64,000 nucleotides of DNA. Origin: Cognaticolwellia mytili (GTDB lineage: Bacteria > Pseudomonadota > Gammaproteobacteria > Enterobacterales > Alteromonadaceae). The notes beneath the pieces are model-generated. The model worked only from the letters and a program-made list of their open reading frames with translations. It had not been told where the DNA came from and ran no database searches. The DNA lies in contig NZ_NBOF01000001.1 in NCBI RefSeq assembly GCF_002104475.1, positions 1-64,000 on the forward strand, read 5' to 3'. Below, piece after piece: positions 1 through 64,000 of this stretch. Each line of letters starts with the position of its first letter. Positions within the stretch are counted from its first letter, which is position 1. A program made the translations under genes and the position numbers.

Positions 1-103
1 TGGTTTTGTAGGTAAGTTTGACAATACTCGCAAGAGTGACACGTACATAAAGAATTGAATAAGACACTAACGTATTTATAAATGCTTTCTAGATTAACTT
101 TTT

Positions 104-220
104 TGTCTAGCGACAATAGCGACATAGCCCCACCTGATCCCATTCCGAACTCAGTAGTGAAATGTGTTAGCGCCGATGGTAGTGTGGGAGTTCCCATGTG
201 AGAGTAGGACATTGCTAGGC
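104..220 (+). rRNA. rrf: 5S ribosomal RNA
   Basis: The 117-nt stretch carries the conserved 5S core (CCACCTGATCCCATTCCGAA, then CTCAGTAGTGAAA, GCGCCGATGGTAGTGTGGG and GAGAGTAGGACA). Its two ends, TGTCTAGC and GCTAGGC, pair to form helix I. It is the last gene of an rrn operon whose 16S and 23S genes lie before the window. No tRNA is seen in the 103 bases upstream, which read as a 23S-5S spacer. A strong hairpin terminator follows directly. The ends are set by helix I pairing and could be off by a base or two. Confidence 0.96.
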
Positions 221-230
221 TTCTATTAAG

Positions 231-261
231 AAAAGCCCGACTCGAAAGAGTCGGGCTTTTT
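231..261 (+). terminator. rrn operon terminator
   Basis: Two perfect 13-bp arms (AAAAGCCCGACTC and GAGTCGGGCTTTT) close on a GAAA tetraloop and end in a T run, ten bases after the 5S gene. This is a textbook rho-independent terminator for the rRNA transcript. Confidence 0.93.
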
Positions 262-449
262 GCTGTTAGGCGTTTAAAGTTTTAAAATATGAATTAGCGT
301 CGCTGGTTCATAGCGAGTGGGAGTTGTTCTCTATTATGTGAGTCCGTTCCTGCACATCCATGTGCTTACGGCGTTTGTATGTCCTATGCGTCAGTAGCAC
401 ACAATTCATTGCCATCCTGGCATCGTTGCATTAGAAAATCCATGCACGT

Positions 450-498
450 CATTGCTAGACTTCTATTAAGAAAAGCCCGATTCGAAAGAGTCGGGATT
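450..498 (+). repeat. Decayed copy of 5S tail plus terminator
   Basis: About 49 bases align without gaps to 210-258, which is the last bases of 5S and its terminator. The differences are few: GCTAGAC for GCTAGGC, CGATTCG for CGACTCG, and ATTCT for CTTTT at the end. The hairpin arms are still nearly complementary but the T tract is spoiled. Only the tail of the 5S gene is present, so it cannot make 5S RNA. It probably records an old tandem duplication of the end of the rrn operon with later loss of the 5S body. Confidence 0.8.
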
Positions 499-934
499 CT
501 TGTCGTCTACACTTTTACTACTTACTATAGCGTCACTCGCTTCTTGCCATCTCGAGAACTACTTCAGCGTTGTTCTAATGACTACATCCATGCAGTTCCA
601 TAGCGCATTAGTATTTCCTATATGCCTTGATATTATGGCTATGTGCCAAAATTAACTACGCATTTGAGGTGGAGTGTAAAATAATTAAGTTATTACTTAT
701 CTTTTATAAACTCGCTTTGATAAATTATCAATCATTAACTTTGTGACAAATTGCCATCTAGCCTTGATAATATGGATGCTAATGCATACTTCAGATTAGG
801 TGTCCATATCCAGAACAACGATTCAACATATGCTCAGAAGTATTTGGGAGGAATAGTCATTTAGAATACGACTTAAATACGTTAAAGCATTCTGTTAGAA
901 TACTGGGCTATTGATTAAAGCATAACGAAGTAGC
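499..934. other. Intergenic, no gene recognised
   Basis: The stretch between the degenerate 5S tail and the helicase gene is AT-rich and holds no convincing coding frame. A 74-codon frame that covers 379-603 runs through the duplicated terminator and reads as non-protein sequence. The last 300 bases presumably carry the promoter and leader of the helicase gene, but I could not pick a specific promoter. Confidence 0.5.
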
Positions 935-2149
935 ATGTCAGAATTTAAAGCCTTTTCACTTTTAGCGTCAATTATTGACCGCCTTAGCCTTAAAGGCTAC
1001 AAACAGCCGACACCGATCCAAAAAGAATGTATTCCTGCGCTTATTAATGGCAATGATTTGTTGGGTATAGCGCAAACGGGTACAGGTAAAACGGCGGCCT
1101 TTTCATTACCTATTATCAATAACTTTGGACGAAACAAAATTGATATCAAAGCGAAGAGTACGCGCTCGCTTATTCTTACGCCAACAAGAGAGTTAGCCTC
1201 ACAAATTGTGCAAAACATTGATGATTATTCTGAGGGCTTAGGACTTAAAACTAAAGTTGTTTATGGCGGTGTCGGCAGACAAGGGCAAGTAGATGCTATT
1301 GCACTCGGGCTTGATATTTTAGTGGCTACTCCTGGACGGTTATTAGACTTAATTGAAACTGGCGATATACATTTTGAAGCGTTGGAAGTTTTTGTGTTAG
1401 ATGAAGCGGACACAATGCTTGATATGGGATTCTTTAATGATGTTCAAAATATTATATCTAAGCTGCCAAAACGCCGACAAACACTGCTATTTTCAGCGAC
1501 TATGCCTGCTGAAATAGAGATACTTGCACAAGCAATATTAATCAAACCAACCAAAATTGAAATTGCTGCGCAAACAGTTACCATTGATTTGGTTAACCAG
1601 AGTGTATATCACCTTGAAAAATCAAATAAAGTTTCTTTACTATTTTACATATTGAAAAATCCTGACTTTGAAAAAGTACTTGTTTTTTGTAAAACAAAGT
1701 ATGGCGCTGACATTATTGTCAAAGCACTCGAAGAAGCGTCAATAACTGCGGCGAGTCTTCATAGTGGGAAAACCCAAGCCATGAGGGAAGAAGCCTTGCA
1801 AAGCTTTAAAGATGAAAATTTAAGAGTATTAGTTGCCACTGATGTCGCTGCTCGTGGCATTGATGTGGATAACATAACGTTAGTTATTAACTATAATCTG
1901 CCTGAAGACCCAAGAAACTATATACACCGTATAGGGCGAACGGCTCGTGCAGGGAAAAGTGGTATGGCGATTTCATTTGCCGTAGAAAATGATGTAAGGC
2001 AACTAACGACGATTGAAAACAGCATAGGGCAAGTTATTCCTGTCGAAACAGAGCAGCCTTTTCATAAAGAGTTTTTAAAAGTGACTCAGAAAATAAAGAA
2101 AAAGAAACCGGTTAAAAAACCTCAGAGAACAAGAAATAAAAGAAAATAG
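935..2149 (+). CDS. DEAD-box ATP-dependent RNA helicase, RhlE-like
   Basis: This 404-residue protein has the full DEAD-box helicase motif set in order: Q motif PTPIQ (about 25-29), Walker A AQTGTGKT (46-53), PTRELA, TPGR, DEAD (156-159), SAT, and motif VI HRIGRTARAG near residue 330. It ends in a lysine/arginine-rich tail (KKKKPVKKPQRTRNKRK) typical of RhlE-group helicases, which use such tails to grip RNA. Members unwind short RNA duplexes with ATP and act in ribosome assembly or RNA turnover, often in cold-adapted bacteria. Length is usual for the family. The ATG is preceded by a weak AACGAAG ribosome site. A bidirectional hairpin terminator follows about 150 bp downstream. The subfamily is inferred from the short RhlE-like layout; SrmB or DbpA are less likely. 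Confidence 0.93.
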   Translation: MSEFKAFSLLASIIDRLSLKGYKQPTPIQKECIPALINGNDLLGIAQTGTGKTAAFSLPIINNFGRNKIDIKAKSTRSLILTPTRELASQIVQNIDDYSEGLGLKTKVVYGGVGRQGQVDAIALGLDILVATPGRLLDLIETGDIHFEALEVFVLDEADTMLDMGFFNDVQNIISKLPKRRQTLLFSATMPAEIEILAQAILIKPTKIEIAAQTVTIDLVNQSVYHLEKSNKVSLLFYILKNPDFEKVLVFCKTKYGADIIVKALEEASITAASLHSGKTQAMREEALQSFKDENLRVLVATDVAARGIDVDNITLVINYNLPEDPRNYIHRIGRTARAGKSGMAISFAVENDVRQLTTIENSIGQVIPVETEQPFHKEFLKVTQKIKKKKPVKKPQRTRNKRK

Positions 2150-2295
2150 GAACAAGCATAAATTAGCTCGTTAATGAGTTTCACTTCATTGGGATTGGAG
2201 GGGATACGATGGCAAGCTCTTCTGTATTGATACAGTCTAGCCTGAGGCGAAACAAAGCATCATTTTTCTAAGGTGGTTATTTAGTTATTTTCAAA

Positions 2296-2330
2296 AAAAC
2301 GAAAAGCCTCTATATTAAGCTTTTCGTTTT
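2296..2330. terminator. Bidirectional terminator between helicase and S4 gene
   Basis: Arms AAAACGAAAAGC and GCTTTTCGTTTT are perfect 12-bp complements around an 11-base loop, with A runs on one side and T runs on the other. It can end transcription from both converging genes. Confidence 0.85.
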
Positions 2331-2373
2331 AGTTTATTTTTAACTACTTTCAATTTTTAACGAATAATTAACG

Positions 2374-2742
2374 CTAAGTCGGATTTTTTTTCGATGACTC
2401 TGTTGATGGCTCTGCCGCTGTTTTTGATGAAGTAGCGAACGATTTGATTCTAGCTCTTTTCTTCTTTTTGGCATTTTTATTTACAGAAACTACAGCATCG
2501 ATAAATTCTGCTGATTTTTTGCTTGGGTTATAAGCGATTTCAATTGTTTTACCGTTCAATTCGATAATATCGCCGTGGCGAATTTTTTTACGTTTTTGAA
2601 TTGTAACTTTATTATTTACTGAAATATTACCTTCACTGATCATGGTTTTAGCTTCGCCGCCACCAACCATGTTGGATATTTTGAGTAACTTATAAAGTTC
2701 TATCGGTTCAACACAAATGTCGAAAATTGAATGTTCAGACAT
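2374..2742 (-). CDS. S4-domain RNA-binding protein (YbcJ-like)
   Basis: A 122-residue protein whose first 75 residues form a YbcJ-type S4 RNA-binding fold: 'IELYKLLKISNMVGGGEAK', then an MISEGNISVNN strand-turn and RHGDIIELNGK. E. coli YbcJ is a stand-alone S4 protein of about 70 residues; this one adds a lysine- and serine-rich tail of about 45 residues (KNAKKKKRARIK then SSKTAAEPSTESSKK) that is probably disordered and nucleic-acid binding. Such proteins are thought to bind structured RNA, but the exact target is not settled. It converges on the helicase gene across a shared terminator. Confidence 0.85.
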   Translation of the reverse strand: MSEHSIFDICVEPIELYKLLKISNMVGGGEAKTMISEGNISVNNKVTIQKRKKIRHGDIIELNGKTIEIAYNPSKKSAEFIDAVVSVNKNAKKKKRARIKSFATSSKTAAEPSTESSKKNPT

Positions 2743-3026
2743 GAAATAGGCCTAATAATTTTAAATAAATAATATTGTTGAATTCTAGCATATATAACCC
2801 TAAGCCAGTAGCAAGTAGTTCATCGTACCATCATTGTATTTTTCGGAAGGTACTTTATCGTCGGCGTTGTTTTTCTCAGTAGAATAAGGTGAGAGCTGGA
2901 ACGTAGTAAGTTTTCTCGGCTATTTGAATATATATTCATCAATATATCTTTACCTGTGTCAAAAGTATAAGCCTGTTTATATTTAAGAAACTTGGTACAA
3001 TACTACTTTTTGATTTTAGGTAGCAA

Positions 3027-3344
3027 ATGAATAAAAGTAATGAGCCACTACACGGCGTGAAACTTGAGCAAATTCTAACAGAACTGGAGAAAGAAGTTGG
3101 TTGGGATAAGATGGGTGAGTTGCTTAATATTCGTTGTTTCCTTAATAAGCCACGTCTTAAATCAAGTTTAAAATTTCTCCGCACAACCCCTTGGGCACGC
3201 AGTAGAGTTGAAATTTTATATCTGAAAACTTTTTGTAGCAAACATAAGGGAACCGGTAACGCAATTAGGGGAATACTTGCTCAAAAAACAGCAGTAACTC
3301 AAACTACTTCTGAGAAGCCGACTCCTTTTGTTTGGCCAACATAG
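3027..3344 (+). CDS. VF530 family small DNA-binding protein (DUF2132)
   Basis: This 105-residue protein matches the VF530/DUF2132 family through its hallmark stretches PLHGVKLEQILTEL (8-21), GELLNIRCF and SLKFLRTTPWAR (51-62). The family was named from a Vibrio fischeri protein of known structure, is widespread in Vibrio and marine relatives, and is annotated as DNA-binding on structural grounds; its cellular role is unclear. The tail after residue 80 is low in structure and not part of the domain. It stands alone, with non-coding sequence on both sides. The ATG follows TTTTAGGTAGCAA, where AGG serves as ribosome site. Confidence 0.88.
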   Translation: MNKSNEPLHGVKLEQILTELEKEVGWDKMGELLNIRCFLNKPRLKSSLKFLRTTPWARSRVEILYLKTFCSKHKGTGNAIRGILAQKTAVTQTTSEKPTPFVWPT

Positions 3345-3513
3345 CAATATCAAAAAGATAGATAAATAAAAATCGGCGCTAGCAGGGTGTAATTTAAAAA
3401 ATTGAATTGAGTGCCGTATTTAAATCTATGGTTAAGTTATTGAAGTCAATGTTGCCTGGTCGCTTAAAGTACGGTCTAGTATTATTAGATCTAATACTTA
3501 ATTAGTCTGATTT

Positions 3514-4578
3514 CTAATTTATTCGATAACTTGTACCTGATTCATTTAATGCTTGATAAAAGTCTTCAATTTGACACACTTCTTCTGATTGGCAGAGTAT
3601 GCGATATTTCTCTATTGCTGGCTGATAACCTTGCAAAGCTGCCTGGAATAACCAATGAGTAGCATTTTCAATGTCTCGACTTCCTTTAATACCCATTAAG
3701 TAGAGTTCAGCTAAGTTAGTTTGTCCTGGTGCGTAGCCTAATTCTGCTGATTGTTTCAATAAAACAAAAGCTTGTTCAAACCTATCTTCAATATAAATTT
3801 CTTTAAGGAAAGCCATACCCTGAGTGTTTTGTCGTTTTCCTGAAATATAACGCCACTCTTCTTTTGCCATTGTTGAGTTGGTCACAGGGTTACCATTAAT
3901 CATATAAACGGCTTTATTTCTACCGATCATATTAAACTCTGGCCGTACTACGCGCTCAATGAAACCTTGCTGGAATAATTTATCTAATTCAGCATAAGAA
4001 AAGTTTTGACGCCTTTGTTCGAAATAATCAAAATTAGTACTATGGCCAAAACGTAGACTATTGCTTAAAGAACTTTTCATCGGGTAAAAGTAGTTACCAT
4101 AAGTAAGCGATACTATACCACCGGTAATATCGACAATTTTAGCAAGTCGATAGTTGTTATGTGGACGTAGATCACCTGATACTTTTCGATAGTCTAAATA
4201 ATAAAAATCGTTAATTTTGGGGGCTTCAATATAAGCTTGGCTCTGACGATTCTTTTGCTGCTCTTCAGAAAAGTAATAACTCAGCAATAAGATGATAAGG
4301 ATGCTACCTGCAAAAGTGCTAAGTAAGCGCAGCTTATTGAAAAGTGCTAAGCCAAAATCAGAAAAAATTAATTTTCGATCAGCTGTGTTATTAGAAAAGT
4401 GCTGACACTTCGAACATTGTACTTGTGTATCACGCTTTACCGGAAAAATAGGTAGGTACTCAAAAAAGTAAAAAGCATAAGTGATAACTGAATTGACACG
4501 ATGTTTGTGGCTACCACAACAAGGGCAAAGTAATTTGTCAGTTGTGCCTAAGCTTATTGTTGACTCGCGATAATCCAT
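3514..4578 (-). CDS. Zinc-ribbon membrane protein with Sel1-like repeats
   Basis: A 354-residue protein not recognised as a named family. The first 65 residues carry two CxxC pairs (CPCC at 18-21 and CSKC at 55-58), which look like a zinc ribbon. One membrane helix follows at about 89-105 (STFAGSILIILLLSYYF), so the ribbon probably faces the cytoplasm and the larger C-terminal part the periplasm. Near the C terminus are two Sel1/TPR-like repeats (AFVLLKQSAELGYAPGQTNL and ATHWLFQAALQGYQPAIEKY). The middle (about 120-250) shows no known domain. A zinc ribbon plus helix plus Sel1 repeats suggests a scaffold or signalling role in the envelope; this is inference. No operon partner is seen. Confidence 0.75.
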   Translation of the reverse strand: MDYRESTISLGTTDKLLCPCCGSHKHRVNSVITYAFYFFEYLPIFPVKRDTQVQCSKCQHFSNNTADRKLIFSDFGLALFNKLRLLSTFAGSILIILLLSYYFSEEQQKNRQSQAYIEAPKINDFYYLDYRKVSGDLRPHNNYRLAKIVDITGGIVSLTYGNYFYPMKSSLSNSLRFGHSTNFDYFEQRRQNFSYAELDKLFQQGFIERVVRPEFNMIGRNKAVYMINGNPVTNSTMAKEEWRYISGKRQNTQGMAFLKEIYIEDRFEQAFVLLKQSAELGYAPGQTNLAELYLMGIKGSRDIENATHWLFQAALQGYQPAIEKYRILCQSEEVCQIEDFYQALNESGTSYRIN

Positions 4579-4892
4579 ATCTAAACCTACGGTTAATTGT
4601 TACTTTTTCAAGAGTGTTATTTTTATAGCATTGGTATATAAAGCAGACAAGCTTTTTATACTAATCATTTCGTAGGCTACCGTTAACTGATTTATTCATT
4701 GTTTGTCATGCCACTAAAAAACATTATTTTCTCCTACTATGGTAACTAGCACCTAATTATTAACAGTATCTGGCTTTGGGTGTGTTCATATCAATAATCG
4801 TCTGTTATTTTAGCGTAATATATCTACTAGGTTATAGCCAAGTAAGCACCTTTAAATCATTAAGAAGTAAATTAAACTAGGAGAAGTAAGTA
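4579..4892. other. Divergent intergenic region
   Basis: About 314 bases separate the zinc-ribbon protein gene from the next forward gene. It is AT-rich and should hold both promoters. I see no repeat, RNA gene or operator that stands out. Confidence 0.4.
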
Positions 4893-5243
4893 ATGGTAAA
4901 CATGTTAATTGCATATCAACTTAATGAGGGGGATGTTATTGAAATTAATCATCCAGAAGAGTTTGAGTTTAAAGATTTAGACGGCAATAGTTTAGGGAAT
5001 GCTGAGCTTATTAAGCGTCATAATAATGACCTAATATTAGCTGAAGCCGCATTTGTTATCTCTGCCGAACATGAAAATATTGCGATACCAAGCGATGCTG
5101 CATTCATGGCACCAAAAGAGGGAGTAAAACAACCTTTTGACTTTAATGGTCTGGTCAAGGTTTGTGGTTTTTCTTCTATTAAATATAAATTTGATAAGCA
5201 GGGTGATGAGAGCACTGATTGGGTTGTTGCTTATCCTCATTAG
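4893..5243 (+). CDS. Hypothetical protein, 116 residues
   Basis: The gene has a good ribosome site (AGGAG eight bases before the ATG) and normal codon use, so I take it as real. The protein is acidic, with no signal peptide or membrane helix, and is probably cytoplasmic. An alternating strand pattern (GDVIEINHPEEFEFKDLDG and DLILAEAAFVISA) suggests a small beta-rich fold. It is not recognised as a known family. It stands alone between two long intergenic gaps. Confidence 0.65.
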   Translation: MVNMLIAYQLNEGDVIEINHPEEFEFKDLDGNSLGNAELIKRHNNDLILAEAAFVISAEHENIAIPSDAAFMAPKEGVKQPFDFNGLVKVCGFSSIKYKFDKQGDESTDWVVAYPH

Positions 5244-5635
5244 TTATTGAGCGCAGAGTAATGCTCAATGACTTTTGACAACACTAAATCTATGATTCAA
5301 TGCCAAGCTTATTCCTATATCTATAATTAAGTTGGTTAATTCCCCGGTAAAATAACCTCAAAGGCAAGCTGCAATTGGTTGGCCTTTTTTAATGATGTCA
5401 CTTGAATATATCTCTTTAAATCACAGCTGATTATTGCTTGTCAATGAGCGGTTTTATTTAATTTTATATTGATGAATAACACGTTGACTTAAAATCAATA
5501 GGTGTATCCCCAGCCTTTAGAAACAGCAAAAAAAGCGATTTAATTGAAAAATACGTTCGAATAGGCCCATTTGGGCGAATTTGTTAGTCATTTCCCCATA
5601 CTACTCAACATTGATGTAGAGAATAAGGGGTTAAA
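5244..5635. other. Leader region of the DUF2306 gene
   Basis: This 392-base gap holds no recognisable gene. The last 90 bases contain the operator-like near-palindrome listed separately. A short inverted stretch AAGGCAAGCTGCAATTGGTT near 5360 might be the terminator of the preceding gene, but pairing is poor. Confidence 0.4.
5553..5578. promoter_or_regulatory. Operator-like near-palindrome, copy 1
   Basis: The sequence ACGTTCGAATAGGCCCATTT then GGGCGA is repeated almost exactly at 6647-6672. It centres on GGCC with arms CGTTCGAATA and CATTTGGGCG, which match imperfectly. It lies 58 bases before the DUF2306 start codon, the usual place for a regulator site at a promoter. The exact binding protein is unknown. 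Confidence 0.65.
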
Positions 5636-6529
5636 ATGGAAAATATACGTGGTGGTGTTTCTGGCTCGCCAATAAGAAATGAGACGATAAAAGCAGATGG
5701 ACAGCAAAGAAAACCTAAGAAAATTGCTAATCAATCTTTGAAATACGTTACCGTGTTTTGGTTTGTTACGGCGTTATTTGGGCAATGGTTTTTCTTTTAC
5801 TACATTATGGGGTTCTACGGGGACTCAGTAATAAACGATAATATGGAATATTTGAATGTCGTGTTTGAACGCTTCGGCGTCACTCCTTACCGCGCAGGAG
5901 ATTTTTCTGGTAACCTTGCATTTATTGCCCACGCTATCGGTGCCGGTATAGTGGCTTTTGGTGGTGCATTGCAGCTCATACCCAAAGTTCGAAACTCCTT
6001 TCCAAAATTTCATAAAATTAATGGCTATGTCTATCTCATAACGGTCTTCTTTTTAGCCGTTTCTGGCTTCTATCTAGTATGGATAAGAGACACCAGCCCA
6101 ATAGGTGTTCCTGAAATAGGTACAACGATTAATGGTTTTTTAATATTAGCATTTGCTTATTTAACCGTGCGCTTAGCGATTAAAAAGGATATTGCTAACC
6201 ACCGAAAATGGGCCTTGAGACTATTTTTCGTCTCAAATGCTCAATGGATATTAAGAGTGGGTACATTTAGCTACCTAGTAACAGGAAACATATTGGGAAT
6301 GACCCCTGCTTTTGGCGACCCGTTTTTTTATATGTGGACATTTGGCTGTTATGTTTTACCGCTACTAACGTTGCAATTATATTTTTACGCGAAGGAAAGA
6401 GGCAGTGACAGTGTTAAGTATGCAACCAGTGGTTTGTTGTTAGTAATTACTATGCTTATGATTATGGGCATGGTTGGCTATATACCTTTCTTATTAAAGG
6501 TCTTGTCAGGCGGACCAATTACATTCTAA
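5636..6529 (+). CDS. DUF2306 family membrane protein
   Basis: A 297-residue protein with about seven hydrophobic segments. The core from residue 80 fits the DUF2306 family: a histidine-containing helix (GNLAFIAHAIGAGIVAFGGA), then FHKINGYVYLITVFF and, after another helix, NHRKWALRLFF. The spaced histidines (H101, H124 and H183 by rough count) recall quinone- or haem-linked membrane families, but no activity is established for DUF2306. The first 35 residues are hydrophilic and lysine-rich and probably cytoplasmic. The ATG follows AATAAGGGGTTAAA, a strong ribosome site. The gene shares its upstream near-palindrome with the DUF4386 gene, so the two are probably co-regulated. Confidence 0.85.
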   Translation: MENIRGGVSGSPIRNETIKADGQQRKPKKIANQSLKYVTVFWFVTALFGQWFFFYYIMGFYGDSVINDNMEYLNVVFERFGVTPYRAGDFSGNLAFIAHAIGAGIVAFGGALQLIPKVRNSFPKFHKINGYVYLITVFFLAVSGFYLVWIRDTSPIGVPEIGTTINGFLILAFAYLTVRLAIKKDIANHRKWALRLFFVSNAQWILRVGTFSYLVTGNILGMTPAFGDPFFYMWTFGCYVLPLLTLQLYFYAKERGSDSVKYATSGLLLVITMLMIMGMVGYIPFLLKVLSGGPITF

Positions 6530-6646
6530 ATGTTGTTTCAAGTTAGAGACAATGAAGTAGGGCAATTCATTTATTGGGATTGCTCCATTTTTAAACCGTA
6601 TTATTTTGTTATTTGACTATAAAAAAAGTAAAAAGTACTAAAAAAC

Positions 6647-6672
6647 ACGTTCGAATAGGCCCATTTGAACGA
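6647..6672. promoter_or_regulatory. Operator-like near-palindrome, copy 2
   Basis: This copy differs from 5553-5578 at only two bases (GAACGA for GGGCGA) and is the more symmetrical. The outer five bases CGTTC pair with GAACG, and the inner AAT/GGCC/ATT are symmetrical too, giving a 24-bp imperfect palindrome at 6648-6671. It lies 124 bases before the DUF4386 gene. Conservation of both half-sites in two separate leaders argues for a protein-binding site. Confidence 0.7.
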
Positions 6673-6795
6673 CAGCAGGTCTATAAGTAACTAATCTTCA
6701 TTCAACAAATTATGTAAGCAGGGCAGAAAGTTAAGAAATTAAACTCGCATCGCTGTTGATAATTTTTAATACTAATAACTTTAAGGAAATACACT

Positions 6796-7482
6796 ATGTC
6801 TAGTTTATTCGCGGCACGTATGGTGGGCGCATTATTTCTTATTTCAACTTCCTCGTATATGGTTGCTAGTTCACTCATCGGTGAGCTATTTAGTTCTCCC
6901 GATTATCTGGAACTGTTTTATCCTAATAAATATTCTGTGACCACCGCCGTGCTACTGGAGTTTATAAACTCAGCGGCTGTAGTAGGTATTGCGATAGTTA
7001 TTTACCCCATCGTTAAGCAATACAATGAAAGGATCGCACTCGGCTATGTCGCATTTAGGCTCATCGAAGCGGTTATGTTACTAATAGGGGCTGTCGCTTT
7101 ATTGTCAATGATGAGATTGAGTAAAGAGCTCGTTGAAACTACTGTCAATAACGTTGAACATTTGCATACAATGGCTACCGTTCTGAGAGCCGAACGTTAT
7201 TATGACTTTCAAATGGGCATGATTCCTCTGGCAATGTGCGGTTTTATTCTATGTATAACGTTCTACCAATACCGACTTGTGCCAAGACTACTCTCGGGTT
7301 TAGGTCTATTGGGCTATTTTGCTCTTTTGCTGAAAATTCTGTTTGACTTTTTTGACGTTAGTTTAGGCGGAGCATTGCTGTATATTCCTGGCGCTTTGTT
7401 TGAGTTCATTCTACCACTTTGGTTAATTGTAAAAGGGTTTAACTTGGACGAAAAACCGAAACAATCAGAAACGGTAGAGTAG
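6796..7482 (+). CDS. DUF4386 family membrane protein
   Basis: A 228-residue protein with six hydrophobic segments. It fits DUF4386: N-terminal AARMVGALFLISTSSYMVAS, a FYPNKYSVTTAVLLEFINSA loop and helix, then YVAFRLIEAVMLLIGAVALL and GLGLLGYFALLL. Family members are multi-pass membrane proteins of unknown function, often next to transcription regulators in marine bacteria and Bacillota. The short hydrophilic tail (DEKPKQSETVE) is probably cytoplasmic. AAGGAAA six bases before the ATG is a good ribosome site. The near-palindrome upstream ties it to the DUF2306 gene. Confidence 0.87.
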   Translation: MSSLFAARMVGALFLISTSSYMVASSLIGELFSSPDYLELFYPNKYSVTTAVLLEFINSAAVVGIAIVIYPIVKQYNERIALGYVAFRLIEAVMLLIGAVALLSMMRLSKELVETTVNNVEHLHTMATVLRAERYYDFQMGMIPLAMCGFILCITFYQYRLVPRLLSGLGLLGYFALLLKILFDFFDVSLGGALLYIPGALFEFILPLWLIVKGFNLDEKPKQSETVE

Positions 7483-7751
7483 TTTCAACTCAATTGTCGT
7501 TGATATTATTAGGATTTTATTTTTAAACCGGTAAAGAAACTAAGGGTGGAAAGCCAATTATCCATACAACCTCTAACTTTTTTTGAAAACTGTTCAGGTT
7601 GTTTTACTAACAATTAGAAGGAAAAAATAGAGTGATATCAGTTCATTAACAGCTCTTTCCTCAAAGAAGTTAACGGCATAAGTGCTCGTATTTAACTTTA
7701 CCAATGCCAAACATTTAAAGTGAAGAGCTATTAATAATTTGAAGGTGAAAA

Positions 7752-8168
7752 ATGGAAAGCTTAACTATGAGCACAAGTAACGTTAATCGTTGAGACTTTC
7801 AGTTTTTTATTATCGCAGGGTGTTTTACGTTGATAGATCCGCTGCTTTTGTGGATTCGCCATTACTTGAATCATTAGTTATCAACCTTATGGCCCGCTAT
7901 ACCTGCGAATATAGGGTTAGTATCTAACGTGTTCGGATAATTAAAGCTTTATTCGCGAGCTTCTATTAATGCCCTGCTAGTGGCCAAAAGTGGTGCCAGT
8001 TTTACATTGTTGGCACTTGCTTCGTTAAGTTTAGTTGCACTGTGGATTTTTATCGTATCGGCATTTGATGAAAGCATGAAAAAACAGCAATCCCAACGGC
8101 TTCTTGTCTTGATGACATTCATGGTGGCGATGACATTAGCGTTTTTCACTAATGCAATTACGTTTTAG
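7752..8168 (+). pseudogene. Decayed membrane-protein gene with three in-frame stops
   Basis: Read from the ATG at 7752, one frame stays protein-like for 138 codons to the stop at 8166-8168, but is broken by TGA at 7791, TAG at 7875 and TAA at 7938. The pieces include FFIIAGCFTLIDPLLLWIRH, then after the stops INALLVAKSGASFTLLALAS and further hydrophobic helices (LVALWIFIVSAF and LVLMTFMVAMTLAFF). GAAGGTGAAA before the ATG is a fair ribosome site. It looks like a small four-helix membrane protein in decay. A restart at the GTG at 7980 could still give 62 residues with two helices. I do not recognise the family. Confidence 0.65.
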
Positions 8169-8350
8169 TACACAACAAAAAATTGATTATTTGCTCTATG
8201 ATTACCTTGAAAAAGCGAATTAAAAAGAAGGTAGACTTGTTCGTGCATTCTTTAGTTGTAAACAGAATTACCATTAAAGTGATATGTAGATTCGGGTAGG
8301 TTTTGGGTTTATAATTTCAATGAGTCATAAATTTTTTCTTTGGTAATAGT

Positions 8351-9514
8351 ATGGTCCACGTTTTAGCCACAGTTTTATATTCCTGCATCATGGGAATAAC
8401 AATACTCGCATTATTAGAAGTCTTCAAAAGGCCGAACGATAGACAAAACTTATGCCTAAAAGGCCTGTTGTTGCTATTGCTGATACACTCTGCTGGTGAG
8501 CTTTTTTTATACTCAGGCGCTTTTGTTTATGCGCCAAACTTAGTTGGTGTGCACGGCCCCTTTAGAGTTTTACTTGGACCGGCGCTCTATTTTTATGCTT
8601 ATACTTCTATGTCTCCTGATAAGGGTACCGATAAACGTATGGTGGTATTGGCACTGTCTGGGCCCATTATTGTGTTGTTGGGTATGCTGCCCTTTATTCT
8701 TATGATCAGCCCAGCGGAGAAAATTGCTCTAGCTACTCCATCAATGAGAGACCCTGAACTCTGGAAAATCGCCGTATTTACCTGTTTTTTCACCACTTTT
8801 GTTTTTATTTTCTACACGCTATTGTATTTAGTTGCCGCTTTAAAACTTCATAATGGTCACCGTCAACAACTGATGGAGCGTTTTTCTGAAATAGAACAAC
8901 GTTCATTAGATTGGTTTCGACCCGTACTATTAATTTGGGGAACAGTATGGTTAATGTATGCCGTCGAATTTTCAATTGGTGCTTTGGGCTGGCGTTGGTT
9001 TGGCTCTGGCATATTACTGCCTATTTTAGAGGTGATAGCATTGGCGATTTTTATTCAGAAGGCACTCAACCAAAAAGTGCTTAATGATTCTGATAAGGGG
9101 TTGCCTCTTGCTAGTCAGTCGAATCAAGGTCAGAAAAGGGCTGCTATACTTAGTACTGAAAAAATGCAGTTGATTGCGTCAAAACTAGAACATGCAATGA
9201 GAGAAGACAAGTTGTTCTTGCAGGATAATTTATCGTTAAACAAATTATCCGAGTCAATTTCTGAAACTGAAAACCACATATCAGAAACACTCTCGCAATT
9301 CTTACAAACCAAATTTTTTCAGTTTGTTAATGGTTTTCGAATTGAGGAAGCGAAGTTAGCTTTACAGGATAGTGATAAATTAGTTACTAGTATTGCCTTT
9401 GATGTTGGCTTCAATTCTAAGTCAACATTCAATACCGCTTTTAAAAAAAATGTGGGTTATAGTCCATCAGCATATCGAAATTCTCTGCTGGAAAATAAGC
9501 AAAAAGTACTTTGA
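8351..9514 (+). CDS. Membrane-anchored AraC family transcriptional regulator
   Basis: A 387-residue protein. Residues 1-240 hold about seven hydrophobic helices (for example LATVLYSCIMGITILALLEV, then GPALYFYAY and FTCFFTTFVFIFYTLLYLV). A linker follows, and residues 285-380 form an AraC-type double helix-turn-helix with the usual second-helix signature (ITSIAFDVGFNSKSTFNTAF, then KKNVGYSPSAYR). This layout, a membrane sensor fused to an AraC DNA-binding domain, is common in Alteromonadales and Bacteroidota. It lies just after two membrane-protein genes sharing an operator and is the obvious candidate regulator, although AraC proteins more often bind direct repeats than palindromes. A partial half-site (TTCGGGTAGG, 8291-8300) lies in its own leader. 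Confidence 0.88.
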   Translation: MVHVLATVLYSCIMGITILALLEVFKRPNDRQNLCLKGLLLLLLIHSAGELFLYSGAFVYAPNLVGVHGPFRVLLGPALYFYAYTSMSPDKGTDKRMVVLALSGPIIVLLGMLPFILMISPAEKIALATPSMRDPELWKIAVFTCFFTTFVFIFYTLLYLVAALKLHNGHRQQLMERFSEIEQRSLDWFRPVLLIWGTVWLMYAVEFSIGALGWRWFGSGILLPILEVIALAIFIQKALNQKVLNDSDKGLPLASQSNQGQKRAAILSTEKMQLIASKLEHAMREDKLFLQDNLSLNKLSESISETENHISETLSQFLQTKFFQFVNGFRIEEAKLALQDSDKLVTSIAFDVGFNSKSTFNTAFKKNVGYSPSAYRNSLLENKQKVL

Positions 9515-9702
9515 ATAAACACTTTGTTTGAAACCTTATTCTGTTGTTTTTTAGTTAAGAGCCTGAACTGAGAATATACTTGGTAATGACTGTGCTTGTT
9601 ATTTGGTGGCTATAATTATCTTAAAATTCTACTTACCTTTGATGTAGTAAATAAAATATATAGAAACCAACCTTTAGATATTGGCATAATAAGGAATTTT
9701 TC

Positions 9703-10020
9703 ATGATTGATCTCGCCGCTGAAAGTAATCCGTAAGTATATGATGCTAAGTTGCCTGATGTTTATGAAATAAAAATGCAATCGTTGGAGTCTAGCTATGC
9801 GACAACAAGCTTCAAAATTGCTTCAGCACTTATGATTTTACTAGTGCTAATACTGACATTTATCAGATTGCAACCTTGGTTTGATTGGCATGAAACTCTG
9901 CTTGCTGGACTTACGCTTGATGTTTACCCTAAAAATGCTTTAGGTATATTAACTTTGCTGCGATTAGTAAACGTTTTTTTATTCATTACATTGGCGTGTT
10001 ATCCGCGCCAATTTATTTAG
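9703..10020 (+). pseudogene. Broken membrane-protein fragment (possibly OpgC-like)
   Basis: AAGGAATTTTTC precedes an ATG at 9703, but the frame meets TAA after ten codons (9733-9735) and then stays open to 10018-10020. The readable part has one clear helix (IASALMILLVLILTFIRL), a WFDWHETLLAGLTLDVYPK loop, and LGILTLLRLVNVFLFITLAC. That loop-helix pattern recalls OpgC-type glucan-modification proteins, which is a weak resemblance. The last 60 bases overlap the other-frame remnant that follows. I read it as a degraded gene; a 79-residue product restarting near 9778 cannot be excluded. Confidence 0.45.
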
Positions 10021-10392
10021 CCGTACTAACGCTGTTGGTTATTTTAGAAAATTACTCCTTAGTATTACCTATCACCAGTGCCTTTGTTTTCGTTTGTGTG
10101 CTTATTTTTATGCGTTGGAAGCGTTGAGGATATGCCGTTGATGAGAAATATGTATACGTTCGTAAAGGATTTTTCGGTGTAGATCATTTTGTCTTTCCGG
10201 TATTTAAAGTTCAATAAACTGTTTTAAAGCAAAGTAAATTTAAATAACGTCGTCAATTATGTTTAGTTAGTTTTATTTTTGACTTCTGGTGCAGTGGATG
10301 TGCCTTTTATTAAAGAAGTGCAGGGAATAGAGCTTATTAATCGGTGTTTATGTGTCCAAATAGTGAGCTATTTGGTTTCTTCAACAACGTAA
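9963..10392 (+). pseudogene. Decayed PH-domain membrane protein (YdbT-like)
   Basis: A second frame starting near 9963 reads HYIGVLSAPIYLAVLTLLVI, a further helix, then MRWKR, a TGA at 10125, GYAVDEKYVYVRKGFFGVDH, FVFPVFKVQ, a TAA, TVLKQSKFK, a TAA and RRQL. After a shift of frame it continues as TSGAVDVPFIKEVQGIELIN to a stop at 10390. The GYxVxxxYVYVRKGxxG then FPLFKVQ pattern and the GAVxVPFI ending are characteristic of the last bacterial PH (bPH2) domain of YdbT-type membrane proteins. At least three stops and one frameshift make it non-functional. Only the C-terminal part of the roughly 500-residue family is present. Confidence 0.72.
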
Positions 10393-10527
10393 ATGGACGT
10401 TTAACTAATTGATTCTATAGCGTTGCTTAAGCAGAGCTGAAGTTAACTACATAAATTGACGGTTAGAATTTAACTTAATGTATCAAAAAGGCAATATTAA
10501 CCATATTATATCTATAGAACTTATCAT

Positions 10528-11232
10528 TTAGTTGAAAAGCCCTTTCTGGTAGGCACTTGTTATTTTCTCGACTAGATTTTTATTGCTTAAACCTAGTTTG
10601 TGATACTTGCTAAAACCGAAAAATGTTGCGTTGTTTCTAACTTCTTCAAGAACAATAGGTGATACTTTTAACTTTTTGCTATTAATTTCTTCAGAAAAAG
10701 TTTTCAATAATTCAGGACTTAACATTATCAAGTCAATTCTACCTTTAAGCAGCAGAGAAAAACCAATAGGGTCACTTTGCACTGAAACTTTATCTAAAGT
10801 ATTGTCATGATCAAAACGAGGGAAGTATGCTGCACCTCGGGAAACACCAATTATTTTTTCTTTGAAATCATCATAAGTATTGATGACTATGCCTTCTTTT
10901 GAAATAACCTTCAGCTCATCGGCGGGTTTAAATGGTGCATAAATTGCGAACTTACTCCGTTGCGTTGTTTTACTAAGTCCAGCAATCACATCTACATCAC
11001 CTTTCTTCAACATGGCAATACACCTTGCGAAGTTGGGGGACTGCACAAATATCAACTTTTTATCTAGTAGACTGGCGAGTACCTCAAGTGCTGAAATATG
11101 AGTTCCATGTGGATTATTTCCCAAATATTGATAAGGTGGGTGATCGTCAATACAGGCAATAATGACTTTACTTTGGGCTTGTGTAAATGACGCCCAGAAT
11201 AGGCTTAGCAAAAGTAAAGTAATATTTCTCAT
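10528..11232 (-). CDS. Periplasmic solute-binding protein (SBP_bac_3 type)
   Basis: A 234-residue protein with a clear signal peptide (RNITLLLLSLFWASFTQAQS) followed by a family-3 extracellular solute-binding fold: VIIACIDDHPPYQYLG, GTHISALEVLASLLDKK, then DVIAGLSKTTQRSKFAIYA and a second-lobe region. Related proteins bind amino acids or similar small molecules for ABC uptake or as sensor domains. No transport genes lie beside it, so it may be a stand-alone periplasmic sensor protein, as is frequent in Alteromonadales. The length is near the family norm. Confidence 0.82.
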   Translation of the reverse strand: MRNITLLLLSLFWASFTQAQSKVIIACIDDHPPYQYLGNNPHGTHISALEVLASLLDKKLIFVQSPNFARCIAMLKKGDVDVIAGLSKTTQRSKFAIYAPFKPADELKVISKEGIVINTYDDFKEKIIGVSRGAAYFPRFDHDNTLDKVSVQSDPIGFSLLLKGRIDLIMLSPELLKTFSEEINSKKLKVSPIVLEEVRNNATFFGFSKYHKLGLSNKNLVEKITSAYQKGLFN

Positions 11233-11426
11233 AGCTTCGTGCTTAAACCTTCGTGATACGGAGTTGTAAGTCTACACTATAGTGTGTTCTTTCTAAACTA
11301 GCGGTGCTTTCAATCATGGGGTGAGGTGTATGTCAGTTATCTGTTTATGGCCCTACGTTACTTTGCATATTTGTAATGCACTTAAGCGAACAAAATAACT
11401 AACAAATACTTTTTTGTACGAAGATA

Positions 11427-11452
11427 AAAAATCCAGCGACAGCTGGATTTTT
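11427..11452 (-). terminator. Terminator of the S46 peptidase gene
   Basis: Perfect 11-bp arms AAAAATCCAGC and GCTGGATTTTT close on GACA. The T run on the minus strand lies 18 bases past the stop codon of the peptidase gene. Confidence 0.9.
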
Positions 11453-11469
11453 AGTTCGAATATAATTAC

Positions 11470-13629
11470 TTATTCAACAATATCCATTTCTTCGATTAGG
11501 TTCGTAGCACCGTCAACGTGCTCCATTACCCAAAGCATATATTTAATATCAACATGAATAGAGCGGTTCAATTTAGTATCGTAATCCCAATCGCCAATAA
11601 TACTTTCATATACGCCATCAAAAACTAGCCCAACAAATTCAGCTTTGTCATTTAATGTTGGAGAGCCAGAATTACCGCCAGTGATGTCGAGCGTGCCTAA
11701 AAAGTTTACTGGCACACTGCCAAGTTCTTTTTTAACATATTCACCGTATTGTTTATTTTTAATAAGAGACAGCTCTTTTTCAGGGGCATCGAAAGGGCTG
11801 ATACCCGTATCTTTTCTTACAATACCTTCAAGCGTAGTAAAAGGAGTAGCGACTAAGCCGTCTTGTGGTGAATAGCCTTTTACATTTCCGTAAGTAACTC
11901 GTAGTGTGCTGTTTGCGTCAGCATATACTGGAAGATTTTTTGAGTTGAAATAAGCAATCAATGCCGCCATATATTTTGGACGGTAAGATTGAATATTGCC
12001 TGAAAGTTCTTCGCTTGCTTCTTCAAGTTGCTTACGCTCAGCAGATGTTGCTACAGCAAGTTGAATGAACGGGTCATTACTGTTAGCAAAATCTTTTGAC
12101 GATTTGCTCATCCAATTAAGACGGGTGGCTTCTTTATCCAATTCTGTCGTTTGGTACATCTTAGTAAGTTTGGCTTGAAATTGTTCTTCATTAAAGCCTT
12201 TATCGAGACCGAAAAACATATCTAATGATTGTAGACGCAGTGCTTTTGGTAGTTGTACGTAATGTCTAAACATTGCGAGGACTATTTTTTGGTCAATTTC
12301 GGCATCGTAACGACGATTAACGGCTTTCATACCTTGCTCAAAACGAGCGAGATCACGTTCTTGATAACCACGCTTACGTTCAATGTTGGGTTTGGTATTT
12401 TCTTGTGACAAACGGTACAAGCGGTTGGCTGTGCTTAACATTTTGCCATAGTTGAAATAGCCTAAAATTAGATCTCTTGCTTGATTTTTCTGGTCTTGCT
12501 TGATTAAGCTATTTAAGCCGTTCAGTGCTTCACCGTATTGCTTTTTGAGAGCCGCATCAGCATTAATCCAAGCACTAAGTTTTGCTTCTAGTGCTTGCTT
12601 GCGTGAAAGAGTAGTGCCCTTATTATAGCTTTCTACCATGCTGCCATAATTTTTAGCGTAGTTGGCTAAGCTTGCTAGTGTGCTTTCATATTTAATTCGA
12701 GCGTCACTACCTGGTGCAGAGTTGTCATGAATTAGGTTAATGATTTCTTCGCGGTATGCTTTTGCTTTTGGATAGGTCCAAGTAAATTGGTTTTCCACTT
12801 CAAGCGCGGTGCGGTAGCGGTTCGTACGACCTGGGTATCCTAGCACCATGATGTAATCATTTTCATCAACACTGCTTTTGTTAACCTTCAGATGATGTTT
12901 AGGCTCATAAGGCACGTTATCAGTGCTGTAATCTGCCGGTTGACCATCTTTACCAACATAAGCACGGTAGAAGCCATAGTCGCCAGTGTGGCGTGGCCAC
13001 ATCCAGTTATCAATATCACCACCGTACTTGCCTACGCTGCTCGCTGGCGCATGTACTAGACGTACGTCACGAATGGTCAGTTGTTTAAATAGGTAATATT
13101 CTAATCCACCATGAAAATTAACGACGCTACAACGATATTTACTATCACTCTCACACTCGGCAACTAAAGACTTTGAGCTTTTATCAATACTTTTAAAGCG
13201 CTCTGCACCAGTCATGCTTTCACTAAGTGCAGCATTAATCATCTTCGTCACAGGTGTTATTTCTTCTGTGACATAAATACGACTACCAGGAGTTGCAGGT
13301 AATTCCTCTTTAAATGATTTAGCTAAAAAACCATTTTTAAGTAAGTTATTTTCTTCAGTCGAATTATATTGTATTGAGCCATAAACACAGTGATGATTCG
13401 TGGCAACTAGGCCTTTATCGGAAACAAATGAGGCTGTGCAGCCCCCTAAGCTAACGATAGCACCCATTGGGAAGCTTGTAAGGTTAGTGAGGCTATTAGG
13501 GTCTAGTTTTAAACCTGCATCGACTAATTTATTAGCAATACTGGGTAGTTGATGCGGCTGCCACATTCCTTCATCAGCTATCGTTGCTGTAGACACTAAT
13601 GCAAAGCATAGTGAAGCGAATTTTTTCAT
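11470..13629 (-). CDS. S46 family dipeptidyl-peptidase (DPP7/DPP11 group)
   Basis: A 719-residue secreted serine exopeptidase that removes dipeptides from peptide N termini in the periplasm. A signal peptide (KKFASLCFALVSTATIADEG) is followed by EGMWQPHQLP, typical of S46. The catalytic His is in ATNHHC (about residue 80), a DIDNWMWPRHTGDY block carries conserved residues, and the nucleophile is Ser654 in TGGNSGSP. Eighteen residues after that Ser is Gly672 (VFDGVYE). In characterised enzymes this site is Gly in DPP7, which prefers hydrophobic P1, and Arg in DPP11, which prefers acidic P1, so DPP7-like specificity is predicted. Length fits the family. It stands alone with its own terminator and supports growth on peptides. 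Confidence 0.95.
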   Translation of the reverse strand: MKKFASLCFALVSTATIADEGMWQPHQLPSIANKLVDAGLKLDPNSLTNLTSFPMGAIVSLGGCTASFVSDKGLVATNHHCVYGSIQYNSTEENNLLKNGFLAKSFKEELPATPGSRIYVTEEITPVTKMINAALSESMTGAERFKSIDKSSKSLVAECESDSKYRCSVVNFHGGLEYYLFKQLTIRDVRLVHAPASSVGKYGGDIDNWMWPRHTGDYGFYRAYVGKDGQPADYSTDNVPYEPKHHLKVNKSSVDENDYIMVLGYPGRTNRYRTALEVENQFTWTYPKAKAYREEIINLIHDNSAPGSDARIKYESTLASLANYAKNYGSMVESYNKGTTLSRKQALEAKLSAWINADAALKKQYGEALNGLNSLIKQDQKNQARDLILGYFNYGKMLSTANRLYRLSQENTKPNIERKRGYQERDLARFEQGMKAVNRRYDAEIDQKIVLAMFRHYVQLPKALRLQSLDMFFGLDKGFNEEQFQAKLTKMYQTTELDKEATRLNWMSKSSKDFANSNDPFIQLAVATSAERKQLEEASEELSGNIQSYRPKYMAALIAYFNSKNLPVYADANSTLRVTYGNVKGYSPQDGLVATPFTTLEGIVRKDTGISPFDAPEKELSLIKNKQYGEYVKKELGSVPVNFLGTLDITGGNSGSPTLNDKAEFVGLVFDGVYESIIGDWDYDTKLNRSIHVDIKYMLWVMEHVDGATNLIEEMDIVE

Positions 13630-13954
13630 GATGTATATTCTCTAAATTTTAAAGTTAAAAGCTGAACAGATTCTGCTTTATCACCATAAATTAGTCAAAA
13701 AAAACACCGAATTAAGCTTTTTAAATGAGGGCGATGATAATAAATTGGCAAAAAAGCTCTATAACGAAGCGTGCACGAATACTTTTCTTAGATATTAATA
13801 ATAATTATTGAACTAAATACTGATTTTATTAAATGATTAGGCGTATAGTACTTGTTGAAAGGTTCTTGTTTAGATACTCTTATATAATAGGTAACATAAT
13901 GTTTACAGTTACTTTTGAATTTAACTTAATTATTTGTTGTAAATAGGAAAGTTT
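13630..13954. other. Divergent intergenic region
   Basis: This 325-base AT-rich gap separates the S46 peptidase and the diguanylate cyclase genes and should hold both promoters. No repeat or recognised RNA element is seen. Confidence 0.4.
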
Positions 13955-14956
13955 GTGCTTATTAAAGATAATTTTGATGAAGCTTTGAAGATAAGTGAAT
14001 CAACTAATGAGCTTTTATCTCATTATCAGATCCCACCAAGTCCTGTGAATTATTCTGTTATTTACTTATATGTCAGTAAACGCAACGAAAAGTTAACTGC
14101 TGAATTGGACCGGCATATTCAAAGCTATCAAGAAATAGACTTAACTTTCATTGAGAGCTTATTCGAAAAATATATTTCCAATTCCCACGCTATTGAGACG
14201 CAAATACTTGCTCCGATTGAAAAGTCACTAACATCGACATTAGCAAAAATTAATGAACAAGTTGATAGTGATAAAGTGGTTGCTTCGAATCTTAAAAAAG
14301 CAGAAAAAGCACTTTCTCAGCACGAATATCAGAAGTCTATGCAAAATATCGTGGCCTTTCTCATGAAGAGTATTGCGACATCTCAGCAGCAGCATAATGA
14401 CTTATCGTTAGAGTTAACCCGCGCTTGTGGTGAAGTGAGCTTTTTAAAATCAAAACTAGAAGCGGCAAGGCATGAAGCTATTATTGATTCACTGACCGGT
14501 TTATTTAATCGTCGCGGTTGTGATACTAAGTTGCAAGCATTGGATATTGAACAAGTACATTCTTCCTTAGCGATAGATATTGATCACTTTAAAAATATTA
14601 ATGACCAATTTGGCCACTTTATTGGTGACAAAGTCATTCAACGCATTGCTAAGGTTATAAAGGCGACTATTTCAGAACAAGATATTGCTGTCAGGTTTGG
14701 TGGTGAGGAGTTTGTTGTAGTGATGGTTAACAAAACCATGACACAGGCCTATGAAGTAGCGGAAAAGATAAGACTAGCAATAGCTGGATTAACCTTGAAA
14801 CAGCGAGATTCCAAAGCGTATTTACCGAAAATATCGGTATCAATTGGCATTGCTGAACGACAGGATGAACTCAATTGGACTGCGTTATTTGAACAAGCTG
14901 ACACCGCATTATATCAAGCAAAAAGCAATGGTAGAAACAAAAGCGTTTGTTTGTAA
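13955..14956 (+). CDS. Diguanylate cyclase (GGDEF domain)
   Basis: A 333-residue cytoplasmic protein that should make cyclic di-GMP from GTP. The N-terminal 170 residues are helical with no recognised sensor domain (SESTNELLSHYQIPPSPVNY at the start resembles other marine DGCs with this N-terminal region). The GGDEF domain begins at IDSLTGLFNRRGC (about 177) and has the active-site GGEEF at 249-253, so it is expected to be active. The allosteric RxxD inhibition site is replaced by SEQD (240-243), which predicts no product feedback. GTG start with AGGAAA seven bases upstream; no better ATG is nearby. It converges with bluB. Confidence 0.93.
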   Translation: MLIKDNFDEALKISESTNELLSHYQIPPSPVNYSVIYLYVSKRNEKLTAELDRHIQSYQEIDLTFIESLFEKYISNSHAIETQILAPIEKSLTSTLAKINEQVDSDKVVASNLKKAEKALSQHEYQKSMQNIVAFLMKSIATSQQQHNDLSLELTRACGEVSFLKSKLEAARHEAIIDSLTGLFNRRGCDTKLQALDIEQVHSSLAIDIDHFKNINDQFGHFIGDKVIQRIAKVIKATISEQDIAVRFGGEEFVVVMVNKTMTQAYEVAEKIRLAIAGLTLKQRDSKAYLPKISVSIGIAERQDELNWTALFEQADTALYQAKSNGRNKSVCL

Positions 14957-15002
14957 ACACCTTTATTTCTATAAGGATAACTGGACTTTTATTAACGCAA
15001 CA

Positions 15003-15797
15003 TTATTTTTTATCAGTAAACGAGTGCGGAAATTTTTCATCTGATTGTAATTGAGCAATTAAAGATTTTTCGTCGCTGTTACTTGCTGACTTCCCCCAAG
15101 CATCGAAACTCACTAGTTCGTCAATTGGTCTACGCGGTAACCAGTTTGCCGTTTCTAATTCTGGCTTTTCTTTAAAGTGACTAACATAGCCTAAACAAAG
15201 GTAGGCGATAGGAACGATATTGTCAGGTAGTGAAAGTGTTTTTCTTAGTGCGTCGTGATGTAAAATAGATACCCAACCGACACCAACACCTTCGGTACGC
15301 GCGGCAAGCCAAAAATTTTGTACTGCACAAACTGAACTGTAAAGATCCATCTCTTTCATATGTGTGCGGCCAATAACTGTTTTCCCGGTACGCTCTCGGT
15401 CACAGGTGATACAAACATTTATTGGTGACTCAATAATGCCTTCGAGCTTTAAATTTTTATACTTACTTTGCTTATCGTTATCGAACATTGCCTGCGCTTC
15501 TTGATGAGCAAGAGTGAAGTCTTGATGTATTTTATTTTTAACTTCAGGCGATTGTATAATAATAAAATCCCAAGGTTGCATAAAGCCCACTGATGGAGCG
15601 TGATGGGCAGCGTAAAGTATGCGACTCAATATTTGTTTTGGGATTGCTTTAGGTAAAAATTGTCCACGAACGTCACGACGATTAAAAATAGCTTTATATA
15701 AGCCGTGTTGGTCTTGTTCACTGAAATTATGCTGCTCTTGATAGCCATCAGCATTATGAGTTTGTTCTTGATTGATTCTTTGTACGTTGAAATCCAT
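15003..15797 (-). CDS. bluB: 5,6-dimethylbenzimidazole synthase BluB
   Basis: A 264-residue flavin-dependent enzyme that cuts up reduced FMN with oxygen to give 5,6-dimethylbenzimidazole, the lower ligand of vitamin B12. Recognised from the nitroreductase-like fold with BluB-specific stretches: FNRRDVRGQFLPKAI, ILYAAHHAPSVGFMQPWDFI, NVCITCDRERTGKTV and TEGVGVGWVSILHHDALR. The frame extends upstream to 15929, but the ATG at 15797 follows AAGGGGAATACC, a strong ribosome site, and the upstream part overlaps the riboswitch, so the shorter start is chosen. It is preceded by a cobalamin riboswitch, so it is likely repressed by B12. No other cobalamin gene is nearby, suggesting use with salvaged corrinoid. 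Confidence 0.95.
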   Translation of the reverse strand: MDFNVQRINQEQTHNADGYQEQHNFSEQDQHGLYKAIFNRRDVRGQFLPKAIPKQILSRILYAAHHAPSVGFMQPWDFIIIQSPEVKNKIHQDFTLAHQEAQAMFDNDKQSKYKNLKLEGIIESPINVCITCDRERTGKTVIGRTHMKEMDLYSSVCAVQNFWLAARTEGVGVGWVSILHHDALRKTLSLPDNIVPIAYLCLGYVSHFKEKPELETANWLPRRPIDELVSFDAWGKSASNSDEKSLIAQLQSDEKFPHSFTDKK

Positions 15798-15845
15798 GGT
15801 ATTCCCCTTAAATGAATCTTTACAGCGATCGGCCTTTCGCTTTCT

Positions 15846-16090
15846 TAGATTTTTTAGGCAGGTCTTCTGACTTAAACGTAAACTCATGATCAATGAATTA
15901 TGGTTTGACACCTTCCCAGTGAATATCACCAGTGGTTTTTATACAAACTTATACCCGAGTTACTTGAAAGAGTACCTTCAAGTGGAACAGGTATATACGT
16001 CATTACAGCGTTGGGCACGTATTGGATTTACACCAATTTCCCTATTCTCTTGATTACGACTCAAAAAGTAATGTAATAAGCACCTAAAAA
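15846..16090 (-). promoter_or_regulatory. Cobalamin (B12) riboswitch upstream of bluB
   Basis: Read on the minus strand, the leader has the ordered hallmarks of a cobalamin riboswitch. It starts with an AGGTGC segment near 16083. GGGAAATTGGTGTAAATCC then ACGTGCCCAACGCTGTAATG follow, the L5 and core region. Then come CCACTGG ... CACTGGGAAGGTG, and finally the B12 box AAGTCAGAAGACCTGCC at 15857-15873. The box ends about 60 bases before the bluB start codon. A short G/C-rich stem (AGCGAAAGGCCGATCGCT) between the box and the ribosome site may act as expression platform. Ends are approximate. Confidence 0.93.
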
Positions 16091-16234
16091 ATTACGGCGT
16101 GACTATACCATTGAGTGATTAAATTGAAAACGTTATGTTTACTCATGCTCATTAGCCATATGATAAAATTTGAAGGCATCTTCGGAAGGGTAGTTAACGG
16201 GGGGGATACGATTAAAATGTTGTAGATATAAAAA

Positions 16235-16260
16235 AGGGAAAGCCATAATGCACTTTCCCT
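16235..16260 (-). terminator. Terminator of the S8 protease gene
   Basis: Arms AGGGAAAG and CTTTCCCT around a 10-base loop, followed on the minus strand by a run of T. It lies about 35 bases past the protease stop codon at 16296. Confidence 0.85.
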
Positions 16261-16295
16261 AATTACAATATTAATTAGGAGCTGACTTTAAATTA

Positions 16296-18725
16296 CTACG
16301 GGTTGTACGTAACATTTAAACTAATACCTGTGGCTGCACGGTACCCATAGATGCCGATATGCCATTTACCTGCCGTTGGATTAGTGAAAGCACACGACTC
16401 GCTATTGTTGCTATTTTCAGATTTACAATCGTGACTAGATGACGTTGGATTACTACCTTTTTTAATGAATAAATCCGCATCACCTGTACCGCCACTTGTT
16501 GTAAAGTCAAGTGTAGCCATACCTGCTGGTACATCTAAGCTATAATAGGTCCAAGCTCTACGGGCAACACTAACATCAGTTACTGAAGCGCTACCACCAG
16601 TAGCTCCTCCGCCTGTTGAACCTTCAGTGTAGTTACCTGTTAAGCTCAGATTTGAAAATGCAGAATAACCTATTACTTTAATGTGGTATGTACCTGCTTG
16701 TGCCGTTGAAATGCTGCATGATTCTACGCTGTTGCTACTTTCTGACTTGCAATCAGACGACGAGGTCGTTGGCGCTGAACCAAACTTAACATAAAGATCG
16801 GCATCGCCGTTTGCACCATTCGTACTAAAGCTTAAGTTAGTTGCTCCTGCAGGAACTTCCATCGTGAAGTTTAATTCAGCAGACGTTGTGGCAGTTAAGT
16901 TTGTTTTAGCTATACCATTTTCCAGTATACCACCACTACCTGTAGGTGGTGTCGTTGTACAGCTCGTAGCTAAAGCATCTGAAGCTGCTTTTGCTTGTAC
17001 TAAGCCGTAGCCAGTTTTGTCATCACGCCCAGGTGTACCTAAATCAATTGCTGTAGATTTTAATGCATTTCGTACTTGTGTTGCTGTACAGTTCGGGTTG
17101 TTGCTCCATACTAACGCTGCAACGCCTGTTACATGCGGAGTTGCCATCGAAGTACCGTTGTAATAAGCATAGTTTTGACCGCCAACAACATTTAAATTTG
17201 CATTTGATCCTAATTGACTCATTAGCTGCAAACCTAACTGACGATTTACTGATACCGTGGGCACAGTTACTGCAGAAGTAGCATCTATTAAAAATGGATT
17301 TTGTAGGCCTGGACGCTCACTATTACTATAAACGATTACACCTGATGCACCCGCATCAGCACATGCTTTTGCCGGATTAATTTCCGGACGATTATTACCT
17401 TTTTGGTTGTCATTACGTTCAGCTAAACAAATATTACCAGATACATTTGAACAGTTATAACTACTGCCTGAAATTGTACAGGCAGCTAAAACGCCATTAG
17501 TAGAGCCGTTCACATTACTTTTAGTTAAGCTACCTGCATTTTCGATATAATGGTTTTGAGGTACTACTTCGTCATTGCCGTATACCGTTGACCCAAGTGT
17601 GATATAGCCTAAACGGCCATCACCAGCTACTGTTGATAATATTGCTTCACCAGGAGCTGAAATTTCAACTTGCGCGGTATATTGAGAAAACTCTGCGTGT
17701 TGCCTGTTCTGATCGAGTGCACCAACCGCCATAACTGAATCATATGATGCAGGATAAGATAGTGTTGTGTCACCGTCATTACCAGATGCTGCTATTAATA
17801 AAACGCCAGCGTCAGCAGCTGCTTTTAATGAGTTACGTTCAGCGTTGCTTGAACCTGCACCACCTAAGCTCATGTTAATAACTTTAGCACCGTTATTTAC
17901 GCACGTGTCAACTGCATCAACTAATTCCCCCGTGTACCCCCAACCTGCTGAGTTAAATACTTTAACAATGTGCAAGTTGACGTTAGTGTTTGGCATGATA
18001 CCAACAACACCTTCTGAGTTATTTACCGCAGCAATGGTGCCGGCAACATGCGTACCGTGAGAGCCGCCATTTTGATACCAGTTACCGGTGCCTGAGTTAT
18101 TAGTGCCGGATGCATTGTTAGCATTTAAGTCTGGATTTGCACGCTCATACCCAGAATCAATAATACAAACGGTCATGTTGGCAGCATCACCATCAGATAA
18201 CAAATCAGATTGTGTATCCGAAATACCCCAAGGTTGGTTTTGCGCCATAAAATAACGTTTATAATCTGGTTCTGCAAATTCAACATCAGCGTGGCTATTA
18301 ATCTCAAGTAACATCGCTTTAACATCATCAATATGTTTTTGTTTACCTAATGAAATAACATGCTGGCCATTCTTAAGTATTTTCACATGCTTTAAACTTT
18401 TTCCTGCTTTTTTTGTTAAACCTGATGGCATAGCTTCTTCTGAAGCAAAACCATTTAACTTTTGAGCTTCGAAACCGCTCTTATACTTTACGATTATACG
18501 GTCAGTAAAAGATCGACTTTTAATTTTTTGTTCTTCAGGCCATTGGCTAAAGTCAGTATTGACAGGTTCCATTGTATTATTAGCGCCAATAAGAATCGGC
18601 TTAATGACTGAAGTTCCTAACTCTATTGCTGAAGCTTCAAGTGCTTGTGCGCTTGTTAGATTACTTGTTCCGGCCAGTATTGAGAGCGTTAATACGCTTA
18701 GCCCTAGTGCTTTATTATTTCTCAT
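16296..18725 (-). CDS. Secreted S8 (subtilisin-family) protease with PA and two PPC domains
   Basis: An 809-residue secreted endopeptidase. It has a signal peptide (residues 1-27, ending TSAQA) and an I9-type propeptide about 72-160 (DRIIVKYKSGFEAQKL, FAEPDYKRYF). The catalytic triad is Asp190 (VCIIDSGY), His223 (GSHGTHVAGT) and Ser526 (NGTSMATPHVTG). A protease-associated (PA) insert lies about 390-500 between the His and Ser blocks. Two C-terminal prepeptidase domains (about 610-695 and 715-805) each carry GDADLYVK or GDADLFIK and a CKSE...ESC pair. These PPC domains are usually trimmed after export. Related enzymes in Alteromonadales break down proteins outside the cell, commonly exported by type II secretion. 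It is divergent from a second S8 protease 640 bp away. Confidence 0.95.
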   Translation of the reverse strand: MRNNKALGLSVLTLSILAGTSNLTSAQALEASAIELGTSVIKPILIGANNTMEPVNTDFSQWPEEQKIKSRSFTDRIIVKYKSGFEAQKLNGFASEEAMPSGLTKKAGKSLKHVKILKNGQHVISLGKQKHIDDVKAMLLEINSHADVEFAEPDYKRYFMAQNQPWGISDTQSDLLSDGDAANMTVCIIDSGYERANPDLNANNASGTNNSGTGNWYQNGGSHGTHVAGTIAAVNNSEGVVGIMPNTNVNLHIVKVFNSAGWGYTGELVDAVDTCVNNGAKVINMSLGGAGSSNAERNSLKAAADAGVLLIAASGNDGDTTLSYPASYDSVMAVGALDQNRQHAEFSQYTAQVEISAPGEAILSTVAGDGRLGYITLGSTVYGNDEVVPQNHYIENAGSLTKSNVNGSTNGVLAACTISGSSYNCSNVSGNICLAERNDNQKGNNRPEINPAKACADAGASGVIVYSNSERPGLQNPFLIDATSAVTVPTVSVNRQLGLQLMSQLGSNANLNVVGGQNYAYYNGTSMATPHVTGVAALVWSNNPNCTATQVRNALKSTAIDLGTPGRDDKTGYGLVQAKAASDALATSCTTTPPTGSGGILENGIAKTNLTATTSAELNFTMEVPAGATNLSFSTNGANGDADLYVKFGSAPTTSSSDCKSESSNSVESCSISTAQAGTYHIKVIGYSAFSNLSLTGNYTEGSTGGGATGGSASVTDVSVARRAWTYYSLDVPAGMATLDFTTSGGTGDADLFIKKGSNPTSSSHDCKSENSNNSESCAFTNPTAGKWHIGIYGYRAATGISLNVTYNP

Positions 18726-19368
18726 CTAAGTAAGACTCCAATTGTTTTTACGCTGAATGCAGTAACTTTTGCAGCATCGGACGTATATTTTTATTGTTGG
18801 ATGATGATTCATCGAGATTAATCATCTCGACTCTTGCTTAACTTGAATAGCAATTCACAGACTTTTTTTATTAAAAAAACGACATTGAGAATCCATGGGT
18901 GTTTATTCACTTTATTGTTTTATAAGTAATAAATCCTTTGTTGTCGGATAATTGATAAAAAATGTCGCAATTTTACTAGGGATAAATATTTCAAATGATA
19001 ATATCAAATTTCTTGTTAGGTTTACTGTCGGTTTAGCAATAAATAGTAAAAGCCAAAGCAATTAACTTAATTTGAATGGGTGAGCCTCTTTCATGTTCTT
19101 ATCGTTTTTGGAATAAACTTTCTTTGATTTTTATTTGAAAAGAGATAGTTGGTGTTTATATAACATTCAATTGTTAATGTGAGGTTAAAAGTCGTCAGTT
19201 GGTGTGATATTGTTTGATAAAATACTTAGGTTAAAACTTAGTATTTATACAGTTTATTTATGATTTCTATCGTTAGTTATCATCGTTTACTGAATTCAAA
19301 TATGTGTAGTTATACACCCTAATGTTTTAAAATAATTAAAAAAGATGTCATGGGCAAAGGGGATATAA
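18726..19368. other. Divergent intergenic region between two S8 proteases
   Basis: This 643-base AT-rich gap should hold the promoters of both protease genes. It contains a 7-bp inverted repeat (TCGAGAT and ATCTCGA, 18812-18830) about 90 bases before the reverse-strand protease, listed separately. No coding frame is convincing. Confidence 0.45.
18812..18830. promoter_or_regulatory. Candidate operator, 7-bp inverted repeat
   Basis: TCGAGAT and ATCTCGA are perfect complements separated by TAATC, about 87 bases upstream of the reverse-strand S8 protease start. The compact symmetry fits a dimeric regulator site, but a single copy of this length in a 640-base gap can occur by chance. Confidence 0.35.
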
Positions 19369-21054
19369 ATGTTGTTCACTTCGAATAAAAATAAAATAAA
19401 GCTAATTTCAGTTGCGGGAAGCATACTAACTTTAGTTGTGCTAATGGGTTTTAAATCTGCCGCTGTTAAGGATGAAGAAGCTCAGTCATATATCATTAGT
19501 GCAAAAAACTTCATATTATTGAAGAATAACCTAAAAGAATTAGGAGCAACTCCGACTCATGAATTAAAAATCATAGATTCTTTTGCTGTTGAATTAACTG
19601 TTGAACAATTAAAGTCGCTTCAAGAGAAGCAAGAAATCAAAGTATCCACTAACCACAAAGTTGAATTAAGTGGTTTAGGCATCGGACAACGCCGATGGCA
19701 ACCAAAATCTGTTGTTACCGAACAAGTTGATGCAACTTATGTACATCGCACTGGTAACTTCGGTGGTGGAGTTACCATAGGTTTTCTTGATACTGGTCTT
19801 GATCAATTGCCAGGTATGTCGGTTGACTTAAATGGTCAAGATAAAGCTTGGGGTACATACGACGCAATTAATAATGTTATTAGCAATAATGGTATTGAAG
19901 AAAATGGTCATGGCACTCATGTAGCAAGTATCGCGACTAATAGTGACTTTGATATTGATGGTCGAATATATGGTGTTGCCCCTAATGCTTCACATGTCGG
20001 CATTAAAGCGTTTGACTCAGAAGGTAAGGCGACTTACGCCGATGTAATTCGTGGTATTGATTGGGCACTACAAGTTAAAGATCAAATTAATTTACGTGTA
20101 TTGAATATGTCGTTTGGCGGTCCAGTTCGTTCAAATTATTGGGATGATCCGCTAAATAGAGCTGTTATGAAGTTGTGGCAGGCAGGAATTGTTGTTGTGG
20201 CATCAGCAGGGAATAGTGGACCTGATCCTATGACTATTGGTGTTCCAGGTAATGTTCCTTATATTATTACTGTTGGCGCGATGACAGACGACTATACTGC
20301 TTTTAGTTACAATGATGACAAGGTGGCAAGTTTTAGTGCTGCAGGCCCAACACCTGAAGGTTTTGTTAAGCCTGATGTTATTGCCCCTGGTGGTCATATA
20401 TCGGGGTTGATGTCATTTGACTCCCAGATCGTATCAGAGCATCCTGAATATCATGATGGTGGGCGTTACTTCGAAATGTCTGGCACATCACAATCAGCCG
20501 CTGTTGTTTCAGGTGTTATTGCTCTGTTATTAGCCGAAGAGCCTTTATTAACGCCGGATCAGGTTAAGTGTCGAATATTAGATGGCGCATATCAAGCGAG
20601 AAATAATGATGGTAGTCTTCGATATAGTGTCTTCCAACAGGGAGCTGGTTTAGTGAGTGCATACTATGCATTAGCTAGCACTGAGAATGACTGTGCTAAT
20701 ACTAATTTAGATATTGAAAAGGATCTCAATGGTGAAGTACATTACTCTGGCCCTGCAAATATTAATGACGATGGGAATTTTTATGTTGAAGGTTTAGGTG
20801 ATGAGTATGTTTGGCGTTTAGATGATCCTCAGCTTGATGGTTCTGCATTAACATGGCAAATGAGTGCTACTGAAAGTGGTTCTCAGTGGAATGATATGGC
20901 TTCAACTGATGCGTTACTCTGGCGTTATAATTTTGAAACTGATGCATTACTTTGGCGCTATAGCTTTGAAACCGATGCGTTACTCTGGCGCTATAGTTTG
21001 GCAGATAACGAGATAGCAACCATTAACATTAATAATTGGGTTGCTCCAGAATAA
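19369..21054 (+). CDS. Secreted S8 protease with C-terminal ALLWRY tandem repeats
   Basis: A 561-residue subtilisin-family protease. It has an N-terminal signal segment (ISVAGSILTLVVLMGFKSAA) and an I9-like propeptide about 38-100 (SYIISAKNFILLKNNLKELG, then VELTVEQLKSLQEKQEIKVS). The triad is Asp141 (GFLDTGLD), His181 (HGTHVAS) and Ser374 (SGTSQSAAVVSG). The tail is unusual: three 11-residue repeats TDALLWRYNFE, TDALLWRYSFE and TDALLWRYSLA at 513-545, close to the C terminus. ATG follows AAAGGGG. Related short W-containing repeats end some S8 proteases of other bacteria, function unknown. A terminator follows; a sensor gene starts 92 bases downstream on the same strand. Confidence 0.92.
   Translation: MLFTSNKNKIKLISVAGSILTLVVLMGFKSAAVKDEEAQSYIISAKNFILLKNNLKELGATPTHELKIIDSFAVELTVEQLKSLQEKQEIKVSTNHKVELSGLGIGQRRWQPKSVVTEQVDATYVHRTGNFGGGVTIGFLDTGLDQLPGMSVDLNGQDKAWGTYDAINNVISNNGIEENGHGTHVASIATNSDFDIDGRIYGVAPNASHVGIKAFDSEGKATYADVIRGIDWALQVKDQINLRVLNMSFGGPVRSNYWDDPLNRAVMKLWQAGIVVVASAGNSGPDPMTIGVPGNVPYIITVGAMTDDYTAFSYNDDKVASFSAAGPTPEGFVKPDVIAPGGHISGLMSFDSQIVSEHPEYHDGGRYFEMSGTSQSAAVVSGVIALLLAEEPLLTPDQVKCRILDGAYQARNNDGSLRYSVFQQGAGLVSAYYALASTENDCANTNLDIEKDLNGEVHYSGPANINDDGNFYVEGLGDEYVWRLDDPQLDGSALTWQMSATESGSQWNDMASTDALLWRYNFETDALLWRYSFETDALLWRYSLADNEIATININNWVAPE
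20905..21003 (+). repeat. Three tandem 33-bp coding repeats
   Basis: Three units of 33 bp (20905, 20938, 20971) encode TDALLWRY plus three residues. The units are over 85% alike at the DNA level, with the differences mostly at third positions (GCG/GCA, CTC/CTT, TAT). They are in frame and sit at the end of the S8 protease. Confidence 0.9.
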
Positions 21055-21067
21055 CAACTTTTTGATC

Positions 21068-21097
21068 AAGCCACTGGTAAATAGTGGCTTTTATTTT
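21068..21097 (+). terminator. Terminator of the second S8 protease gene
   Basis: Arms AAGCCACT and AGTGGCTT around a 7-base loop, followed by TTATTTTTT, 14 bases past the stop codon. The next gene therefore probably has its own promoter. Confidence 0.85.
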
Positions 21098-21145
21098 TTC
21101 ATTACTTACCACCACCCTATTCATTTCTTATACTGAGTTAACCAC

Positions 21146-24100
21146 GTGAATTGTCGATTTATCTATTTGCTAAGCTTTTTATTTTCTATTAATTGCATTG
21201 CGCAAGATGTTAAGTTATTTAAAAATTTTGGTATTGATAATCCCATGTCATACAATTTTGTTCGCACGATTGTAGAAGATAAACATGGTTTTATGTGGTT
21301 TGGCTCTTCAGAAGGACTTGATAGATTTGACGGCCATCAATCGTTAAGTTTTCATCACGATGCTACTTTACCTAATTCATTAAGTTTTGATGTGATAAGC
21401 CGGATCATTATTGATCACAATAATAGAATGTGGGTTGGTACCTTTGGAGGTGGGGTCAACTTATACAGAGAAAAAAGCCAAGACTTTGTCCGCTTTACGA
21501 CAAAAACGGTAGGCACAGAACTTAGCAATGACACAGTAAATACGATATTTGAAGATAGCCAAGGGAAAATTTGGATAGGTACTGAAGATGGTTTAAATAT
21601 TCTATCAAATGAAAATGGGATGTGGGCAGTAAAAAGACTATACCAAGAGTTAGGTAATCCAAAAAGTTTAACCCACAACACCATACATTCAGTTATTGAA
21701 GTTGATAATGGTGATATATGGGTTGGTACAAACGGTGGTGGTATTTCTGTATTTTCTCAAAACGGACAGTTTCTAAAAACCATTCAATTTAACAATAACG
21801 GTAGTTCAACCTATGTAAATAAATTCATCAATGATTTATACCTTGATGTCAATAGTAATGTTTGGATTGCCACAAGTGATAGTGGGCTTTTAAAGTATAA
21901 TCTAACTACCGAAGTCTTTTCTCATTATCAATTTAGTGCAAATGATACAGCATCTCTTACCAGTAATTCAGTAATAAGAATTTATCAAGATTCCGAAGAA
22001 AGCATTTGGATTGCGACAGATAATGGTTTGTCAATTTACGATAAATCAACGGATGACTTTAATCGTTATACTCATTCAGTAAACAATCCATATAGTTTAA
22101 ACAGTGATTATATTATTACTTTTTTTGAAGACAGTAATAATATCATGTGGGTTGGTACTTTTAGTGGTGTTAATCGTTGGGATCCTAATATGGCAACGTT
22201 CAGCCAATATAGTTTGCAAACTAATCCAGAAGTTCAAAATTTTAATATAACTAGCTTCGCACAGTTTGACGAAAAACATTTGTTTTTTAGTGCATATAGT
22301 GGGGGGATTTATCAACTGTCTTTAATTGATAATAGTATTTCTTCTGTTTCTTTTAGTGATTTTTTTACTGATTTTCGTGTCATGAACTTACTTGCTGATG
22401 GAAATACATTGTGGGTTGGCACAAGGGCGTCAGGATTATTTCACGTTGACTTGGCTACAAATGAAATTACTAAATTTCAAAACAATGCAGATGATGAAAA
22501 ATCCATTTCAGCAAATAGTGTCACTGATATTATTAAAGATAGGCATGGGAGTATTTGGGTTTCTACCTTTCATCAAGGAATTAACAGGTTAAATAAAGAT
22601 GGTAGCTTCACTCGCTTTTTAAATAATGAGATAACGTCTAATCTAGGGCCAAGTAGCAATCATGTATTGCAATTACTAGAAGATGAAATGGGTATTATTT
22701 GGCTTGCAACATTTGGTGGTGGGCTTAATCGTTTTGATCCTAATACTGAAAAATTTTTACATCTTAAACATGATGAAAAAAATACCAAAAGTTTATCAAC
22801 GGATCATGCATGGATAATGGCTCTCGACGAAAGTAATAATTTATGGGTAGGCAGTCAAGCCGCGGGTTTGAATGTATTGAGTTTTGAAGAACGAAGGAAT
22901 GGAACATTTAATTTTAAGCGTTTAGATATTAAAGATGGCATGAAAAGTATGACAGTGTATGGTATCGCACAGGACAGTTATGGCGATATATGGATAAGTA
23001 CGAGCAAAGGGATTTCTCACTATTCGACTTTAAAAGAAAGTTTTCAGCATTTTGATCTTACCCATGGATTAGTCGATCTAGAGTTTACCCATTCAGCCAT
23101 TTTTTCAGGATATAACGGTGCAATCTATTTTGGTTCAGGAAAAGGTTTTAATAGTATAAACCCCGAAAAAGTTAATCAAAAAACCGAGGCCCCAAAAGTA
23201 CGATTGACTAATATATTAAAATTAAATGAATCTTTACCACTCGATATCCCTCTTGCGAATTTACAACATTTAGAATTAGATTATAGTGATCAACTTGTCT
23301 CATTTGAGTATGTAGGGCTGAACTATGCTAACCCAGAATCGACACGATATAAGTATCGTCTTTTAGGGTTTGATCAAGAGTGGCTTGATGCGGGGAAATC
23401 TCGCCGTGTAACCTATACCAATTTACCCGCTGGAGATTTTCAATTACAGATTATCGCTGGCAATAGCGATGATGTTTGGAGTGAACCCGGACGGACGCTA
23501 AATATAATTGTTAAGCCTGCACCTTGGAATACTTGGTGGGCTTATATTTTGTATACCTTAGCAATTGCAATGTTGCTACTGGTTTATTCACGATTTTTGA
23601 ATCGAAAGTTGGTGATCGAGCAGCAACAAAAACTTCATTTAGAGCAGCAAGTTCAAGAAAAAACAGATAAATTTAAATCTCAAAATTTGGAGTTAGCACA
23701 AGCAAATAAACAGTTAGAGAAAGCGGCGATAATTGACAAAGTAACAGGGGTTAAAAGTCGTCGTTACTTGGATATATATATCGAGCAAACTAGTCAGTTG
23801 ATGAATCAAATGCACCAAAGTCTACTCCCCGTTCAACGAGAGATGTTACCTCGACTTTATATTTTAATGGTGCAAGTTAGTGATTATTCAGCGTCTAGCA
23901 ATAGTCTGTTGATTAACTTAACCGACTTATTGTTGTATACCCGAAATAAAGATGATCTTGTCGTTCGTTGGTCAGATGATACCTTCGCCATTATTGGTTA
24001 TGAGAAGGACAATAATGCTAGTGAGTTAGCCTCTCGATTATCAGGGCGCTTTAGCGGTGTTGTCGGTGGTGAAACAGCTATGAATATGGCTTATGCCTTT

Positions 24101-24316
24101 TATCCTTTTAACCACGAAAACACTTTAGGGTTGAGCTGGGATCAAATTAGCGTTCTTGTTGAACAAGCTTTAGGTTTCACCCAACAAGATGAGCAGTTAG
24201 CTTGGTTAGGGCTTTGTGGGCCTAAATCAACAACGTTTGATTATTTGACCTTGATGCAACAGAAAAGCTTAAGCAGTTTAAAAGAGCATGTGAACGTAAA
24301 GTCTGGTTTAGCTTGA
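21146..24316 (+). CDS. Two-component-regulator-type propeller sensor with degenerate GGDEF domain
   Basis: A 1056-residue membrane sensor. After a signal peptide (to about 19, ending NCIAQ) come many reg_prop repeats with W(V/I)GT..GG(V/G)..(Y/F) motifs such as GKIWIGTEDGLNIL and MWVGTFSGVNRWD, predicting a large periplasmic double propeller. A Y_Y_Y domain follows about 710-785 (YKYRLLGFDQEWLDAGKSRR, then VTYTNLPAGDFQLQIIA), then a membrane helix (WAYILYTLAIAMLLLVYSRF), a coiled coil, and a GGDEF-like domain from IIDKVTGVKSRRYLD. Its active site reads RWSDDTF in place of GGDEF and the metal-binding region is missing, so it is predicted to be catalytically dead. GTG start; no strong ribosome site. 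It follows a secreted protease and overlaps the next gene by 9 bp at the 3' end. Confidence 0.88.
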   Translation: MNCRFIYLLSFLFSINCIAQDVKLFKNFGIDNPMSYNFVRTIVEDKHGFMWFGSSEGLDRFDGHQSLSFHHDATLPNSLSFDVISRIIIDHNNRMWVGTFGGGVNLYREKSQDFVRFTTKTVGTELSNDTVNTIFEDSQGKIWIGTEDGLNILSNENGMWAVKRLYQELGNPKSLTHNTIHSVIEVDNGDIWVGTNGGGISVFSQNGQFLKTIQFNNNGSSTYVNKFINDLYLDVNSNVWIATSDSGLLKYNLTTEVFSHYQFSANDTASLTSNSVIRIYQDSEESIWIATDNGLSIYDKSTDDFNRYTHSVNNPYSLNSDYIITFFEDSNNIMWVGTFSGVNRWDPNMATFSQYSLQTNPEVQNFNITSFAQFDEKHLFFSAYSGGIYQLSLIDNSISSVSFSDFFTDFRVMNLLADGNTLWVGTRASGLFHVDLATNEITKFQNNADDEKSISANSVTDIIKDRHGSIWVSTFHQGINRLNKDGSFTRFLNNEITSNLGPSSNHVLQLLEDEMGIIWLATFGGGLNRFDPNTEKFLHLKHDEKNTKSLSTDHAWIMALDESNNLWVGSQAAGLNVLSFEERRNGTFNFKRLDIKDGMKSMTVYGIAQDSYGDIWISTSKGISHYSTLKESFQHFDLTHGLVDLEFTHSAIFSGYNGAIYFGSGKGFNSINPEKVNQKTEAPKVRLTNILKLNESLPLDIPLANLQHLELDYSDQLVSFEYVGLNYANPESTRYKYRLLGFDQEWLDAGKSRRVTYTNLPAGDFQLQIIAGNSDDVWSEPGRTLNIIVKPAPWNTWWAYILYTLAIAMLLLVYSRFLNRKLVIEQQQKLHLEQQVQEKTDKFKSQNLELAQANKQLEKAAIIDKVTGVKSRRYLDIYIEQTSQLMNQMHQSLLPVQREMLPRLYILMVQVSDYSASSNSLLINLTDLLLYTRNKDDLVVRWSDDTFAIIGYEKDNNASELASRLSGRFSGVVGGETAMNMAYAFYPFNHENTLGLSWDQISVLVEQALGFTQQDEQLAWLGLCGPKSTTFDYLTLMQQKSLSSLKEHVNVKSGLA

Positions 24317-27300
24317 TAAACGCTGCTTTTGTTGAAGTTGCTGCTGGTATTGTTTCGGCGTACATGCATAATGTTCTTTAAAGCAGCGGCCAAAGTACGT
24401 TTGCGATGAAAAGCCGACATCAAGCGCGATTCGCCCTATTTGTGAACCATTTTGCAATAACACTTTAGCTTTTTTAAGGCGGAACTCTTTAATGAAATTG
24501 TTTGGCGTTATACCAAGCAAAACTTTAATTTTTCTTTGTAATTGACGTTCACTCATCGCCATTTCAGTCGCTAGCCGTATGATATCCAAATCAGTGTCCA
24601 TATACACTTTGGCTGTCATCATTTCTAGCTTTTCTAAAAATTTACTATCCAATGTTAACTCTTCGCTGTCGACCTGAGTTAAGTCCGCAACATTGTTGAA
24701 ACTATTGTCTTTGCGGGTCTTTTGTAAGTCTTTCTTAAAGTTTTCAAAGTAGTTCTTTTGTAACTGTGCACGTCCGGCAATTAAGTTGCTAATTCGAGTT
24801 AATAATTCTTGATGGTTAAAAGGCTTACTTAAATATTCATCTGCCTGTAGATTCAAACCGTATAAACGGCTATCTAAATCAGAGCGAGCCGTTAGCAAGA
24901 TAACAGGGATGTGAGAGGTCATTTCATGGCTTTTTAACTGCTTCAATACTGCAAAGCCATCAATGCCGGTGAGCATAATATCGCAAACAATTAAGTCTGG
25001 CATGTATTCTTGTGCCAAAACTAACCCTTGCTCGCCACTATCGGCTAACAAGCAATGGTGCTGCTGCTCAATAACCTGTTTAATATGGGTCTGCATATCT
25101 AGATTGTCTTCGATGACCAAAATTACTTTTTGGTGTGCTGGTTTTTTTTCTTGATGAGATTGATGTTGTTCAACTAAAAGCGATGAAACTTCAGTTTGAG
25201 AAATGCTTGTAGGTGTAGACTTTTCATCCTCTATTGCAGGTGTACAAGGAATAGTAAGTGAAAACTTACTGCCATTATTATATTCGCTAACCACACTTAT
25301 TTTCCATTGATGGGCTTTAACGAGTTCGCTAACTAAAGATAAGCCAATACCAACACCGAACACTCCTCGGTTTTTCTCATCGTCAGCTCTTTGAAAACGT
25401 TCAAATATTTTCGCTTGTGAAGCGCTATCTATCCCAATGCCTGTATCGATAATATCGAGAGTGAAGTGATCATTACTTTTATGCGCCATAACCTTAATAT
25501 CGCCACCTGCGGGCGTATATTTAATCGCATTGGCGATAAGATTAAATATTATTTTTTCAAAAGCTTGAGCATCACATTCAAGCCATATATCGTCAGGAAT
25601 ATCACAGCTAAGTGATAAATTATTTTGTTTAGCTAATCGAGCAAAAGAATCTGCGGGCATTGCCATTAACGTGTGCAAACGATACGTGGCTATGGTTAGC
25701 TTTGGATTGTCAGATAACCGAGATAACTCTAGTAACTGTTCAACCATACGCACTAAACGTAAACCATTTCGTTTAGCTGTTTGTAATTCTTTTCCTTCTT
25801 CATCGGTATGCTGCTTAATTAAATAGCGGTCTAAAATGCCATTAATAATGGTTAGCGGCGTTCTAAATTCATGGGAAATATTCGCAATGAACTTGTCTTT
25901 TAAGTCTAATGCTTGTTGCTCTGCGAGTTTACGGGCAGTCAGGTTGATAAAGGTAATCACAACTAGTGGTTTTTCATCTCTATCAGCCCATTGTAGTTCA
26001 GCCTGTACAGGGAAGTTTGTTCCATCCTTTCTTATCGCAGTGCACTCTTTCGAAATGCCGACCTCTTTGCGTTGTAAGGTATAAACATTACTTTTGAAAT
26101 CAAAAAAGTAATGCATCTCATCATCGCTAGAAAAAAAACTATTCACTCTAGAGCCAACAATTTCACGCTCAAGACACTGAAATAGTTGCACTGCGGCAGG
26201 ATTTGCTGAAAGTACCTTACCATCGACTGCTGTTGTTAAAATAGCATTACTTGATACATTAACGATGGCTTTGTCTTCGCTATTGATCATCGAGTTTGTT
26301 AATAATAAGTTCAATTTTACTAATTCATCTTGTGCCGATTTTTGCAGGCTTATCTGTTGTTCGTTTGTGATATTTTGCTTATTTTTACGATAAGCAATGA
26401 GGGTTAACAGCGAAAAAGCAATAACTAACCAAGTGATAACTAATAACGACTGCAGATATGAAGGGGTTTTATAATGTAAGTTTAGCTCAATACCGGCTAA
26501 GTGAAATGATATTAAAGTCACTGTTAGTAATATTAAGTATAGCTCCGGCATAGATCTTTCTTGGGTTTCTGTAGCTGTAACCGAAAATGCTAAAGAACTA
26601 TTTGCTGCAAAAATTAGTGCACAATAGGGCAGTAAAGTTAATAAATTGAAAAAATAACTAGGCAGGGAAATTATATTTTTTGCACCAATATAACTGAAAG
26701 TGTCAAATAGATTAAAGTAGGTTATCGAGTTATTGACTAGCATAGCGGCAGCTGCAATGGCGAGCATGCAATAAATTTGGCACCAGTGCTTACCTCGACA
26801 TTGATAACTCGTCACTACCAGTCTCATAAATATTAATGTAACAATTAATAAATGAAATAGCTTAGAGGATAGTACTTTAGCAGCATTAGTCGCAGCAAAT
26901 TCGAGTGGTAGTACCACAAGATAACTAAAACAAGTAAGAGTGAAAAATATTGCTGGTACGCGGCTACTTATATTTCTATTTATCCGCGTTTTACTTATAT
27001 GTGGTTTCGTTTCTATGGCTAAGAGAATGAAAAAATAGCTAAATAGGCTAAAAAAGTCTACCAAGAATAAATTGTGTGTAATAAGCGTAAAGTTAAGTAA
27101 AAAGTGAGAAATAAGCGCAGATGTCACTGCTAATGACATAAATTGCCAAAATAATTTTAATTGCTTACTGATAATACGTAAATAACTGATAACAACAAAA
27201 GATGCGCTGATCATTTGTAGTAATAATAAGGTAATAACTTGCCAAATATCATTGTTTGGTGCAAAAAATTGACCAATGAAATAATATGGCAGCAACGTTA

Positions 27301-27346
27301 GTACGATACTAAGTGCTAAAAATACTTTTCTACTTGTTATCTGCAA
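24308..27346 (-). CDS. Hybrid sensor histidine kinase with PAS, receiver and AraC output domain
   Basis: A 1012-residue one-protein signalling chain. Residues 1-320 hold about eight to ten hydrophobic helices of an unknown sensor. A PAS domain covers about 360-475, HisKA holds phospho-accepting His492 (SHEFRTP), HATPase has Asn605 (NLIANAIKY) and the DTGIGID, GVGIGLS glycine boxes, REC has Asp789 (DLIVCDIML), and an AraC helix-turn-helix ends the protein (915-1000, with GFSSQTYFGRCFKEHYACTP). All catalytic residues are intact. It probably phosphorylates its own receiver to control DNA binding, like Bacteroidota hybrid two-component regulators. TTG start at 27346, because no ATG or GTG lies between the upstream stop and the first helix. 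It overlaps the propeller-sensor gene tail to tail by 9 bp. Confidence 0.92.
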   Translation of the reverse strand: MQITSRKVFLALSIVLTLLPYYFIGQFFAPNNDIWQVITLLLLQMISASFVVISYLRIISKQLKLFWQFMSLAVTSALISHFLLNFTLITHNLFLVDFFSLFSYFFILLAIETKPHISKTRINRNISSRVPAIFFTLTCFSYLVVLPLEFAATNAAKVLSSKLFHLLIVTLIFMRLVVTSYQCRGKHWCQIYCMLAIAAAAMLVNNSITYFNLFDTFSYIGAKNIISLPSYFFNLLTLLPYCALIFAANSSLAFSVTATETQERSMPELYLILLTVTLISFHLAGIELNLHYKTPSYLQSLLVITWLVIAFSLLTLIAYRKNKQNITNEQQISLQKSAQDELVKLNLLLTNSMINSEDKAIVNVSSNAILTTAVDGKVLSANPAAVQLFQCLEREIVGSRVNSFFSSDDEMHYFFDFKSNVYTLQRKEVGISKECTAIRKDGTNFPVQAELQWADRDEKPLVVITFINLTARKLAEQQALDLKDKFIANISHEFRTPLTIINGILDRYLIKQHTDEEGKELQTAKRNGLRLVRMVEQLLELSRLSDNPKLTIATYRLHTLMAMPADSFARLAKQNNLSLSCDIPDDIWLECDAQAFEKIIFNLIANAIKYTPAGGDIKVMAHKSNDHFTLDIIDTGIGIDSASQAKIFERFQRADDEKNRGVFGVGIGLSLVSELVKAHQWKISVVSEYNNGSKFSLTIPCTPAIEDEKSTPTSISQTEVSSLLVEQHQSHQEKKPAHQKVILVIEDNLDMQTHIKQVIEQQHHCLLADSGEQGLVLAQEYMPDLIVCDIMLTGIDGFAVLKQLKSHEMTSHIPVILLTARSDLDSRLYGLNLQADEYLSKPFNHQELLTRISNLIAGRAQLQKNYFENFKKDLQKTRKDNSFNNVADLTQVDSEELTLDSKFLEKLEMMTAKVYMDTDLDIIRLATEMAMSERQLQRKIKVLLGITPNNFIKEFRLKKAKVLLQNGSQIGRIALDVGFSSQTYFGRCFKEHYACTPKQYQQQLQQKQRLSS

Positions 27347-27855
27347 ATCTATAACCCACTAGATGATGACAACACTTATATTAGCTTTATTCGAGTTGGC
27401 ATTTTTATCGTTGCTAGCAGTATACATTATGTTAATTTTTTGTGAATCTTTGTGACGTGGATATTAGAGGCTGCTGCTTTTTGTTTGTATGTTCAGCAAT
27501 AGACTGACTTTAATGTTAGTAAAACACAATGAATGAGATTTGGTTGTTCAAAGTAAGTGAAATTCTAATGCAGCTAGCGTTAAAACAGACATTGCCCAAG
27601 GCTAAAGTCGTCTTGTTTTGTGTTGGAAATAGTTAAGTTAGATGACTAAATTACCCCATCTTGTCTTAATTAAGTAGATTTTATCTCGCAGCTTAATTAT
27701 TGAACAAAGTTCAACAGCCCCTAGCATTATAAAATTAATTAAAGAGTCGGTTGGGTGTTCTGTCAGCCAAGTAGATGATAAAAATCCCGCCTTGAACTAT
27801 ACAGTTAAGGCGGGCTAAATCCTGATTCTTACTAAGCGCTATTTATTAATGCAAT
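27347..27855. other. Intergenic region between histidine kinase and RND genes
   Basis: About 509 bases with no convincing coding frame. The right end holds the RND terminator listed separately; the left end should hold the kinase promoter. I see nothing else in it. Confidence 0.4.
27786..27814 (-). terminator. Terminator of the first RND operon
   Basis: Perfect arms CCCGCCTT and AAGGCGGG around a 13-base loop, followed on the minus strand by ATTTTTATC. It lies 42 bases past the RND pump stop codon. Confidence 0.88.
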
Positions 27856-30800
27856 TTAACTGTTATCATCTTCCACTTCTTTCTTTGAAGATAACGTTTT
27901 CACAGGGTTAAATCTTTCTTTAATGGTTTGCATCAAAACATACAAAGATGGGATGAATAGTGTACCTACAAAGGTCGCCATTATCATACCCATTAGCACG
28001 ACCCAACCAATAACCATACGACTAGAAGCGCCAGCACCTGAAGCAAAAGCGAGTGGTAACACACCTAAAATGAATGATAAAGCTGTCATCAATACCGCTC
28101 TAAAGCGCAGTTTAGCTGCACTATGAGCGGCCTCGATAATACTCATACCACTCTCTCGTTGCTCTTTCGCAAACTCGACAATTAAAATTGCACTTTTACT
28201 TGCCAAACCAATTAACATTACCATTCCGACTTGTGCATAGAGATCGTTATTGATAAACGGAAAAAGGATAATAGGTATTAGAGCCCCAAAAATAGCAATA
28301 ACAACAGATAAAATTACTGCAATGGGAGCACTCCAGCTTTCATATTGAGCTACTAGAAATAAGTAGGCAAAAATAAAGGCTAGTGAGAAAATAAGTACAA
28401 CAGAACTACCCGCTTCTTGCTCTTGTACTGCTGTTCCTGTCCACTCAATTGCATAACCGTCAGGTAAGGCTTGCTCTACAACTTCTTCAAAAGCGATTAA
28501 AGCATCACCTGAACTAAAACCAGCAGCAGCATTACCTTGCACAGTTGCTGATTTTCTCATGTTGTAACGATTAATAACTTGTGGACCCAAAATAGGTGAT
28601 ACTTCAACTAAAGCATTTAATGGCACCATACCGTTATCACGGTTACGAACATGAATACGACTCAAGTCTGTAATAGACTGGCGGTATTCTGCTTCAGCTT
28701 GGATCATCACCCGATAAACTTTGCCGTAAAGGTTAAAGTCATTAATGTAAGATGAGCCAAAATTACTTTGCAGAGTTGAAAATATTTCTTGAACGCTAAT
28801 ACCCAATGTTTCGGCTTTATCACGATCAATATCAATAAAATATTGGGGAACGTTAGCACTGTAAGTACTAAAAACGCCATTTAACCGAGCGTCTTGATTA
28901 GCGGCAAACACTAAGCTACGTGTTGCTTGTGCCAATTCATCAGCGCTACCACCATTAAGATCTAACAGCTTGGCTTCAAAACCTCCACCGGTACCTAAAC
29001 CCATAATCGCAGGCATAGGAAAAACAAAGCCGTCAGCGGCAGGAATTGTTGCAAGTTGTTGATTTAATTTTCCAAGAATATTATACCACTGTAACGGTGC
29101 AGTTGTTCTCTCATCCCAAGGGGTAAGTATTGGGATAATTAAAGCTGCATTAGAGGCTGCTCCCGATATAATAGAAAAACCTGAAATAGCAATAACGTCT
29201 GACACGCCATCAACTTCCAACATTAAATCTGTTGCCTGCTTTATTATTTCTTCAGTGCGGTTAAGTGAAGCACCATCAGGCAGTTGAATATGAGACATAA
29301 AATAACCGTTGTCTTCTAGTGGTAAAAAGCCTGTTGGCGCTACTTTAAATAACCCTAGCGTACCAGCAATGAAAGCTACCATTATTACGACTGTTACCAT
29401 AATATGGCGATTAAGTTTATCAACTACTTTAATGTACTTATCACGGCTGTTATCGACTAAACGGCTAAAGAGTAATAAAAAGCCTTTAGCTTTACCTGTA
29501 TCACTATTAAGTAATAGCCCAGATAATGCAGGCGCTAAAGTTAAGGCATTGATTGATGAAATACCAACAGCGACACTAATAGTAATAGCAAATTGTTTAT
29601 ATAACTCACCTGTTATACCGGGCATAAAAGCAACGGGAATAAATACTGCCATAAGCACTAAAGTAGTTGCTATTACAGGGCTAAATACCTCTTTCATTGC
29701 AATAGCTGTTGCTTCTTTTGCGGTATATTTACCTGTATCCAAATGTCGTTGAACATTTTCAACGACTACAATACAGTCATCAACCACAATGCCTATTGCT
29801 AAAACAATCGCGAATAAAGAAATGGTATTGGCGGTAAAGCCCGCGGCATAGAGTATTGCAAAGGTACCAATCAATGAGACCGGGATAGCAATAGCCGGAA
29901 TTAGCGTTGAACGCCAATCACCTAAAAATAAAAACGTTACTAAAACAACTAACACAAAGGTAATGAATAAAGTGGTAATAACTTCACTAATTGATGAACG
30001 GACAAATTTAGTCGTGTCGTAAAGTACTTTATATTCAAGCGCTTCAGGAAAGCGCGCAGCTAACTCATCTAAAGTTTTATAGACGTCATCAGCCACGTTT
30101 AATGCATTAGCACCTGGTGATTGATAAATAGCAATTGCCGCTGAAGGTTTTCCATTTAAAGTACTACTAGAGCTATAAGACTGCGAACCGAGCTCTAAAC
30201 GAGCGATATCTTTAAGTCGCAAAAATGACCCATCTGCATTAGCTCGAATAGTGATGTTTTCAAACTCTTCAACAGAGGTTAAACGTCCTTTAGCTTGCAA
30301 GGTATATTGAAACTGTTGACTATTTTCAAAGGGTGGAGCGCCTATTTGGCCTGCTGAAGCTTGAATGTTTTGACTGCGAATTGCACTGGCAACATCAGAT
30401 GTTGTTAAGTTAAGTGCGGTTAAACGCTCAGGTGATAACCACACTCGCATGCCATAATCTTTAGCCCCAAATTGACTGACATTTCCGACACCATTAATTC
30501 GTGATATCGCATCTTGAACATATATAGAGCTGTAATTACTTAAGAATACATCATCATGGCTTTCATCTGATGAAATAAGATTAACTACCATCAACATACT
30601 TGATGACTGCTTTTTCGTGGTTACGCCTTGTTGTGTTACTTCTGAAGGTAGTTTAGCCGTTGCTTGTGCCACTCTATTTTGCACATTTACTGCGGCAATA
30701 TCAGGGTCGGTTCCAACTTCAAAAGTAACGGTTAGTGCATAGCTGCCATCATTGCCATTACTTGACGACATATATAGCATGTTTTCCACGCCATTTACTT

Positions 30801-31005
30801 CTGCCTCAATGATTGAAGCGACGGATTGCTCTACGACATCAGCACTTGCACCAGGGTAAGAAGTTGTCACTTGTACCTGTGGTGGTGTAATCTCAGGAAA
30901 CTGATTAACAGGAATCGCATTAAGCGCCAATGTGCCAGCAATCATAATAACGATGGCGATAACAAAGGCAAATTTAGGCCGATTTATAAAAAATATTGAA
31001 AACAT
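27856..31005 (-). CDS. RND efflux pump inner-membrane transporter (AcrB/MexB type, HAE1)
   Basis: A 1049-residue proton-driven multidrug exporter that forms the trimeric inner-membrane part of a tripartite pump. Family marks are the N-terminal [20 protein letters not shown], then [40 protein letters not shown], and the transmembrane 4 proton-relay motif [20 protein letters not shown] with two aspartates. Length matches AcrB (about 1049). It lies 3 bases after the adaptor gene in one operon. No TolC-like outer-membrane gene is adjacent, so the pump presumably uses a general TolC encoded elsewhere. No regulator lies next to it. Confidence 0.96.
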
Positions 31006-31008
31006 TGC

Positions 31009-32118
31009 CTAGCCCTCCATCGGGTTCACGCTGCCACCTGCTCTTACTTTTTGCAGGCCTTCAATAATTACTTTATCTCCTTCATTTAACCCAGTTAGTA
31101 CTTCCCACTCACCATCAATTTGTTGGCCAACAGTAATACGTTTAACACTGACAACATTATCTTGAGTAACAACTAAAACAAAGTAGCCCTGTTTATCCTT
31201 TTGTACAGCAGACTGTTTTACAACCAAGCCCATGACCGTTTTCTTATCAGTTATTACAACTTGTACTAGCTCACCAGGTAGTAAAACGCCACGGCTGTTA
31301 GCAAACTCAGCCCGTACTAAAATAGTGTCTGTTGAGGTGTTTACTGAGGTATCAACATAATTAAATTTTCCTGGCTCTGGATAAAAAGAGCCATCAGATA
31401 GTTTTATCGTCGGCGCTACTGGTGGGTTCTTTAAATTTATTCCTCTTCGACGTGCCTCTAACATAGATTTTTCACTAACTGACAGCGTTATATGAATAGG
31501 ATCCATACGAGTTACGGTAGTTAATACTTCTGAATTTGTACTTAGCAAATTACCCACACTGTATTTTTCTCGGGCTACGCGGCCATCAATAGGCGAATAG
31601 ATTTTTGTGTAACTTAAATCAAGTTGTGCTTTTTTTAACTGTGCTTGCGCTTTCAGTGCATTAGCTTTCGCAACTAATTGTTCCGCCTTAACTTTATCAA
31701 AGTCAGCCTGAGACGCTACACCACGCTTTTTGAGATCTTTTTGTCGTGTAAAGTCAGCGTTAGCTCGTGATAAATTAGCCTTAGCACTAGCAAGATCTGC
31801 TTCACTTTGTTGTACTTGTAATTGATAAACATCAGGCTCAATTTCAAACAATAACTGCCCCGCAGTAACTTGCGTACCTTCTTGAAAGTCACGCTTAGTT
31901 AAAAAACCACTGACTCGTGCTCTAATATCTACTTTGCTTTGCGCTTCTACTCGTCCAACCAATTGGAATGATGGTGTTACACCTTTCGGTTGAACAGTTT
32001 GCACAATGACGCTAGGAGAAGGGGCATCTTGGGCATTAGCAACACCTAAAATAGTGAATAGAGTACTAAAAACAATAAAAGAAGAAAATTTTCTTCTAAA
32101 AGTTAAGGAGTTGGTCAC
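31009..32118 (-). CDS. RND efflux periplasmic adaptor (AcrA/MexA type)
   Basis: A 369-residue membrane-fusion protein joining the RND pump to an outer-membrane channel. It has a signal peptide (FIVFSTLFTILGVANAQ), a lipoyl half (VEAQSKVDIRARVSGFLTKR, then DFQEGTQVTAGQLLFEIEP), a coiled-coil hairpin about 95-165 (QSEADLASAKANLSRANADF...KAEQLVAKANALKAQAQL), the second lipoyl half (YTKIYSPIDGRVAREKY) and a beta-barrel plus membrane-proximal domain. There is no lipobox Cys at the cleavage site, so it appears to be a soluble periplasmic form. First gene of the two-gene operon. Confidence 0.95.
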   Translation of the reverse strand: MTNSLTFRRKFSSFIVFSTLFTILGVANAQDAPSPSVIVQTVQPKGVTPSFQLVGRVEAQSKVDIRARVSGFLTKRDFQEGTQVTAGQLLFEIEPDVYQLQVQQSEADLASAKANLSRANADFTRQKDLKKRGVASQADFDKVKAEQLVAKANALKAQAQLKKAQLDLSYTKIYSPIDGRVAREKYSVGNLLSTNSEVLTTVTRMDPIHITLSVSEKSMLEARRRGINLKNPPVAPTIKLSDGSFYPEPGKFNYVDTSVNTSTDTILVRAEFANSRGVLLPGELVQVVITDKKTVMGLVVKQSAVQKDKQGYFVLVVTQDNVVSVKRITVGQQIDGEWEVLTGLNEGDKVIIEGLQKVRAGGSVNPMEG

Positions 32119-32639
32119 AGTATATATTCCTTTAAATAAATATTATTTTAAACTTACAATAAGGCTTGTCTTTGAGCAATGTACAATCAGAAAATATAGT
32201 ATAAGAACGACTTAACTAGTTATTAGTTTTATGAGTTGCTTAGTAATAACTAGAATGGCTAAAGCTGTGCCATTCAATCAATATATGGTCTAGGTAATGA
32301 ACTTATCGTTTGGTTCTCATAAATGCTAAGGCATGTTGCTTTAACTCTAACTTTATTACATTCGCTAGGTATATTTCCTTAGTCATTAGAACGTTTTATT
32401 AATAGAAAATACACTACAAAATGTAAACGAAAGCAAATTATGAAGATTGTAGTGCCTAAATTTTTTACTGTAGATGAATATAAAGAATTTTCCAAATAAA
32501 ATCATTGGTTTAATTGCAGTAGCTCTGTTTGGTAATGAGTATAATTAACAATCGTCGCTATTGCTAATTATTCAGTTAAATATAATTTTAGTTAAATAAA
32601 TTGTCACTTCTAAAGTATGGCATCTATTTGGGGTACTGA
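32119..32639. other. Intergenic, nothing recognised
   Basis: About 521 AT-rich bases lie between the RND adaptor start and the metallopeptidase stop. They should contain the efflux operon promoter near 32150. I see no operator, RNA gene or coding frame worth listing. Confidence 0.4.
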
Positions 32640-33149
32640 TTACAGATATATATCACCATTATTTTCAAATTCAGTAAGGTAAATTCGCGTCATTAATTCT
32701 AGCTGATGATAATCTGGCAGCATGTGTTCACAAAGTTTATAAAATGCTTTGTTATGATCTTTTTCCTTCAAATGAGCAAGTTCATGTACTACGATCATTT
32801 TCAATAGTGCCTCAGGTGCTTTCTTAAATAAACTACCGATACGAAGTTCATTTTTACTTTTTAATTTATTACCTTGCACGCGAGAAACATAAGTGTGTAA
32901 GCCAAGTGCATTGTTAACAATATGAATTTTATCATCGTATTTAACTTGGCTTAGTGGTGCTGATTTTTTAAGAAATTGTTGCTTCAGCGCTAAGGTATAT
33001 TGGCGTAATGCTTTGTCTGTTGTTATCTCGTGTGGTACTGGAAATTGGCCTAATAAATACGACTGCAATTTTTCTTCTTTAATGAGCTTCATTACTTGCT
33101 GTTGTATGTCATTAGAATAATGAGATAAGTATTTTAACGTTCTTGGCAT
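32640..33149 (-). CDS. YgjP-like metallopeptidase (DUF45/WLM type)
   Basis: A 169-residue protein with the zinc-protease signature HELAHLKEKDHNKAFY, where the two His and Glu of HELAH (about 122-126) and the following His of EKDH are the usual metal and catalytic residues of the DUF45/YgjP family. The rest has the family's strand-rich middle (SQVKYDDKIHIVNNALGLHT, then YVSRVQGNKLKSKNEL). YgjP is a short, presumed cytoplasmic M48-like peptidase of unknown substrate. The start codon lies after a weak ribosome site. It stands alone, and no membrane helix is seen. Confidence 0.85.
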   Translation of the reverse strand: MPRTLKYLSHYSNDIQQQVMKLIKEEKLQSYLLGQFPVPHEITTDKALRQYTLALKQQFLKKSAPLSQVKYDDKIHIVNNALGLHTYVSRVQGNKLKSKNELRIGSLFKKAPEALLKMIVVHELAHLKEKDHNKAFYKLCEHMLPDYHQLELMTRIYLTEFENNGDIYL

Positions 33150-33998
33150 TTTGTTTAATTATGTCTTTATTAGTAGTAAGGTCGCTAGTTTACGCCATTT
33201 TTCCTTGGCATTTATTATTTTCTGTTTGATATAGAGGTCGTTGTACAACGTTAATAGCTCAAGAGTAATTTGCTACATCGCACATTATACACTAGCGCGT
33301 AAAATGTTTAATCGTATTTACGTAACACCAGCTGAATGAGCTGCATAGGCCTATATTATGCTCTTGATGGCAGTGACTTATTTAGGGGGTGTTGATCTTT
33401 GTTTAATAATTCAGCTGAGTGATAAAGTCGCCTTAATCAAGGCGGAAATTGTGCTATTTAGTCGTCTAAATTAACTATTTTCAACGCAGGGTAAGGCTCT
33501 TTTAGCCTCAGCCCTAATAGGCAATGGCTACTTTTAACACTATCTGCATTAGCATTTCACTCATTTGGAACAACCAAACCATATTCATGCTGCTTTGTTA
33601 TTGTTAAAAATTTCCTATTGCTGAAAATATCAACACACCCTAGTGTGATATGAAGATGAGAGCAGGGTAAATGACGGTTATTGACTCTGCTTTATTGTCA
33701 CAAGAATGGTGTTGTAGGTATCTTTAATTCACCTCCCACAAATTAAAAGATGTAGCAGCTTAACTTATATTTTTTTAATACCTTTGTTGAAATAATTTAC
33801 ATCGACAGCCTTTCTTTATCAACCTCGCACACATCGCGTTTAGTCGGACTAATTTTACAGCGATAAACTTTGTGTACGCGCATGCTCATTAATATTGCTT
33901 TTTGTGTTAGAAAAATGATTACATTTTTAAAATCACAATAAAAAGTAACTCTTATTTTACTTGACTTTATTACCATAAAGTTAAAAACAAGGTTTCAA
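33150..33998. other. Long intergenic region with no gene seen
   Basis: About 850 bases without a credible coding frame on either strand. It contains two short hairpins, CGCCTT/AAGGCG near 33430 and CACAC/GTGTG near 33640, neither followed by a clear T run. The right end is the leader of the DUF417 gene. The stretch may hold an old mobile-element scar or an RNA gene, but nothing in it can be matched by eye. Confidence 0.45.
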
Positions 33999-34847
33999 AT
34001 GAATACTTTATTTACTAGAAAAATAGTTTCAACACTTATTTTTATAAGTTTATCTTTGATAGGTATCTCTTTTTTACTTGGCGCTAATCCAAAGGCAATA
34101 GAAGCAACTTATTCTATATTTAATTTAACTAACATCTTATCTGTTAATTTATTATCAAATATTACAGGCGCGGTAATGGTTATTAGCGCAATTGTTGTAT
34201 TAATGTCTTTAAAATATGAAAGTTTAAAGCCTCAAGGCTTTGTTTTGCTTATTTTAATTGCCATAATTCCATTACTTACGTTATTAAGCCCAACGAGGTA
34301 TATACCTGCTGAAGGTGGATTTCCTGTACTGGGCTCGGGCCAGGGGATTATCAAGTATTTTTCTTTGATAGCCCTTAGTTTGTTTTTGTATGGTAGAGAA
34401 AAGATGACAATGAATGTGCTTTCTTGGTTGAACTTTTTACCTGTAGCACTGGTTCTTTTATGGATTGGTGGTTTAAAGTTTATGACTTTTGAAGCCAATG
34501 GAATTGTAAGGTTAGTTGAAAATTCACCTTTTATGTCATGGCTTTACGAATTGTTTAGCGTACAAATGGCATCGAATCTTATTGGCTTGTTTGATATTAT
34601 TGCATTTATATTTTTTGGTATTGCAATATATAAGCAATGGAAGGTAGTCGCAATTGTGTCGGGATTAGCATGTGCCAGCGTATTTATAATGACACAAACC
34701 TTTTTGTTCACTACTCCAGACACTTTCTCTACAGAGACACTGTTTGGGAGGCTGGGTCAGTTTGTGCTTAAAGATCTTTGGTTTATTGCTAATTTAGTTG
34801 TTGTTACCTATTTTAATCGTGATTGGCTCATTGGAAAACCGGAATAA
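33999..34847 (+). CDS. DUF417 (YkgB/RclC) family membrane protein
   Basis: A 282-residue multi-pass membrane protein. The C-terminal 150 residues match DUF417 through LLWIGGLKFMTFEANGIVRL, then VENSPFMSWLYELFSV, and FGRLGQFVLKDLWFIANLVV. In E. coli the family includes RclC, part of a reactive-chlorine-resistance system, though its own action is not known. The N-terminal half holds about four more helices, making it longer than E. coli RclC (about 200 residues). The gene stands alone between long gaps, with no Rcl-type oxidoreductase beside it, so a redox role here is only suggested by the family. Confidence 0.83.
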   Translation: MNTLFTRKIVSTLIFISLSLIGISFLLGANPKAIEATYSIFNLTNILSVNLLSNITGAVMVISAIVVLMSLKYESLKPQGFVLLILIAIIPLLTLLSPTRYIPAEGGFPVLGSGQGIIKYFSLIALSLFLYGREKMTMNVLSWLNFLPVALVLLWIGGLKFMTFEANGIVRLVENSPFMSWLYELFSVQMASNLIGLFDIIAFIFFGIAIYKQWKVVAIVSGLACASVFIMTQTFLFTTPDTFSTETLFGRLGQFVLKDLWFIANLVVVTYFNRDWLIGKPE

Positions 34848-35382
34848 AAATAAGTAAAAATTAAATTTGAAAATACCTGTCAGCTAATCACTGATGGGTG
34901 CTTTGTATTTTTTACTATAAATGAGGCCAACACTTATGTTCAATTATCTACCATCAATATCTATATACTTGTTATGTTCCGTAAATAAAATATAAAACTG
35001 TATAGAAACAATCTTCTCCAATTTGTTTATTTCTCAATTGAGTGTGACTTACTGTAAAACAAAGAAATATTTTAAATTTTAATATTATCCCAATAAATTC
35101 ATCAGTGCTTCAACTCGTTATGATTAATGCAAAAAAACTTTGCTTTTTTATTCACGAAGCAATACTTCAATTAAGAACATTTCTTAAAACTAAATTAACT
35201 GCTAGCCGTTGCTTTTATATGAGATCACCTCAATAGTAAGTTAACGATATTTAATTTAAACCTATGTTATGCATCATTTTACTTTCCCAGATAATATAGA
35301 GTCTATTATCTGGGATATATTGATTTCTTAAGCAATATTATGTGTACATGAATATAAAGTGTTTTGATAAGCAAAATAATGA
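34848..35382. other. Intergenic region with one perfect hairpin
   Basis: About 535 bases between convergent genes (DUF417 and pgi). Apart from the perfect 11-bp inverted repeat at 35286-35314 nothing is recognised. Confidence 0.4.
35286..35314 (-). terminator. Perfect inverted repeat downstream of pgi
   Basis: Arms CCCAGATAATA and TATTATCTGGG are perfect 11-bp complements around a 7-base loop, 69 bases past the pgi stop codon. There is no T run on the minus strand, so it may stabilise the mRNA end or act as a rho-linked terminator instead of a simple intrinsic one. Confidence 0.55.
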
Positions 35383-37026
35383 TTATTTGGTGTAGCTTTG
35401 ATAAAAGTTAATTAAGCCGGTGGTTGAGCTATCGTGTTGCTCGCTTAGTTGCCCAGTAGATAACTCTTCTTGAATATTATTGGCTAAACCTTTTCCAAGT
35501 TCCACACCCCACTGATCAAAAGAACAAATCTGTAAAATAATGCCTTGAACAAATATCTTATGTTCGTACAAAGCAATTAAGCTACCTAGTGAACGTGGTG
35601 AAATACGTTTCATTAAAATGGTATTGGTAGGGCGGTTGCCTTTGTGTACTTTATGCGGTGCTACTTTGTCTATGTAGTCTTGTGTGCGGCCTTTGGCTTT
35701 CAAATCCGCTCGTACTTGAGTTTCATCAACCCCTTGCATTAGTGCTTGTGTTTGGGCAAAAAAGTTAGCCATTAAGGTTTCATGATGCCCCTGCACAGGT
35801 GTAACACTTTCTACAGAGCCAATAAAATCGGCAGGAACAACGTTATTGCTTTGGTGTAAATACTGATAAAAAGCATGCTGGCCATTGATACCTAATTCAC
35901 CCCAAATTGAAGGAACAGTAGAATAAGAAATAGATTTACCATCCCAAGCGACTGACTTACCGTTACTTTCCATTTCTGCTTGCTGTAAATAGGCTGACAG
36001 CATGTGTAATGATTGATCGTATGGTAATATTGCCTGAGACTGCGCACCTAAAAATGTGCAGTTCCAAACACTTAGCAAAGCTAATATAACGGGGGCGTTT
36101 TCTTCCAATGGCGTATTACAAAAGTGTTGATCGAGTTCATACGCACCTTCAAGTAGTTCGATGAAACGCTCAAAGCCAAGATCAATAGCAATAGGTAAAC
36201 CGATAGCAGACCAAAGCGAGAAACGGCCGCCAACCCAATCCCACATGTCAAAAATATTTTCTTCATCAATGCCAAACTCAGTGGCATTTTTTTTGTTAGA
36301 TGATACTGCGACAAAGTGTTTAGCAATAGCGGACTGATCAAAAGAAGAAGAGACTAACCATTTCATTGCTGTTTTAGCGTTAGTCATAGTTTCAGTTGTC
36401 GTAAAGGTCTTACTTGAAACAATAAACAATACTTTTTCTGGATTTAATGGACGAAGAACATTAGCAATTTGCGTACCGTCAACGTTAGAAACATAATGAA
36501 CATTAACGCTATTATCACTATATTGCTTAAGTGCTTCAGTAACCATTTGAGGGCCTAAATTCGAGCCACCAACACCAATGTTTACCACGTCAGTAATACG
36601 TTTACCTGAATAACCTTTCCATAGCCCTTGGCGCACTTTATCACTAAATTTTTTCATTTTGTCTAGTGCCAATTGCACGTCAACATTAATATCTTTACCT
36701 TCGAGTATAAGAGGGGTTTCACTACGATTTCTTAATGCCGTATGCAATACCGCGCGATCTTCGGTGCGGTTAATTTTCTCACCATTAAACATTTTCTCAC
36801 GCCAAGCTTCTACATCACTTTCTATTGCTAAGTTTATTAACAAATCCATTGTAGAGTCTGAGATTAAATTTTTTGAATAATCGACTAGAAAAGGTGCAAG
36901 TTGTATGGAAAATTTTTCAAAACGCTTGGGATCTTGCTTAAATAGCTCACTCATATGTTGCTGTTTAATTTCATCAGCATGACTTGTTAACTTTTTCCAG
37001 CTAGGTAACGAGGTTCTATTTTGCAT
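35383..37026 (-). CDS. pgi: Glucose-6-phosphate isomerase
   Basis: A 547-residue cytoplasmic enzyme of glycolysis and gluconeogenesis that interconverts glucose-6-phosphate and fructose-6-phosphate. Length and motifs match bacterial Pgi: VVNIGVGGSNLGPQMV, the FIVSSKTFTTTETMTNA block, VGGRFSLWSAIGLPIA (a PGI signature), and near the end FDQWGVELGKGLANNI (second signature). The catalytic His and Lys are in INGQHAFYQYLH and WGVELGKGLA. The ATG follows a TGGAGAAAAA ribosome site. It is a single-gene unit, with a divergent LysR gene 260 bases upstream. Confidence 0.98.
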   Translation of the reverse strand: MQNRTSLPSWKKLTSHADEIKQQHMSELFKQDPKRFEKFSIQLAPFLVDYSKNLISDSTMDLLINLAIESDVEAWREKMFNGEKINRTEDRAVLHTALRNRSETPLILEGKDINVDVQLALDKMKKFSDKVRQGLWKGYSGKRITDVVNIGVGGSNLGPQMVTEALKQYSDNSVNVHYVSNVDGTQIANVLRPLNPEKVLFIVSSKTFTTTETMTNAKTAMKWLVSSSFDQSAIAKHFVAVSSNKKNATEFGIDEENIFDMWDWVGGRFSLWSAIGLPIAIDLGFERFIELLEGAYELDQHFCNTPLEENAPVILALLSVWNCTFLGAQSQAILPYDQSLHMLSAYLQQAEMESNGKSVAWDGKSISYSTVPSIWGELGINGQHAFYQYLHQSNNVVPADFIGSVESVTPVQGHHETLMANFFAQTQALMQGVDETQVRADLKAKGRTQDYIDKVAPHKVHKGNRPTNTILMKRISPRSLGSLIALYEHKIFVQGIILQICSFDQWGVELGKGLANNIQEELSTGQLSEQHDSSTTGLINFYQSYTK

Positions 37027-37286
37027 TTTTTCTCCAGTTGGGTATTTGAGCGTTAGTAAAGTCGCTATGACTTATAAACGACTTGAACGCTATTCAACAT
37101 ACTATTACTATCGCAGTCTTGTGTACCAATAATTAATTGATCTATTAAGCTGTTAATTAGTTATTTGCTTGACCATATGGTCAAGTTTTGATTATTAAAA
37201 CATTTTATGGCTGAATGCTAAATAACTTTTACCATTTTTAATCAGTGTGCAATAATTTTTCAACACGAAATTATTAGATTTACTTT

Positions 37287-38180
37287 ATGCAACAATATGA
37301 TTTAGTAGCATTACGCAGTTTTATTGCTGTAGTGGATACAGGTAGCTTTAATCAAGCTGCTGAATTACTCAATGCCAGTACTGCTGCGGTTAGTCGGCGT
37401 GTATCTGGTTTAGAAGCTGCATTAGATGTCAGACTTTTAAACCGAACAACAAGGCGAGTTGAATTAACGGAAGCAGGGCAACAATTCTATCAAGATGTAG
37501 TAAATGTTTTTCAATCGTTAGATGAAGCACAAGAACGTATTCAGTCTCGTAGCCAGAATTTAAAAGGTAATTTGCGTATTTCAGCACCATTGAGTTTTGG
37601 AGTTACTTCTTTAAATCTCATTCTAACTGGCTTTATGAAATTGCATCCTGAACTTAAAATTCATTTGCAACTTGAAGATCATCGTACTGATTTTGTTGCT
37701 GAAGGTATTGATGTGGGGATACGAATTGGACGACTGGAAAACTCTACATTAGTGGCGCTGCCAATCACCAATATTTCAGCCGTGTTTTGTGCAGCGCCTA
37801 GCTACTTGAAGGAATACGGTGAGCCAAAGGTACCTGAAGATTTACTTAATCACAATTGCTTACGCTACAGTTTAACAGATCCAAAACTAGGTTGGATAGT
37901 TGAAGAAAATGGCGTGGAACGCAGTATTGATGTCAGTGGTACGCTAACATGTAATAATGGAAATGCGCTTAAAGAAGCTGCGATTGAAGGGCTTGGAGTC
38001 TTATATTCACCAGACTTTATTATCGGTGATGCGATAAAAAATGGGCAGTTAATTGAAGTGCTATCAGGCTATAAATCGGACGGTATTGGCTTATATGCTA
38101 TTAAATTATCTCGAAAATTTACCTCCGCAAAAGTGATTGCTTTTATTGACTATCTAAAAGCATATTATGCCGAGGGTTGA
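37287..38180 (+). CDS. LysR family transcriptional regulator
   Basis: A 297-residue regulator. The N-terminal winged helix-turn-helix is clear (LVALRSFIAVVDTGSFNQAAELLNAS...AVSRRVSGLEAALDVRLLNR), followed by a linker helix and a two-lobe effector domain (LKGNLRISAPLSFG, DVGIRIGRLENSTLV, EGLGVLYSPDFIIGDAIKNG). The tail and length are those of the 'LysR-type, YafC/AaeR-like' group. It is divergent from pgi by 260 bases. LysR proteins often control the neighbouring divergent gene, but pgi is not a typical target. The ligand is unknown. Confidence 0.93.
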   Translation: MQQYDLVALRSFIAVVDTGSFNQAAELLNASTAAVSRRVSGLEAALDVRLLNRTTRRVELTEAGQQFYQDVVNVFQSLDEAQERIQSRSQNLKGNLRISAPLSFGVTSLNLILTGFMKLHPELKIHLQLEDHRTDFVAEGIDVGIRIGRLENSTLVALPITNISAVFCAAPSYLKEYGEPKVPEDLLNHNCLRYSLTDPKLGWIVEENGVERSIDVSGTLTCNNGNALKEAAIEGLGVLYSPDFIIGDAIKNGQLIEVLSGYKSDGIGLYAIKLSRKFTSAKVIAFIDYLKAYYAEG

Positions 38181-38216
38181 TGCTTGTACAGTTGCTTTTG
38201 TTGCTTCAATGGTGTT

Positions 38217-38789
38217 TTAGTTTTTTGTTGTTGAAGCTTTAAATATAGCCATTAAGTTTTCTACAAAAGCAATGTCATCTTTTTCTGATACTGAAACTGT
38301 GATACCAAACGGGGCAAAATGTAGTGTCTCTGCTAATTGCTCTGCCGTTAAATTAATTTTTTTCAATGTTAGTCTATTAGCTAAAACTTCCTGGTCAATT
38401 CGCGTTTTAATACTTTCTTTAATTAACTTTTCTTCATTTTTAATTAAATCTGTACAGTACGCTTGTCCAGCATGCAATAGATCTGCTCTGACTAAATTAC
38501 TAGAAATATCATTAAAGAAACCTTCACAGCGTTGTATTATTAATGCTTGTGTTTCAGGCCAAAAATTATCTTTTGATATGCAATAGTTATTAATTAATGA
38601 GTTGTACTGTTGAAAGTGCTTTTCAACAACTGCTCTAAATAACACTTCTTTAGATTTGAACTGTTTATGGATAGTGACACGAGATATTCCAGCGTGTCGG
38701 CTTACCATAGATATATTGGCTGTGCTGTAGCCGTGTTGAAAAAAGCAATCCATTGCGGTATCGAGTATTTTTTCAGTTGTACTTGGCAA
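38217..38789 (-). CDS. TetR family transcriptional repressor
   Basis: A 190-residue repressor with an N-terminal TetR helix-turn-helix (ILDTAMDCFFQHGYSTANIS...AGISRVTIHKQFKSKEVLF). The C-terminal helical domain (about 60-190) has no recognised ligand signature. It is divergent from an RND pump operon with a perfect operator-like inverted repeat between them, the classic layout of a drug-responsive local repressor. It starts 151 bases from the adaptor gene. The effector is unknown. Confidence 0.93.
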   Translation of the reverse strand: MPSTTEKILDTAMDCFFQHGYSTANISMVSRHAGISRVTIHKQFKSKEVLFRAVVEKHFQQYNSLINNYCISKDNFWPETQALIIQRCEGFFNDISSNLVRADLLHAGQAYCTDLIKNEEKLIKESIKTRIDQEVLANRLTLKKINLTAEQLAETLHFAPFGITVSVSEKDDIAFVENLMAIFKASTTKN

Positions 38790-38854
38790 AACATTTTCTC
38801 TTAAGGGTAAAGTAGTGACAACGTGATAATAACGCGAATGACAAAAATAGACAA

Positions 38855-38887
38855 CAGGTTTACAGTAGTTGTTAATGTGTAAACCTG
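38855..38887. promoter_or_regulatory. TetR operator overlapping the efflux promoter
   Basis: CAGGTTTACA (38855-38864) and TGTAAACCTG (38878-38887) are perfect 10-bp inverted arms separated by 13 bases, in the gap between the TetR and efflux genes. A likely -10 box TATAAT lies at 38891-38896 with a TTGTTA -35-like box inside the operator spacer (16-base spacing). Repressor binding would block this forward promoter. Confidence 0.78.
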
Positions 38888-38940
38888 TGTTATAATCGCC
38901 ACTATTATATTTTTATAGTTTAAATTCTTCTGGAGTTAAT

Positions 38941-39987
38941 GTGATTCGAATTTTTGTAATGACGATGGTTTTAATGCTACAAGCATGCTCTGAGCCTGCA
39001 GAGTCAGTAAAAGATAATACGTCTGTAGTTGTGCAGTTATCTGCTGTAACTTTAACTAGCTTAGCCAATGATTTTGAATTTCCAGCGAAAATCTCAGCAG
39101 TAAAGAGTGTTGATGTTAAATTTGAAGTTTCGGGGCGCTTGATTTATCAAAGCCTTATGGAAGGTAGTAAAGTCAAAAAAGGTCAAGTGCTTGCTAAAAT
39201 AGATCCTGCGCCATTTCAGCGTAAAGTTGATGAAAGTCGAATTCGCCATCAAGACGCTATGCGAGACTTAAAACGAATAAAAGATGTTTTTGAAAAGAAT
39301 GTTGCATCTCAACGTGATTACGATGAAGCAAAATCTCAGTTTTCAATTACCAAAATCGCATTGGAAAATGCTGAACAAGACTTAAGCTATTGTACAATTA
39401 CTGCCCCATTTGATGCCGTAATTGGGGCAAGGTATATTGAAAATAATAGTTATATTCGCACTGGTGATACACTTGCTAATTTGCAAGATAGATCTGAGCT
39501 TTACTTCTCTTTTGAAGTGCCAGAGCGAATTATGACAGCAAATGCTGGCAACAAAGATGTTAAAGCGACTGCTCATATTATCGGTCAAGAAGATAAAGTA
39601 TTTGATATTCATTATGTTGAACATAAAACAACGCCAGATCCTATTACCCAAACCTATGATGTAACATTTGCACTTGACGGTAAAATCACTAATTTATTTT
39701 ATCCTGGCTCACGTGCAATTGTTAATATTAAAGATAAACATATTCAATCCCAAGCACTACTCTTACCGATAAATGCATTAATGGGTGACAATGATGCGGG
39801 TTTTAGTGTTTGGCGTTATGAGCAATCTACACGCTCGCTGGCGAAAGCAAAAGTTATTGTTGCTAAATTACAAGGCGAATTTGCTCTGATTGAATCAGGC
39901 TTGAAAGATGGCGATAAAGTGGTTTCTGCTGCGGTAAGTCAGATGCGAGAAGGGCTTGTGGTCAAAGAATACAAGGCGGGTTTTTAA
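38941..39987 (+). CDS. RND efflux periplasmic adaptor lipoprotein (MFP)
   Basis: A 348-residue membrane-fusion protein. A hydrophobic N terminus ends in the lipobox LQAC (Cys16), so it is predicted to be a lipoprotein anchored in the inner membrane. Lipoyl halves are visible (AVKSVDVKFEVSGRLIYQSL, then MEGSKVKKGQVLAKIDPAPF, and DLSYCTITAPFDAVIGARY), with a coiled-coil hairpin between (DESRIRHQDAMRDLKRIKDV), then the barrel domain. GTG start preceded by TGGAGTTAAT. The pump gene follows with only one base between stop and ATG. It differs in sequence from the first adaptor and probably handles a distinct substrate. Confidence 0.94.
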   Translation: MIRIFVMTMVLMLQACSEPAESVKDNTSVVVQLSAVTLTSLANDFEFPAKISAVKSVDVKFEVSGRLIYQSLMEGSKVKKGQVLAKIDPAPFQRKVDESRIRHQDAMRDLKRIKDVFEKNVASQRDYDEAKSQFSITKIALENAEQDLSYCTITAPFDAVIGARYIENNSYIRTGDTLANLQDRSELYFSFEVPERIMTANAGNKDVKATAHIIGQEDKVFDIHYVEHKTTPDPITQTYDVTFALDGKITNLFYPGSRAIVNIKDKHIQSQALLLPINALMGDNDAGFSVWRYEQSTRSLAKAKVIVAKLQGEFALIESGLKDGDKVVSAAVSQMREGLVVKEYKAGF

Positions 39988-39988
39988 T

Positions 39989-42900
39989 ATGGACATCGCG
40001 CGTTATTCGTTAACCAAGCCGATTAATATCTGGTTGCTATCAATATGCTTTATTGTTGGTGGTATTGTTGCTATGGGTAATATTGGCCGTTTGGAAGACC
40101 CTGCTTTTACCATTAAGCAAGCGGTTATCTTCACCTATTACCCAGGAGCAAGTGCTGAAAAAGTAGAAAAAGAAGTTACCGAACAAGTTGAGATAGCCCT
40201 ACAGCAAATGTGGCAATTAGATATTTTGGAATCAGTTAGTAAACCTGGATTTTCTCGAATAACCATGGAGATACAACCCAATATTGATGGTCCGTTGTTA
40301 CCGCAAATTTGGGACGAACTGAGAAAGCGCCTTAGTGATATTCGAAACGATTTACCGTTGGGGGCAAGTGCGCCTGTGGTTATCGATGATTTTGGCGATG
40401 TTTATGGTATTTATTATGCTTTGTCAGCGCCAGATTTTAGCGCTCATCAAATGCGAGAATTTTCTCGTATTATTCGGCGTGAAATATTAACCGTTGATGG
40501 CGTGGCAAAAGTGCAGGTGGGTGGTATTCTTGAAGAAGAAATTGTTGCTAAAATTGATAGCTACCAAATTGCTGGCTTAGGCTTATCTTTTCCTGATATT
40601 CAACAAGTATTAGCGAGTAACTTAAAACCTTTTAATGGTGGCCGATTATTCGTTGGTGATAAGCAAATACGTATTCCAGTTGAAAGCTCAACCAATAAAA
40701 TAGAAGAAATTGAAAACCTGTCTATTGTTATCCCAGGCAAAAACGCGTCAATTAAAATTAAAGATATTGCTGAACTGAGCATTCAACCAGTGGATATTCC
40801 TAGTGGATTGAAACGCTTTAATGGTGAACGCGCAGTAACCTTAGCTGTGTCGGCACAAAACGATATTAATGTCGTTGAAGTTGGTAAGAAAATTGAAATT
40901 AAGCTAGCAGAAGTTATTGCAAAGTTACCAACGGGTATTGAGGTTGCATCAATATATAACCAAGCCAAAATTGTAGATAAATCAGTTGATGGCTTTATTT
41001 TTAACCTTGAAATTTCTGTTGCTGTAGTTACGCTAGCATTGTGTTTATTTATGGGGTGGCGCTCAGGTGTTGTGGTGGGAGGTACATTATTAATAACCGT
41101 GTTAGGCACTGTGCTAATTATGTGGCTTTATGATTTACAGTTACAACGAATTTCATTAGGTGCCATGGTTATTGCCATGGGGATGCTGGTTGATAATGCC
41201 ATCGTTGTCGCTGAAGGTATGATGCTGAGGATGGAAAAAGGCAAGTCTGCAATGGAATCAGCTAGCTTTATTGTCAAAAGAACACAGTGGCCATTGCTTG
41301 GTGCAACCGTTATTGGTATTGCGGCATTTTCGGGAATTGGTTTGTCTGATGATGCGACAGGTGAGTTTTTATTTTCTTTATTTGCTGTGGTGCTAATTTC
41401 GTTATTATTAAGTTGGATACTGGCAGTATCACTTACGCCCCTGTTGGGTAAGTATTTTTATAAAGTAGGCACTAAAACTAGTGACGATGACAGCCACTCT
41501 TTGTTTCATAAAGCTTATTTAGTAGTTTTACGCACAGCTTTACATTGGCGTGGTCTAACCCTTGGCATTTTAGTCGCTATTACGATTACCGCTTATGCGA
41601 GTTTTGGTTTGATAAAGCAGGGTTTTTTCCCGCCGTCAAATACTCCAGTATTTTTTATTCATTATTGGGGGCCACAAGACGCAGATATTCGCGCTACTGA
41701 AAAGTATATGAAGCAAGGTGAAAAGCTTATCTTAGCTACCGAAGGAATAGAATCATTAACCACATTTATTGGTGAAAGTTCGGAGCGCTTTACTTTGGTT
41801 TTTGCGCCAGAGCTACCGAATGAAAGCTATGGCTTATTTTTAGTACGTGCTTTTGACGCTGCCGATATTCCGCGTTTAGCGCAGGAAATATCGAATGAAT
41901 TGAAGCAAGCCAATCCGAAAGTAAATTTTTACGCTGAAATTATGCAGTTTGGTCCCGGCGCTGGTGCAAAAATACAAGCACGTTTTTCTGGTGATAATCC
42001 TGCTGTGTTACGTCGGCTTGCAGACCAAACAAAAGCCATATATTTCGAAGATGGAAAAATTCGCGATATTAGAGATGATTGGCGTGACAAAGGCATTGTT
42101 TTAGCGCCTGAATATGATGACATTGCCGCAGGTATTGCTGGCGTTTCTCGCAGTGACTTTAGTCAAGCAATAGCGTTTTACACGCAAGGTTTGAAAATAG
42201 GGCAATTGCAAGACGGTGATTATCTATATCCAATTATTGCTAGAAATAGTAATGGCAATGCTGATCAGTTAGTGGGGCTAGAAAATAGTTTAGTATGGAG
42301 TAGTAGTCAACGAACGTATATTCCATTTAAGCAAGTCAGTGGAAAAATGACTTATTCGAGCGAAGAGTTATTAATTAATCGTCGTGATCGAGTGAGAACT
42401 ATTACTGTAAAAGCTGAAGCAGGCTATGACGAAACGACAGGTGAGGCATTTGGCCGTACGCAAGCGTCAATTGAAGCTATTGATTTACCAGATGGCTACA
42501 CATTGGAGTGGGGTGGTGAATATGAATCAGCTCGCAAAGCGCAAACGGCACTAGGGCAAGGTTTACCATTAGGCTTTTTGATTATGTTTATCATCAGTGT
42601 GTTGCTTTTTGGTCGTGCAAGACAACCTATTATTATTTGGCTTATTGTGCCGATGGCTGTTGTGGGGGTTGTAGCTGGTTTACTGTTAGCTGATTTGCCT
42701 TTTGGTTTTATGTCGTTATTAGGCTTTTTAAGTTTATTCGGAATGCTAATTAAAAATGCCATTGTGCTGCTAGAAGAAATTGATCTGCAAATTGATGAAG
42801 GCAAAGAGAAAGCGACCGCTATTGTTGAAGCAAGTTTGAGTCGTTTAAGGCCGGTTTCATTAGCAGCCATAACAACTATTCTGGGAGTTATGCCATTGAT

Positions 42901-43030
42901 ATTTGACCCGTTCTTTGCGGACATGTCAGTGACCATTATGGGGGGATTAGCATTTGCGACTATTCTAACCATGATAGCGGTACCCGTATTATATAGTGTT
43001 TTTTATAAAATTAAGGTAGAAAAGGCTTAA
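39989..43030 (+). CDS. RND efflux pump inner-membrane transporter
   Basis: A 1013-residue RND exporter of the AcrB/AcrD/AcrF-related type. It begins ATG-GAC (MDIARYSLTKPINIWLLSIC) one base after the adaptor stop, so the 11 extra upstream codons of the open frame are not used. Family marks are EDPAFTIKQAVIFTYYPGAS, LGAMVIAMGMLVDNAIVVAE (the transmembrane 4 Asp pair is reduced to a single Asp with Asn), and the C-terminal LLGFLSLFGMLIKNAIVLLE. The loss of one of the two transmembrane 4 aspartates is usual for this shorter subfamily. It is driven by the TetR-controlled promoter and probably needs a TolC encoded elsewhere. Confidence 0.95.
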   Translation: MDIARYSLTKPINIWLLSICFIVGGIVAMGNIGRLEDPAFTIKQAVIFTYYPGASAEKVEKEVTEQVEIALQQMWQLDILESVSKPGFSRITMEIQPNIDGPLLPQIWDELRKRLSDIRNDLPLGASAPVVIDDFGDVYGIYYALSAPDFSAHQMREFSRIIRREILTVDGVAKVQVGGILEEEIVAKIDSYQIAGLGLSFPDIQQVLASNLKPFNGGRLFVGDKQIRIPVESSTNKIEEIENLSIVIPGKNASIKIKDIAELSIQPVDIPSGLKRFNGERAVTLAVSAQNDINVVEVGKKIEIKLAEVIAKLPTGIEVASIYNQAKIVDKSVDGFIFNLEISVAVVTLALCLFMGWRSGVVVGGTLLITVLGTVLIMWLYDLQLQRISLGAMVIAMGMLVDNAIVVAEGMMLRMEKGKSAMESASFIVKRTQWPLLGATVIGIAAFSGIGLSDDATGEFLFSLFAVVLISLLLSWILAVSLTPLLGKYFYKVGTKTSDDDSHSLFHKAYLVVLRTALHWRGLTLGILVAITITAYASFGLIKQGFFPPSNTPVFFIHYWGPQDADIRATEKYMKQGEKLILATEGIESLTTFIGESSERFTLVFAPELPNESYGLFLVRAFDAADIPRLAQEISNELKQANPKVNFYAEIMQFGPGAGAKIQARFSGDNPAVLRRLADQTKAIYFEDGKIRDIRDDWRDKGIVLAPEYDDIAAGIAGVSRSDFSQAIAFYTQGLKIGQLQDGDYLYPIIARNSNGNADQLVGLENSLVWSSSQRTYIPFKQVSGKMTYSSEELLINRRDRVRTITVKAEAGYDETTGEAFGRTQASIEAIDLPDGYTLEWGGEYESARKAQTALGQGLPLGFLIMFIISVLLFGRARQPIIIWLIVPMAVVGVVAGLLLADLPFGFMSLLGFLSLFGMLIKNAIVLLEEIDLQIDEGKEKATAIVEASLSRLRPVSLAAITTILGVMPLIFDPFFADMSVTIMGGLAFATILTMIAVPVLYSVFYKIKVEKA

Positions 43031-43074
43031 CCTTAATCAATATGTAAACCTTATTTTTATATAGAATACACTCT

Positions 43075-43104
43075 AAAAGCGAGCAGTTAACTGCTCGCTT
43101 TTTT
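43075..43104 (+). terminator. Terminator of the TetR-controlled RND operon
   Basis: A near-perfect palindrome AAAAGCGAGCAGTT / AACTGCTCGCTTTT ending in T's, 45 bases past the RND stop codon. It is a clear rho-independent terminator and may work both ways. Confidence 0.92.
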
Positions 43105-43276
43105 ATGCACAAGATGTACGGTATATCGCTAGTGCATAGACGCTTTTTAAATCTATTCTATTGTTGCATTTACTGTAACTATCATTTGTCTTAATCCATA
43201 TTTATTACATAAATGAACTTGTCTAAAATAGCCTTCTCTATTTAAAGACAAGTTTCTATTTAAAAGTAAGGCATTG

Positions 43277-43828
43277 ATGATGTGGAAAAATACAGCTGAA
43301 AACTACGGCTTAGTAAGTAAATTATTGCATTGGCTAAGTGCCATCAGTGTTTTTGCTATGTTTGGTGTAGGCTTTTGGATGGTTGATTTAACTTATTACA
43401 GCCCGTGGTATCAAAAAGCACCTCACTGGCATGAAAGTGTCGGCATCTTATTGTTAAGCGCAACATTACTACGTCTATTTTGGCGCCTATTCAGCGTAAA
43501 ACCACAAGCAATAATCAATCATTCAAAAATAGAGAGGCGTGCATCTAGCACTACTCACCTTGTTTTATATGTATTGATTTTTACGCTTTTCATTAGTGGC
43601 TATTTAATTTCAACTGCAGACGGTAGAGCAATCGATATTTTTAATTGGTTCAGCGTTGCGGGACTAGAAAAGTTGATTGAAAATCAAGAAGATTTAGCTG
43701 GTTTAGTTCATGAATATGTCGCCTATATTTTAATAACTACAGCGTTGTTACATGGCGTAGCTGCAGTCAAGCATCATGTTATTGATAAAGATCGTACCTT
43801 GGCAAGAATGATTAAATCCAACAAATAA
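43277..43828 (+). CDS. Cytochrome b561 family protein
   Basis: A 183-residue four-helix membrane cytochrome of the bacterial b561 (CybB/YceJ) type. Likely haem ligands are the histidines in LLHWLSAISVF (about 17), HWHESVGILLL (about 50), and the C-terminal HEYVAYILITTALLHGVAAVK pair. It likely passes electrons from the quinone pool. A TTG three bases upstream is in frame, but the ATG at 43277 is placed 5 bases after AAGG; an ATG at 43280 is equally possible. It is followed 108 bases later by a YceI gene, the E. coli yceJ-yceI pairing, so they probably work together in quinone or isoprenoid metabolism. Confidence 0.9.
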   Translation: MMWKNTAENYGLVSKLLHWLSAISVFAMFGVGFWMVDLTYYSPWYQKAPHWHESVGILLLSATLLRLFWRLFSVKPQAIINHSKIERRASSTTHLVLYVLIFTLFISGYLISTADGRAIDIFNWFSVAGLEKLIENQEDLAGLVHEYVAYILITTALLHGVAAVKHHVIDKDRTLARMIKSNK

Positions 43829-43936
43829 TTATTTAATCTGAACTCTGAATGATGAGTGCGTGAAGCTAAAGTGAGTCAATAGTTTAGGTTATTTAACACT
43901 CAATAATAAATCGTTATAACGACAACAGGAAAAACA

Positions 43937-44512
43937 ATGAAAAAATTTACATTAGCACCATCGCTATTAGCAGTATCACTATTAACCTCAAGTATATTTT
44001 TACCTGCAGTAGCTGCGGATTATAAAATTGATCATGAGGGTGCACATGCATCAATAAATTTTACAGCTAGCCATTTAGGTTTTAGCGTTTTAACAGGGCG
44101 CTTTAATAGTTTTAGCGGCAACTTCTCATATGATGGGAAAGATATTGCGGCGGCGAAAATATCGGTAACTGTGGACACTTCTAGCTTTGACTCTAACCAT
44201 GCCTTACGTGATAAACATGTGCGTTCTGATGATTTTCTTGATGTTAAAAAGTTCACGCAAGCAAGATTTGATAGCAATAAAGTTGAAGATAAAGGTAACG
44301 GAAGTTTATTAATATCGGGTGACTTTACATTACATGGTGTGACTAAACCTATGGTAATTGACGCGATTAAAGTTGGTGAAGGTAATGATCCTTGGGGCGG
44401 TTATCGTATAGGATTTAGTGGCACGAGCACGATCAGTATGGCAGATTTTGGTTTTAAAAAAGACTTTGGAAAAATTGAACTTGCTTTACATATTGAAGGC
44501 ATTCGTCAGTAA
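43937..44512 (+). CDS. YceI family periplasmic isoprenoid-binding protein
   Basis: A 191-residue secreted lipocalin-like protein. A signal peptide (KKFTLAPSLLAVSLLTSSIF...AVAA) precedes a YceI barrel starting YKIDHEGAHASINFTASHLG and containing NHALRDKHVRSDDFLDVKKF, FTLHGVTKPMVID and GFSGTSTISMADFG. The family binds polyisoprenoids such as ubiquinone-8 precursors in its barrel. The NHALRD/HVRSDDFLD segment is fully conserved. AGGAAAAACA before the ATG is a good ribosome site. It is paired with the upstream b561 gene. Confidence 0.95.
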   Translation: MKKFTLAPSLLAVSLLTSSIFLPAVAADYKIDHEGAHASINFTASHLGFSVLTGRFNSFSGNFSYDGKDIAAAKISVTVDTSSFDSNHALRDKHVRSDDFLDVKKFTQARFDSNKVEDKGNGSLLISGDFTLHGVTKPMVIDAIKVGEGNDPWGGYRIGFSGTSTISMADFGFKKDFGKIELALHIEGIRQ

Positions 44513-44603
44513 GCGATGTTGTCAATGGTTACCAATAGCTGTTAATTGATTGAACAATGCTGAGGTATGTTAATCGACATACAGTGAAAGTAAAAAGCGA
44601 TTA

Positions 44604-44635
44604 AAAGCCAAAGTTTGATTTAACACTTTGGCTTT
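44604..44635. terminator. Terminator between YceI gene and DoxX gene
   Basis: Perfect 10-bp arms AAAGCCAAAG and CTTTGGCTTT around a 12-base loop. It lies 91 bases after the YceI stop and 40 bases after the DoxX stop on the other strand, so it can serve both convergent transcripts. Confidence 0.85.
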
Positions 44636-44675
44636 ACAGTAAACGGATGAAGCTTAGCTTTATAAAAACTTAGAT

Positions 44676-45116
44676 TTATGAAAGTTTAAGTTTATTGTCT
44701 ACCGATAATTTCTCACCACCAAGTAAAATTACAAAGACTAATAAGCTACCCCATAATATATGTTCATTCATCGCTGCTGGGCTAATATCTACTAAACTCA
44801 ATACCGCGATGACATTAACCACAAATAGCCCCGCGGCTGATAATCGGCTGAATAAACCAATCGCCAATAATACTGGTAAGACTAATTCACCGATTGTCCC
44901 TGCCCATGCTGCAGCAACAGGAGATAATAATGGTACTTCGTATTCATATTCAAATAGCATCAAGGTCGACTCCCAATCACGTATTTTAGTCAGTCCAGAT
45001 TTGAAAAATATACTGGCGACATAAAGTCGGACAAATAGTATCGCGGGAATACGTAAGTAATCGCTATAGTCTAAAATTTGGTTGTGTAATGCTCTAACTT
45101 TTTGCAAAGCCATCAT
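44676..45116 (-). CDS. DoxX family membrane protein of the bufferin operon
   Basis: A 146-residue four-helix protein of the DoxX family (FVRLYVASIFFKSGLTKIRD, LPVLLAIGLFSRLSAAGLFV). DoxX proteins are small membrane proteins of unsettled function, often linked to redox or thiol stress, and are frequent last genes of bufferin-type clusters. It follows the BufC-like gene by 47 bases on the same strand and ends near the shared terminator, so it is probably the last gene of the operon. Two ATGs in a row (45116 and 45113) leave the start uncertain by one residue. Confidence 0.9.
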   Translation of the reverse strand: MMALQKVRALHNQILDYSDYLRIPAILFVRLYVASIFFKSGLTKIRDWESTLMLFEYEYEVPLLSPVAAAWAGTIGELVLPVLLAIGLFSRLSAAGLFVVNVIAVLSLVDISPAAMNEHILWGSLLVFVILLGGEKLSVDNKLKLS

Positions 45117-45163
45117 AAATATTCCTCTTTATGCACTGAAGTGTTGTTGTATTTAGGGTTAAC

Positions 45164-45982
45164 TTAATCTGAAGTTAGTGTTGAAATTGAACTAACCAGT
45201 TGTTGTTCAATGGCTTTTGGCAGCCAATCTATGATTGAAAACGTCTCATTAGTTACTTTATCTAATGCACTACCAATACTGGGCTGTGAACGAGCAGCCA
45301 AAGACGGTAGCGATTGCCATAACGTTAGCCATTGGAACTCATGTTGTGTTATTTGTTGATATTGCGCTTGAAAATTGGGCCGCCATATTAGGTAGTAATA
45401 CTCACCATTTTCAGTATTATTAAGTTGCTGTTCGATATCATGGGTTGTTAATTTGCTATTAATTTCATTAGCTTGTTTGATATCTTCAACAACTAGATCT
45501 ACAGGATAATTTAGCTTTAATACCTTAAAACCGGCACTAAAGTTAATCGTGAGCTGATATGCATCAAAATCGTTTAGCAATGATAACGTTGTTAAATCTT
45601 TTTCTACGTCTTCAGCTCGCTCCGTATGATGGCAAGCAAAGTCTAAATCCGCTATTGCAGCTAAAACGCCACTGTTTTTTAGTGATTGTTGGCGAATAAA
45701 GTCAGCAAACTCTTGCCCTAATTCGCCCCAATCATATTGGGCTTTTAAATGTTTTTTCAGGTATGTTTTAACCAACAAAGTAAAATCAGTTTCGCCAACA
45801 AATGAATGCACAGTGGCAAAGGTTATTGCTAATGCGCGGCTAGCATTGGCCAATAAACTGTGTTGATAAATTTTCATTCCAGCAGATAAGTTATTACTGT
45901 CTCCTTCGTTGCTTGTTTTTTGTAAAGCATCTAATGAAAATATAGTAGATAGCATCTGTGTTTGTTGCTGCTTAAGAGTCAT
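45164..45982 (-). CDS. bufC: BufC-like DUF2063 protein
   Basis: A 272-residue protein whose N-terminal half matches DUF2063 (GMKIYQHSLLANASRALAIT, TFATVHSFVGETDFTLLVKT, DWGELGQEFADFIRQQSL). The C-terminal half is the variable partner domain seen in bufferin clusters. BufC acts with the MNIO enzyme BufB as a precursor-binding partner during Cys modification. Its start overlaps the end of bufB by 11 bp, implying translational coupling. This assignment rests on the neighbour set (bufA-bufB-bufC-doxX) as well as the domain. Confidence 0.88.
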   Translation of the reverse strand: MTLKQQQTQMLSTIFSLDALQKTSNEGDSNNLSAGMKIYQHSLLANASRALAITFATVHSFVGETDFTLLVKTYLKKHLKAQYDWGELGQEFADFIRQQSLKNSGVLAAIADLDFACHHTERAEDVEKDLTTLSLLNDFDAYQLTINFSAGFKVLKLNYPVDLVVEDIKQANEINSKLTTHDIEQQLNNTENGEYYYLIWRPNFQAQYQQITQHEFQWLTLWQSLPSLAARSQPSIGSALDKVTNETFSIIDWLPKAIEQQLVSSISTLTSD

Positions 45983-46943
45983 TGTGGACTACCTCTAACG
46001 TTTTCTTACTGTCAGATTTTTCATACTCTGCAGAAAAAACATTGATAGCGATACTTTTAGCTTTATCCGCTTCAGCAATTAATACCTGCCAAGTGGGTAA
46101 ATTTTCATCCCATTCAATTAATGTTGCTATAGGACCAAATTTTTGCAATGCGTAATGGTACAAATGCCAAACGTCATCAGATACTGGTTGTCCGTGATCA
46201 TCTATCATTAATTGCTCTGAGCCCACTGGTGTACAACCAGCTAAGTGAATTTCGCCAACAAGCTCCGCTGGAATCTTATCAAGCCAGTGCTTTGCATGTG
46301 CTAACACGTCAATTGTGCTTTCTGAATCGATTTGTTCTGAGGTTAACGTGGTTAATGGCTGATTAATGGCATTAACAATCAAGTTATTCAAATCAACCAG
46401 TAGCTTGCAACCTGATTGATGACAAAGCTTGACGAGAAATTCAGCCTCACTGTAAGTTGAACCAGGTAACTCAATATACGCTGACAAATTTTCGACCAAT
46501 ATTTTTCGACCCAATTGCATTTGCGCTCGCTCAACGTTACGCACCATAATACTTAAACTTTCGTCATTAAATGGCACAGGAAGTAAATCGCCGGCGTGTA
46601 CACTAGCATTTTCACTTTCAGCCCAGCTAAAACAAGCATGATCAGATAATAGTATCGGTTGATAGCGCTCAACTAAATTAGTGAGTTGGTCAAGCTGGTT
46701 TTGTGGCGCAGGTAAAGCTGAACCCAAGCCTAATGATGTGGCATGAAGGCTAATTTTATAATGCTGACTTATGTCAGTTAGTACCGCATGACTAGCACCG
46801 CCATTGGCGAAGAAGTTTTCTGCATGTACTTCAATAAAGTCGATGTTAGCTGGAGTGTTTAAGGCATCTTCAAAATGATTATGTCTTAAACCCACACCAA
46901 TTAAAGGTAAGTTAGTTGGTGTTTTTTTGTTCAAGGAAAACAT
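45972..46943 (-). CDS. bufB: BufB, DUF692 multinuclear iron oxidase (MNIO)
   Basis: A 323-residue TIM-barrel enzyme of the MNIO (DUF692) group, which binds two or three irons and oxidises cysteines of a small precursor peptide. The conserved metal-ligand stretches are present: GVGLRHNHFED, IDFIEVHAENFF, SLHATSLGLGS, LLSDHACFSWAE, ILVENLSAYIE, LLVDLNNLIVN, EIHLAGC and IDDHGQPVSDDVW. The open frame extends six codons upstream, but ATG at 46943 follows GGAGAAAATT with correct spacing and is chosen. In characterised bufferin systems BufB converts Cys to thiooxazole-type groups that bind copper. It lies between the precursor gene and bufC. Confidence 0.94.
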   Translation of the reverse strand: MFSLNKKTPTNLPLIGVGLRHNHFEDALNTPANIDFIEVHAENFFANGGASHAVLTDISQHYKISLHATSLGLGSALPAPQNQLDQLTNLVERYQPILLSDHACFSWAESENASVHAGDLLPVPFNDESLSIMVRNVERAQMQLGRKILVENLSAYIELPGSTYSEAEFLVKLCHQSGCKLLVDLNNLIVNAINQPLTTLTSEQIDSESTIDVLAHAKHWLDKIPAELVGEIHLAGCTPVGSEQLMIDDHGQPVSDDVWHLYHYALQKFGPIATLIEWDENLPTWQVLIAEADKAKSIAINVFSAEYEKSDSKKTLEVVHNDS

Positions 46944-46996
46944 AATTTTCTCCAGTAACATCGAAAAAGTTAGTCGTTATAGCGACTTTAATTTAC

Positions 46997-47284
46997 TTAA
47001 GCTTTTTGCTTTAATTTTTCGCGAGCTTCTTTACGTGTCAAACCACCTTGGGTTTTGCAAAGACCTTTGGTGACTAAGCGCCACTCACCTGGATCGTTAT
47101 CTATTTTCGATTGTCCGGCGCAAGAATGAGTACCTGCGATATTACTGCAGTCATTTTGCCCTGCTAAAGATACGCCGTAACATTTTTCTTTTTTCGCGCG
47201 TTTGTCTGCGGCTTCTACATCGGAAATAACACCTAATGTTAAAGCGGCTGCTAGCGCTGTTGATAGTGCAATATTATGATTCAT
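46997..47284 (-). CDS. bufA: BufA1-type bufferin precursor peptide (DUF2282)
   Basis: A 95-residue small secreted protein. The second of two close ATGs is chosen, because AAGGA lies only one base from the first but seven from this one. Signal peptide to about residue 25 (ALAAALTLGVISDVEA), then a core with four Cys at 35, 46, 55 and 76: EKCYGVSLAGQNDCSN, GTHSCAGQSK and VTKGLCKTQGG. This Cys pattern and the KCYG/AGxNDC/HSCAG motifs are those of DUF2282 proteins now known as bufferins, RiPPs that carry copper in the periplasm after Cys modification. The tail is lysine-rich. It is next to bufB and bufC. Assignment to the A1 subtype is by motif. Confidence 0.9.
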   Translation of the reverse strand: MNHNIALSTALAAALTLGVISDVEAADKRAKKEKCYGVSLAGQNDCSNIAGTHSCAGQSKIDNDPGEWRLVTKGLCKTQGGLTRKEAREKLKQKA

Positions 47285-47299
47285 GTTCATTTCCTTTTA

Positions 47300-47617
47300 T
47301 TAATGTTCGTTTAACCAGTCTAGTACTTCTTTCTTTGGCGCGGCGCCAACATGTTCAGATGCTACTAGTTTATCTTTTAAAAGCAATAGCGATGGAATGC
47401 TTCGAATACCGTATTTTTGTGCTAAGGCCGGCATATCATCAATATTTACTTTAATCGCTTTCATTTTAGTCGATTGTTCGTCGGCAACTTGCTCAAATAT
47501 TGGTGCCATTGTTTTACAAGGTCCACACCAAGGTGCCCAAAAATCGATTAACACTTCAGTGTTTGATGCTAAAACGTCGGTAAAGTGTTGTTCACTTCTG
47601 ATTTCTTCTACATTCAT
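47300..47617 (-). CDS. Thioredoxin (co-operonic with the bufferin precursor)
   Basis: A 105-residue thioredoxin with no signal peptide. The active site WAPWCGPCK (about 28-36) and the cis-proline of RSIPSLLLLKD (about 73) are intact, so it should be a working cytoplasmic dithiol reductase. AGGAAAAAGCG precedes the ATG. It lies just 9 bases from the precursor's first possible start codon on the same strand, the tightest link in the operon. Keeping the precursor cysteines reduced before BufB acts is a plausible role; this is inference from context. Confidence 0.92.
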   Translation of the reverse strand: MNVEEIRSEQHFTDVLASNTEVLIDFWAPWCGPCKTMAPIFEQVADEQSTKMKAIKVNIDDMPALAQKYGIRSIPSLLLLKDKLVASEHVGAAPKKEVLDWLNEH

Positions 47618-47700
47618 CGCTTTTTCCTACTTACTTTTATGGTTTTAGCTGTGAAACTAAATTAAGTTTTTAATAAAGCTTCACAGTCACAAAGTGTTAA

Positions 47701-48168
47701 TTAAAGTTTGTCAGCAGCAACACCTTTGATGTCACCCCAGTTATCGTTTGAACTATTTAAATAACCTGGTACGTCCGTTAACCATTTCTTTTGCACGTCT
47801 TTGTTAAGGTTTAAGTACAATTTGTTGTCAACAATTTTCCAAGCTAATGGATCAGTATCAAATTTCTTCTCCATTGCTACACCAAAAGCACAGAAGCCGC
47901 CGTACTGTGGAGCATATTTAGCTGGACTTGCTTTAAACATGTCACGGTTTTCTTCATTGCTAAAACGATAAATACCGCCTTTATAAGTCGCTGTGTAACT
48001 TGCGTTACCCATTTTAGGAGTCGACATAGTGAAGTAGCTAACAGGGTCGTAACCTTTTATTGCTAAGTCGTTGGCATCAGCATTCATGTCAATATCTGCG
48101 GCGAATGAAAGGCTGCTTGCAACTAAAATAGAGCCAGCTAGGATTGTTTTTAAAGTTGTTTTGAACAT
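47701..48168 (-). CDS. Secreted YHS domain protein (bufferin operon, first gene)
   Basis: A 155-residue exported protein. ATG at 48168 is chosen because it follows AGGAAACA and starts a clean signal peptide (FKTTLKTILAGSILVASSLS, then FAA); a longer frame to 48243 runs through the promoter. The YHS domain (IKGYDPVSYFTMSTPKMGNA, then TYKGGIYRFSNEENRDMFKA, PAKYAPQYGGFCAFGVAMEK) contains the GGFCAFG motif where other members have selenocysteine; here it is Cys. YHS domains are common in metal-handling proteins, including copper ones. It is the promoter-proximal gene, 83 bases before the thioredoxin. Confidence 0.88.
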   Translation of the reverse strand: MFKTTLKTILAGSILVASSLSFAADIDMNADANDLAIKGYDPVSYFTMSTPKMGNASYTATYKGGIYRFSNEENRDMFKASPAKYAPQYGGFCAFGVAMEKKFDTDPLAWKIVDNKLYLNLNKDVQKKWLTDVPGYLNSSNDNWGDIKGVAADKL

Positions 48169-48241
48169 GTTGTTTCCTAAATTTGTTTGATTGTTAGTGA
48201 CGGGGTAAATAATAGTGTTGATCGCTAAGTGAGTGGGATAC

Positions 48242-48270
48242 AATCGTCCGCACTTTGAACCAAATCGTCC
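48242..48270. promoter_or_regulatory. Direct-repeat operator for the AraC regulator
   Basis: AATCGTCC occurs at 48242-48249 and again at 48263-48270, an exact 21-bp (two-turn) step, in the 115-base gap between the divergent YHS and AraC genes. Two direct half-sites on one face of the helix are the usual binding pattern of AraC-family dimers. It sits 74-102 bases before the YHS start and 14-42 before the AraC start, so it may control both. Confidence 0.68.
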
Positions 48271-48283
48271 AAGTTGCCTATTT

Positions 48284-49105
48284 ATGGACCATCTATCCGA
48301 AATAATTAACCGATTTAGCCTACAAGCAGGTGTGTTTTACACCGGAAAAATATGTGGTTTGTCCCATTTTAATGAAGGGGCTGCATTAGAAGGGCATATT
48401 CATCTATTACGCAGTGGTACGCTTTCTATTATTGGTTTAGATAAAACCACTATAGTGTTAGACAAGCCCTCTATTATTTTTCTTCCTCGCCCGGTTAAGC
48501 ATGGTTTGCAAGCACGAGATACTGATAATGCTGAACTTATTTGTGCAACGGTGACCTATGGTAGTAATAGTTCTAACTTATTAGCAGATGCCTTACCCGA
48601 TTTATTAATTCTCCCTTTAGTAGAGTCGCCTTTTTTACAGACCAATATTGATTGGATTATTGCTGAAGCAGGGCAAGAACTGCAAGGACGTCAAGCTGTA
48701 ATGAATCGACTGATGGAAATATTCATTATTAATATGATGCGTTCGCTCATTACTAAAGGTGATATTGCGCAAGGTATGCTGGCGGGATTAATGCATCCGC
48801 ATTTAAAGAATGTTTTACAACAATTGCATAATCATCCGGAAGAACACTGGTCATTAGAAAAGATGGCAGGGTTAGCGTTAATGTCTCGGTCAAAGTTTGC
48901 TGAAGTATTTAAAGGTGTTATTGGCCAAACACCTAATGATTATCTTGTCAGTTGGCGAGTAGGTGTTGCACAGTCGTTATTAAAGCAAGGCAAAAATGTC
49001 AGTATCGTCGCTAATAGTGTTGGCTATGAAACGGCTTCTGCACTTGCGCGTGTTTTTAGAAAGCAAACTAATATGTCGCCAAAAGAGTGGTTAGAGCAGC
49101 AATAA
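48284..49105 (+). CDS. AraC family regulator of the bufferin operon
   Basis: A 273-residue regulator. ATG at 48284 is preferred over an upstream GTG (48233) because the extra 17 codons cover the operator; the ribosome site is weak either way. The N-terminal half is a cupin-like ligand domain (HFNEGAALEGHIHLLRSGTL, then IIFLPRPVKHGLQA). The C-terminal half is the AraC double helix-turn-helix (WSLEKMAGLALMSRSKFAEV, then VSIVANSVGYETASALARVF). It is divergent from the operon with a direct-repeat site between. The signal it senses is unknown; the cupin may bind a small molecule or metal. Confidence 0.9.
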   Translation: MDHLSEIINRFSLQAGVFYTGKICGLSHFNEGAALEGHIHLLRSGTLSIIGLDKTTIVLDKPSIIFLPRPVKHGLQARDTDNAELICATVTYGSNSSNLLADALPDLLILPLVESPFLQTNIDWIIAEAGQELQGRQAVMNRLMEIFIINMMRSLITKGDIAQGMLAGLMHPHLKNVLQQLHNHPEEHWSLEKMAGLALMSRSKFAEVFKGVIGQTPNDYLVSWRVGVAQSLLKQGKNVSIVANSVGYETASALARVFRKQTNMSPKEWLEQQ

Positions 49106-49333
49106 GTCTTATCGGTTTCTGAGAATATCGAGCAGCTAGTATCCGATCCAGTAATTGATGTTGATTTGAAATGCAATACCCGAGCGGATGGACTGTTTTG
49201 TGAAGGAAGTATTAATGCGTCACATGCGAAAACTGACCTGATTGAATGGCGTTGCGATACATGTGAAGCTTCTGGAAAAATCTCGAATTGGCAAAGTAGC
49301 GTGTGGGATAAAGAAAAACGTATAATCCATTAG
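49106..49333 (+). pseudogene. Gene fragment with CxxC zinc-ribbon-like motif
   Basis: The codons just after the AraC stop stay open in the same frame for 75 codons to TAG at 49331, and read as a protein: VDLKCNTRADGLFCEGSINA, then WRCDTCEASGKISNWQSSVW. The CxxC and 'xxWxSSVWD' ending resembles short zinc-ribbon tails seen on many bacterial proteins. It has no ATG or GTG of its own before the Cys part and no ribosome site; only a TTG at 49163 could serve. I read it as the 3' scrap of a lost gene. It is not part of the AraC protein unless the stop is read through. Confidence 0.45.
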
Positions 49334-49518
49334 TCCATATTAAAGCTTAATAAATATCATGGTAGATTAGGTCTACGTTTGCAGGCTTAAGTTTACAGGT
49401 TTAAGTAACAGCGTAGGTGTAAATAAAGGATAGAACATCTGCTTCAATCTAAGTACAGAAGTAAAAGCTTTCCTAGCTATTACTCCTGCTTTTCATCTAC
49501 CGATTGTTATCCATATAG

Positions 49519-52314
49519 CTAAGTAGTTTTATGACTAGCCGCCATAGACAGCTCAATTTCGATCTGCTTTAGTAATGCTTTTGCTTGCTGTAATGCTGGA
49601 GCATATTCGTATAAATGTTTAGTTAAGCTTGGCAGGTTCTTTTCTATTAATTTTTTAGCTTTATACCATTGTTTTTGTGTTGCGTGCCATTGAGCAAGTT
49701 GCACTTTGTATTCAGCTAAAAGTGGGTGCGCGGTACCTAGCCTTTTCGATTGAATTTCTAATGTTTTTTTAAGAAGAACAATGGCCTTTTGTGTATTACC
49801 TTTATAAGCATTTAGTTTTGCCTGCTGTAGGTACAATTCTGCAAATAGCTTATGTTGAGGTTTAAAGTTCTTTGTTAAGATTATGCTTACCTGTTGCAGC
49901 ATTTCTGCACTTTTTTGAGGGTTATTCTGTCCTAAAAATGTTTGCGCTAACTTCATTTTAGTTGTTGATACAAGATACGGAATTGGATTGTCTGATTTTT
50001 GAAGTATATCCAATGCTTGCTGGTTTAATATCATTGACTCATCGTAACGTTTTGTGAGGTTTAACAGCTGTCCTAAATTTGCGAATGCGTTAGCGACTCT
50101 TGGGTTGTTACTTTTATAAAGCTTCTTTCTAAGAGTCAAAGATTGCTGGAATAATGGCTCAGCTCTATCATAACTTTGCATATCTTTATATAAAGAGGCT
50201 AAATTGTTGAGACTAACTGAGTAGGAAATAGTATCTTCGCCGGTATATTTTCGATCTAATTCGAGCAGTTGTTTATAGTGTTGTTCAGCTTGCTTATAGT
50301 TACCTTGATCGTGCAGTACATTAGCAACGGTATTGAGGCTATTAATCACATCAGGATGGTTTTCATTTAAAACCTCCTGAGCTAAAAATAATGCTTCTTG
50401 GGCCAATGTTAAGGTATTTTTATTCGTGCCCTGATATTGCGCTAAATTAACATATGACGTTAACGTACGAATATAAGATTGATGACGTTTACCATAGGCT
50501 TGTTGCTTGTCTGTCAATACTTGAGCTAACAAGTGGTCAGCGTTTTTATATTGCCCAATATCTATATAACTATTAGCCAGATTATGTTGTATTCGAAAAG
50601 TGTTCCCTTTTTCTGCTGTGCTATGTTGCTGCCTTATCTTTAGGGATTTTTTAAATAATGTTATTGATTCTGCTGTATTGCCTTGCTTATTACGTAGTAG
50701 TCCAAGGTGATTAAAAATACTGGCAAAAACAGGATGCTCTTGGGGGAGATCATAAGTTAACGCTAGCTGTAGTTGTTTTTCAGCTTCTGAAAATTGTGAT
50801 AGTGAAATATTGGTAAATGCAAGGCGGTTGATGAAATTCAGCTGTAGTGCTAAATCGTTTGGGAAGTTATCTTTCGCCAGCTGTAAACCTTGGTTATATA
50901 CTTTTTTAGCGTCATGATACAAGCCTAAGTTTTCATAGACATTTGCAATAGTGAGTAATAAATCAGTATGAATGGCTGGCTGATTTTTTAGGTTTTCGCT
51001 AATGTTGTCACGACCTTTATCCAGAATTTCTCTTGCCGTTACTGTATTGCCTTTAGCGTGATCAGGATCGGATATCTTAAAAATATTCGTGAGAAAAGAA
51101 ATAACTTGTTGTGACTTTTTACTTTCATGCTGTGCTTTAACTTGTGCTAATTGCGCAACTATACGCAACTGATATTCACGATAACTAAAGCCACTGAGTA
51201 GCAATACAGTTAAAAAAGTGGCCGCTGCTATTGTTTTGTTGCGCTGCAAAAAGCGAGAGAAAAGATATCCTCGCTGATTTGCTCGTAAACTGATGGGTAA
51301 TTTATTTAGATGAAATTGAATATCATCAGCTAACTTATCTATCGATGAATATCGATCAGCAGGCGTAAATTGTAAAGCTTTATTAACGATCATCTGAAGG
51401 TCTATATTTACTAAGTCAGCAAATTTCTCAATGCTTGGACGTTGTTGATTAATCTCTGGGCGCTTTTCGAGTAAAAGTTCGTAAAGTAGAATGCCTAACG
51501 CATAAATATCGGTTGCGGTGCTTAAGCCCTCACCCGCTTGCTGCTCAGGGCTTGCGTAATCCCATGTAACAGCATTAACACTATTGTTGCTCGTTGTGTC
51601 GTTCTGCTCATCTGGTTGAATATCAATAAATGTAGCGATACCAAAATCAAGCAGGTGGGGTTCACCATTTTCACTGACGAGGATGTTACTTGGCTTAATA
51701 TCGCAATGAATAATTCTATTTTGATGTGCTGATGATACTGCCGCACACACCTTTAAAAACAATCTTAATTTTTGTGCTTTACTTAACTGCTGTTGCTGAC
51801 AATAAACATCAATAGGAATACCGTCGACAAACTCCATCGCTAAATAAAGTCGTTCACCATCGAAGCGACCGCCATCAATTACCCGTGCTATATTGGGGTG
51901 GTTAAGCTTAGCTAATATTTGACGTTCGGTTTGAAACCTCAGATTAATATCATTATTTATATAGCCAGAACGAATTATTTTCACTGCTACTTGTTGTTCG
52001 AACTCACCGTCGACGCGTTTAGCACGATAGACTTCGCCCATTCCCCCCATACCAATACGCTGGGTTAACTCAAAGGCTCCTAACGTTTTTCCAGTAAGCA
52101 ACTGAGTCTCAAGTACTTGTTCTACCGTTTGTTCAATTATCTGAGTCAGCGAGCTTTTGTCATTGTTTGCTTGGGCTATCATGCGAGTAAGTTCATCTAA
52201 TAATGTGGCATCACCCTGACAATAGTTTTTCAAAAATGCTTGGCGCTCATTAAGCGGTAACGCTAGTGCTTGTTCAAAAACTTGCTGTAGTTCTTGCCAT
52301 TTTTCTGGGGTCAT
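49519..52314 (-). CDS. Membrane Ser/Thr protein kinase with TPR sensor domain
   Basis: A 931-residue Hanks-type kinase. A short N-terminal helical region is followed by the catalytic domain, with glycine loop GMGGMGEV (88-95), Lys112 in VAVKII, catalytic loop HCDIKPSN with Asp205, and DFG at 223-225. The loop reads HCD instead of HRD, so it lacks the activation-segment Arg of RD kinases and may be active without loop phosphorylation. A single membrane helix (TIAAATFLTVLLLSGF, about 355-375) links to a periplasmic half full of tetratricopeptide repeats (for example AEKQLQLALTYDLPQEHPVF). It is the second gene after the ECF sigma factor with a 4-bp ATGA overlap. It probably senses proteins outside the membrane. 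Confidence 0.93.
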   Translation of the reverse strand: MTPEKWQELQQVFEQALALPLNERQAFLKNYCQGDATLLDELTRMIAQANNDKSSLTQIIEQTVEQVLETQLLTGKTLGAFELTQRIGMGGMGEVYRAKRVDGEFEQQVAVKIIRSGYINNDINLRFQTERQILAKLNHPNIARVIDGGRFDGERLYLAMEFVDGIPIDVYCQQQQLSKAQKLRLFLKVCAAVSSAHQNRIIHCDIKPSNILVSENGEPHLLDFGIATFIDIQPDEQNDTTSNNSVNAVTWDYASPEQQAGEGLSTATDIYALGILLYELLLEKRPEINQQRPSIEKFADLVNIDLQMIVNKALQFTPADRYSSIDKLADDIQFHLNKLPISLRANQRGYLFSRFLQRNKTIAAATFLTVLLLSGFSYREYQLRIVAQLAQVKAQHESKKSQQVISFLTNIFKISDPDHAKGNTVTAREILDKGRDNISENLKNQPAIHTDLLLTIANVYENLGLYHDAKKVYNQGLQLAKDNFPNDLALQLNFINRLAFTNISLSQFSEAEKQLQLALTYDLPQEHPVFASIFNHLGLLRNKQGNTAESITLFKKSLKIRQQHSTAEKGNTFRIQHNLANSYIDIGQYKNADHLLAQVLTDKQQAYGKRHQSYIRTLTSYVNLAQYQGTNKNTLTLAQEALFLAQEVLNENHPDVINSLNTVANVLHDQGNYKQAEQHYKQLLELDRKYTGEDTISYSVSLNNLASLYKDMQSYDRAEPLFQQSLTLRKKLYKSNNPRVANAFANLGQLLNLTKRYDESMILNQQALDILQKSDNPIPYLVSTTKMKLAQTFLGQNNPQKSAEMLQQVSIILTKNFKPQHKLFAELYLQQAKLNAYKGNTQKAIVLLKKTLEIQSKRLGTAHPLLAEYKVQLAQWHATQKQWYKAKKLIEKNLPSLTKHLYEYAPALQQAKALLKQIEIELSMAASHKTT

Positions 52315-52874
52315 ACGCCGTTATCCATTTGCATGTTTAGCCAAGCCTTTAAAAAACGTAATTCCCTAAAAACAGTTGCTGGTGATATCGAAAGATGCTC
52401 AGCTATTTTACTCTGATTAAGACCACCAAAATAATGCAACTCGGCAATTTGTGATTGCCTCAGCTGCAAAGATTGTAGTTTATCTAGTAACTGATCTAAT
52501 TGGATCAAATTCAGTTGGCTACTGCTTAACTCTTCATTGCACAAGGTTAAGCTGAAGCGCTCACTTTCAACGCCTCTTTTCTGGCTATTAATTCCACGAG
52601 CGTAATCAACCAAAATTCTGCGCATCATTTGGCAGCATAAATTAAAAAAATGCTTACGGTCTGAGATGGTTAATTTGCTATCAACCAAACGCTCGAAAGT
52701 TTCATTTACTAAAGCAGTTGGTTGCAGTGTGTGATTGGAGCGCTCTGACTTAAATTGTGCACTGGCAAGTGAATGTAATTGGTCGTACACCAAGGGCATT
52801 ATTTGTTGCCAAACTTCTGATTCTTTATCTGAGGCATTAATTAATAGATGGGTAATGGATTGTTTTTTATTCAT
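52311..52874 (-). CDS. ECF-type sigma factor coupled to a Ser/Thr kinase
   Basis: A 187-residue sigma-70-family factor. ATG at 52874 is chosen because it starts a typical MNKKQSITHLLINASDK N terminus; the open frame runs further to 52961 but lacks a better start. Region 2 (LVYDQLHSLASAQFKSERSN, then TLQPTALVNETFERLV) and region 4 (RQSQIAELHYFGGLNQSKIA...FRELRFLKAWL) are recognisable. The HTLQPTALVNE motif is that of the sigma group that pairs with Hanks-type kinases. Its stop overlaps the kinase start (ATGA), so the two are translated together. The kinase probably controls its activity. Confidence 0.88.
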   Translation of the reverse strand: MNKKQSITHLLINASDKESEVWQQIMPLVYDQLHSLASAQFKSERSNHTLQPTALVNETFERLVDSKLTISDRKHFFNLCCQMMRRILVDYARGINSQKRGVESERFSLTLCNEELSSSQLNLIQLDQLLDKLQSLQLRQSQIAELHYFGGLNQSKIAEHLSISPATVFRELRFLKAWLNMQMDNGV

Positions 52875-53108
52875 ATGAATTTTATTTTTATATCCGTTAT
52901 TCAGCAAGTTAATACGCCACTGTGCACTGCAAAGATACAATTTTAAAACAAGTATTGTCAATAAAATTAAGCATCTACAAAGAATAAAAATTAATTTGAC
53001 GAAAAACTATCATGTTTTGCGCATTAATAAGTAGGGATAAAAACATACTGAGCATCAGTGAATTAACACTTGTTTAGCTCAAACCAATAATAGGGACTAA
53101 ATGTCGCA

Positions 53109-56100
53109 ATGAACTATATTTTTTTATGGCCAAATAAAAAGATTGTGCTGGGTAGCATAATGGCTTGCTTTTTTATTAATAGCACGAGCGTTTATGCTGC
53201 TTGTTCTGACCCCGCAGCGCCTGAGGTTGACTGGTCAGGTTGTAATAAAAGTGGCATAACCTTTACTGATTTGAATTTAAATGGCGCCAACCTTGAAAAT
53301 GCTAATTTTAGAAATTCACAATTTATAGGGGAAACTGACTTTACAGAAGCAAACTTAATTAGAGCTGATTTTAATGGGGCAAGTTTTAATGATGGTGATA
53401 GCGTAGTCGATTTTAGAGGGGCCAGAATAGCAAATATTAATCTCCCACATAATAATGAAAATGACTGGGCTAATAAAATTACATTTTCACCGGATCAGGT
53501 ACTTTACAATAAAAATTCTGATAACGCTGAATTTACACTAATTCAAGGTAATGAATATTCAAAGCCTAACAGCGCTTTTGGTGAATATAGGTGGACTGGA
53601 ACCACCAGTTATAGCTTTGTTACCGAAATTAAAACGCTAACCGATACTGAATATGATGGCCGTATTAATAGCGTCCCTAAAGATATTACTGTTAATTTGG
53701 GGGCATACATAGCAACAGCTGAAAAATTTTATGGGTGTAACTTTAGTAATCCATGCAGTGAGCCTTATCGTTTGTTTAATTTATTTACTGTGCCTGTTTC
53801 AGCGACACCAGCTATCGAGTCAACAAAAGCAATTAACGCTGTTGATCTAATTAGTTCCGATAGCGATGCTGGATATAACTATGTATCACAAATGACTGAT
53901 AGTGATACCTCGCCATATTGGCAGTTGGATTTAGGTCAATATCAGCACATCGAAAAAATAATAGTTCATCCTCACCCAAGTACTGAGCATAAAGATAAAG
54001 TTTTAGACGCTGAATTATTGTTATCTGATTCATCTTTTAAAGGTGATGACTGGTTTACTGAAAAAAACTACGATTATATTGGTCGTTATCGCGGTATGAA
54101 TGCAGACCGAGCAGTAACTTTTGAAGTAGGCCATAGCGCTCGTTATATTCGCCTAGCAAAAGCTAAAGGTGAAAGCCAGTTAGCGTTTGCTGAAATAGAA
54201 ATTATCGGCCAATTACGTTCAACTTCGAACGACACACCAATACCCGCCGATGAAACATTTAAATGTGGCTTGTTTGACGAAGCGAAAGTAGTTAGTGAGC
54301 CAAGTGAAATTGAGGCATGTGAAAATAGAAATCCAAGAGATGCGGACTCTGGTAGTGGTGACTTAGGTGGTTTAAGTAATTGTAACTATAAAAATAATTC
54401 ATTAGTGGGTATAAATTTTAGTGGTAAAGAACTGACTAATGCTGACTTTAGTGGTGCTGATCTAACAAATGCTGATTTTTCTGGAGCGACACTAACCAAT
54501 GCTAATTTTAGTGGCGCCAAGTTGATCGGCTCTCGCCTAGACAGCGCTACTGCATATGGTGCTGATTTTCGAGGTGCGACGTTTTCTGAAACTGAATTAA
54601 CAGAGGATGCTGCTGATGATAGCAATGTAAATTTTGACAGAATTGAAGTATCAGGAGCATGCTTTAGTCGCGATACTTGGCGTGATGATGGTACAGGTCC
54701 TTTTGGTACTAGTGGCTATAGTGATGACGGAGGTAATAATCAACCAATTATTGTTTTAACTAATGCGAATAAATTATTTGGCTATGCGCGACAATCTTCT
54801 ACAGATGAAAGCCGTCCTGCTAATTATGCCTATGAATTAAATAAATCTTCTAAAACAACGGCAGATACTTCCCCTTGGTGGATATTAGATATAGGCGCTA
54901 CCTTTGACATTGACAGTATTGATTTAACGTTTGCCGCAGACTGCACCGCATGTGATGGTAAAACTAAGATGTTTATTTCAGACTGGACTATCCCTTCAAA
55001 TCCGATGTTCAATCCAGAAGATGGGTGGGCTGAAATTGCTGTTACCACTCTCGTAGGAGAGGCTGATACTTATACGGTTGGTCGAACTGGGCGATTTATA
55101 GCGATTCAAGCAGATGCCGCGACCATCGGCCACTTGGCTATTTCAGCTATTAAAGCTACGACTTCTGAAGGCACTGTGATACCAAGCACTATTCGACCTG
55201 ATGTATTTAAAGGCTCTAGTTTAAGTTTTTCAGGTAATGTATTAACTAAAAATACCGTTGTAATGGCAGACTTAACAAGCTACCAAGAACACTTAGGGGT
55301 ACTAGGTGGAAGAACACTTGCAGCAAAAAGTGATACCGTAATCGCTAAAAATCTCATAAAAAAACTAAATATTACAAAGCGTAAGCTAACTTCTTTAAGG
55401 GTAGCAACATTTACATTGAAAGAGTTAAGTGAAGCTGTACCTTATAATACCAAAGTAAAAAATATTATAACTAAGCTAACCGGGCCTTTAGATACTTTTG
55501 TAAAAAAATCGGGGAAATATTTAGCAAAAACAACCGCAAATTTATATTTGCTAGACCAATTACGCTATCAACCTATTCGAAAGAAATTAACTCAATTAAG
55601 TTCTGAAATAAATGATCAATCAAGATCTGTGAGTTCTATTCTTGATTATTTATCGAATGTTAATGATATTTTTCAGAATGAGGTTAGTTGTCTAGCACAG
55701 GACGGCGAAATAAAACCTGAGTATACATTTGGCGTAATTAAGTTAGAGGGTTTTGCTGCGCCAATATCAACCGTTTTCGATTTAGAAAGTGCAAATAATA
55801 CCCTCGTTGGCTCAGATTCAGTTTATCAAGCTGACGAAAATAATAGTAGTTTCCCCATCGACGCACTCGATGGCATGGACTATAAAGTTGCTACGCAAAT
55901 AGCTGAAATAGATGCTCTGATAAGTCGACTTGAAAGTATGAAAAGCACGACTTTGCCAGACGGAACAAGATTATCTTTAGATAATTTAGATACATTTTTA
56001 GATGAGATTAATGCGGTATTAGATGCTGATGGATTTTCTCAAGTTATTGGCACAGTAAACATTGTTTTTAATACTTATGTCAATGTTTGGCTGATTGGAA

Positions 56101-59100
56101 GTTATTCTGTTCTTGATATCCTTACGGCTTTTAATAATATTCCATTAATAGATAAATTTAGTCGTTTGGCATGGCAGTTACTCGATCCTGCGTTGGACCA
56201 ACTAACAAGTAAAATTCCGAATGTCGACATTGCGTTTCCCGATATACCAGGTGCTATAGAAATCTCAGTATTAAGGGAGTCAGGATCATATGTGGTTGTT
56301 GATTGGAAACTGCCAAATTTAGACGGTCTCAATCTTAATTGGTATAACGAAAGCAACGGCTTCCCCTTATGTACAGGCGCAGTTGATACAAGTAGCATTC
56401 CTCAAGTTCCGCAATTGAATTTAGATCTCGATGCAGATGGGCTTATTAACGGTGAAGAAATCATTAACTGTGAAAATACTTTGATTGATGCTGTTATTGC
56501 TGGGGAATATTGTGATGATTTTATCGCTGGTGTAGATGGGGAACCTTCTGTTACACATCCATATTATGCAACAGATGCTTATAGCAGTGATACTGACAAA
56601 GACGGTATGGATGATGGTTTTGAGGTGCGTTATGGCTTTAATCCAATAAGCCAAAATGTTGGTATTGACGATCCTAATGCCGATATGGCAGCTGCTTCTG
56701 ATTATGATAATGACGGCGTTTTAAATATAGATGAAGCACGGTTAGGCTTATCACCGAAATTGGCGGATTCCGATGGTGATGGGATTTCAGATTTATGGGA
56801 ATCTTATTTTTACGCACAAGCTACGCTAATAAGTACTACGCCTGAATTATACATTCGTCCTGCACTACCAGATAATACTTGTGACGAAACGTATAATTGT
56901 GATGGTGACGGTGATTCTCTTAATGTGGTTGAAGAATTAAATTACTTTGCACAGACCTGTAAGGCTTTGTACAGTTTTTTAAATGAGGCAGAAGATCAGG
57001 CGTACGATAATGCTAGTTCAGCAAACAAGCCGTTAGTTACCGCATCGCGTTTGACAACAATTTCCCCAAATGAGTTTGTGCCTGAAAATACAACGCCAGT
57101 TTTGTGTGAAGAAATTCGTACCAAGTTAATTAACATCGCAGAAGGTGAAGTAACATATTATAGCGAAAGTATGGTTGACGGTTTTTCTGAAAAAGAGCAT
57201 TTCTTAGTATCAATACTTAATAATGATAGTGACGGTGATGGAATTAGAGATGGGATAGAAGTAAACCAATCATGCGTTTTGGACCCGAGTAATGCTATTT
57301 CAAGTGTTGACCCAGATAAGGATTCACTTACCTCTGTCGATGAGCTTATATTAGGAACAGACCTTTGTGCATCAGACTCCGATGCTGATGGTATTAGTGA
57401 TGGTATTGAGGTGTTATCTGGTTTGGCACCTAAAGACCCGTCCGATGCTAAATTAGATAAAGATGGTGATAGTTTATCTAATTTAGCAGAGTATCGAAAT
57501 GCTACCTCATTGATTCATGTAGACTCAGACTTTGATGGTGTTAACGATAATATTGATGCTTTCCCGCTTGATACATCTGAATCTTTAGATACAGACGGAG
57601 ATGGTATTGGTAACAATGCTGACAGTGACGATGACAACGATGGTGTTGCTGATAGTGCCGATGCTTTTCCGTTTGATGTAACAGAGTCTGAAGACACAGA
57701 CGGAGATGGTACTGGTAACAATACCGACAATGATGATGATAATGACGGTGTTGTTGATAGCGCCGATGCTTTCCCATTAGACAGTCGCGAATCGATTGAT
57801 ACAGATGGCGATGGTATTGGTAATAATGCCGATAATGACGATGATAATGATGGCGTTGTTGACGCTGAAGATGAGGCGCCTTTGGATGCTACAATTGGTG
57901 ATACTCAAGCTCCAATTTTTACTGAATTAAACACCTTGACGTTTGAAGCGACGGCAGAGAAAACAGCGATTGATTTACCTATGCCAGAGGTGAATGATAA
58001 TAATCTTAATCCGTTAACGCTAACCTCAGATTATAGTAACCCCTTGCCTGTAGGAGAGCATATTATTAGGTGGATAGCGATTGATTTTGCTAATAATCAA
58101 TCTGTTGCAGAGCAGACGGTGAATGTTGTTGATACAACGGCGCCAGTATTCGATGATATTGCGCTTATAACACTGGCGGCCAAAGGGCGGTTGACTGATA
58201 TTTCATCAGCGCTAACCGTTAAATCTTATGATCTGGTCGATGGTGAAATATCCCCAATGATAACAACAGAAACTGTACTTCTAACTGGTCGCCATGAAGT
58301 TGTGCTGACATCGATGGATAAGGCTCTAAATAGTGTTATTGCTACGCAACCTATTGATATTCTACCGCAAGCTGGTTTACCCACTTCACTACAAGTTATG
58401 GCCGGTGGTAATTATGAAGCCACCTTTGCATTAAATGGCGCTGCACCAGCTTATCCGGTAACTTTTAACTACCAAGTGTTACGTAATGAAAATGTAATCA
58501 TTGACGCGCAAGGTTCACTGAATTCAGGTATTCAAACAACTTTTACGGTAGATATACCTGATAATGTAGAGGTTAAAGATAACTTAGTGCTGACATTAGT
58601 TGAAGTTAATAATGCCACTGTTGGTGATATGAACCAGAGTCGATTAGTGATTGTTGATAATAATGTTGCCCCCAACTTATTGTTAACACTCTATCAAGGC
58701 GAAAAGCAGGTCACTATTGTTGATCCGAGCAAAGGCCTGGTTATGCTTAAAGCCGCTATTACTGATGTTAACCAAAGTGATAATCATGATATTGTTTGGC
58801 GTGATGTGAGTGGAAATTTCCCAGAATTGATTGGCGAGTTTACTTACTTATTAAACCCTGAAAATTTAGCTGTTGGGGTCTATTCATTGCAAGTTGATGT
58901 TAGTGAGAATAATACCCAAGCGTTATTATCTGTTACAAAATCAATTCAGTTTGTTGTTGATCATCTTGCTGCCTTAGATACCCGAGCCGATACTGACAAT
59001 GATGGTATTGTAGATAGTGATGAAGGCTATAATGACAGTGATGGTGATGGTATTGCCGATTACTTAGACAATGATGCAGATACCACACGATTGCCGAGTG

Positions 59101-60308
59101 TGCAAGGAGTAGAGCCTTTACAAACGTCTCTAGGCTTAAGCATGTCGCTAGGGACTTTAGCATCTGCTCAAGGTATTGATGTGCAAGGTTCGGGTTTGAG
59201 TCTTGATAAATTAGCGACCCTCGTCGATGAAGGTGCAGCGCAAACTCGTGATGCTCATTATGAACTGGCGAGCCCGATTTATAACTTTACGGTTGAAGGT
59301 GCGATTGAACAAGGTGAGTCTGTTGCGGTTGTTGTTCCACTAGCTAAAGGCAGTTCGTTGCCTGAAAGTGCGGTCTATCGTAAATATAATATCAAGGATG
59401 GTTGGCATACCTTTGTTGAAGATAATGATAATCATCTTAGTTCAGCAAGTACCGATGAGAATGGCAATTGTCCGGCAGCGAATGACGATAATTATAGCCA
59501 GGGATTAACAGCCGGTGATAACTGTATTCAGCTATTCATTGAAGATGGCGGCCCGAATGACACTGACTTGAGTGTTAATGGTGCAGTAGAAGATCCAGGT
59601 GCTATTGCCATTGAAGTACAAAATCATGCACCTGAAATAGTGTTAGCCCGCGCTATTTCTATCAAGGAAGACACGCCCATTATGATCGATGCATCAGGCT
59701 CTAGCGATGTGGAAGGAGATAGTCTCACTTATTTATGGCAACAACTATCTGGTGTTAGCATTGAACTCGATAACACTCATAGTGCTCAACTTAACTTTAT
59801 CAGTCCATCGGTAAGCCAAAATGAAGTATTGATATTTGAGTTAACCGTTGATGACGGCTTAGATACGAGCTCTACGACAATCGAAGTGACTGTATTGCAA
59901 GTCAATAAAGCTCCTGTTGTTACTATTAATGAGCATGAGAATAGCAATGTAGAAGGGAGTAATATCACCTTAATAGCACAAGCTAGTGATCCTGATGGTG
60001 ATGAGCTTAGTTATACTTGGGAAAAAGTGTCTGGGCCTGCGATTAGTTTTGATAGTCAAACTAATGCTCAAGTAAGTTTTACCTTACCTAGTGTTACCGG
60101 CAACGAAGTTGTTAAGATTCAAGTTACCGCCTCTGATGGAGAGGCGGCTGCAACGAGTATTACTAGTATTGCCATTACGCCGAAAACAGTTACACCACAA
60201 ACAGTCGCTCCGAAGAAAAAAGAAGGGGGTGGCTCAATGGGGTGGCTTGTGCTTGTGGTGTTAGTAAGTCGAATGACAAGGGGATTCAACCTTAAACGTG
60301 CTGCATAA
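53109..60308 (+). CDS. Giant secreted modular protein with GlyGly-CTERM anchor
   Basis: A 2399-residue surface or secreted protein. In order: signal peptide (to about 30); pentapeptide-repeat stretches about 55-95 and 425-490 (FSGADLTNADFSGATLTNAN); two discoidin (F5/8 type C)-like domains about 245-365 and 550-690 (YWQLDLGQYQHIEKIIVHPH); a helical region about 720-1000; thrombospondin type-3 calcium repeats about 1110-1600, many DxDxDG; HYR/Big-like domains; a choice-of-anchor U domain about 1975-2170; two PKD/cadherin-like domains about 2190-2355; and a GlyGly-CTERM tail (KKEGGGSMGWLVLVVLVSRM) cleaved by rhombosortase for type II secretion. No catalytic domain is seen, so adhesion or carbohydrate binding is likely. 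It is divergent from the sigma-kinase pair, which may control it. Confidence 0.9.
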   Translation: MNYIFLWPNKKIVLGSIMACFFINSTSVYAACSDPAAPEVDWSGCNKSGITFTDLNLNGANLENANFRNSQFIGETDFTEANLIRADFNGASFNDGDSVVDFRGARIANINLPHNNENDWANKITFSPDQVLYNKNSDNAEFTLIQGNEYSKPNSAFGEYRWTGTTSYSFVTEIKTLTDTEYDGRINSVPKDITVNLGAYIATAEKFYGCNFSNPCSEPYRLFNLFTVPVSATPAIESTKAINAVDLISSDSDAGYNYVSQMTDSDTSPYWQLDLGQYQHIEKIIVHPHPSTEHKDKVLDAELLLSDSSFKGDDWFTEKNYDYIGRYRGMNADRAVTFEVGHSARYIRLAKAKGESQLAFAEIEIIGQLRSTSNDTPIPADETFKCGLFDEAKVVSEPSEIEACENRNPRDADSGSGDLGGLSNCNYKNNSLVGINFSGKELTNADFSGADLTNADFSGATLTNANFSGAKLIGSRLDSATAYGADFRGATFSETELTEDAADDSNVNFDRIEVSGACFSRDTWRDDGTGPFGTSGYSDDGGNNQPIIVLTNANKLFGYARQSSTDESRPANYAYELNKSSKTTADTSPWWILDIGATFDIDSIDLTFAADCTACDGKTKMFISDWTIPSNPMFNPEDGWAEIAVTTLVGEADTYTVGRTGRFIAIQADAATIGHLAISAIKATTSEGTVIPSTIRPDVFKGSSLSFSGNVLTKNTVVMADLTSYQEHLGVLGGRTLAAKSDTVIAKNLIKKLNITKRKLTSLRVATFTLKELSEAVPYNTKVKNIITKLTGPLDTFVKKSGKYLAKTTANLYLLDQLRYQPIRKKLTQLSSEINDQSRSVSSILDYLSNVNDIFQNEVSCLAQDGEIKPEYTFGVIKLEGFAAPISTVFDLESANNTLVGSDSVYQADENNSSFPIDALDGMDYKVATQIAEIDALISRLESMKSTTLPDGTRLSLDNLDTFLDEINAVLDADGFSQVIGTVNIVFNTYVNVWLIGSYSVLDILTAFNNIPLIDKFSRLAWQLLDPALDQLTSKIPNVDIAFPDIPGAIEISVLRESGSYVVVDWKLPNLDGLNLNWYNESNGFPLCTGAVDTSSIPQVPQLNLDLDADGLINGEEIINCENTLIDAVIAGEYCDDFIAGVDGEPSVTHPYYATDAYSSDTDKDGMDDGFEVRYGFNPISQNVGIDDPNADMAAASDYDNDGVLNIDEARLGLSPKLADSDGDGISDLWESYFYAQATLISTTPELYIRPALPDNTCDETYNCDGDGDSLNVVEELNYFAQTCKALYSFLNEAEDQAYDNASSANKPLVTASRLTTISPNEFVPENTTPVLCEEIRTKLINIAEGEVTYYSESMVDGFSEKEHFLVSILNNDSDGDGIRDGIEVNQSCVLDPSNAISSVDPDKDSLTSVDELILGTDLCASDSDADGISDGIEVLSGLAPKDPSDAKLDKDGDSLSNLAEYRNATSLIHVDSDFDGVNDNIDAFPLDTSESLDTDGDGIGNNADSDDDNDGVADSADAFPFDVTESEDTDGDGTGNNTDNDDDNDGVVDSADAFPLDSRESIDTDGDGIGNNADNDDDNDGVVDAEDEAPLDATIGDTQAPIFTELNTLTFEATAEKTAIDLPMPEVNDNNLNPLTLTSDYSNPLPVGEHIIRWIAIDFANNQSVAEQTVNVVDTTAPVFDDIALITLAAKGRLTDISSALTVKSYDLVDGEISPMITTETVLLTGRHEVVLTSMDKALNSVIATQPIDILPQAGLPTSLQVMAGGNYEATFALNGAAPAYPVTFNYQVLRNENVIIDAQGSLNSGIQTTFTVDIPDNVEVKDNLVLTLVEVNNATVGDMNQSRLVIVDNNVAPNLLLTLYQGEKQVTIVDPSKGLVMLKAAITDVNQSDNHDIVWRDVSGNFPELIGEFTYLLNPENLAVGVYSLQVDVSENNTQALLSVTKSIQFVVDHLAALDTRADTDNDGIVDSDEGYNDSDGDGIADYLDNDADTTRLPSVQGVEPLQTSLGLSMSLGTLASAQGIDVQGSGLSLDKLATLVDEGAAQTRDAHYELASPIYNFTVEGAIEQGESVAVVVPLAKGSSLPESAVYRKYNIKDGWHTFVEDNDNHLSSASTDENGNCPAANDDNYSQGLTAGDNCIQLFIEDGGPNDTDLSVNGAVEDPGAIAIEVQNHAPEIVLARAISIKEDTPIMIDASGSSDVEGDSLTYLWQQLSGVSIELDNTHSAQLNFISPSVSQNEVLIFELTVDDGLDTSSTTIEVTVLQVNKAPVVTINEHENSNVEGSNITLIAQASDPDGDELSYTWEKVSGPAISFDSQTNAQVSFTLPSVTGNEVVKIQVTASDGEAAATSITSIAITPKTVTPQTVAPKKKEGGGSMGWLVLVVLVSRMTRGFNLKRAA
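57555..57869 (+). repeat. Three 105-bp tandem repeats (35-residue TSP3 units)
   Basis: Exact 105-bp units start at 57555, 57660 and 57765, with a partial fourth at 57870. Each encodes DAFPLD, a short variable SES-type stretch, then DTDGDGIGNNADSDDDNDGV, the thrombospondin type-3 calcium-binding consensus. Units are over 75% identical in DNA, showing duplication within the gene. Confidence 0.9.
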
Positions 60309-60516
60309 TTGAGTTTTCTGTAAAGTGCATGAACGACGCATTACCATTATATTAAATTGATTTATGCGTCACTTCATTTGTTTTAGTTGCTGTTTGATTA
60401 GTCAATAAGCTATCAAATGGCAAGCTAAAACTATTTGTACGTTTAGATTTAACTCTGTAACAAAACCTGTGTAACTGCCTATCATTAATATCCATATAAG
60501 TTAGGATAGGCAGACT

Positions 60517-60598
60517 ATGAATAAGAAAGAACTAGAAGCATGTGCTAAGCAAGTCGCCAAGGCATTAAGTCAGAGCAAGACTTAGCTAGCTTCTTATT
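60517..60598 (+). mobile_element. IS256-family transposase remnant (N-terminal scrap)
   Basis: ATG at 60517, after TTAGGATAGG, begins MNKKELEACAKQVAKAL, the standard N terminus of IS256-family transposases (MNKKELEALAKEAAKSL). The frame then stops at 60583 after 22 codons. Shifting by one base gives KSEQDLASF, the next expected residues, so a single-base loss breaks it. Nothing after about 60600 is IS-like, so only the left end remains. The preceding stretch (CTGTAACAAAACCTGTGTAA, near 60450) may be the terminal inverted repeat and leader. Confidence 0.72.
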
Positions 60599-60606
60599 AT
60601 TGTTAA

Positions 60607-60942
60607 TTATTTCAATACTTCTTCTATTATTGTTTTTAACTTTAAATCAGTGATATCTTTTAACTTACTCAGTTTAATATGTCGCATAGATTTTCCAGTT
60701 CCTTCAATGATGTCTTTGTTCGTTGTGATTTTATCAAATTCAAAGAAACCAAGTGTTACGTGCTTTTTAGTTGTTTTTAAATAACAAAAATCCTTTTCAA
60801 CGGCATAGACGGGTCTATTCCATTTAAATTGTTCATCTACATCTTTGACAATAGAAAAAATTAGCTGACGTAATGCAATTAATATCTCTTTATGAATTTC
60901 TTCTGCGCTTTCTATATAAGTGCTTACTTCGATATTTATCAT
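60607..60942 (-). CDS. DUF1801 family protein
   Basis: A 111-residue protein with the DUF1801 (YdhG-like) fold: EIHKEILIALRQLIFSIVKD, EQFKWNRPVYAVEKDFCYLK, KHVTLGFFEFD and GTGKSMRHIKL. The family is cytoplasmic and of unknown function; it is widespread in Bacteroidota and Bacillota. Its start overlaps the stop of the DUF4199 gene by 4 bp, indicating one operon. It is strongly AT-biased. Confidence 0.85.
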   Translation of the reverse strand: MINIEVSTYIESAEEIHKEILIALRQLIFSIVKDVDEQFKWNRPVYAVEKDFCYLKTTKKHVTLGFFEFDKITTNKDIIEGTGKSMRHIKLSKLKDITDLKLKTIIEEVLK

Positions 60943-61475
60943 TTAATATCCTTTGATTTTAAAAATAAACTAAGAATTAATGAAAACGCTAATCCAGTTA
61001 TTAAATTTCCTACAAATGAAAATTGCGCTTGAATTTGAGTGCTGTAATATTTTTTATGTTCATTTATCTTAGCCCCTATTTCTTCCTCACTTAAGTTTGT
61101 GGTTGAAAGCTTTTCAGTTATTACTTTTATCATATCTGAATTGTATTCTGGATAAATCCAGTTATAAAAAAATATTGTAAATATGGCTGAAAAGGTCGCA
61201 GTTGAAATGCTTACTACAGCCCCTGTTAATAGAGCTTTTTTAAAAGTTAACTTTGCACCATTAAGCTTTTTAGCAATTAAAATACTTTTATAAATACCCA
61301 GTAACAAAAATACGTAAAGAAAAATAAATAAAATTGTTCCACCAATGGTTAATTTATTATTACTAACAGATTCAGGGCCAACTAAACTTAATGATAAAAG
61401 AATAAGCATTAAGAGTGTTCCTGCACTAGCGATGAATATTCCTGCTTTGATGGAATACATAGTACTTTTATCCAT
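60939..61475 (-). CDS. DUF4199-like membrane protein
   Basis: A 178-residue protein with four hydrophobic helices (GIFIASAGTLLMLILLSLSL, ILFIFLYVFLLLGIYKSILI, ALLTGAVVSISTATFSAIFT, FSFVGNLITGLAFSLILSLF). Helix spacing and the 'GIYKSILIAKKLNGAKLTFK' and 'FYNWIYPEY' stretches resemble the DUF4199 family, which is mainly found in Bacteroidota. Function unknown. It is in one operon with the DUF1801 gene (4-bp overlap). The unusually AT-rich sequence and Bacteroidota-type family hint at horizontal transfer. Confidence 0.7.
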   Translation of the reverse strand: MDKSTMYSIKAGIFIASAGTLLMLILLSLSLVGPESVSNNKLTIGGTILFIFLYVFLLLGIYKSILIAKKLNGAKLTFKKALLTGAVVSISTATFSAIFTIFFYNWIYPEYNSDMIKVITEKLSTTNLSEEEIGAKINEHKKYYSTQIQAQFSFVGNLITGLAFSLILSLFLKSKDIK

Positions 61476-61588
61476 GATGTCATTTCCTATTGTATGAAGT
61501 GGATAAACTTAATTCACTTTTGGTTGAAAAATCTAGTTTTTAAGGGGGGATAAAAGGGTTGATTCTCACTTTGTGGTTAATTAATCGG

Positions 61589-61993
61589 CTAGTTTAGTTT
61601 CGCTATTAGTTCTTTACGATTTTTTACAGCAACTTTTTTATAAATTTTATTAATATGAGTTTTAATTGTAGAAAGTTCAACATACATAGTATCGGCAATG
61701 TCTTGGTTCTTCATTTTATTTAAAATCATCTGAGTAACTTCTTTTTCTCGTGCTGTTAAGCCAAATTTATCAATGCTTTTAAGCGTTTCTTTTCGTTTGT
61801 TTTGCTCGATAAATATACCAAATGATAATGTAAGAAGAAGAAACGGCACTAATAAAAGAGAATCAATATAATTAACCTGTGCGATGCCGTAGTAGGTCGA
61901 AAAAGAAATAACATTAAAAGTTAAGACAGAAACGACTATTAAGGCAATAAGTCCAAAAAGGAAAAGGTTTTTGTTTTCAATTTTTATATTCAT
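61589..61993 (-). CDS. Membrane LuxR-type (HTH) regulator
   Basis: A 134-residue protein with two N-terminal membrane helices (LFLFGLIALIVVSVLTFNVI, LLLVPFLLLTLSFGIFIEQN) and a C-terminal LuxR helix-turn-helix (FGLTAREKEVTQMILNKMKN, then QDIADTMYVELSTIKTHINK). Two-helix small LuxR proteins are common in Bacteroidota. The TTG 15 bases upstream is not needed; the ATG at 61993 has GGATATAAGC before it. It is probably the regulator of the DUF4199/DUF1801 genes downstream on the same strand, 114 bases away. Whether it binds DNA while in the membrane is unknown. Confidence 0.82.
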   Translation of the reverse strand: MNIKIENKNLFLFGLIALIVVSVLTFNVISFSTYYGIAQVNYIDSLLLVPFLLLTLSFGIFIEQNKRKETLKSIDKFGLTAREKEVTQMILNKMKNQDIADTMYVELSTIKTHINKIYKKVAVKNRKELIAKLN

Positions 61994-62245
61994 GCTTATA
62001 TCCGACAAGTTTGGTTTAATACTCTAACTAGATAGTTTTTGTAATTGATCTGCTCTATGTTTAAATGAATTTTATTCTTAATGTTGAGTTAAATAAAGTT
62101 TTAAAATAAACATAAATATGCCATTTATAGGGGGGGAAATAGAATTTATTTATTGCTTGTGGATGTTATATAGATCGAAAGCAGGAAACAAATATTTCGT
62201 AGAGATTAACCTTTATGGCGTTACTTATCTTTTGAGGTTTTACTA

Positions 62246-62425
62246 TCAGTTAACAATAGTCATAAATATTAAAACGACAGCCACTACCGCACTGGTATAA
62301 CACAGCGTAACCTGAAACTTTTTCAGTTTACGTTCTTTGCTAAATAACGCGACGATAGCGCCTAAAAGTACTCCTGCCATGAGCGCGAGCATTATTGAAT
62401 AGGTAAATATAAATATGTATTCCAC
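62246..62425 (-). CDS. Short membrane protein upstream of the LuxR cassette
   Basis: A 59-residue protein not recognised as any family. Read on the minus strand, AAAAGG seven bases before a GTG at 62425 leads to VEYIFIFTYSIMLALMAGVL, LGAIVALFSKERKLKKFQ, then VTLCYTSAVVAVVLIFMTIV. This gives two membrane helices with a positive loop between, a sensible small membrane protein. It lies 20 bases beyond the TPR-sulfotransferase stop, same strand, suggesting one transcript. A start at the ATG 33 bases inside (62392) is possible. It is opposite a poor 60-codon frame on the plus strand. Confidence 0.6.
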   Translation of the reverse strand: MEYIFIFTYSIMLALMAGVLLGAIVALFSKERKLKKFQVTLCYTSAVVAVVLIFMTIVN

Positions 62426-62445
62426 TGTTTTGCCTTTTATTTAGC

Positions 62446-64000
62446 TTAATCAATATTTAGCACTTTTTTTAATGGTGCTAAATGCTGCTCAAAGTGACGC
62501 CATTGTTCAGTGGCACTTTTATAAATGGGCTGTCGCACTTGCTCAGAACTGGGTGTTTTAATGTTACGTTTGGTTTTATGAAAATCAAGACAAGATTGTT
62601 CAAATTCTAAACCACAAAAATCAAGCATTCTTCGCACTTGCGTCTCTAAGTCATCAACAACGTCTTCATGATTCACAGTTAAAACGTATTCTGGTAATAC
62701 CTCATCCCAATGCGCCATCAATTTTAGGTAAGCTTGGTAGTAACGACCAATATCTTCAAGGTTGTAACTAAAGTCTTGTCCTTCGGCAAACAATTGCTTA
62801 AATCCGCTGAAACAACATGCCATAGGAGAGCGCCTAGCATCAATGATTTTTGCATTGGGGAGTATCAATCGAATTAAGCCAATATGGAGAAAGTTGTTCG
62901 GCATTTTATCGATGAATAATGGTGCCTGCTCTCGATACACTTGAGTTTCGTCAATAAACTGTTGGCCAAACCGTTGAAAATATTCTGGTTTTATTTCATT
63001 CAAGTTTTTTGGATATTGGCTCTCTGGGTTATTACTTTGATTGCTACGTCCACGTAAGCGCGCTGCCAAGCCCAAAATATTGTGCAATTCCATAGTGCCG
63101 TCAACTTGACTATGTGAGGCGAGTATTTGTTCAAGTAATGTTGAGCCCGCACGCGGTAGGCCGACAATAAAAATAGGATCTGGTGCGTTAAGGCCTAAAT
63201 CGCCACGGTTTTTAAACAACTCAGGAGTACAATATTTTACTTGTTCGGCAACCTGCTGTTCTATTTTATTAATGTCAAAACCATTGTGAGCATGTTGTAG
63301 GTCATTGCCTTGTTGATATGACCGAAAAGCTTGGCTGTATTCTTGTCTGTCTTCATAAGCTTTACCGGTAGCAAAATGCAGTTGAATTTTATCCGTCAGC
63401 GCTAAACCTTCTAGATCTTGCTGGTCTTGCATTTGCGTAATTTCTTCGTCGCTAAAGCGGTAAGTTTTTGTATTGGCTAGGCTCCAAAAAGCATCACCAT
63501 AACTTGGCTCTAGCTTATAGGCTTGCTGATATGCGGCAATGGCTTTTGTTATGTCGCCTTTGGCTTTAAAGGCATGACCTAATTGTAAGTGAAAGCCAGC
63601 AACAGGGCTATTTTGCAACTCGCTTTGTGCTATAGCTTGTTCAAACAAAGTGGTGGCTTGGCTTATTTCGCCTAAACCCGTTAAAACGTTAGCTTTAGCC
63701 ACTTTAAAACTTAAGTTTTCTGGTTGCTCATGCAATAACGTTTCAACCTGTTGTTCTGCTGCTTTGTATTTACCTATTCTGATTAGTAAATTGAGGTATT
63801 GTGAGCGAGCGTAAATATGTGTTGGCGCTAACTCAAGCGCACTGGCAAGTAGAAACTCTGCATCATCGTAAATTTTTAATTCAATACCTATTTCAGCCAG
63901 TAAGCACATACCTTCGATATGTCGTTTATTGTTCTGTAAAAACTGTCGGCAGATTTGTTCAGCTTTTAGTAATTTACCCTCATGCATTAGCTCTGTAACG
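62446..64000 (-). CDS. TPR-sulfotransferase family protein (5' end outside window)
   Basis: At least 517 codons; the frame runs to the window edge (VTELMHEGKLLKAEQICR), so the N terminus may lie beyond 64000, although an ATG at 63987 also fits. The N-terminal half has tetratricopeptide repeats (for example AAEQQVETLLHEQPENLSFK and GDITKAIAAYQQAYKLEPSY). The C-terminal half is a sulfotransferase domain: PIFIVGLPRAGSTLLEQILA (PAPS 5'-phosphosulfate loop), then LPNAKIIDARRSPMACCFSG (3'-phosphate region). It moves sulfate from PAPS to an acceptor, unknown here. Such TPR-sulfotransferases are common in marine gammaproteobacteria. Confidence 0.9.
   Translation of the reverse strand, partial: VTELMHEGKLLKAEQICRQFLQNNKRHIEGMCLLAEIGIELKIYDDAEFLLASALELAPTHIYARSQYLNLLIRIGKYKAAEQQVETLLHEQPENLSFKVAKANVLTGLGEISQATTLFEQAIAQSELQNSPVAGFHLQLGHAFKAKGDITKAIAAYQQAYKLEPSYGDAFWSLANTKTYRFSDEEITQMQDQQDLEGLALTDKIQLHFATGKAYEDRQEYSQAFRSYQQGNDLQHAHNGFDINKIEQQVAEQVKYCTPELFKNRGDLGLNAPDPIFIVGLPRAGSTLLEQILASHSQVDGTMELHNILGLAARLRGRSNQSNNPESQYPKNLNEIKPEYFQRFGQQFIDETQVYREQAPLFIDKMPNNFLHIGLIRLILPNAKIIDARRSPMACCFSGFKQLFAEGQDFSYNLEDIGRYYQAYLKLMAHWDEVLPEYVLTVNHEDVVDDLETQVRRMLDFCGLEFEQSCLDFHKTKRNIKTPSSEQVRQPIYKSATEQWRHFEQHLAPLKKVLNID

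Follow-up and report, generated by a model that had tools for sequence, protein, structure and literature searches.

Bufferins are described as buffers of copper whose core set of genes is small (PMC12452194), and the locus described here raises the question of what a YHS protein, a thioredoxin and a divergent AraC-type regulator are doing beside such a core. We examined this question in the window, which is the whole 64,000-nucleotide stretch of Cognaticolwellia mytili DNA that was analysed, and in related loci. The segment of interest, 44676-49105, contains six genes on the minus strand and the regulator gene on the plus strand.

44676..45116, minus strand: DoxX membrane protein (PF07681, 59.9 bits)
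45164..45982, minus strand: BufC, DUF2063 partner protein (PF09836, 51.1 bits)
45972..46961, minus strand: BufB, MNIO maturase (DUF692; PF05114, 286.9 bits)
46997..47290, minus strand: BufA precursor (DUF2282, Buf1 class; PF10048, 79.3 bits, cut-off 22.4)
47300..47617, minus strand: cytoplasmic-type thioredoxin, WCGPC (TIGR01068, 114.1 bits, cut-off 96.8)
47649..47686, no strand assigned: inverted repeat CTGTGAA...TTCACAG in the YHS-thioredoxin gap, read by eye
47701..48168, minus strand: YHS domain-containing (seleno)protein family member (NF041384, 152.5 bits, cut-off 70), with its stop at 47701
48209..48214, minus strand: candidate -10 element TATTAT of a putative YHS promoter, 26 bp past the second operator half-site
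48241..48272, minus strand: direct repeat TTGGACGATT-N13-GGACGATTG between AraC and YHS with a 21-bp step from half-site to half-site, predicted to be the AraC operator
48284..49105, plus strand: AraC-family regulator, RclR-like (Cupin_6 and HTH_18; best NCBIfam match RclR NF040475, 100.1 bits)

A bufferin operon with additional genes

The open reading frame list confirmed all seven genes, and the close packing of the six minus-strand genes, the 11-bp bufB/bufC overlap and the divergent AraC gene are as the preliminary description had given them. Intergenic distances are 83 bp between YHS and thioredoxin, 9 bp between thioredoxin and BufA, 35 bp between BufA and BufB, and 47 bp between BufC and DoxX. 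Two start codons were chosen by eye and by comparison with relatives. For AraC, ATG at 48284 is more likely than GTG at 48233; for YHS, ATG at 48168 is more likely than the listed TTG at 48243, from which the reading frame would extend into the predicted operator.

The same description had called this a bufferin-type operon with a YHS protein and a thioredoxin, and the family assignments bear it out: matches to PF07681, PF09836, PF05114, PF10048, PF00085 and NF041384 all lie above their curated cut-offs. BufA combines the DUF2282 domain with four cysteines (Cys37, 48, 57 and 78) and a signal peptide, judged by eye only, and its gene adjoins those for the MNIO, the DUF2063 partner and DoxX, as defined for the Buf1 class. 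Among 81 aligned BufB sequences, 19 Asp, Glu, His or Asn positions are kept in at least 97%, and 16 of them are identical in all 81. With 297.1 bits against a cut-off of 310, the window MNIO narrowly misses the equivalog model MNIO_BufB (NF050167), and by this score is BufB-like, not a formal member. BufA likewise falls below the cut-off of the BufA2 model NF050166 (27.2 versus 60 bits), and its comparison with solved structures gave nothing significant (best E 0.88).

The genes from YHS to DoxX probably form a single operon. When the minus strand was scanned for terminators, the 83-bp YHS-thioredoxin gap gave none, and in relatives the YHS, thioredoxin and BufA genes overlap or almost abut, which argues for one transcript; with starts taken from the longest reading frames, both junctions measure -1 bp in locus L157, as does YHS-thioredoxin in L087. 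Two weak terminator-like sites on the minus strand, at 47887-47906 inside YHS and at 46972-46987 in the BufA-BufB gap, count against a single transcript. Over both strands, 7 such sites were found, versus 4.6 (sd 2.7) in shuffled sequences.

Conservation of the gene order

Loci were retrieved for 60 of the listed MNIO matches in the window's family and genus, comprising most of the strongest and some weaker controls, and for 20 of 24 matches outside the family; the remaining family matches had no YHS match within 20 kb when the lists were compared by eye. BufA is present in 63 of the 81 MNIO loci read, and a YHS gene lies upstream on the same strand in 46 of these 63 and is missing from 17. 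None of the 18 other MNIO loci has a same-strand upstream YHS gene, L110 among them carrying a divergent YHS-BufA-DoxX set. A divergent AraC gene accompanies 34 of the 46 linked loci, and a thioredoxin gene lies between YHS and BufA in 24. The arrangement given in the preliminary description is thus conserved.

The BufBs of the 46 linked loci fall in one branch, within which 6 of 53 bufferin loci are without YHS, and YHS linkage requires 4 parsimony changes on the BufB tree versus 26.2 with shuffled labels. These were quick trees with SH-aLRT values and no bootstrap, and L110, L155, L095 and L226 form long branches. Across the order, outside the window's family, a YHS match lies no more than 1.5 kb from each of the 15 BufB matches that score 257 bits or higher, and from none of the 9 weaker ones. 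The 46/63 arrangement and this order-wide check rule out a chance neighbourhood, and occurrence in five further families of the order (f183, f189, f191, f196 and f203) rules out restriction to the window's genus or family. In L226, from yet another family (f194), a related YHS gene lies beside a bufferin of a different BufB branch, with LysR-type neighbours. At class level outside the order, 20 YHS loci yielded no operon; L213 alone has BufB-BufC, in convergent orientation. A further 20 order-level YHS loci were picked for the absence of an adjacent window-type BufB and are uninformative on frequency. YceI and cytochrome b561 were rejected as members of the unit, being matched only in the window when it was compared with the 60 family loci.

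A predicted operator and an AraC with two cysteines

The direct repeat between AraC and YHS is described here for the first time, and AraC would be its likely ligand. A strict pattern for it matches at one place in the genome that holds the window. In 147 genomes of the family this pattern gives 16 sites, each by its coordinates immediately 5′ of a YHS gene; the reversed pattern gave 2. Of the 30 linked operons in the 147-genome sample the strict pattern recovers 15, along with L138, and it misses diverged sites. A score of at least 14/19 is reached in 36 of the 46 linked loci (0.4% of 2300 shuffles), with 10 below; such sites lie in 32 of the 34 linked loci with a divergent AraC versus 4 of the 12 others. 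Elsewhere the site is nearly absent (0/18 solo YHS loci, 0/17 BufA loci without YHS, 1/18 BufB-only loci). No sigma-70 consensus was found at the candidate YHS promoter, which would fit an activator-dependent start.

Two loci, L229 and L230, contain AraC, operator and YHS with no bufferin genes nearby, which points to YHS as the more constant target of the regulator. The preliminary description had treated YHS and thioredoxin as add-ons to a bufferin core; both do recur in the operon, but for YHS, which has the operator at its promoter and keeps it without bufferin, that view is an understatement.

The regulator is 27% identical to E. coli RclR over 214 aa. In the alignment its Cys24 and Cys87 correspond to Cys21 and Cys89 of RclR, the two cysteines whose disulfide activates that protein (PMC7464077). 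By score it is not an RclR orthologue (100.1 bits, and 82-85 bits for three relatives, against a cut-off of 400). An AraC gene lies within 4.5 kb in 36 of the linked loci, and in every one of these the closest AraC carries both cysteines. The pair may characterise this AraC family in general, because AraCs near the YHS-less bufferin loci L130 and L131 also keep it, and a second, more distant AraC reading frame in the linked locus L095 lacks both residues; the census covers AraCs near these loci. With both RclR cysteines, the regulator resembles a thiol switch more than a sensor of metal and, with the operator adjoining YHS, the operon is most likely switched by thiol oxidation.

The YHS protein and the thioredoxin

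The YHS protein has a signal peptide, judged by eye, and falls short of the general Pfam model PF04945 (25.2 versus 30.3 bits). Its sole cysteine, Cys93 in GGFCAFGV, lies outside the segment matched by the YHS model and is kept in 45 of 45 linked YHS proteins (the truncated L104 excluded) and in all 20 YHS proteins of L135-L154. A GxU motif is listed for selenoprotein members of NF041384 (PMC13188914); the window's GFC fits it, the two being equated by motif match only, and no selenocysteine occurs among the linked proteins aligned. FastTree trees without support values set the bufferin-linked YHS proteins, which carry GG[YF]CA[FM]GV, apart from nearly all solo ones. Comparison of the YHS profile with solved structures was significant only for two chains, both with repeats of AK9-type proteins, and a fold model was dropped (single-sequence prediction, pLDDT 43). 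The literature searched, accessible in part, gave no stated function for the family.

The metal site proposed for a YHS/TRASH domain in the M. phlei adenylyl cyclase consists of one Asp and three Cys (PMC4626032). The window protein has one cysteine in all. The earlier suggestion that YHS receives metal is therefore poorly supported, and a thiol redox role fits the protein better. A three-cysteine YHS pattern matched nothing in the fetched loci.

The thioredoxin has the WCGPC motif and shows no obvious signal peptide; action on the precursor cysteines in the cytoplasm is accordingly possible. It is distinct from a TrxA encoded elsewhere in the genome (43% identity), and CGPC or CAPC is present in all 25 thioredoxins of this slot, L138 included. 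Since 22 of the 46 linked operons do without the gene, it is dispensable. Repeated capture was considered: the slot thioredoxins broadly track the BufB tree, the genome's own TrxA falls among them (FastTree), and parsimony gives 6 changes over the linked loci.

A model for the operon and its alternatives

We favour, with a probability of roughly 0.55, a single operon in which a dedicated YHS gene comes first and AraC acts as a thiol-redox switch. The Cys24/Cys87 pair would be oxidised under thiol stress from hypochlorite-like or other oxidants, possibly driven by copper, and AraC on its tandem operator with 21-bp step would then activate the sole YHS promoter. YHS would be exported and, through its lone cysteine, carry out thiol redox chemistry beyond the cytoplasm. 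Thioredoxin would keep the cysteines of BufA reduced for modification by the maturase, and might reset AraC as well. BufB and BufC would convert BufA to a thiooxazole copper-binding peptide that is then exported, with DoxX as the fourth product of the proposed transcript. The conserved joining of bufferin genes to those for YHS, thioredoxin and the switch suggests that copper buffering and oxidant defence are under joint control.

Parts of the operon can evidently work apart, as AraC-YHS units without bufferin and bufferins without YHS in the same branch (6/53) indicate, and this counts against the favoured reading. It is also what would be expected if YHS answered oxidants independently under the AraC switch and the bufferin cassette had joined it solely for the promoter, with neither YHS nor thioredoxin interacting biochemically with bufferin. 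The 17 BufA loci without YHS and the dispensable thioredoxin agree with such passengers, but the separation of operon YHS from nearly all solo YHS and the related YHS beside an other-branch bufferin in L226 hint at a specific tie, and we consider this explanation tentative, clearly behind the favoured one. OxyR and SigR circuits are shut off by thioredoxin-type reduction of the switch disulfide, and the thioredoxin might similarly serve the switch instead of the peptide, turning the operon off by reducing AraC. Its place in an operon whose regulator has a conserved cysteine pair speaks for this; the pair persists, however, in 36/36 nearest AraCs while the gene is missing from 22/46 operons, and its position beside bufA is equally explained by action on BufA, so we regard it as doubtful.

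The preliminary description's idea that YHS receives metal leads to a metal relay, in which YHS would be exported and accept copper, or chaperone it, for the bufferin, and AraC would sense copper. Bufferins do bind copper (PMC12452194), some YHS domains respond to it (PMC4626032), and responses to gold and copper are described for a gig/bufferin operon (PMC5413113). Against these stand the single YHS cysteine with no Asp and three-Cys set, the RclR thiol pair in AraC and, as a lead, the selenocysteine of some NF041384 members (PMC13188914), which suggests redox chemistry; we judge a relay improbable, more so than the alternatives above. A bolder form of the favoured switch would have this branch's bufferins handle copper within a response to reactive halogens (HOCl/HOBr) that the thiol-switch AraC drives from one promoter. 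YHS would then be a new kind of enzyme, exported and thiol-based (selenol-based elsewhere), which repairs bufferin after oxidation or recycles it and is fed by thioredoxin-type reductants. We offer this as speculation, unlikely in its full form.

Comparison with known systems

The core resembles Buf1 (DUF2282) clusters, for example that of Caulobacter vibrioides, and gig operons in its four-Cys BufA, MNIO, DUF2063 partner and DoxX. The survey of Buf1 clusters, as far as its text was accessible, reports sigma/anti-sigma genes and "additional conserved genes ... in extremely low proportions" (PMC12452194), whereas the window operon has YHS, an RclR-like AraC, a dedicated operator and, often in relatives, thioredoxin. 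Captophorin and oxazolin (Hvf) clusters combine MNIO, PME1 and DoxX, use 5-thiooxazole copper ligands and, in the cases studied, have precursors with EGKCG repeats (PMC13097082). MNIO, a partner protein and DoxX are thus shared, but HvfC and HvfX models score below cut-off on the window proteins, and EGKCG-repeat precursors belong to the studied Hvf cases.

Like the NF041384 YHS (seleno)proteins, the window protein scores above the family cut-off and has Cys at the Sec position of GxU; unlike nearly all solo members, it belongs to the bufferin-linked group marked by GG[YF]CA[FM]GV. The regulator recalls E. coli rclR-rclABC, with a divergent AraC carrying two redox cysteines and a link between oxidants and copper, there through the Cu(II) reductase RclA under RclR control (PMC7527725, PMC7464077). 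The E. coli locus, however, has no adjacent YHS or RiPP gene, and the window operon has no RclA gene. Set beside these systems, the window appears to represent a conserved bufferin subtype with its own YHS partner, a frequent dedicated thioredoxin, a defined predicted operator and a candidate thiol-redox activator, in which the signal that induces bufferins, the means of keeping precursor cysteines reduced under oxidants and the role of the YHS (seleno)protein family become testable.

Gene content of the operon

Six genes lie on the minus strand from 44676 to 48168, and an AraC gene diverges from them at 48284. Pfam and NCBIfam scans assign the six to DoxX, DUF2063 (BufC), MNIO (BufB), DUF2282 (BufA), thioredoxin and the YHS domain-containing (seleno)protein family NF041384. 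ORF positions and these matches bear out the same-strand set and divergent AraC of the preliminary description, whose intergenic gaps and 11-bp overlap agree with the coordinates. Of the named relatives found, an uncultured Colwellia sp. is the closest (79% BufB identity). In the relevant passages of PMC12452194, the Buf1 class named by Antoine et al. comprises DUF2282 precursors with four Cys, modified on central Cys and with a disulfide between the first and last. By transfer from this class, Cys48 and Cys57 of the window BufA would be modified and Cys37 and Cys78 disulfide-bonded. Between the YHS and thioredoxin genes lies an inverted repeat (CTGTGAA/TTCACAG, 47649-47686) that could serve in regulation or processing. 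Convergent with the operon are genes for cytochrome b561 and YceI (43274-44512); they were not found beside the cluster in 60 family loci scanned and were dropped as members of the unit.

Bufferin clusters are already known, and we take the YHS-bufferin arrangement as new because none of the literature matches listed reports DUF2282 or DUF692 joined with YHS. Neither thioredoxin nor YHS occurs in the text of the main surveys (PMC12452194; PMC12668002, the preprint of PMC13097082), and none of the terms looked for appears in PMC12538549, which deals with a marine cluster for a copper-binding RiPP. PMC13097082 does note frequent regulators and a link between MNIO clusters and oxidative stress.

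Conservation of gene order

YHS and BufB were each searched in 147 genomes of the family and 295 of the order, and BufB also in 17 genomes of the genus; 80 MNIO loci plus the window (81) were read. BufA lies upstream of BufB in 63 of the 81. On comparing gene order across relatives, as had been proposed, we found that 46 of these 63 carry YHS ahead of BufA in the same orientation ("linked" loci; 31 from the window's family, 15 from five other families of the order). YHS is upstream in 0 of the 18 loci counted as BufA-less by the upstream rule; these include L110, a divergent YHS-BufA-DoxX layout treated as linked in the tree only. Among the order-wide matches listed outside the family, a YHS match lies within 1.5 kb of 15/15 BufB matches scoring 257 bits or more and of 0/9 weaker ones. 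DoxX is downstream in 39 linked loci; AraC lies within 4.5 kb in 36 and is divergent in 34.

In the slot between YHS and BufA, the thioredoxin described directly before the precursor recurs in 24 of the 46 linked loci (16/31 in the family, 8/15 in other families) but is missing from the other 22. All 25 thioredoxins in this slot, L138 included, carry CGPC or CAPC, and inspection by eye revealed no evident N-terminal signal peptide. The window copy is 43% identical to a TrxA encoded elsewhere in the same genome. A further thioredoxin-like CPxC protein occurs near the cluster in six linked loci (L091, L092, L095, L101, L103, L169; that of L103, the only one scanned, is of redoxin type); since unlinked L120, L131 and L173 also have CPxC proteins, this is not specific to linkage.

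Several loci showed additional features. Two genomes have tandem BufA copies in their YHS-thioredoxin operons (L156:6053-6918; L159:5982-6850). In L104 (4558-4944) the YHS gene is truncated ahead of its Cys, with BufA, BufB and BufC still open. An ORF of ~330 aa adjoins DoxX in L101 (8260-9243; no Pfam match for this copy), and ORFs sharing a CIPQHY/CIPQHF-type stretch in L090, L091, L095, L103 and L169 bring the total to six linked loci; it is possibly an uncharacterised conserved member of linked clusters.

Phylogeny and unusual layouts

A quick IQ-TREE phylogeny of the 81 BufB sequences, which returned a warning for long branches including L110, places all 47 linked loci (46 plus L110) in a single branch (SH-aLRT 99) that also holds six lacking YHS (L094, L096, L100, L107, L108, L109). 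YHS linkage requires 4 changes on this tree, against a shuffled mean of 26.2, and thioredoxin presence among linked loci 6. In a FastTree of YHS, drawn with no support values, bufferin-linked YHS, AraC-only YHS and L138 are set apart from solo YHS, with three exceptions: L144 falls among the linked sequences; L212 and L213 cluster with L226. The last, from family f194, encodes YHS-BufA-BufB-BufC-DoxX (1776-5216) with LysR-type rather than AraC neighbour ORFs (by eye). Its BufB falls outside the main branch, a placement that is unsure because the branch is long (2.18); the locus may represent a second association of YHS with bufferin.

L138 (4061-6807) reads AraC-operator-YHS-Trx-BufA-DoxX and lacks BufB and BufC, which its genome encodes in another operon (L086); its precursor may be modified in trans. 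L229 (3453-4919) and L230 (3486-4953) combine AraC and a predicted operator with YHS of the bufferin type, and the 10 kb read in each contains no bufferin gene. From these three layouts, AraC-YHS is the more constant pair, with bufferin genes its usual but not sole companions. L229 and L230 each have a downstream ORF on the opposite strand that resembles DUF1348 by eye.

A predicted operator upstream of YHS

Direct repeats with a 21-bp step are typical of AraC-family operators, and AraC-YHS intergenic regions share such a repeat, TTGGACGATT-N13-GGACGATTG.

Predicted regulatory features in the window
48241-48272, minus strand: predicted operator, TTGGACGATT-N13-GGACGATTG direct repeat
48209-48214, minus strand: TATTAT element, 26 bp after the predicted operator

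Scores of at least 14/19 were obtained in 36 of 46 YHS loci versus 0.4% of 2300 shuffles: 32/34 with divergent AraC and 4/12 of the remainder. In control loci, scanned with steps of 20-22 bp permitted (1.1% of shuffles reaching 14; the L080 site clipped), the counts were 0/18 for solo YHS, 0/17 for BufA without YHS and 1/18 for BufB only. L110 and L144 have no site (scores 11 and 12); L229 and L230 score 14 and 15. The window's genome contains a single site at up to 3 mismatches. Across the 147 genomes, the strict pattern with up to 2 mismatches gave 16 sites, all directly upstream of a YHS gene by coordinates (15 linked operons and L138), and the reversed pattern gave 2.

Proposed mechanism and comparison with known systems

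The best-supported reading is a thiol-oxidation switch at a single promoter that would serve YHS, thioredoxin and the bufferin set alike; the layout is observed, and the chemistry would be as follows. Thiol oxidation of AraC would turn on the promoter, thioredoxin would hold the BufA precursor reduced, YHS would act as an exported thiol, and the bufferin peptide would buffer copper outside the cytoplasm. With E. coli RclR, the hypochlorite regulator, as alignment reference, Cys occupies the Cys21 and Cys89 positions in all 36 nearest AraCs of linked loci having one, and in those of L138, L229 and L230. In L109 and L170, which lack YHS, the first Cys of the nearest AraC is replaced (Asn, Phe) and the second kept. 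Counting against the sensor-Cys argument, a second AraC ORF in L095 lacks both, and the AraCs of L130 and L131, also without YHS, keep both. Simple co-regulation of YHS, thioredoxin and bufferin genes is a serious rival to the proposed mechanism.

A metal relay with YHS as receiver, as the preliminary description suggested, is weakened: the YHS/TRASH metal site proposed in the relevant section of PMC4626032 comprises one Asp and three Cys, whereas the window YHS has a single Cys (C93, within GGFCAFGV). The YHS model match spans residues 56-89 only, and a single-sequence fold model was too low in quality for use. C93 is invariant in 45/45 linked YHS (truncated L104 excluded) and in 20/20 YHS of loci L135-L154, among which L138 and L144 are of linked type. 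The selenoprotein table of PMC13188914 enters NF041384 with a GxU motif, to which the window GFC corresponds; as a lead, this motif match points to possible redox catalysis by YHS.

According to the RclR passages of a review (PMC7464077), RclR is activated through oxidation of Cys21 and Cys89 and controls RclA, a copper(II) reductase. The window AraC has Cupin_6 and HTH_18 domains, and its best NCBIfam model is RclR, at a score so far under the cut-off that we do not give it that name; its Cys24 and Cys87 align with Cys21 and Cys89 of the E. coli protein.
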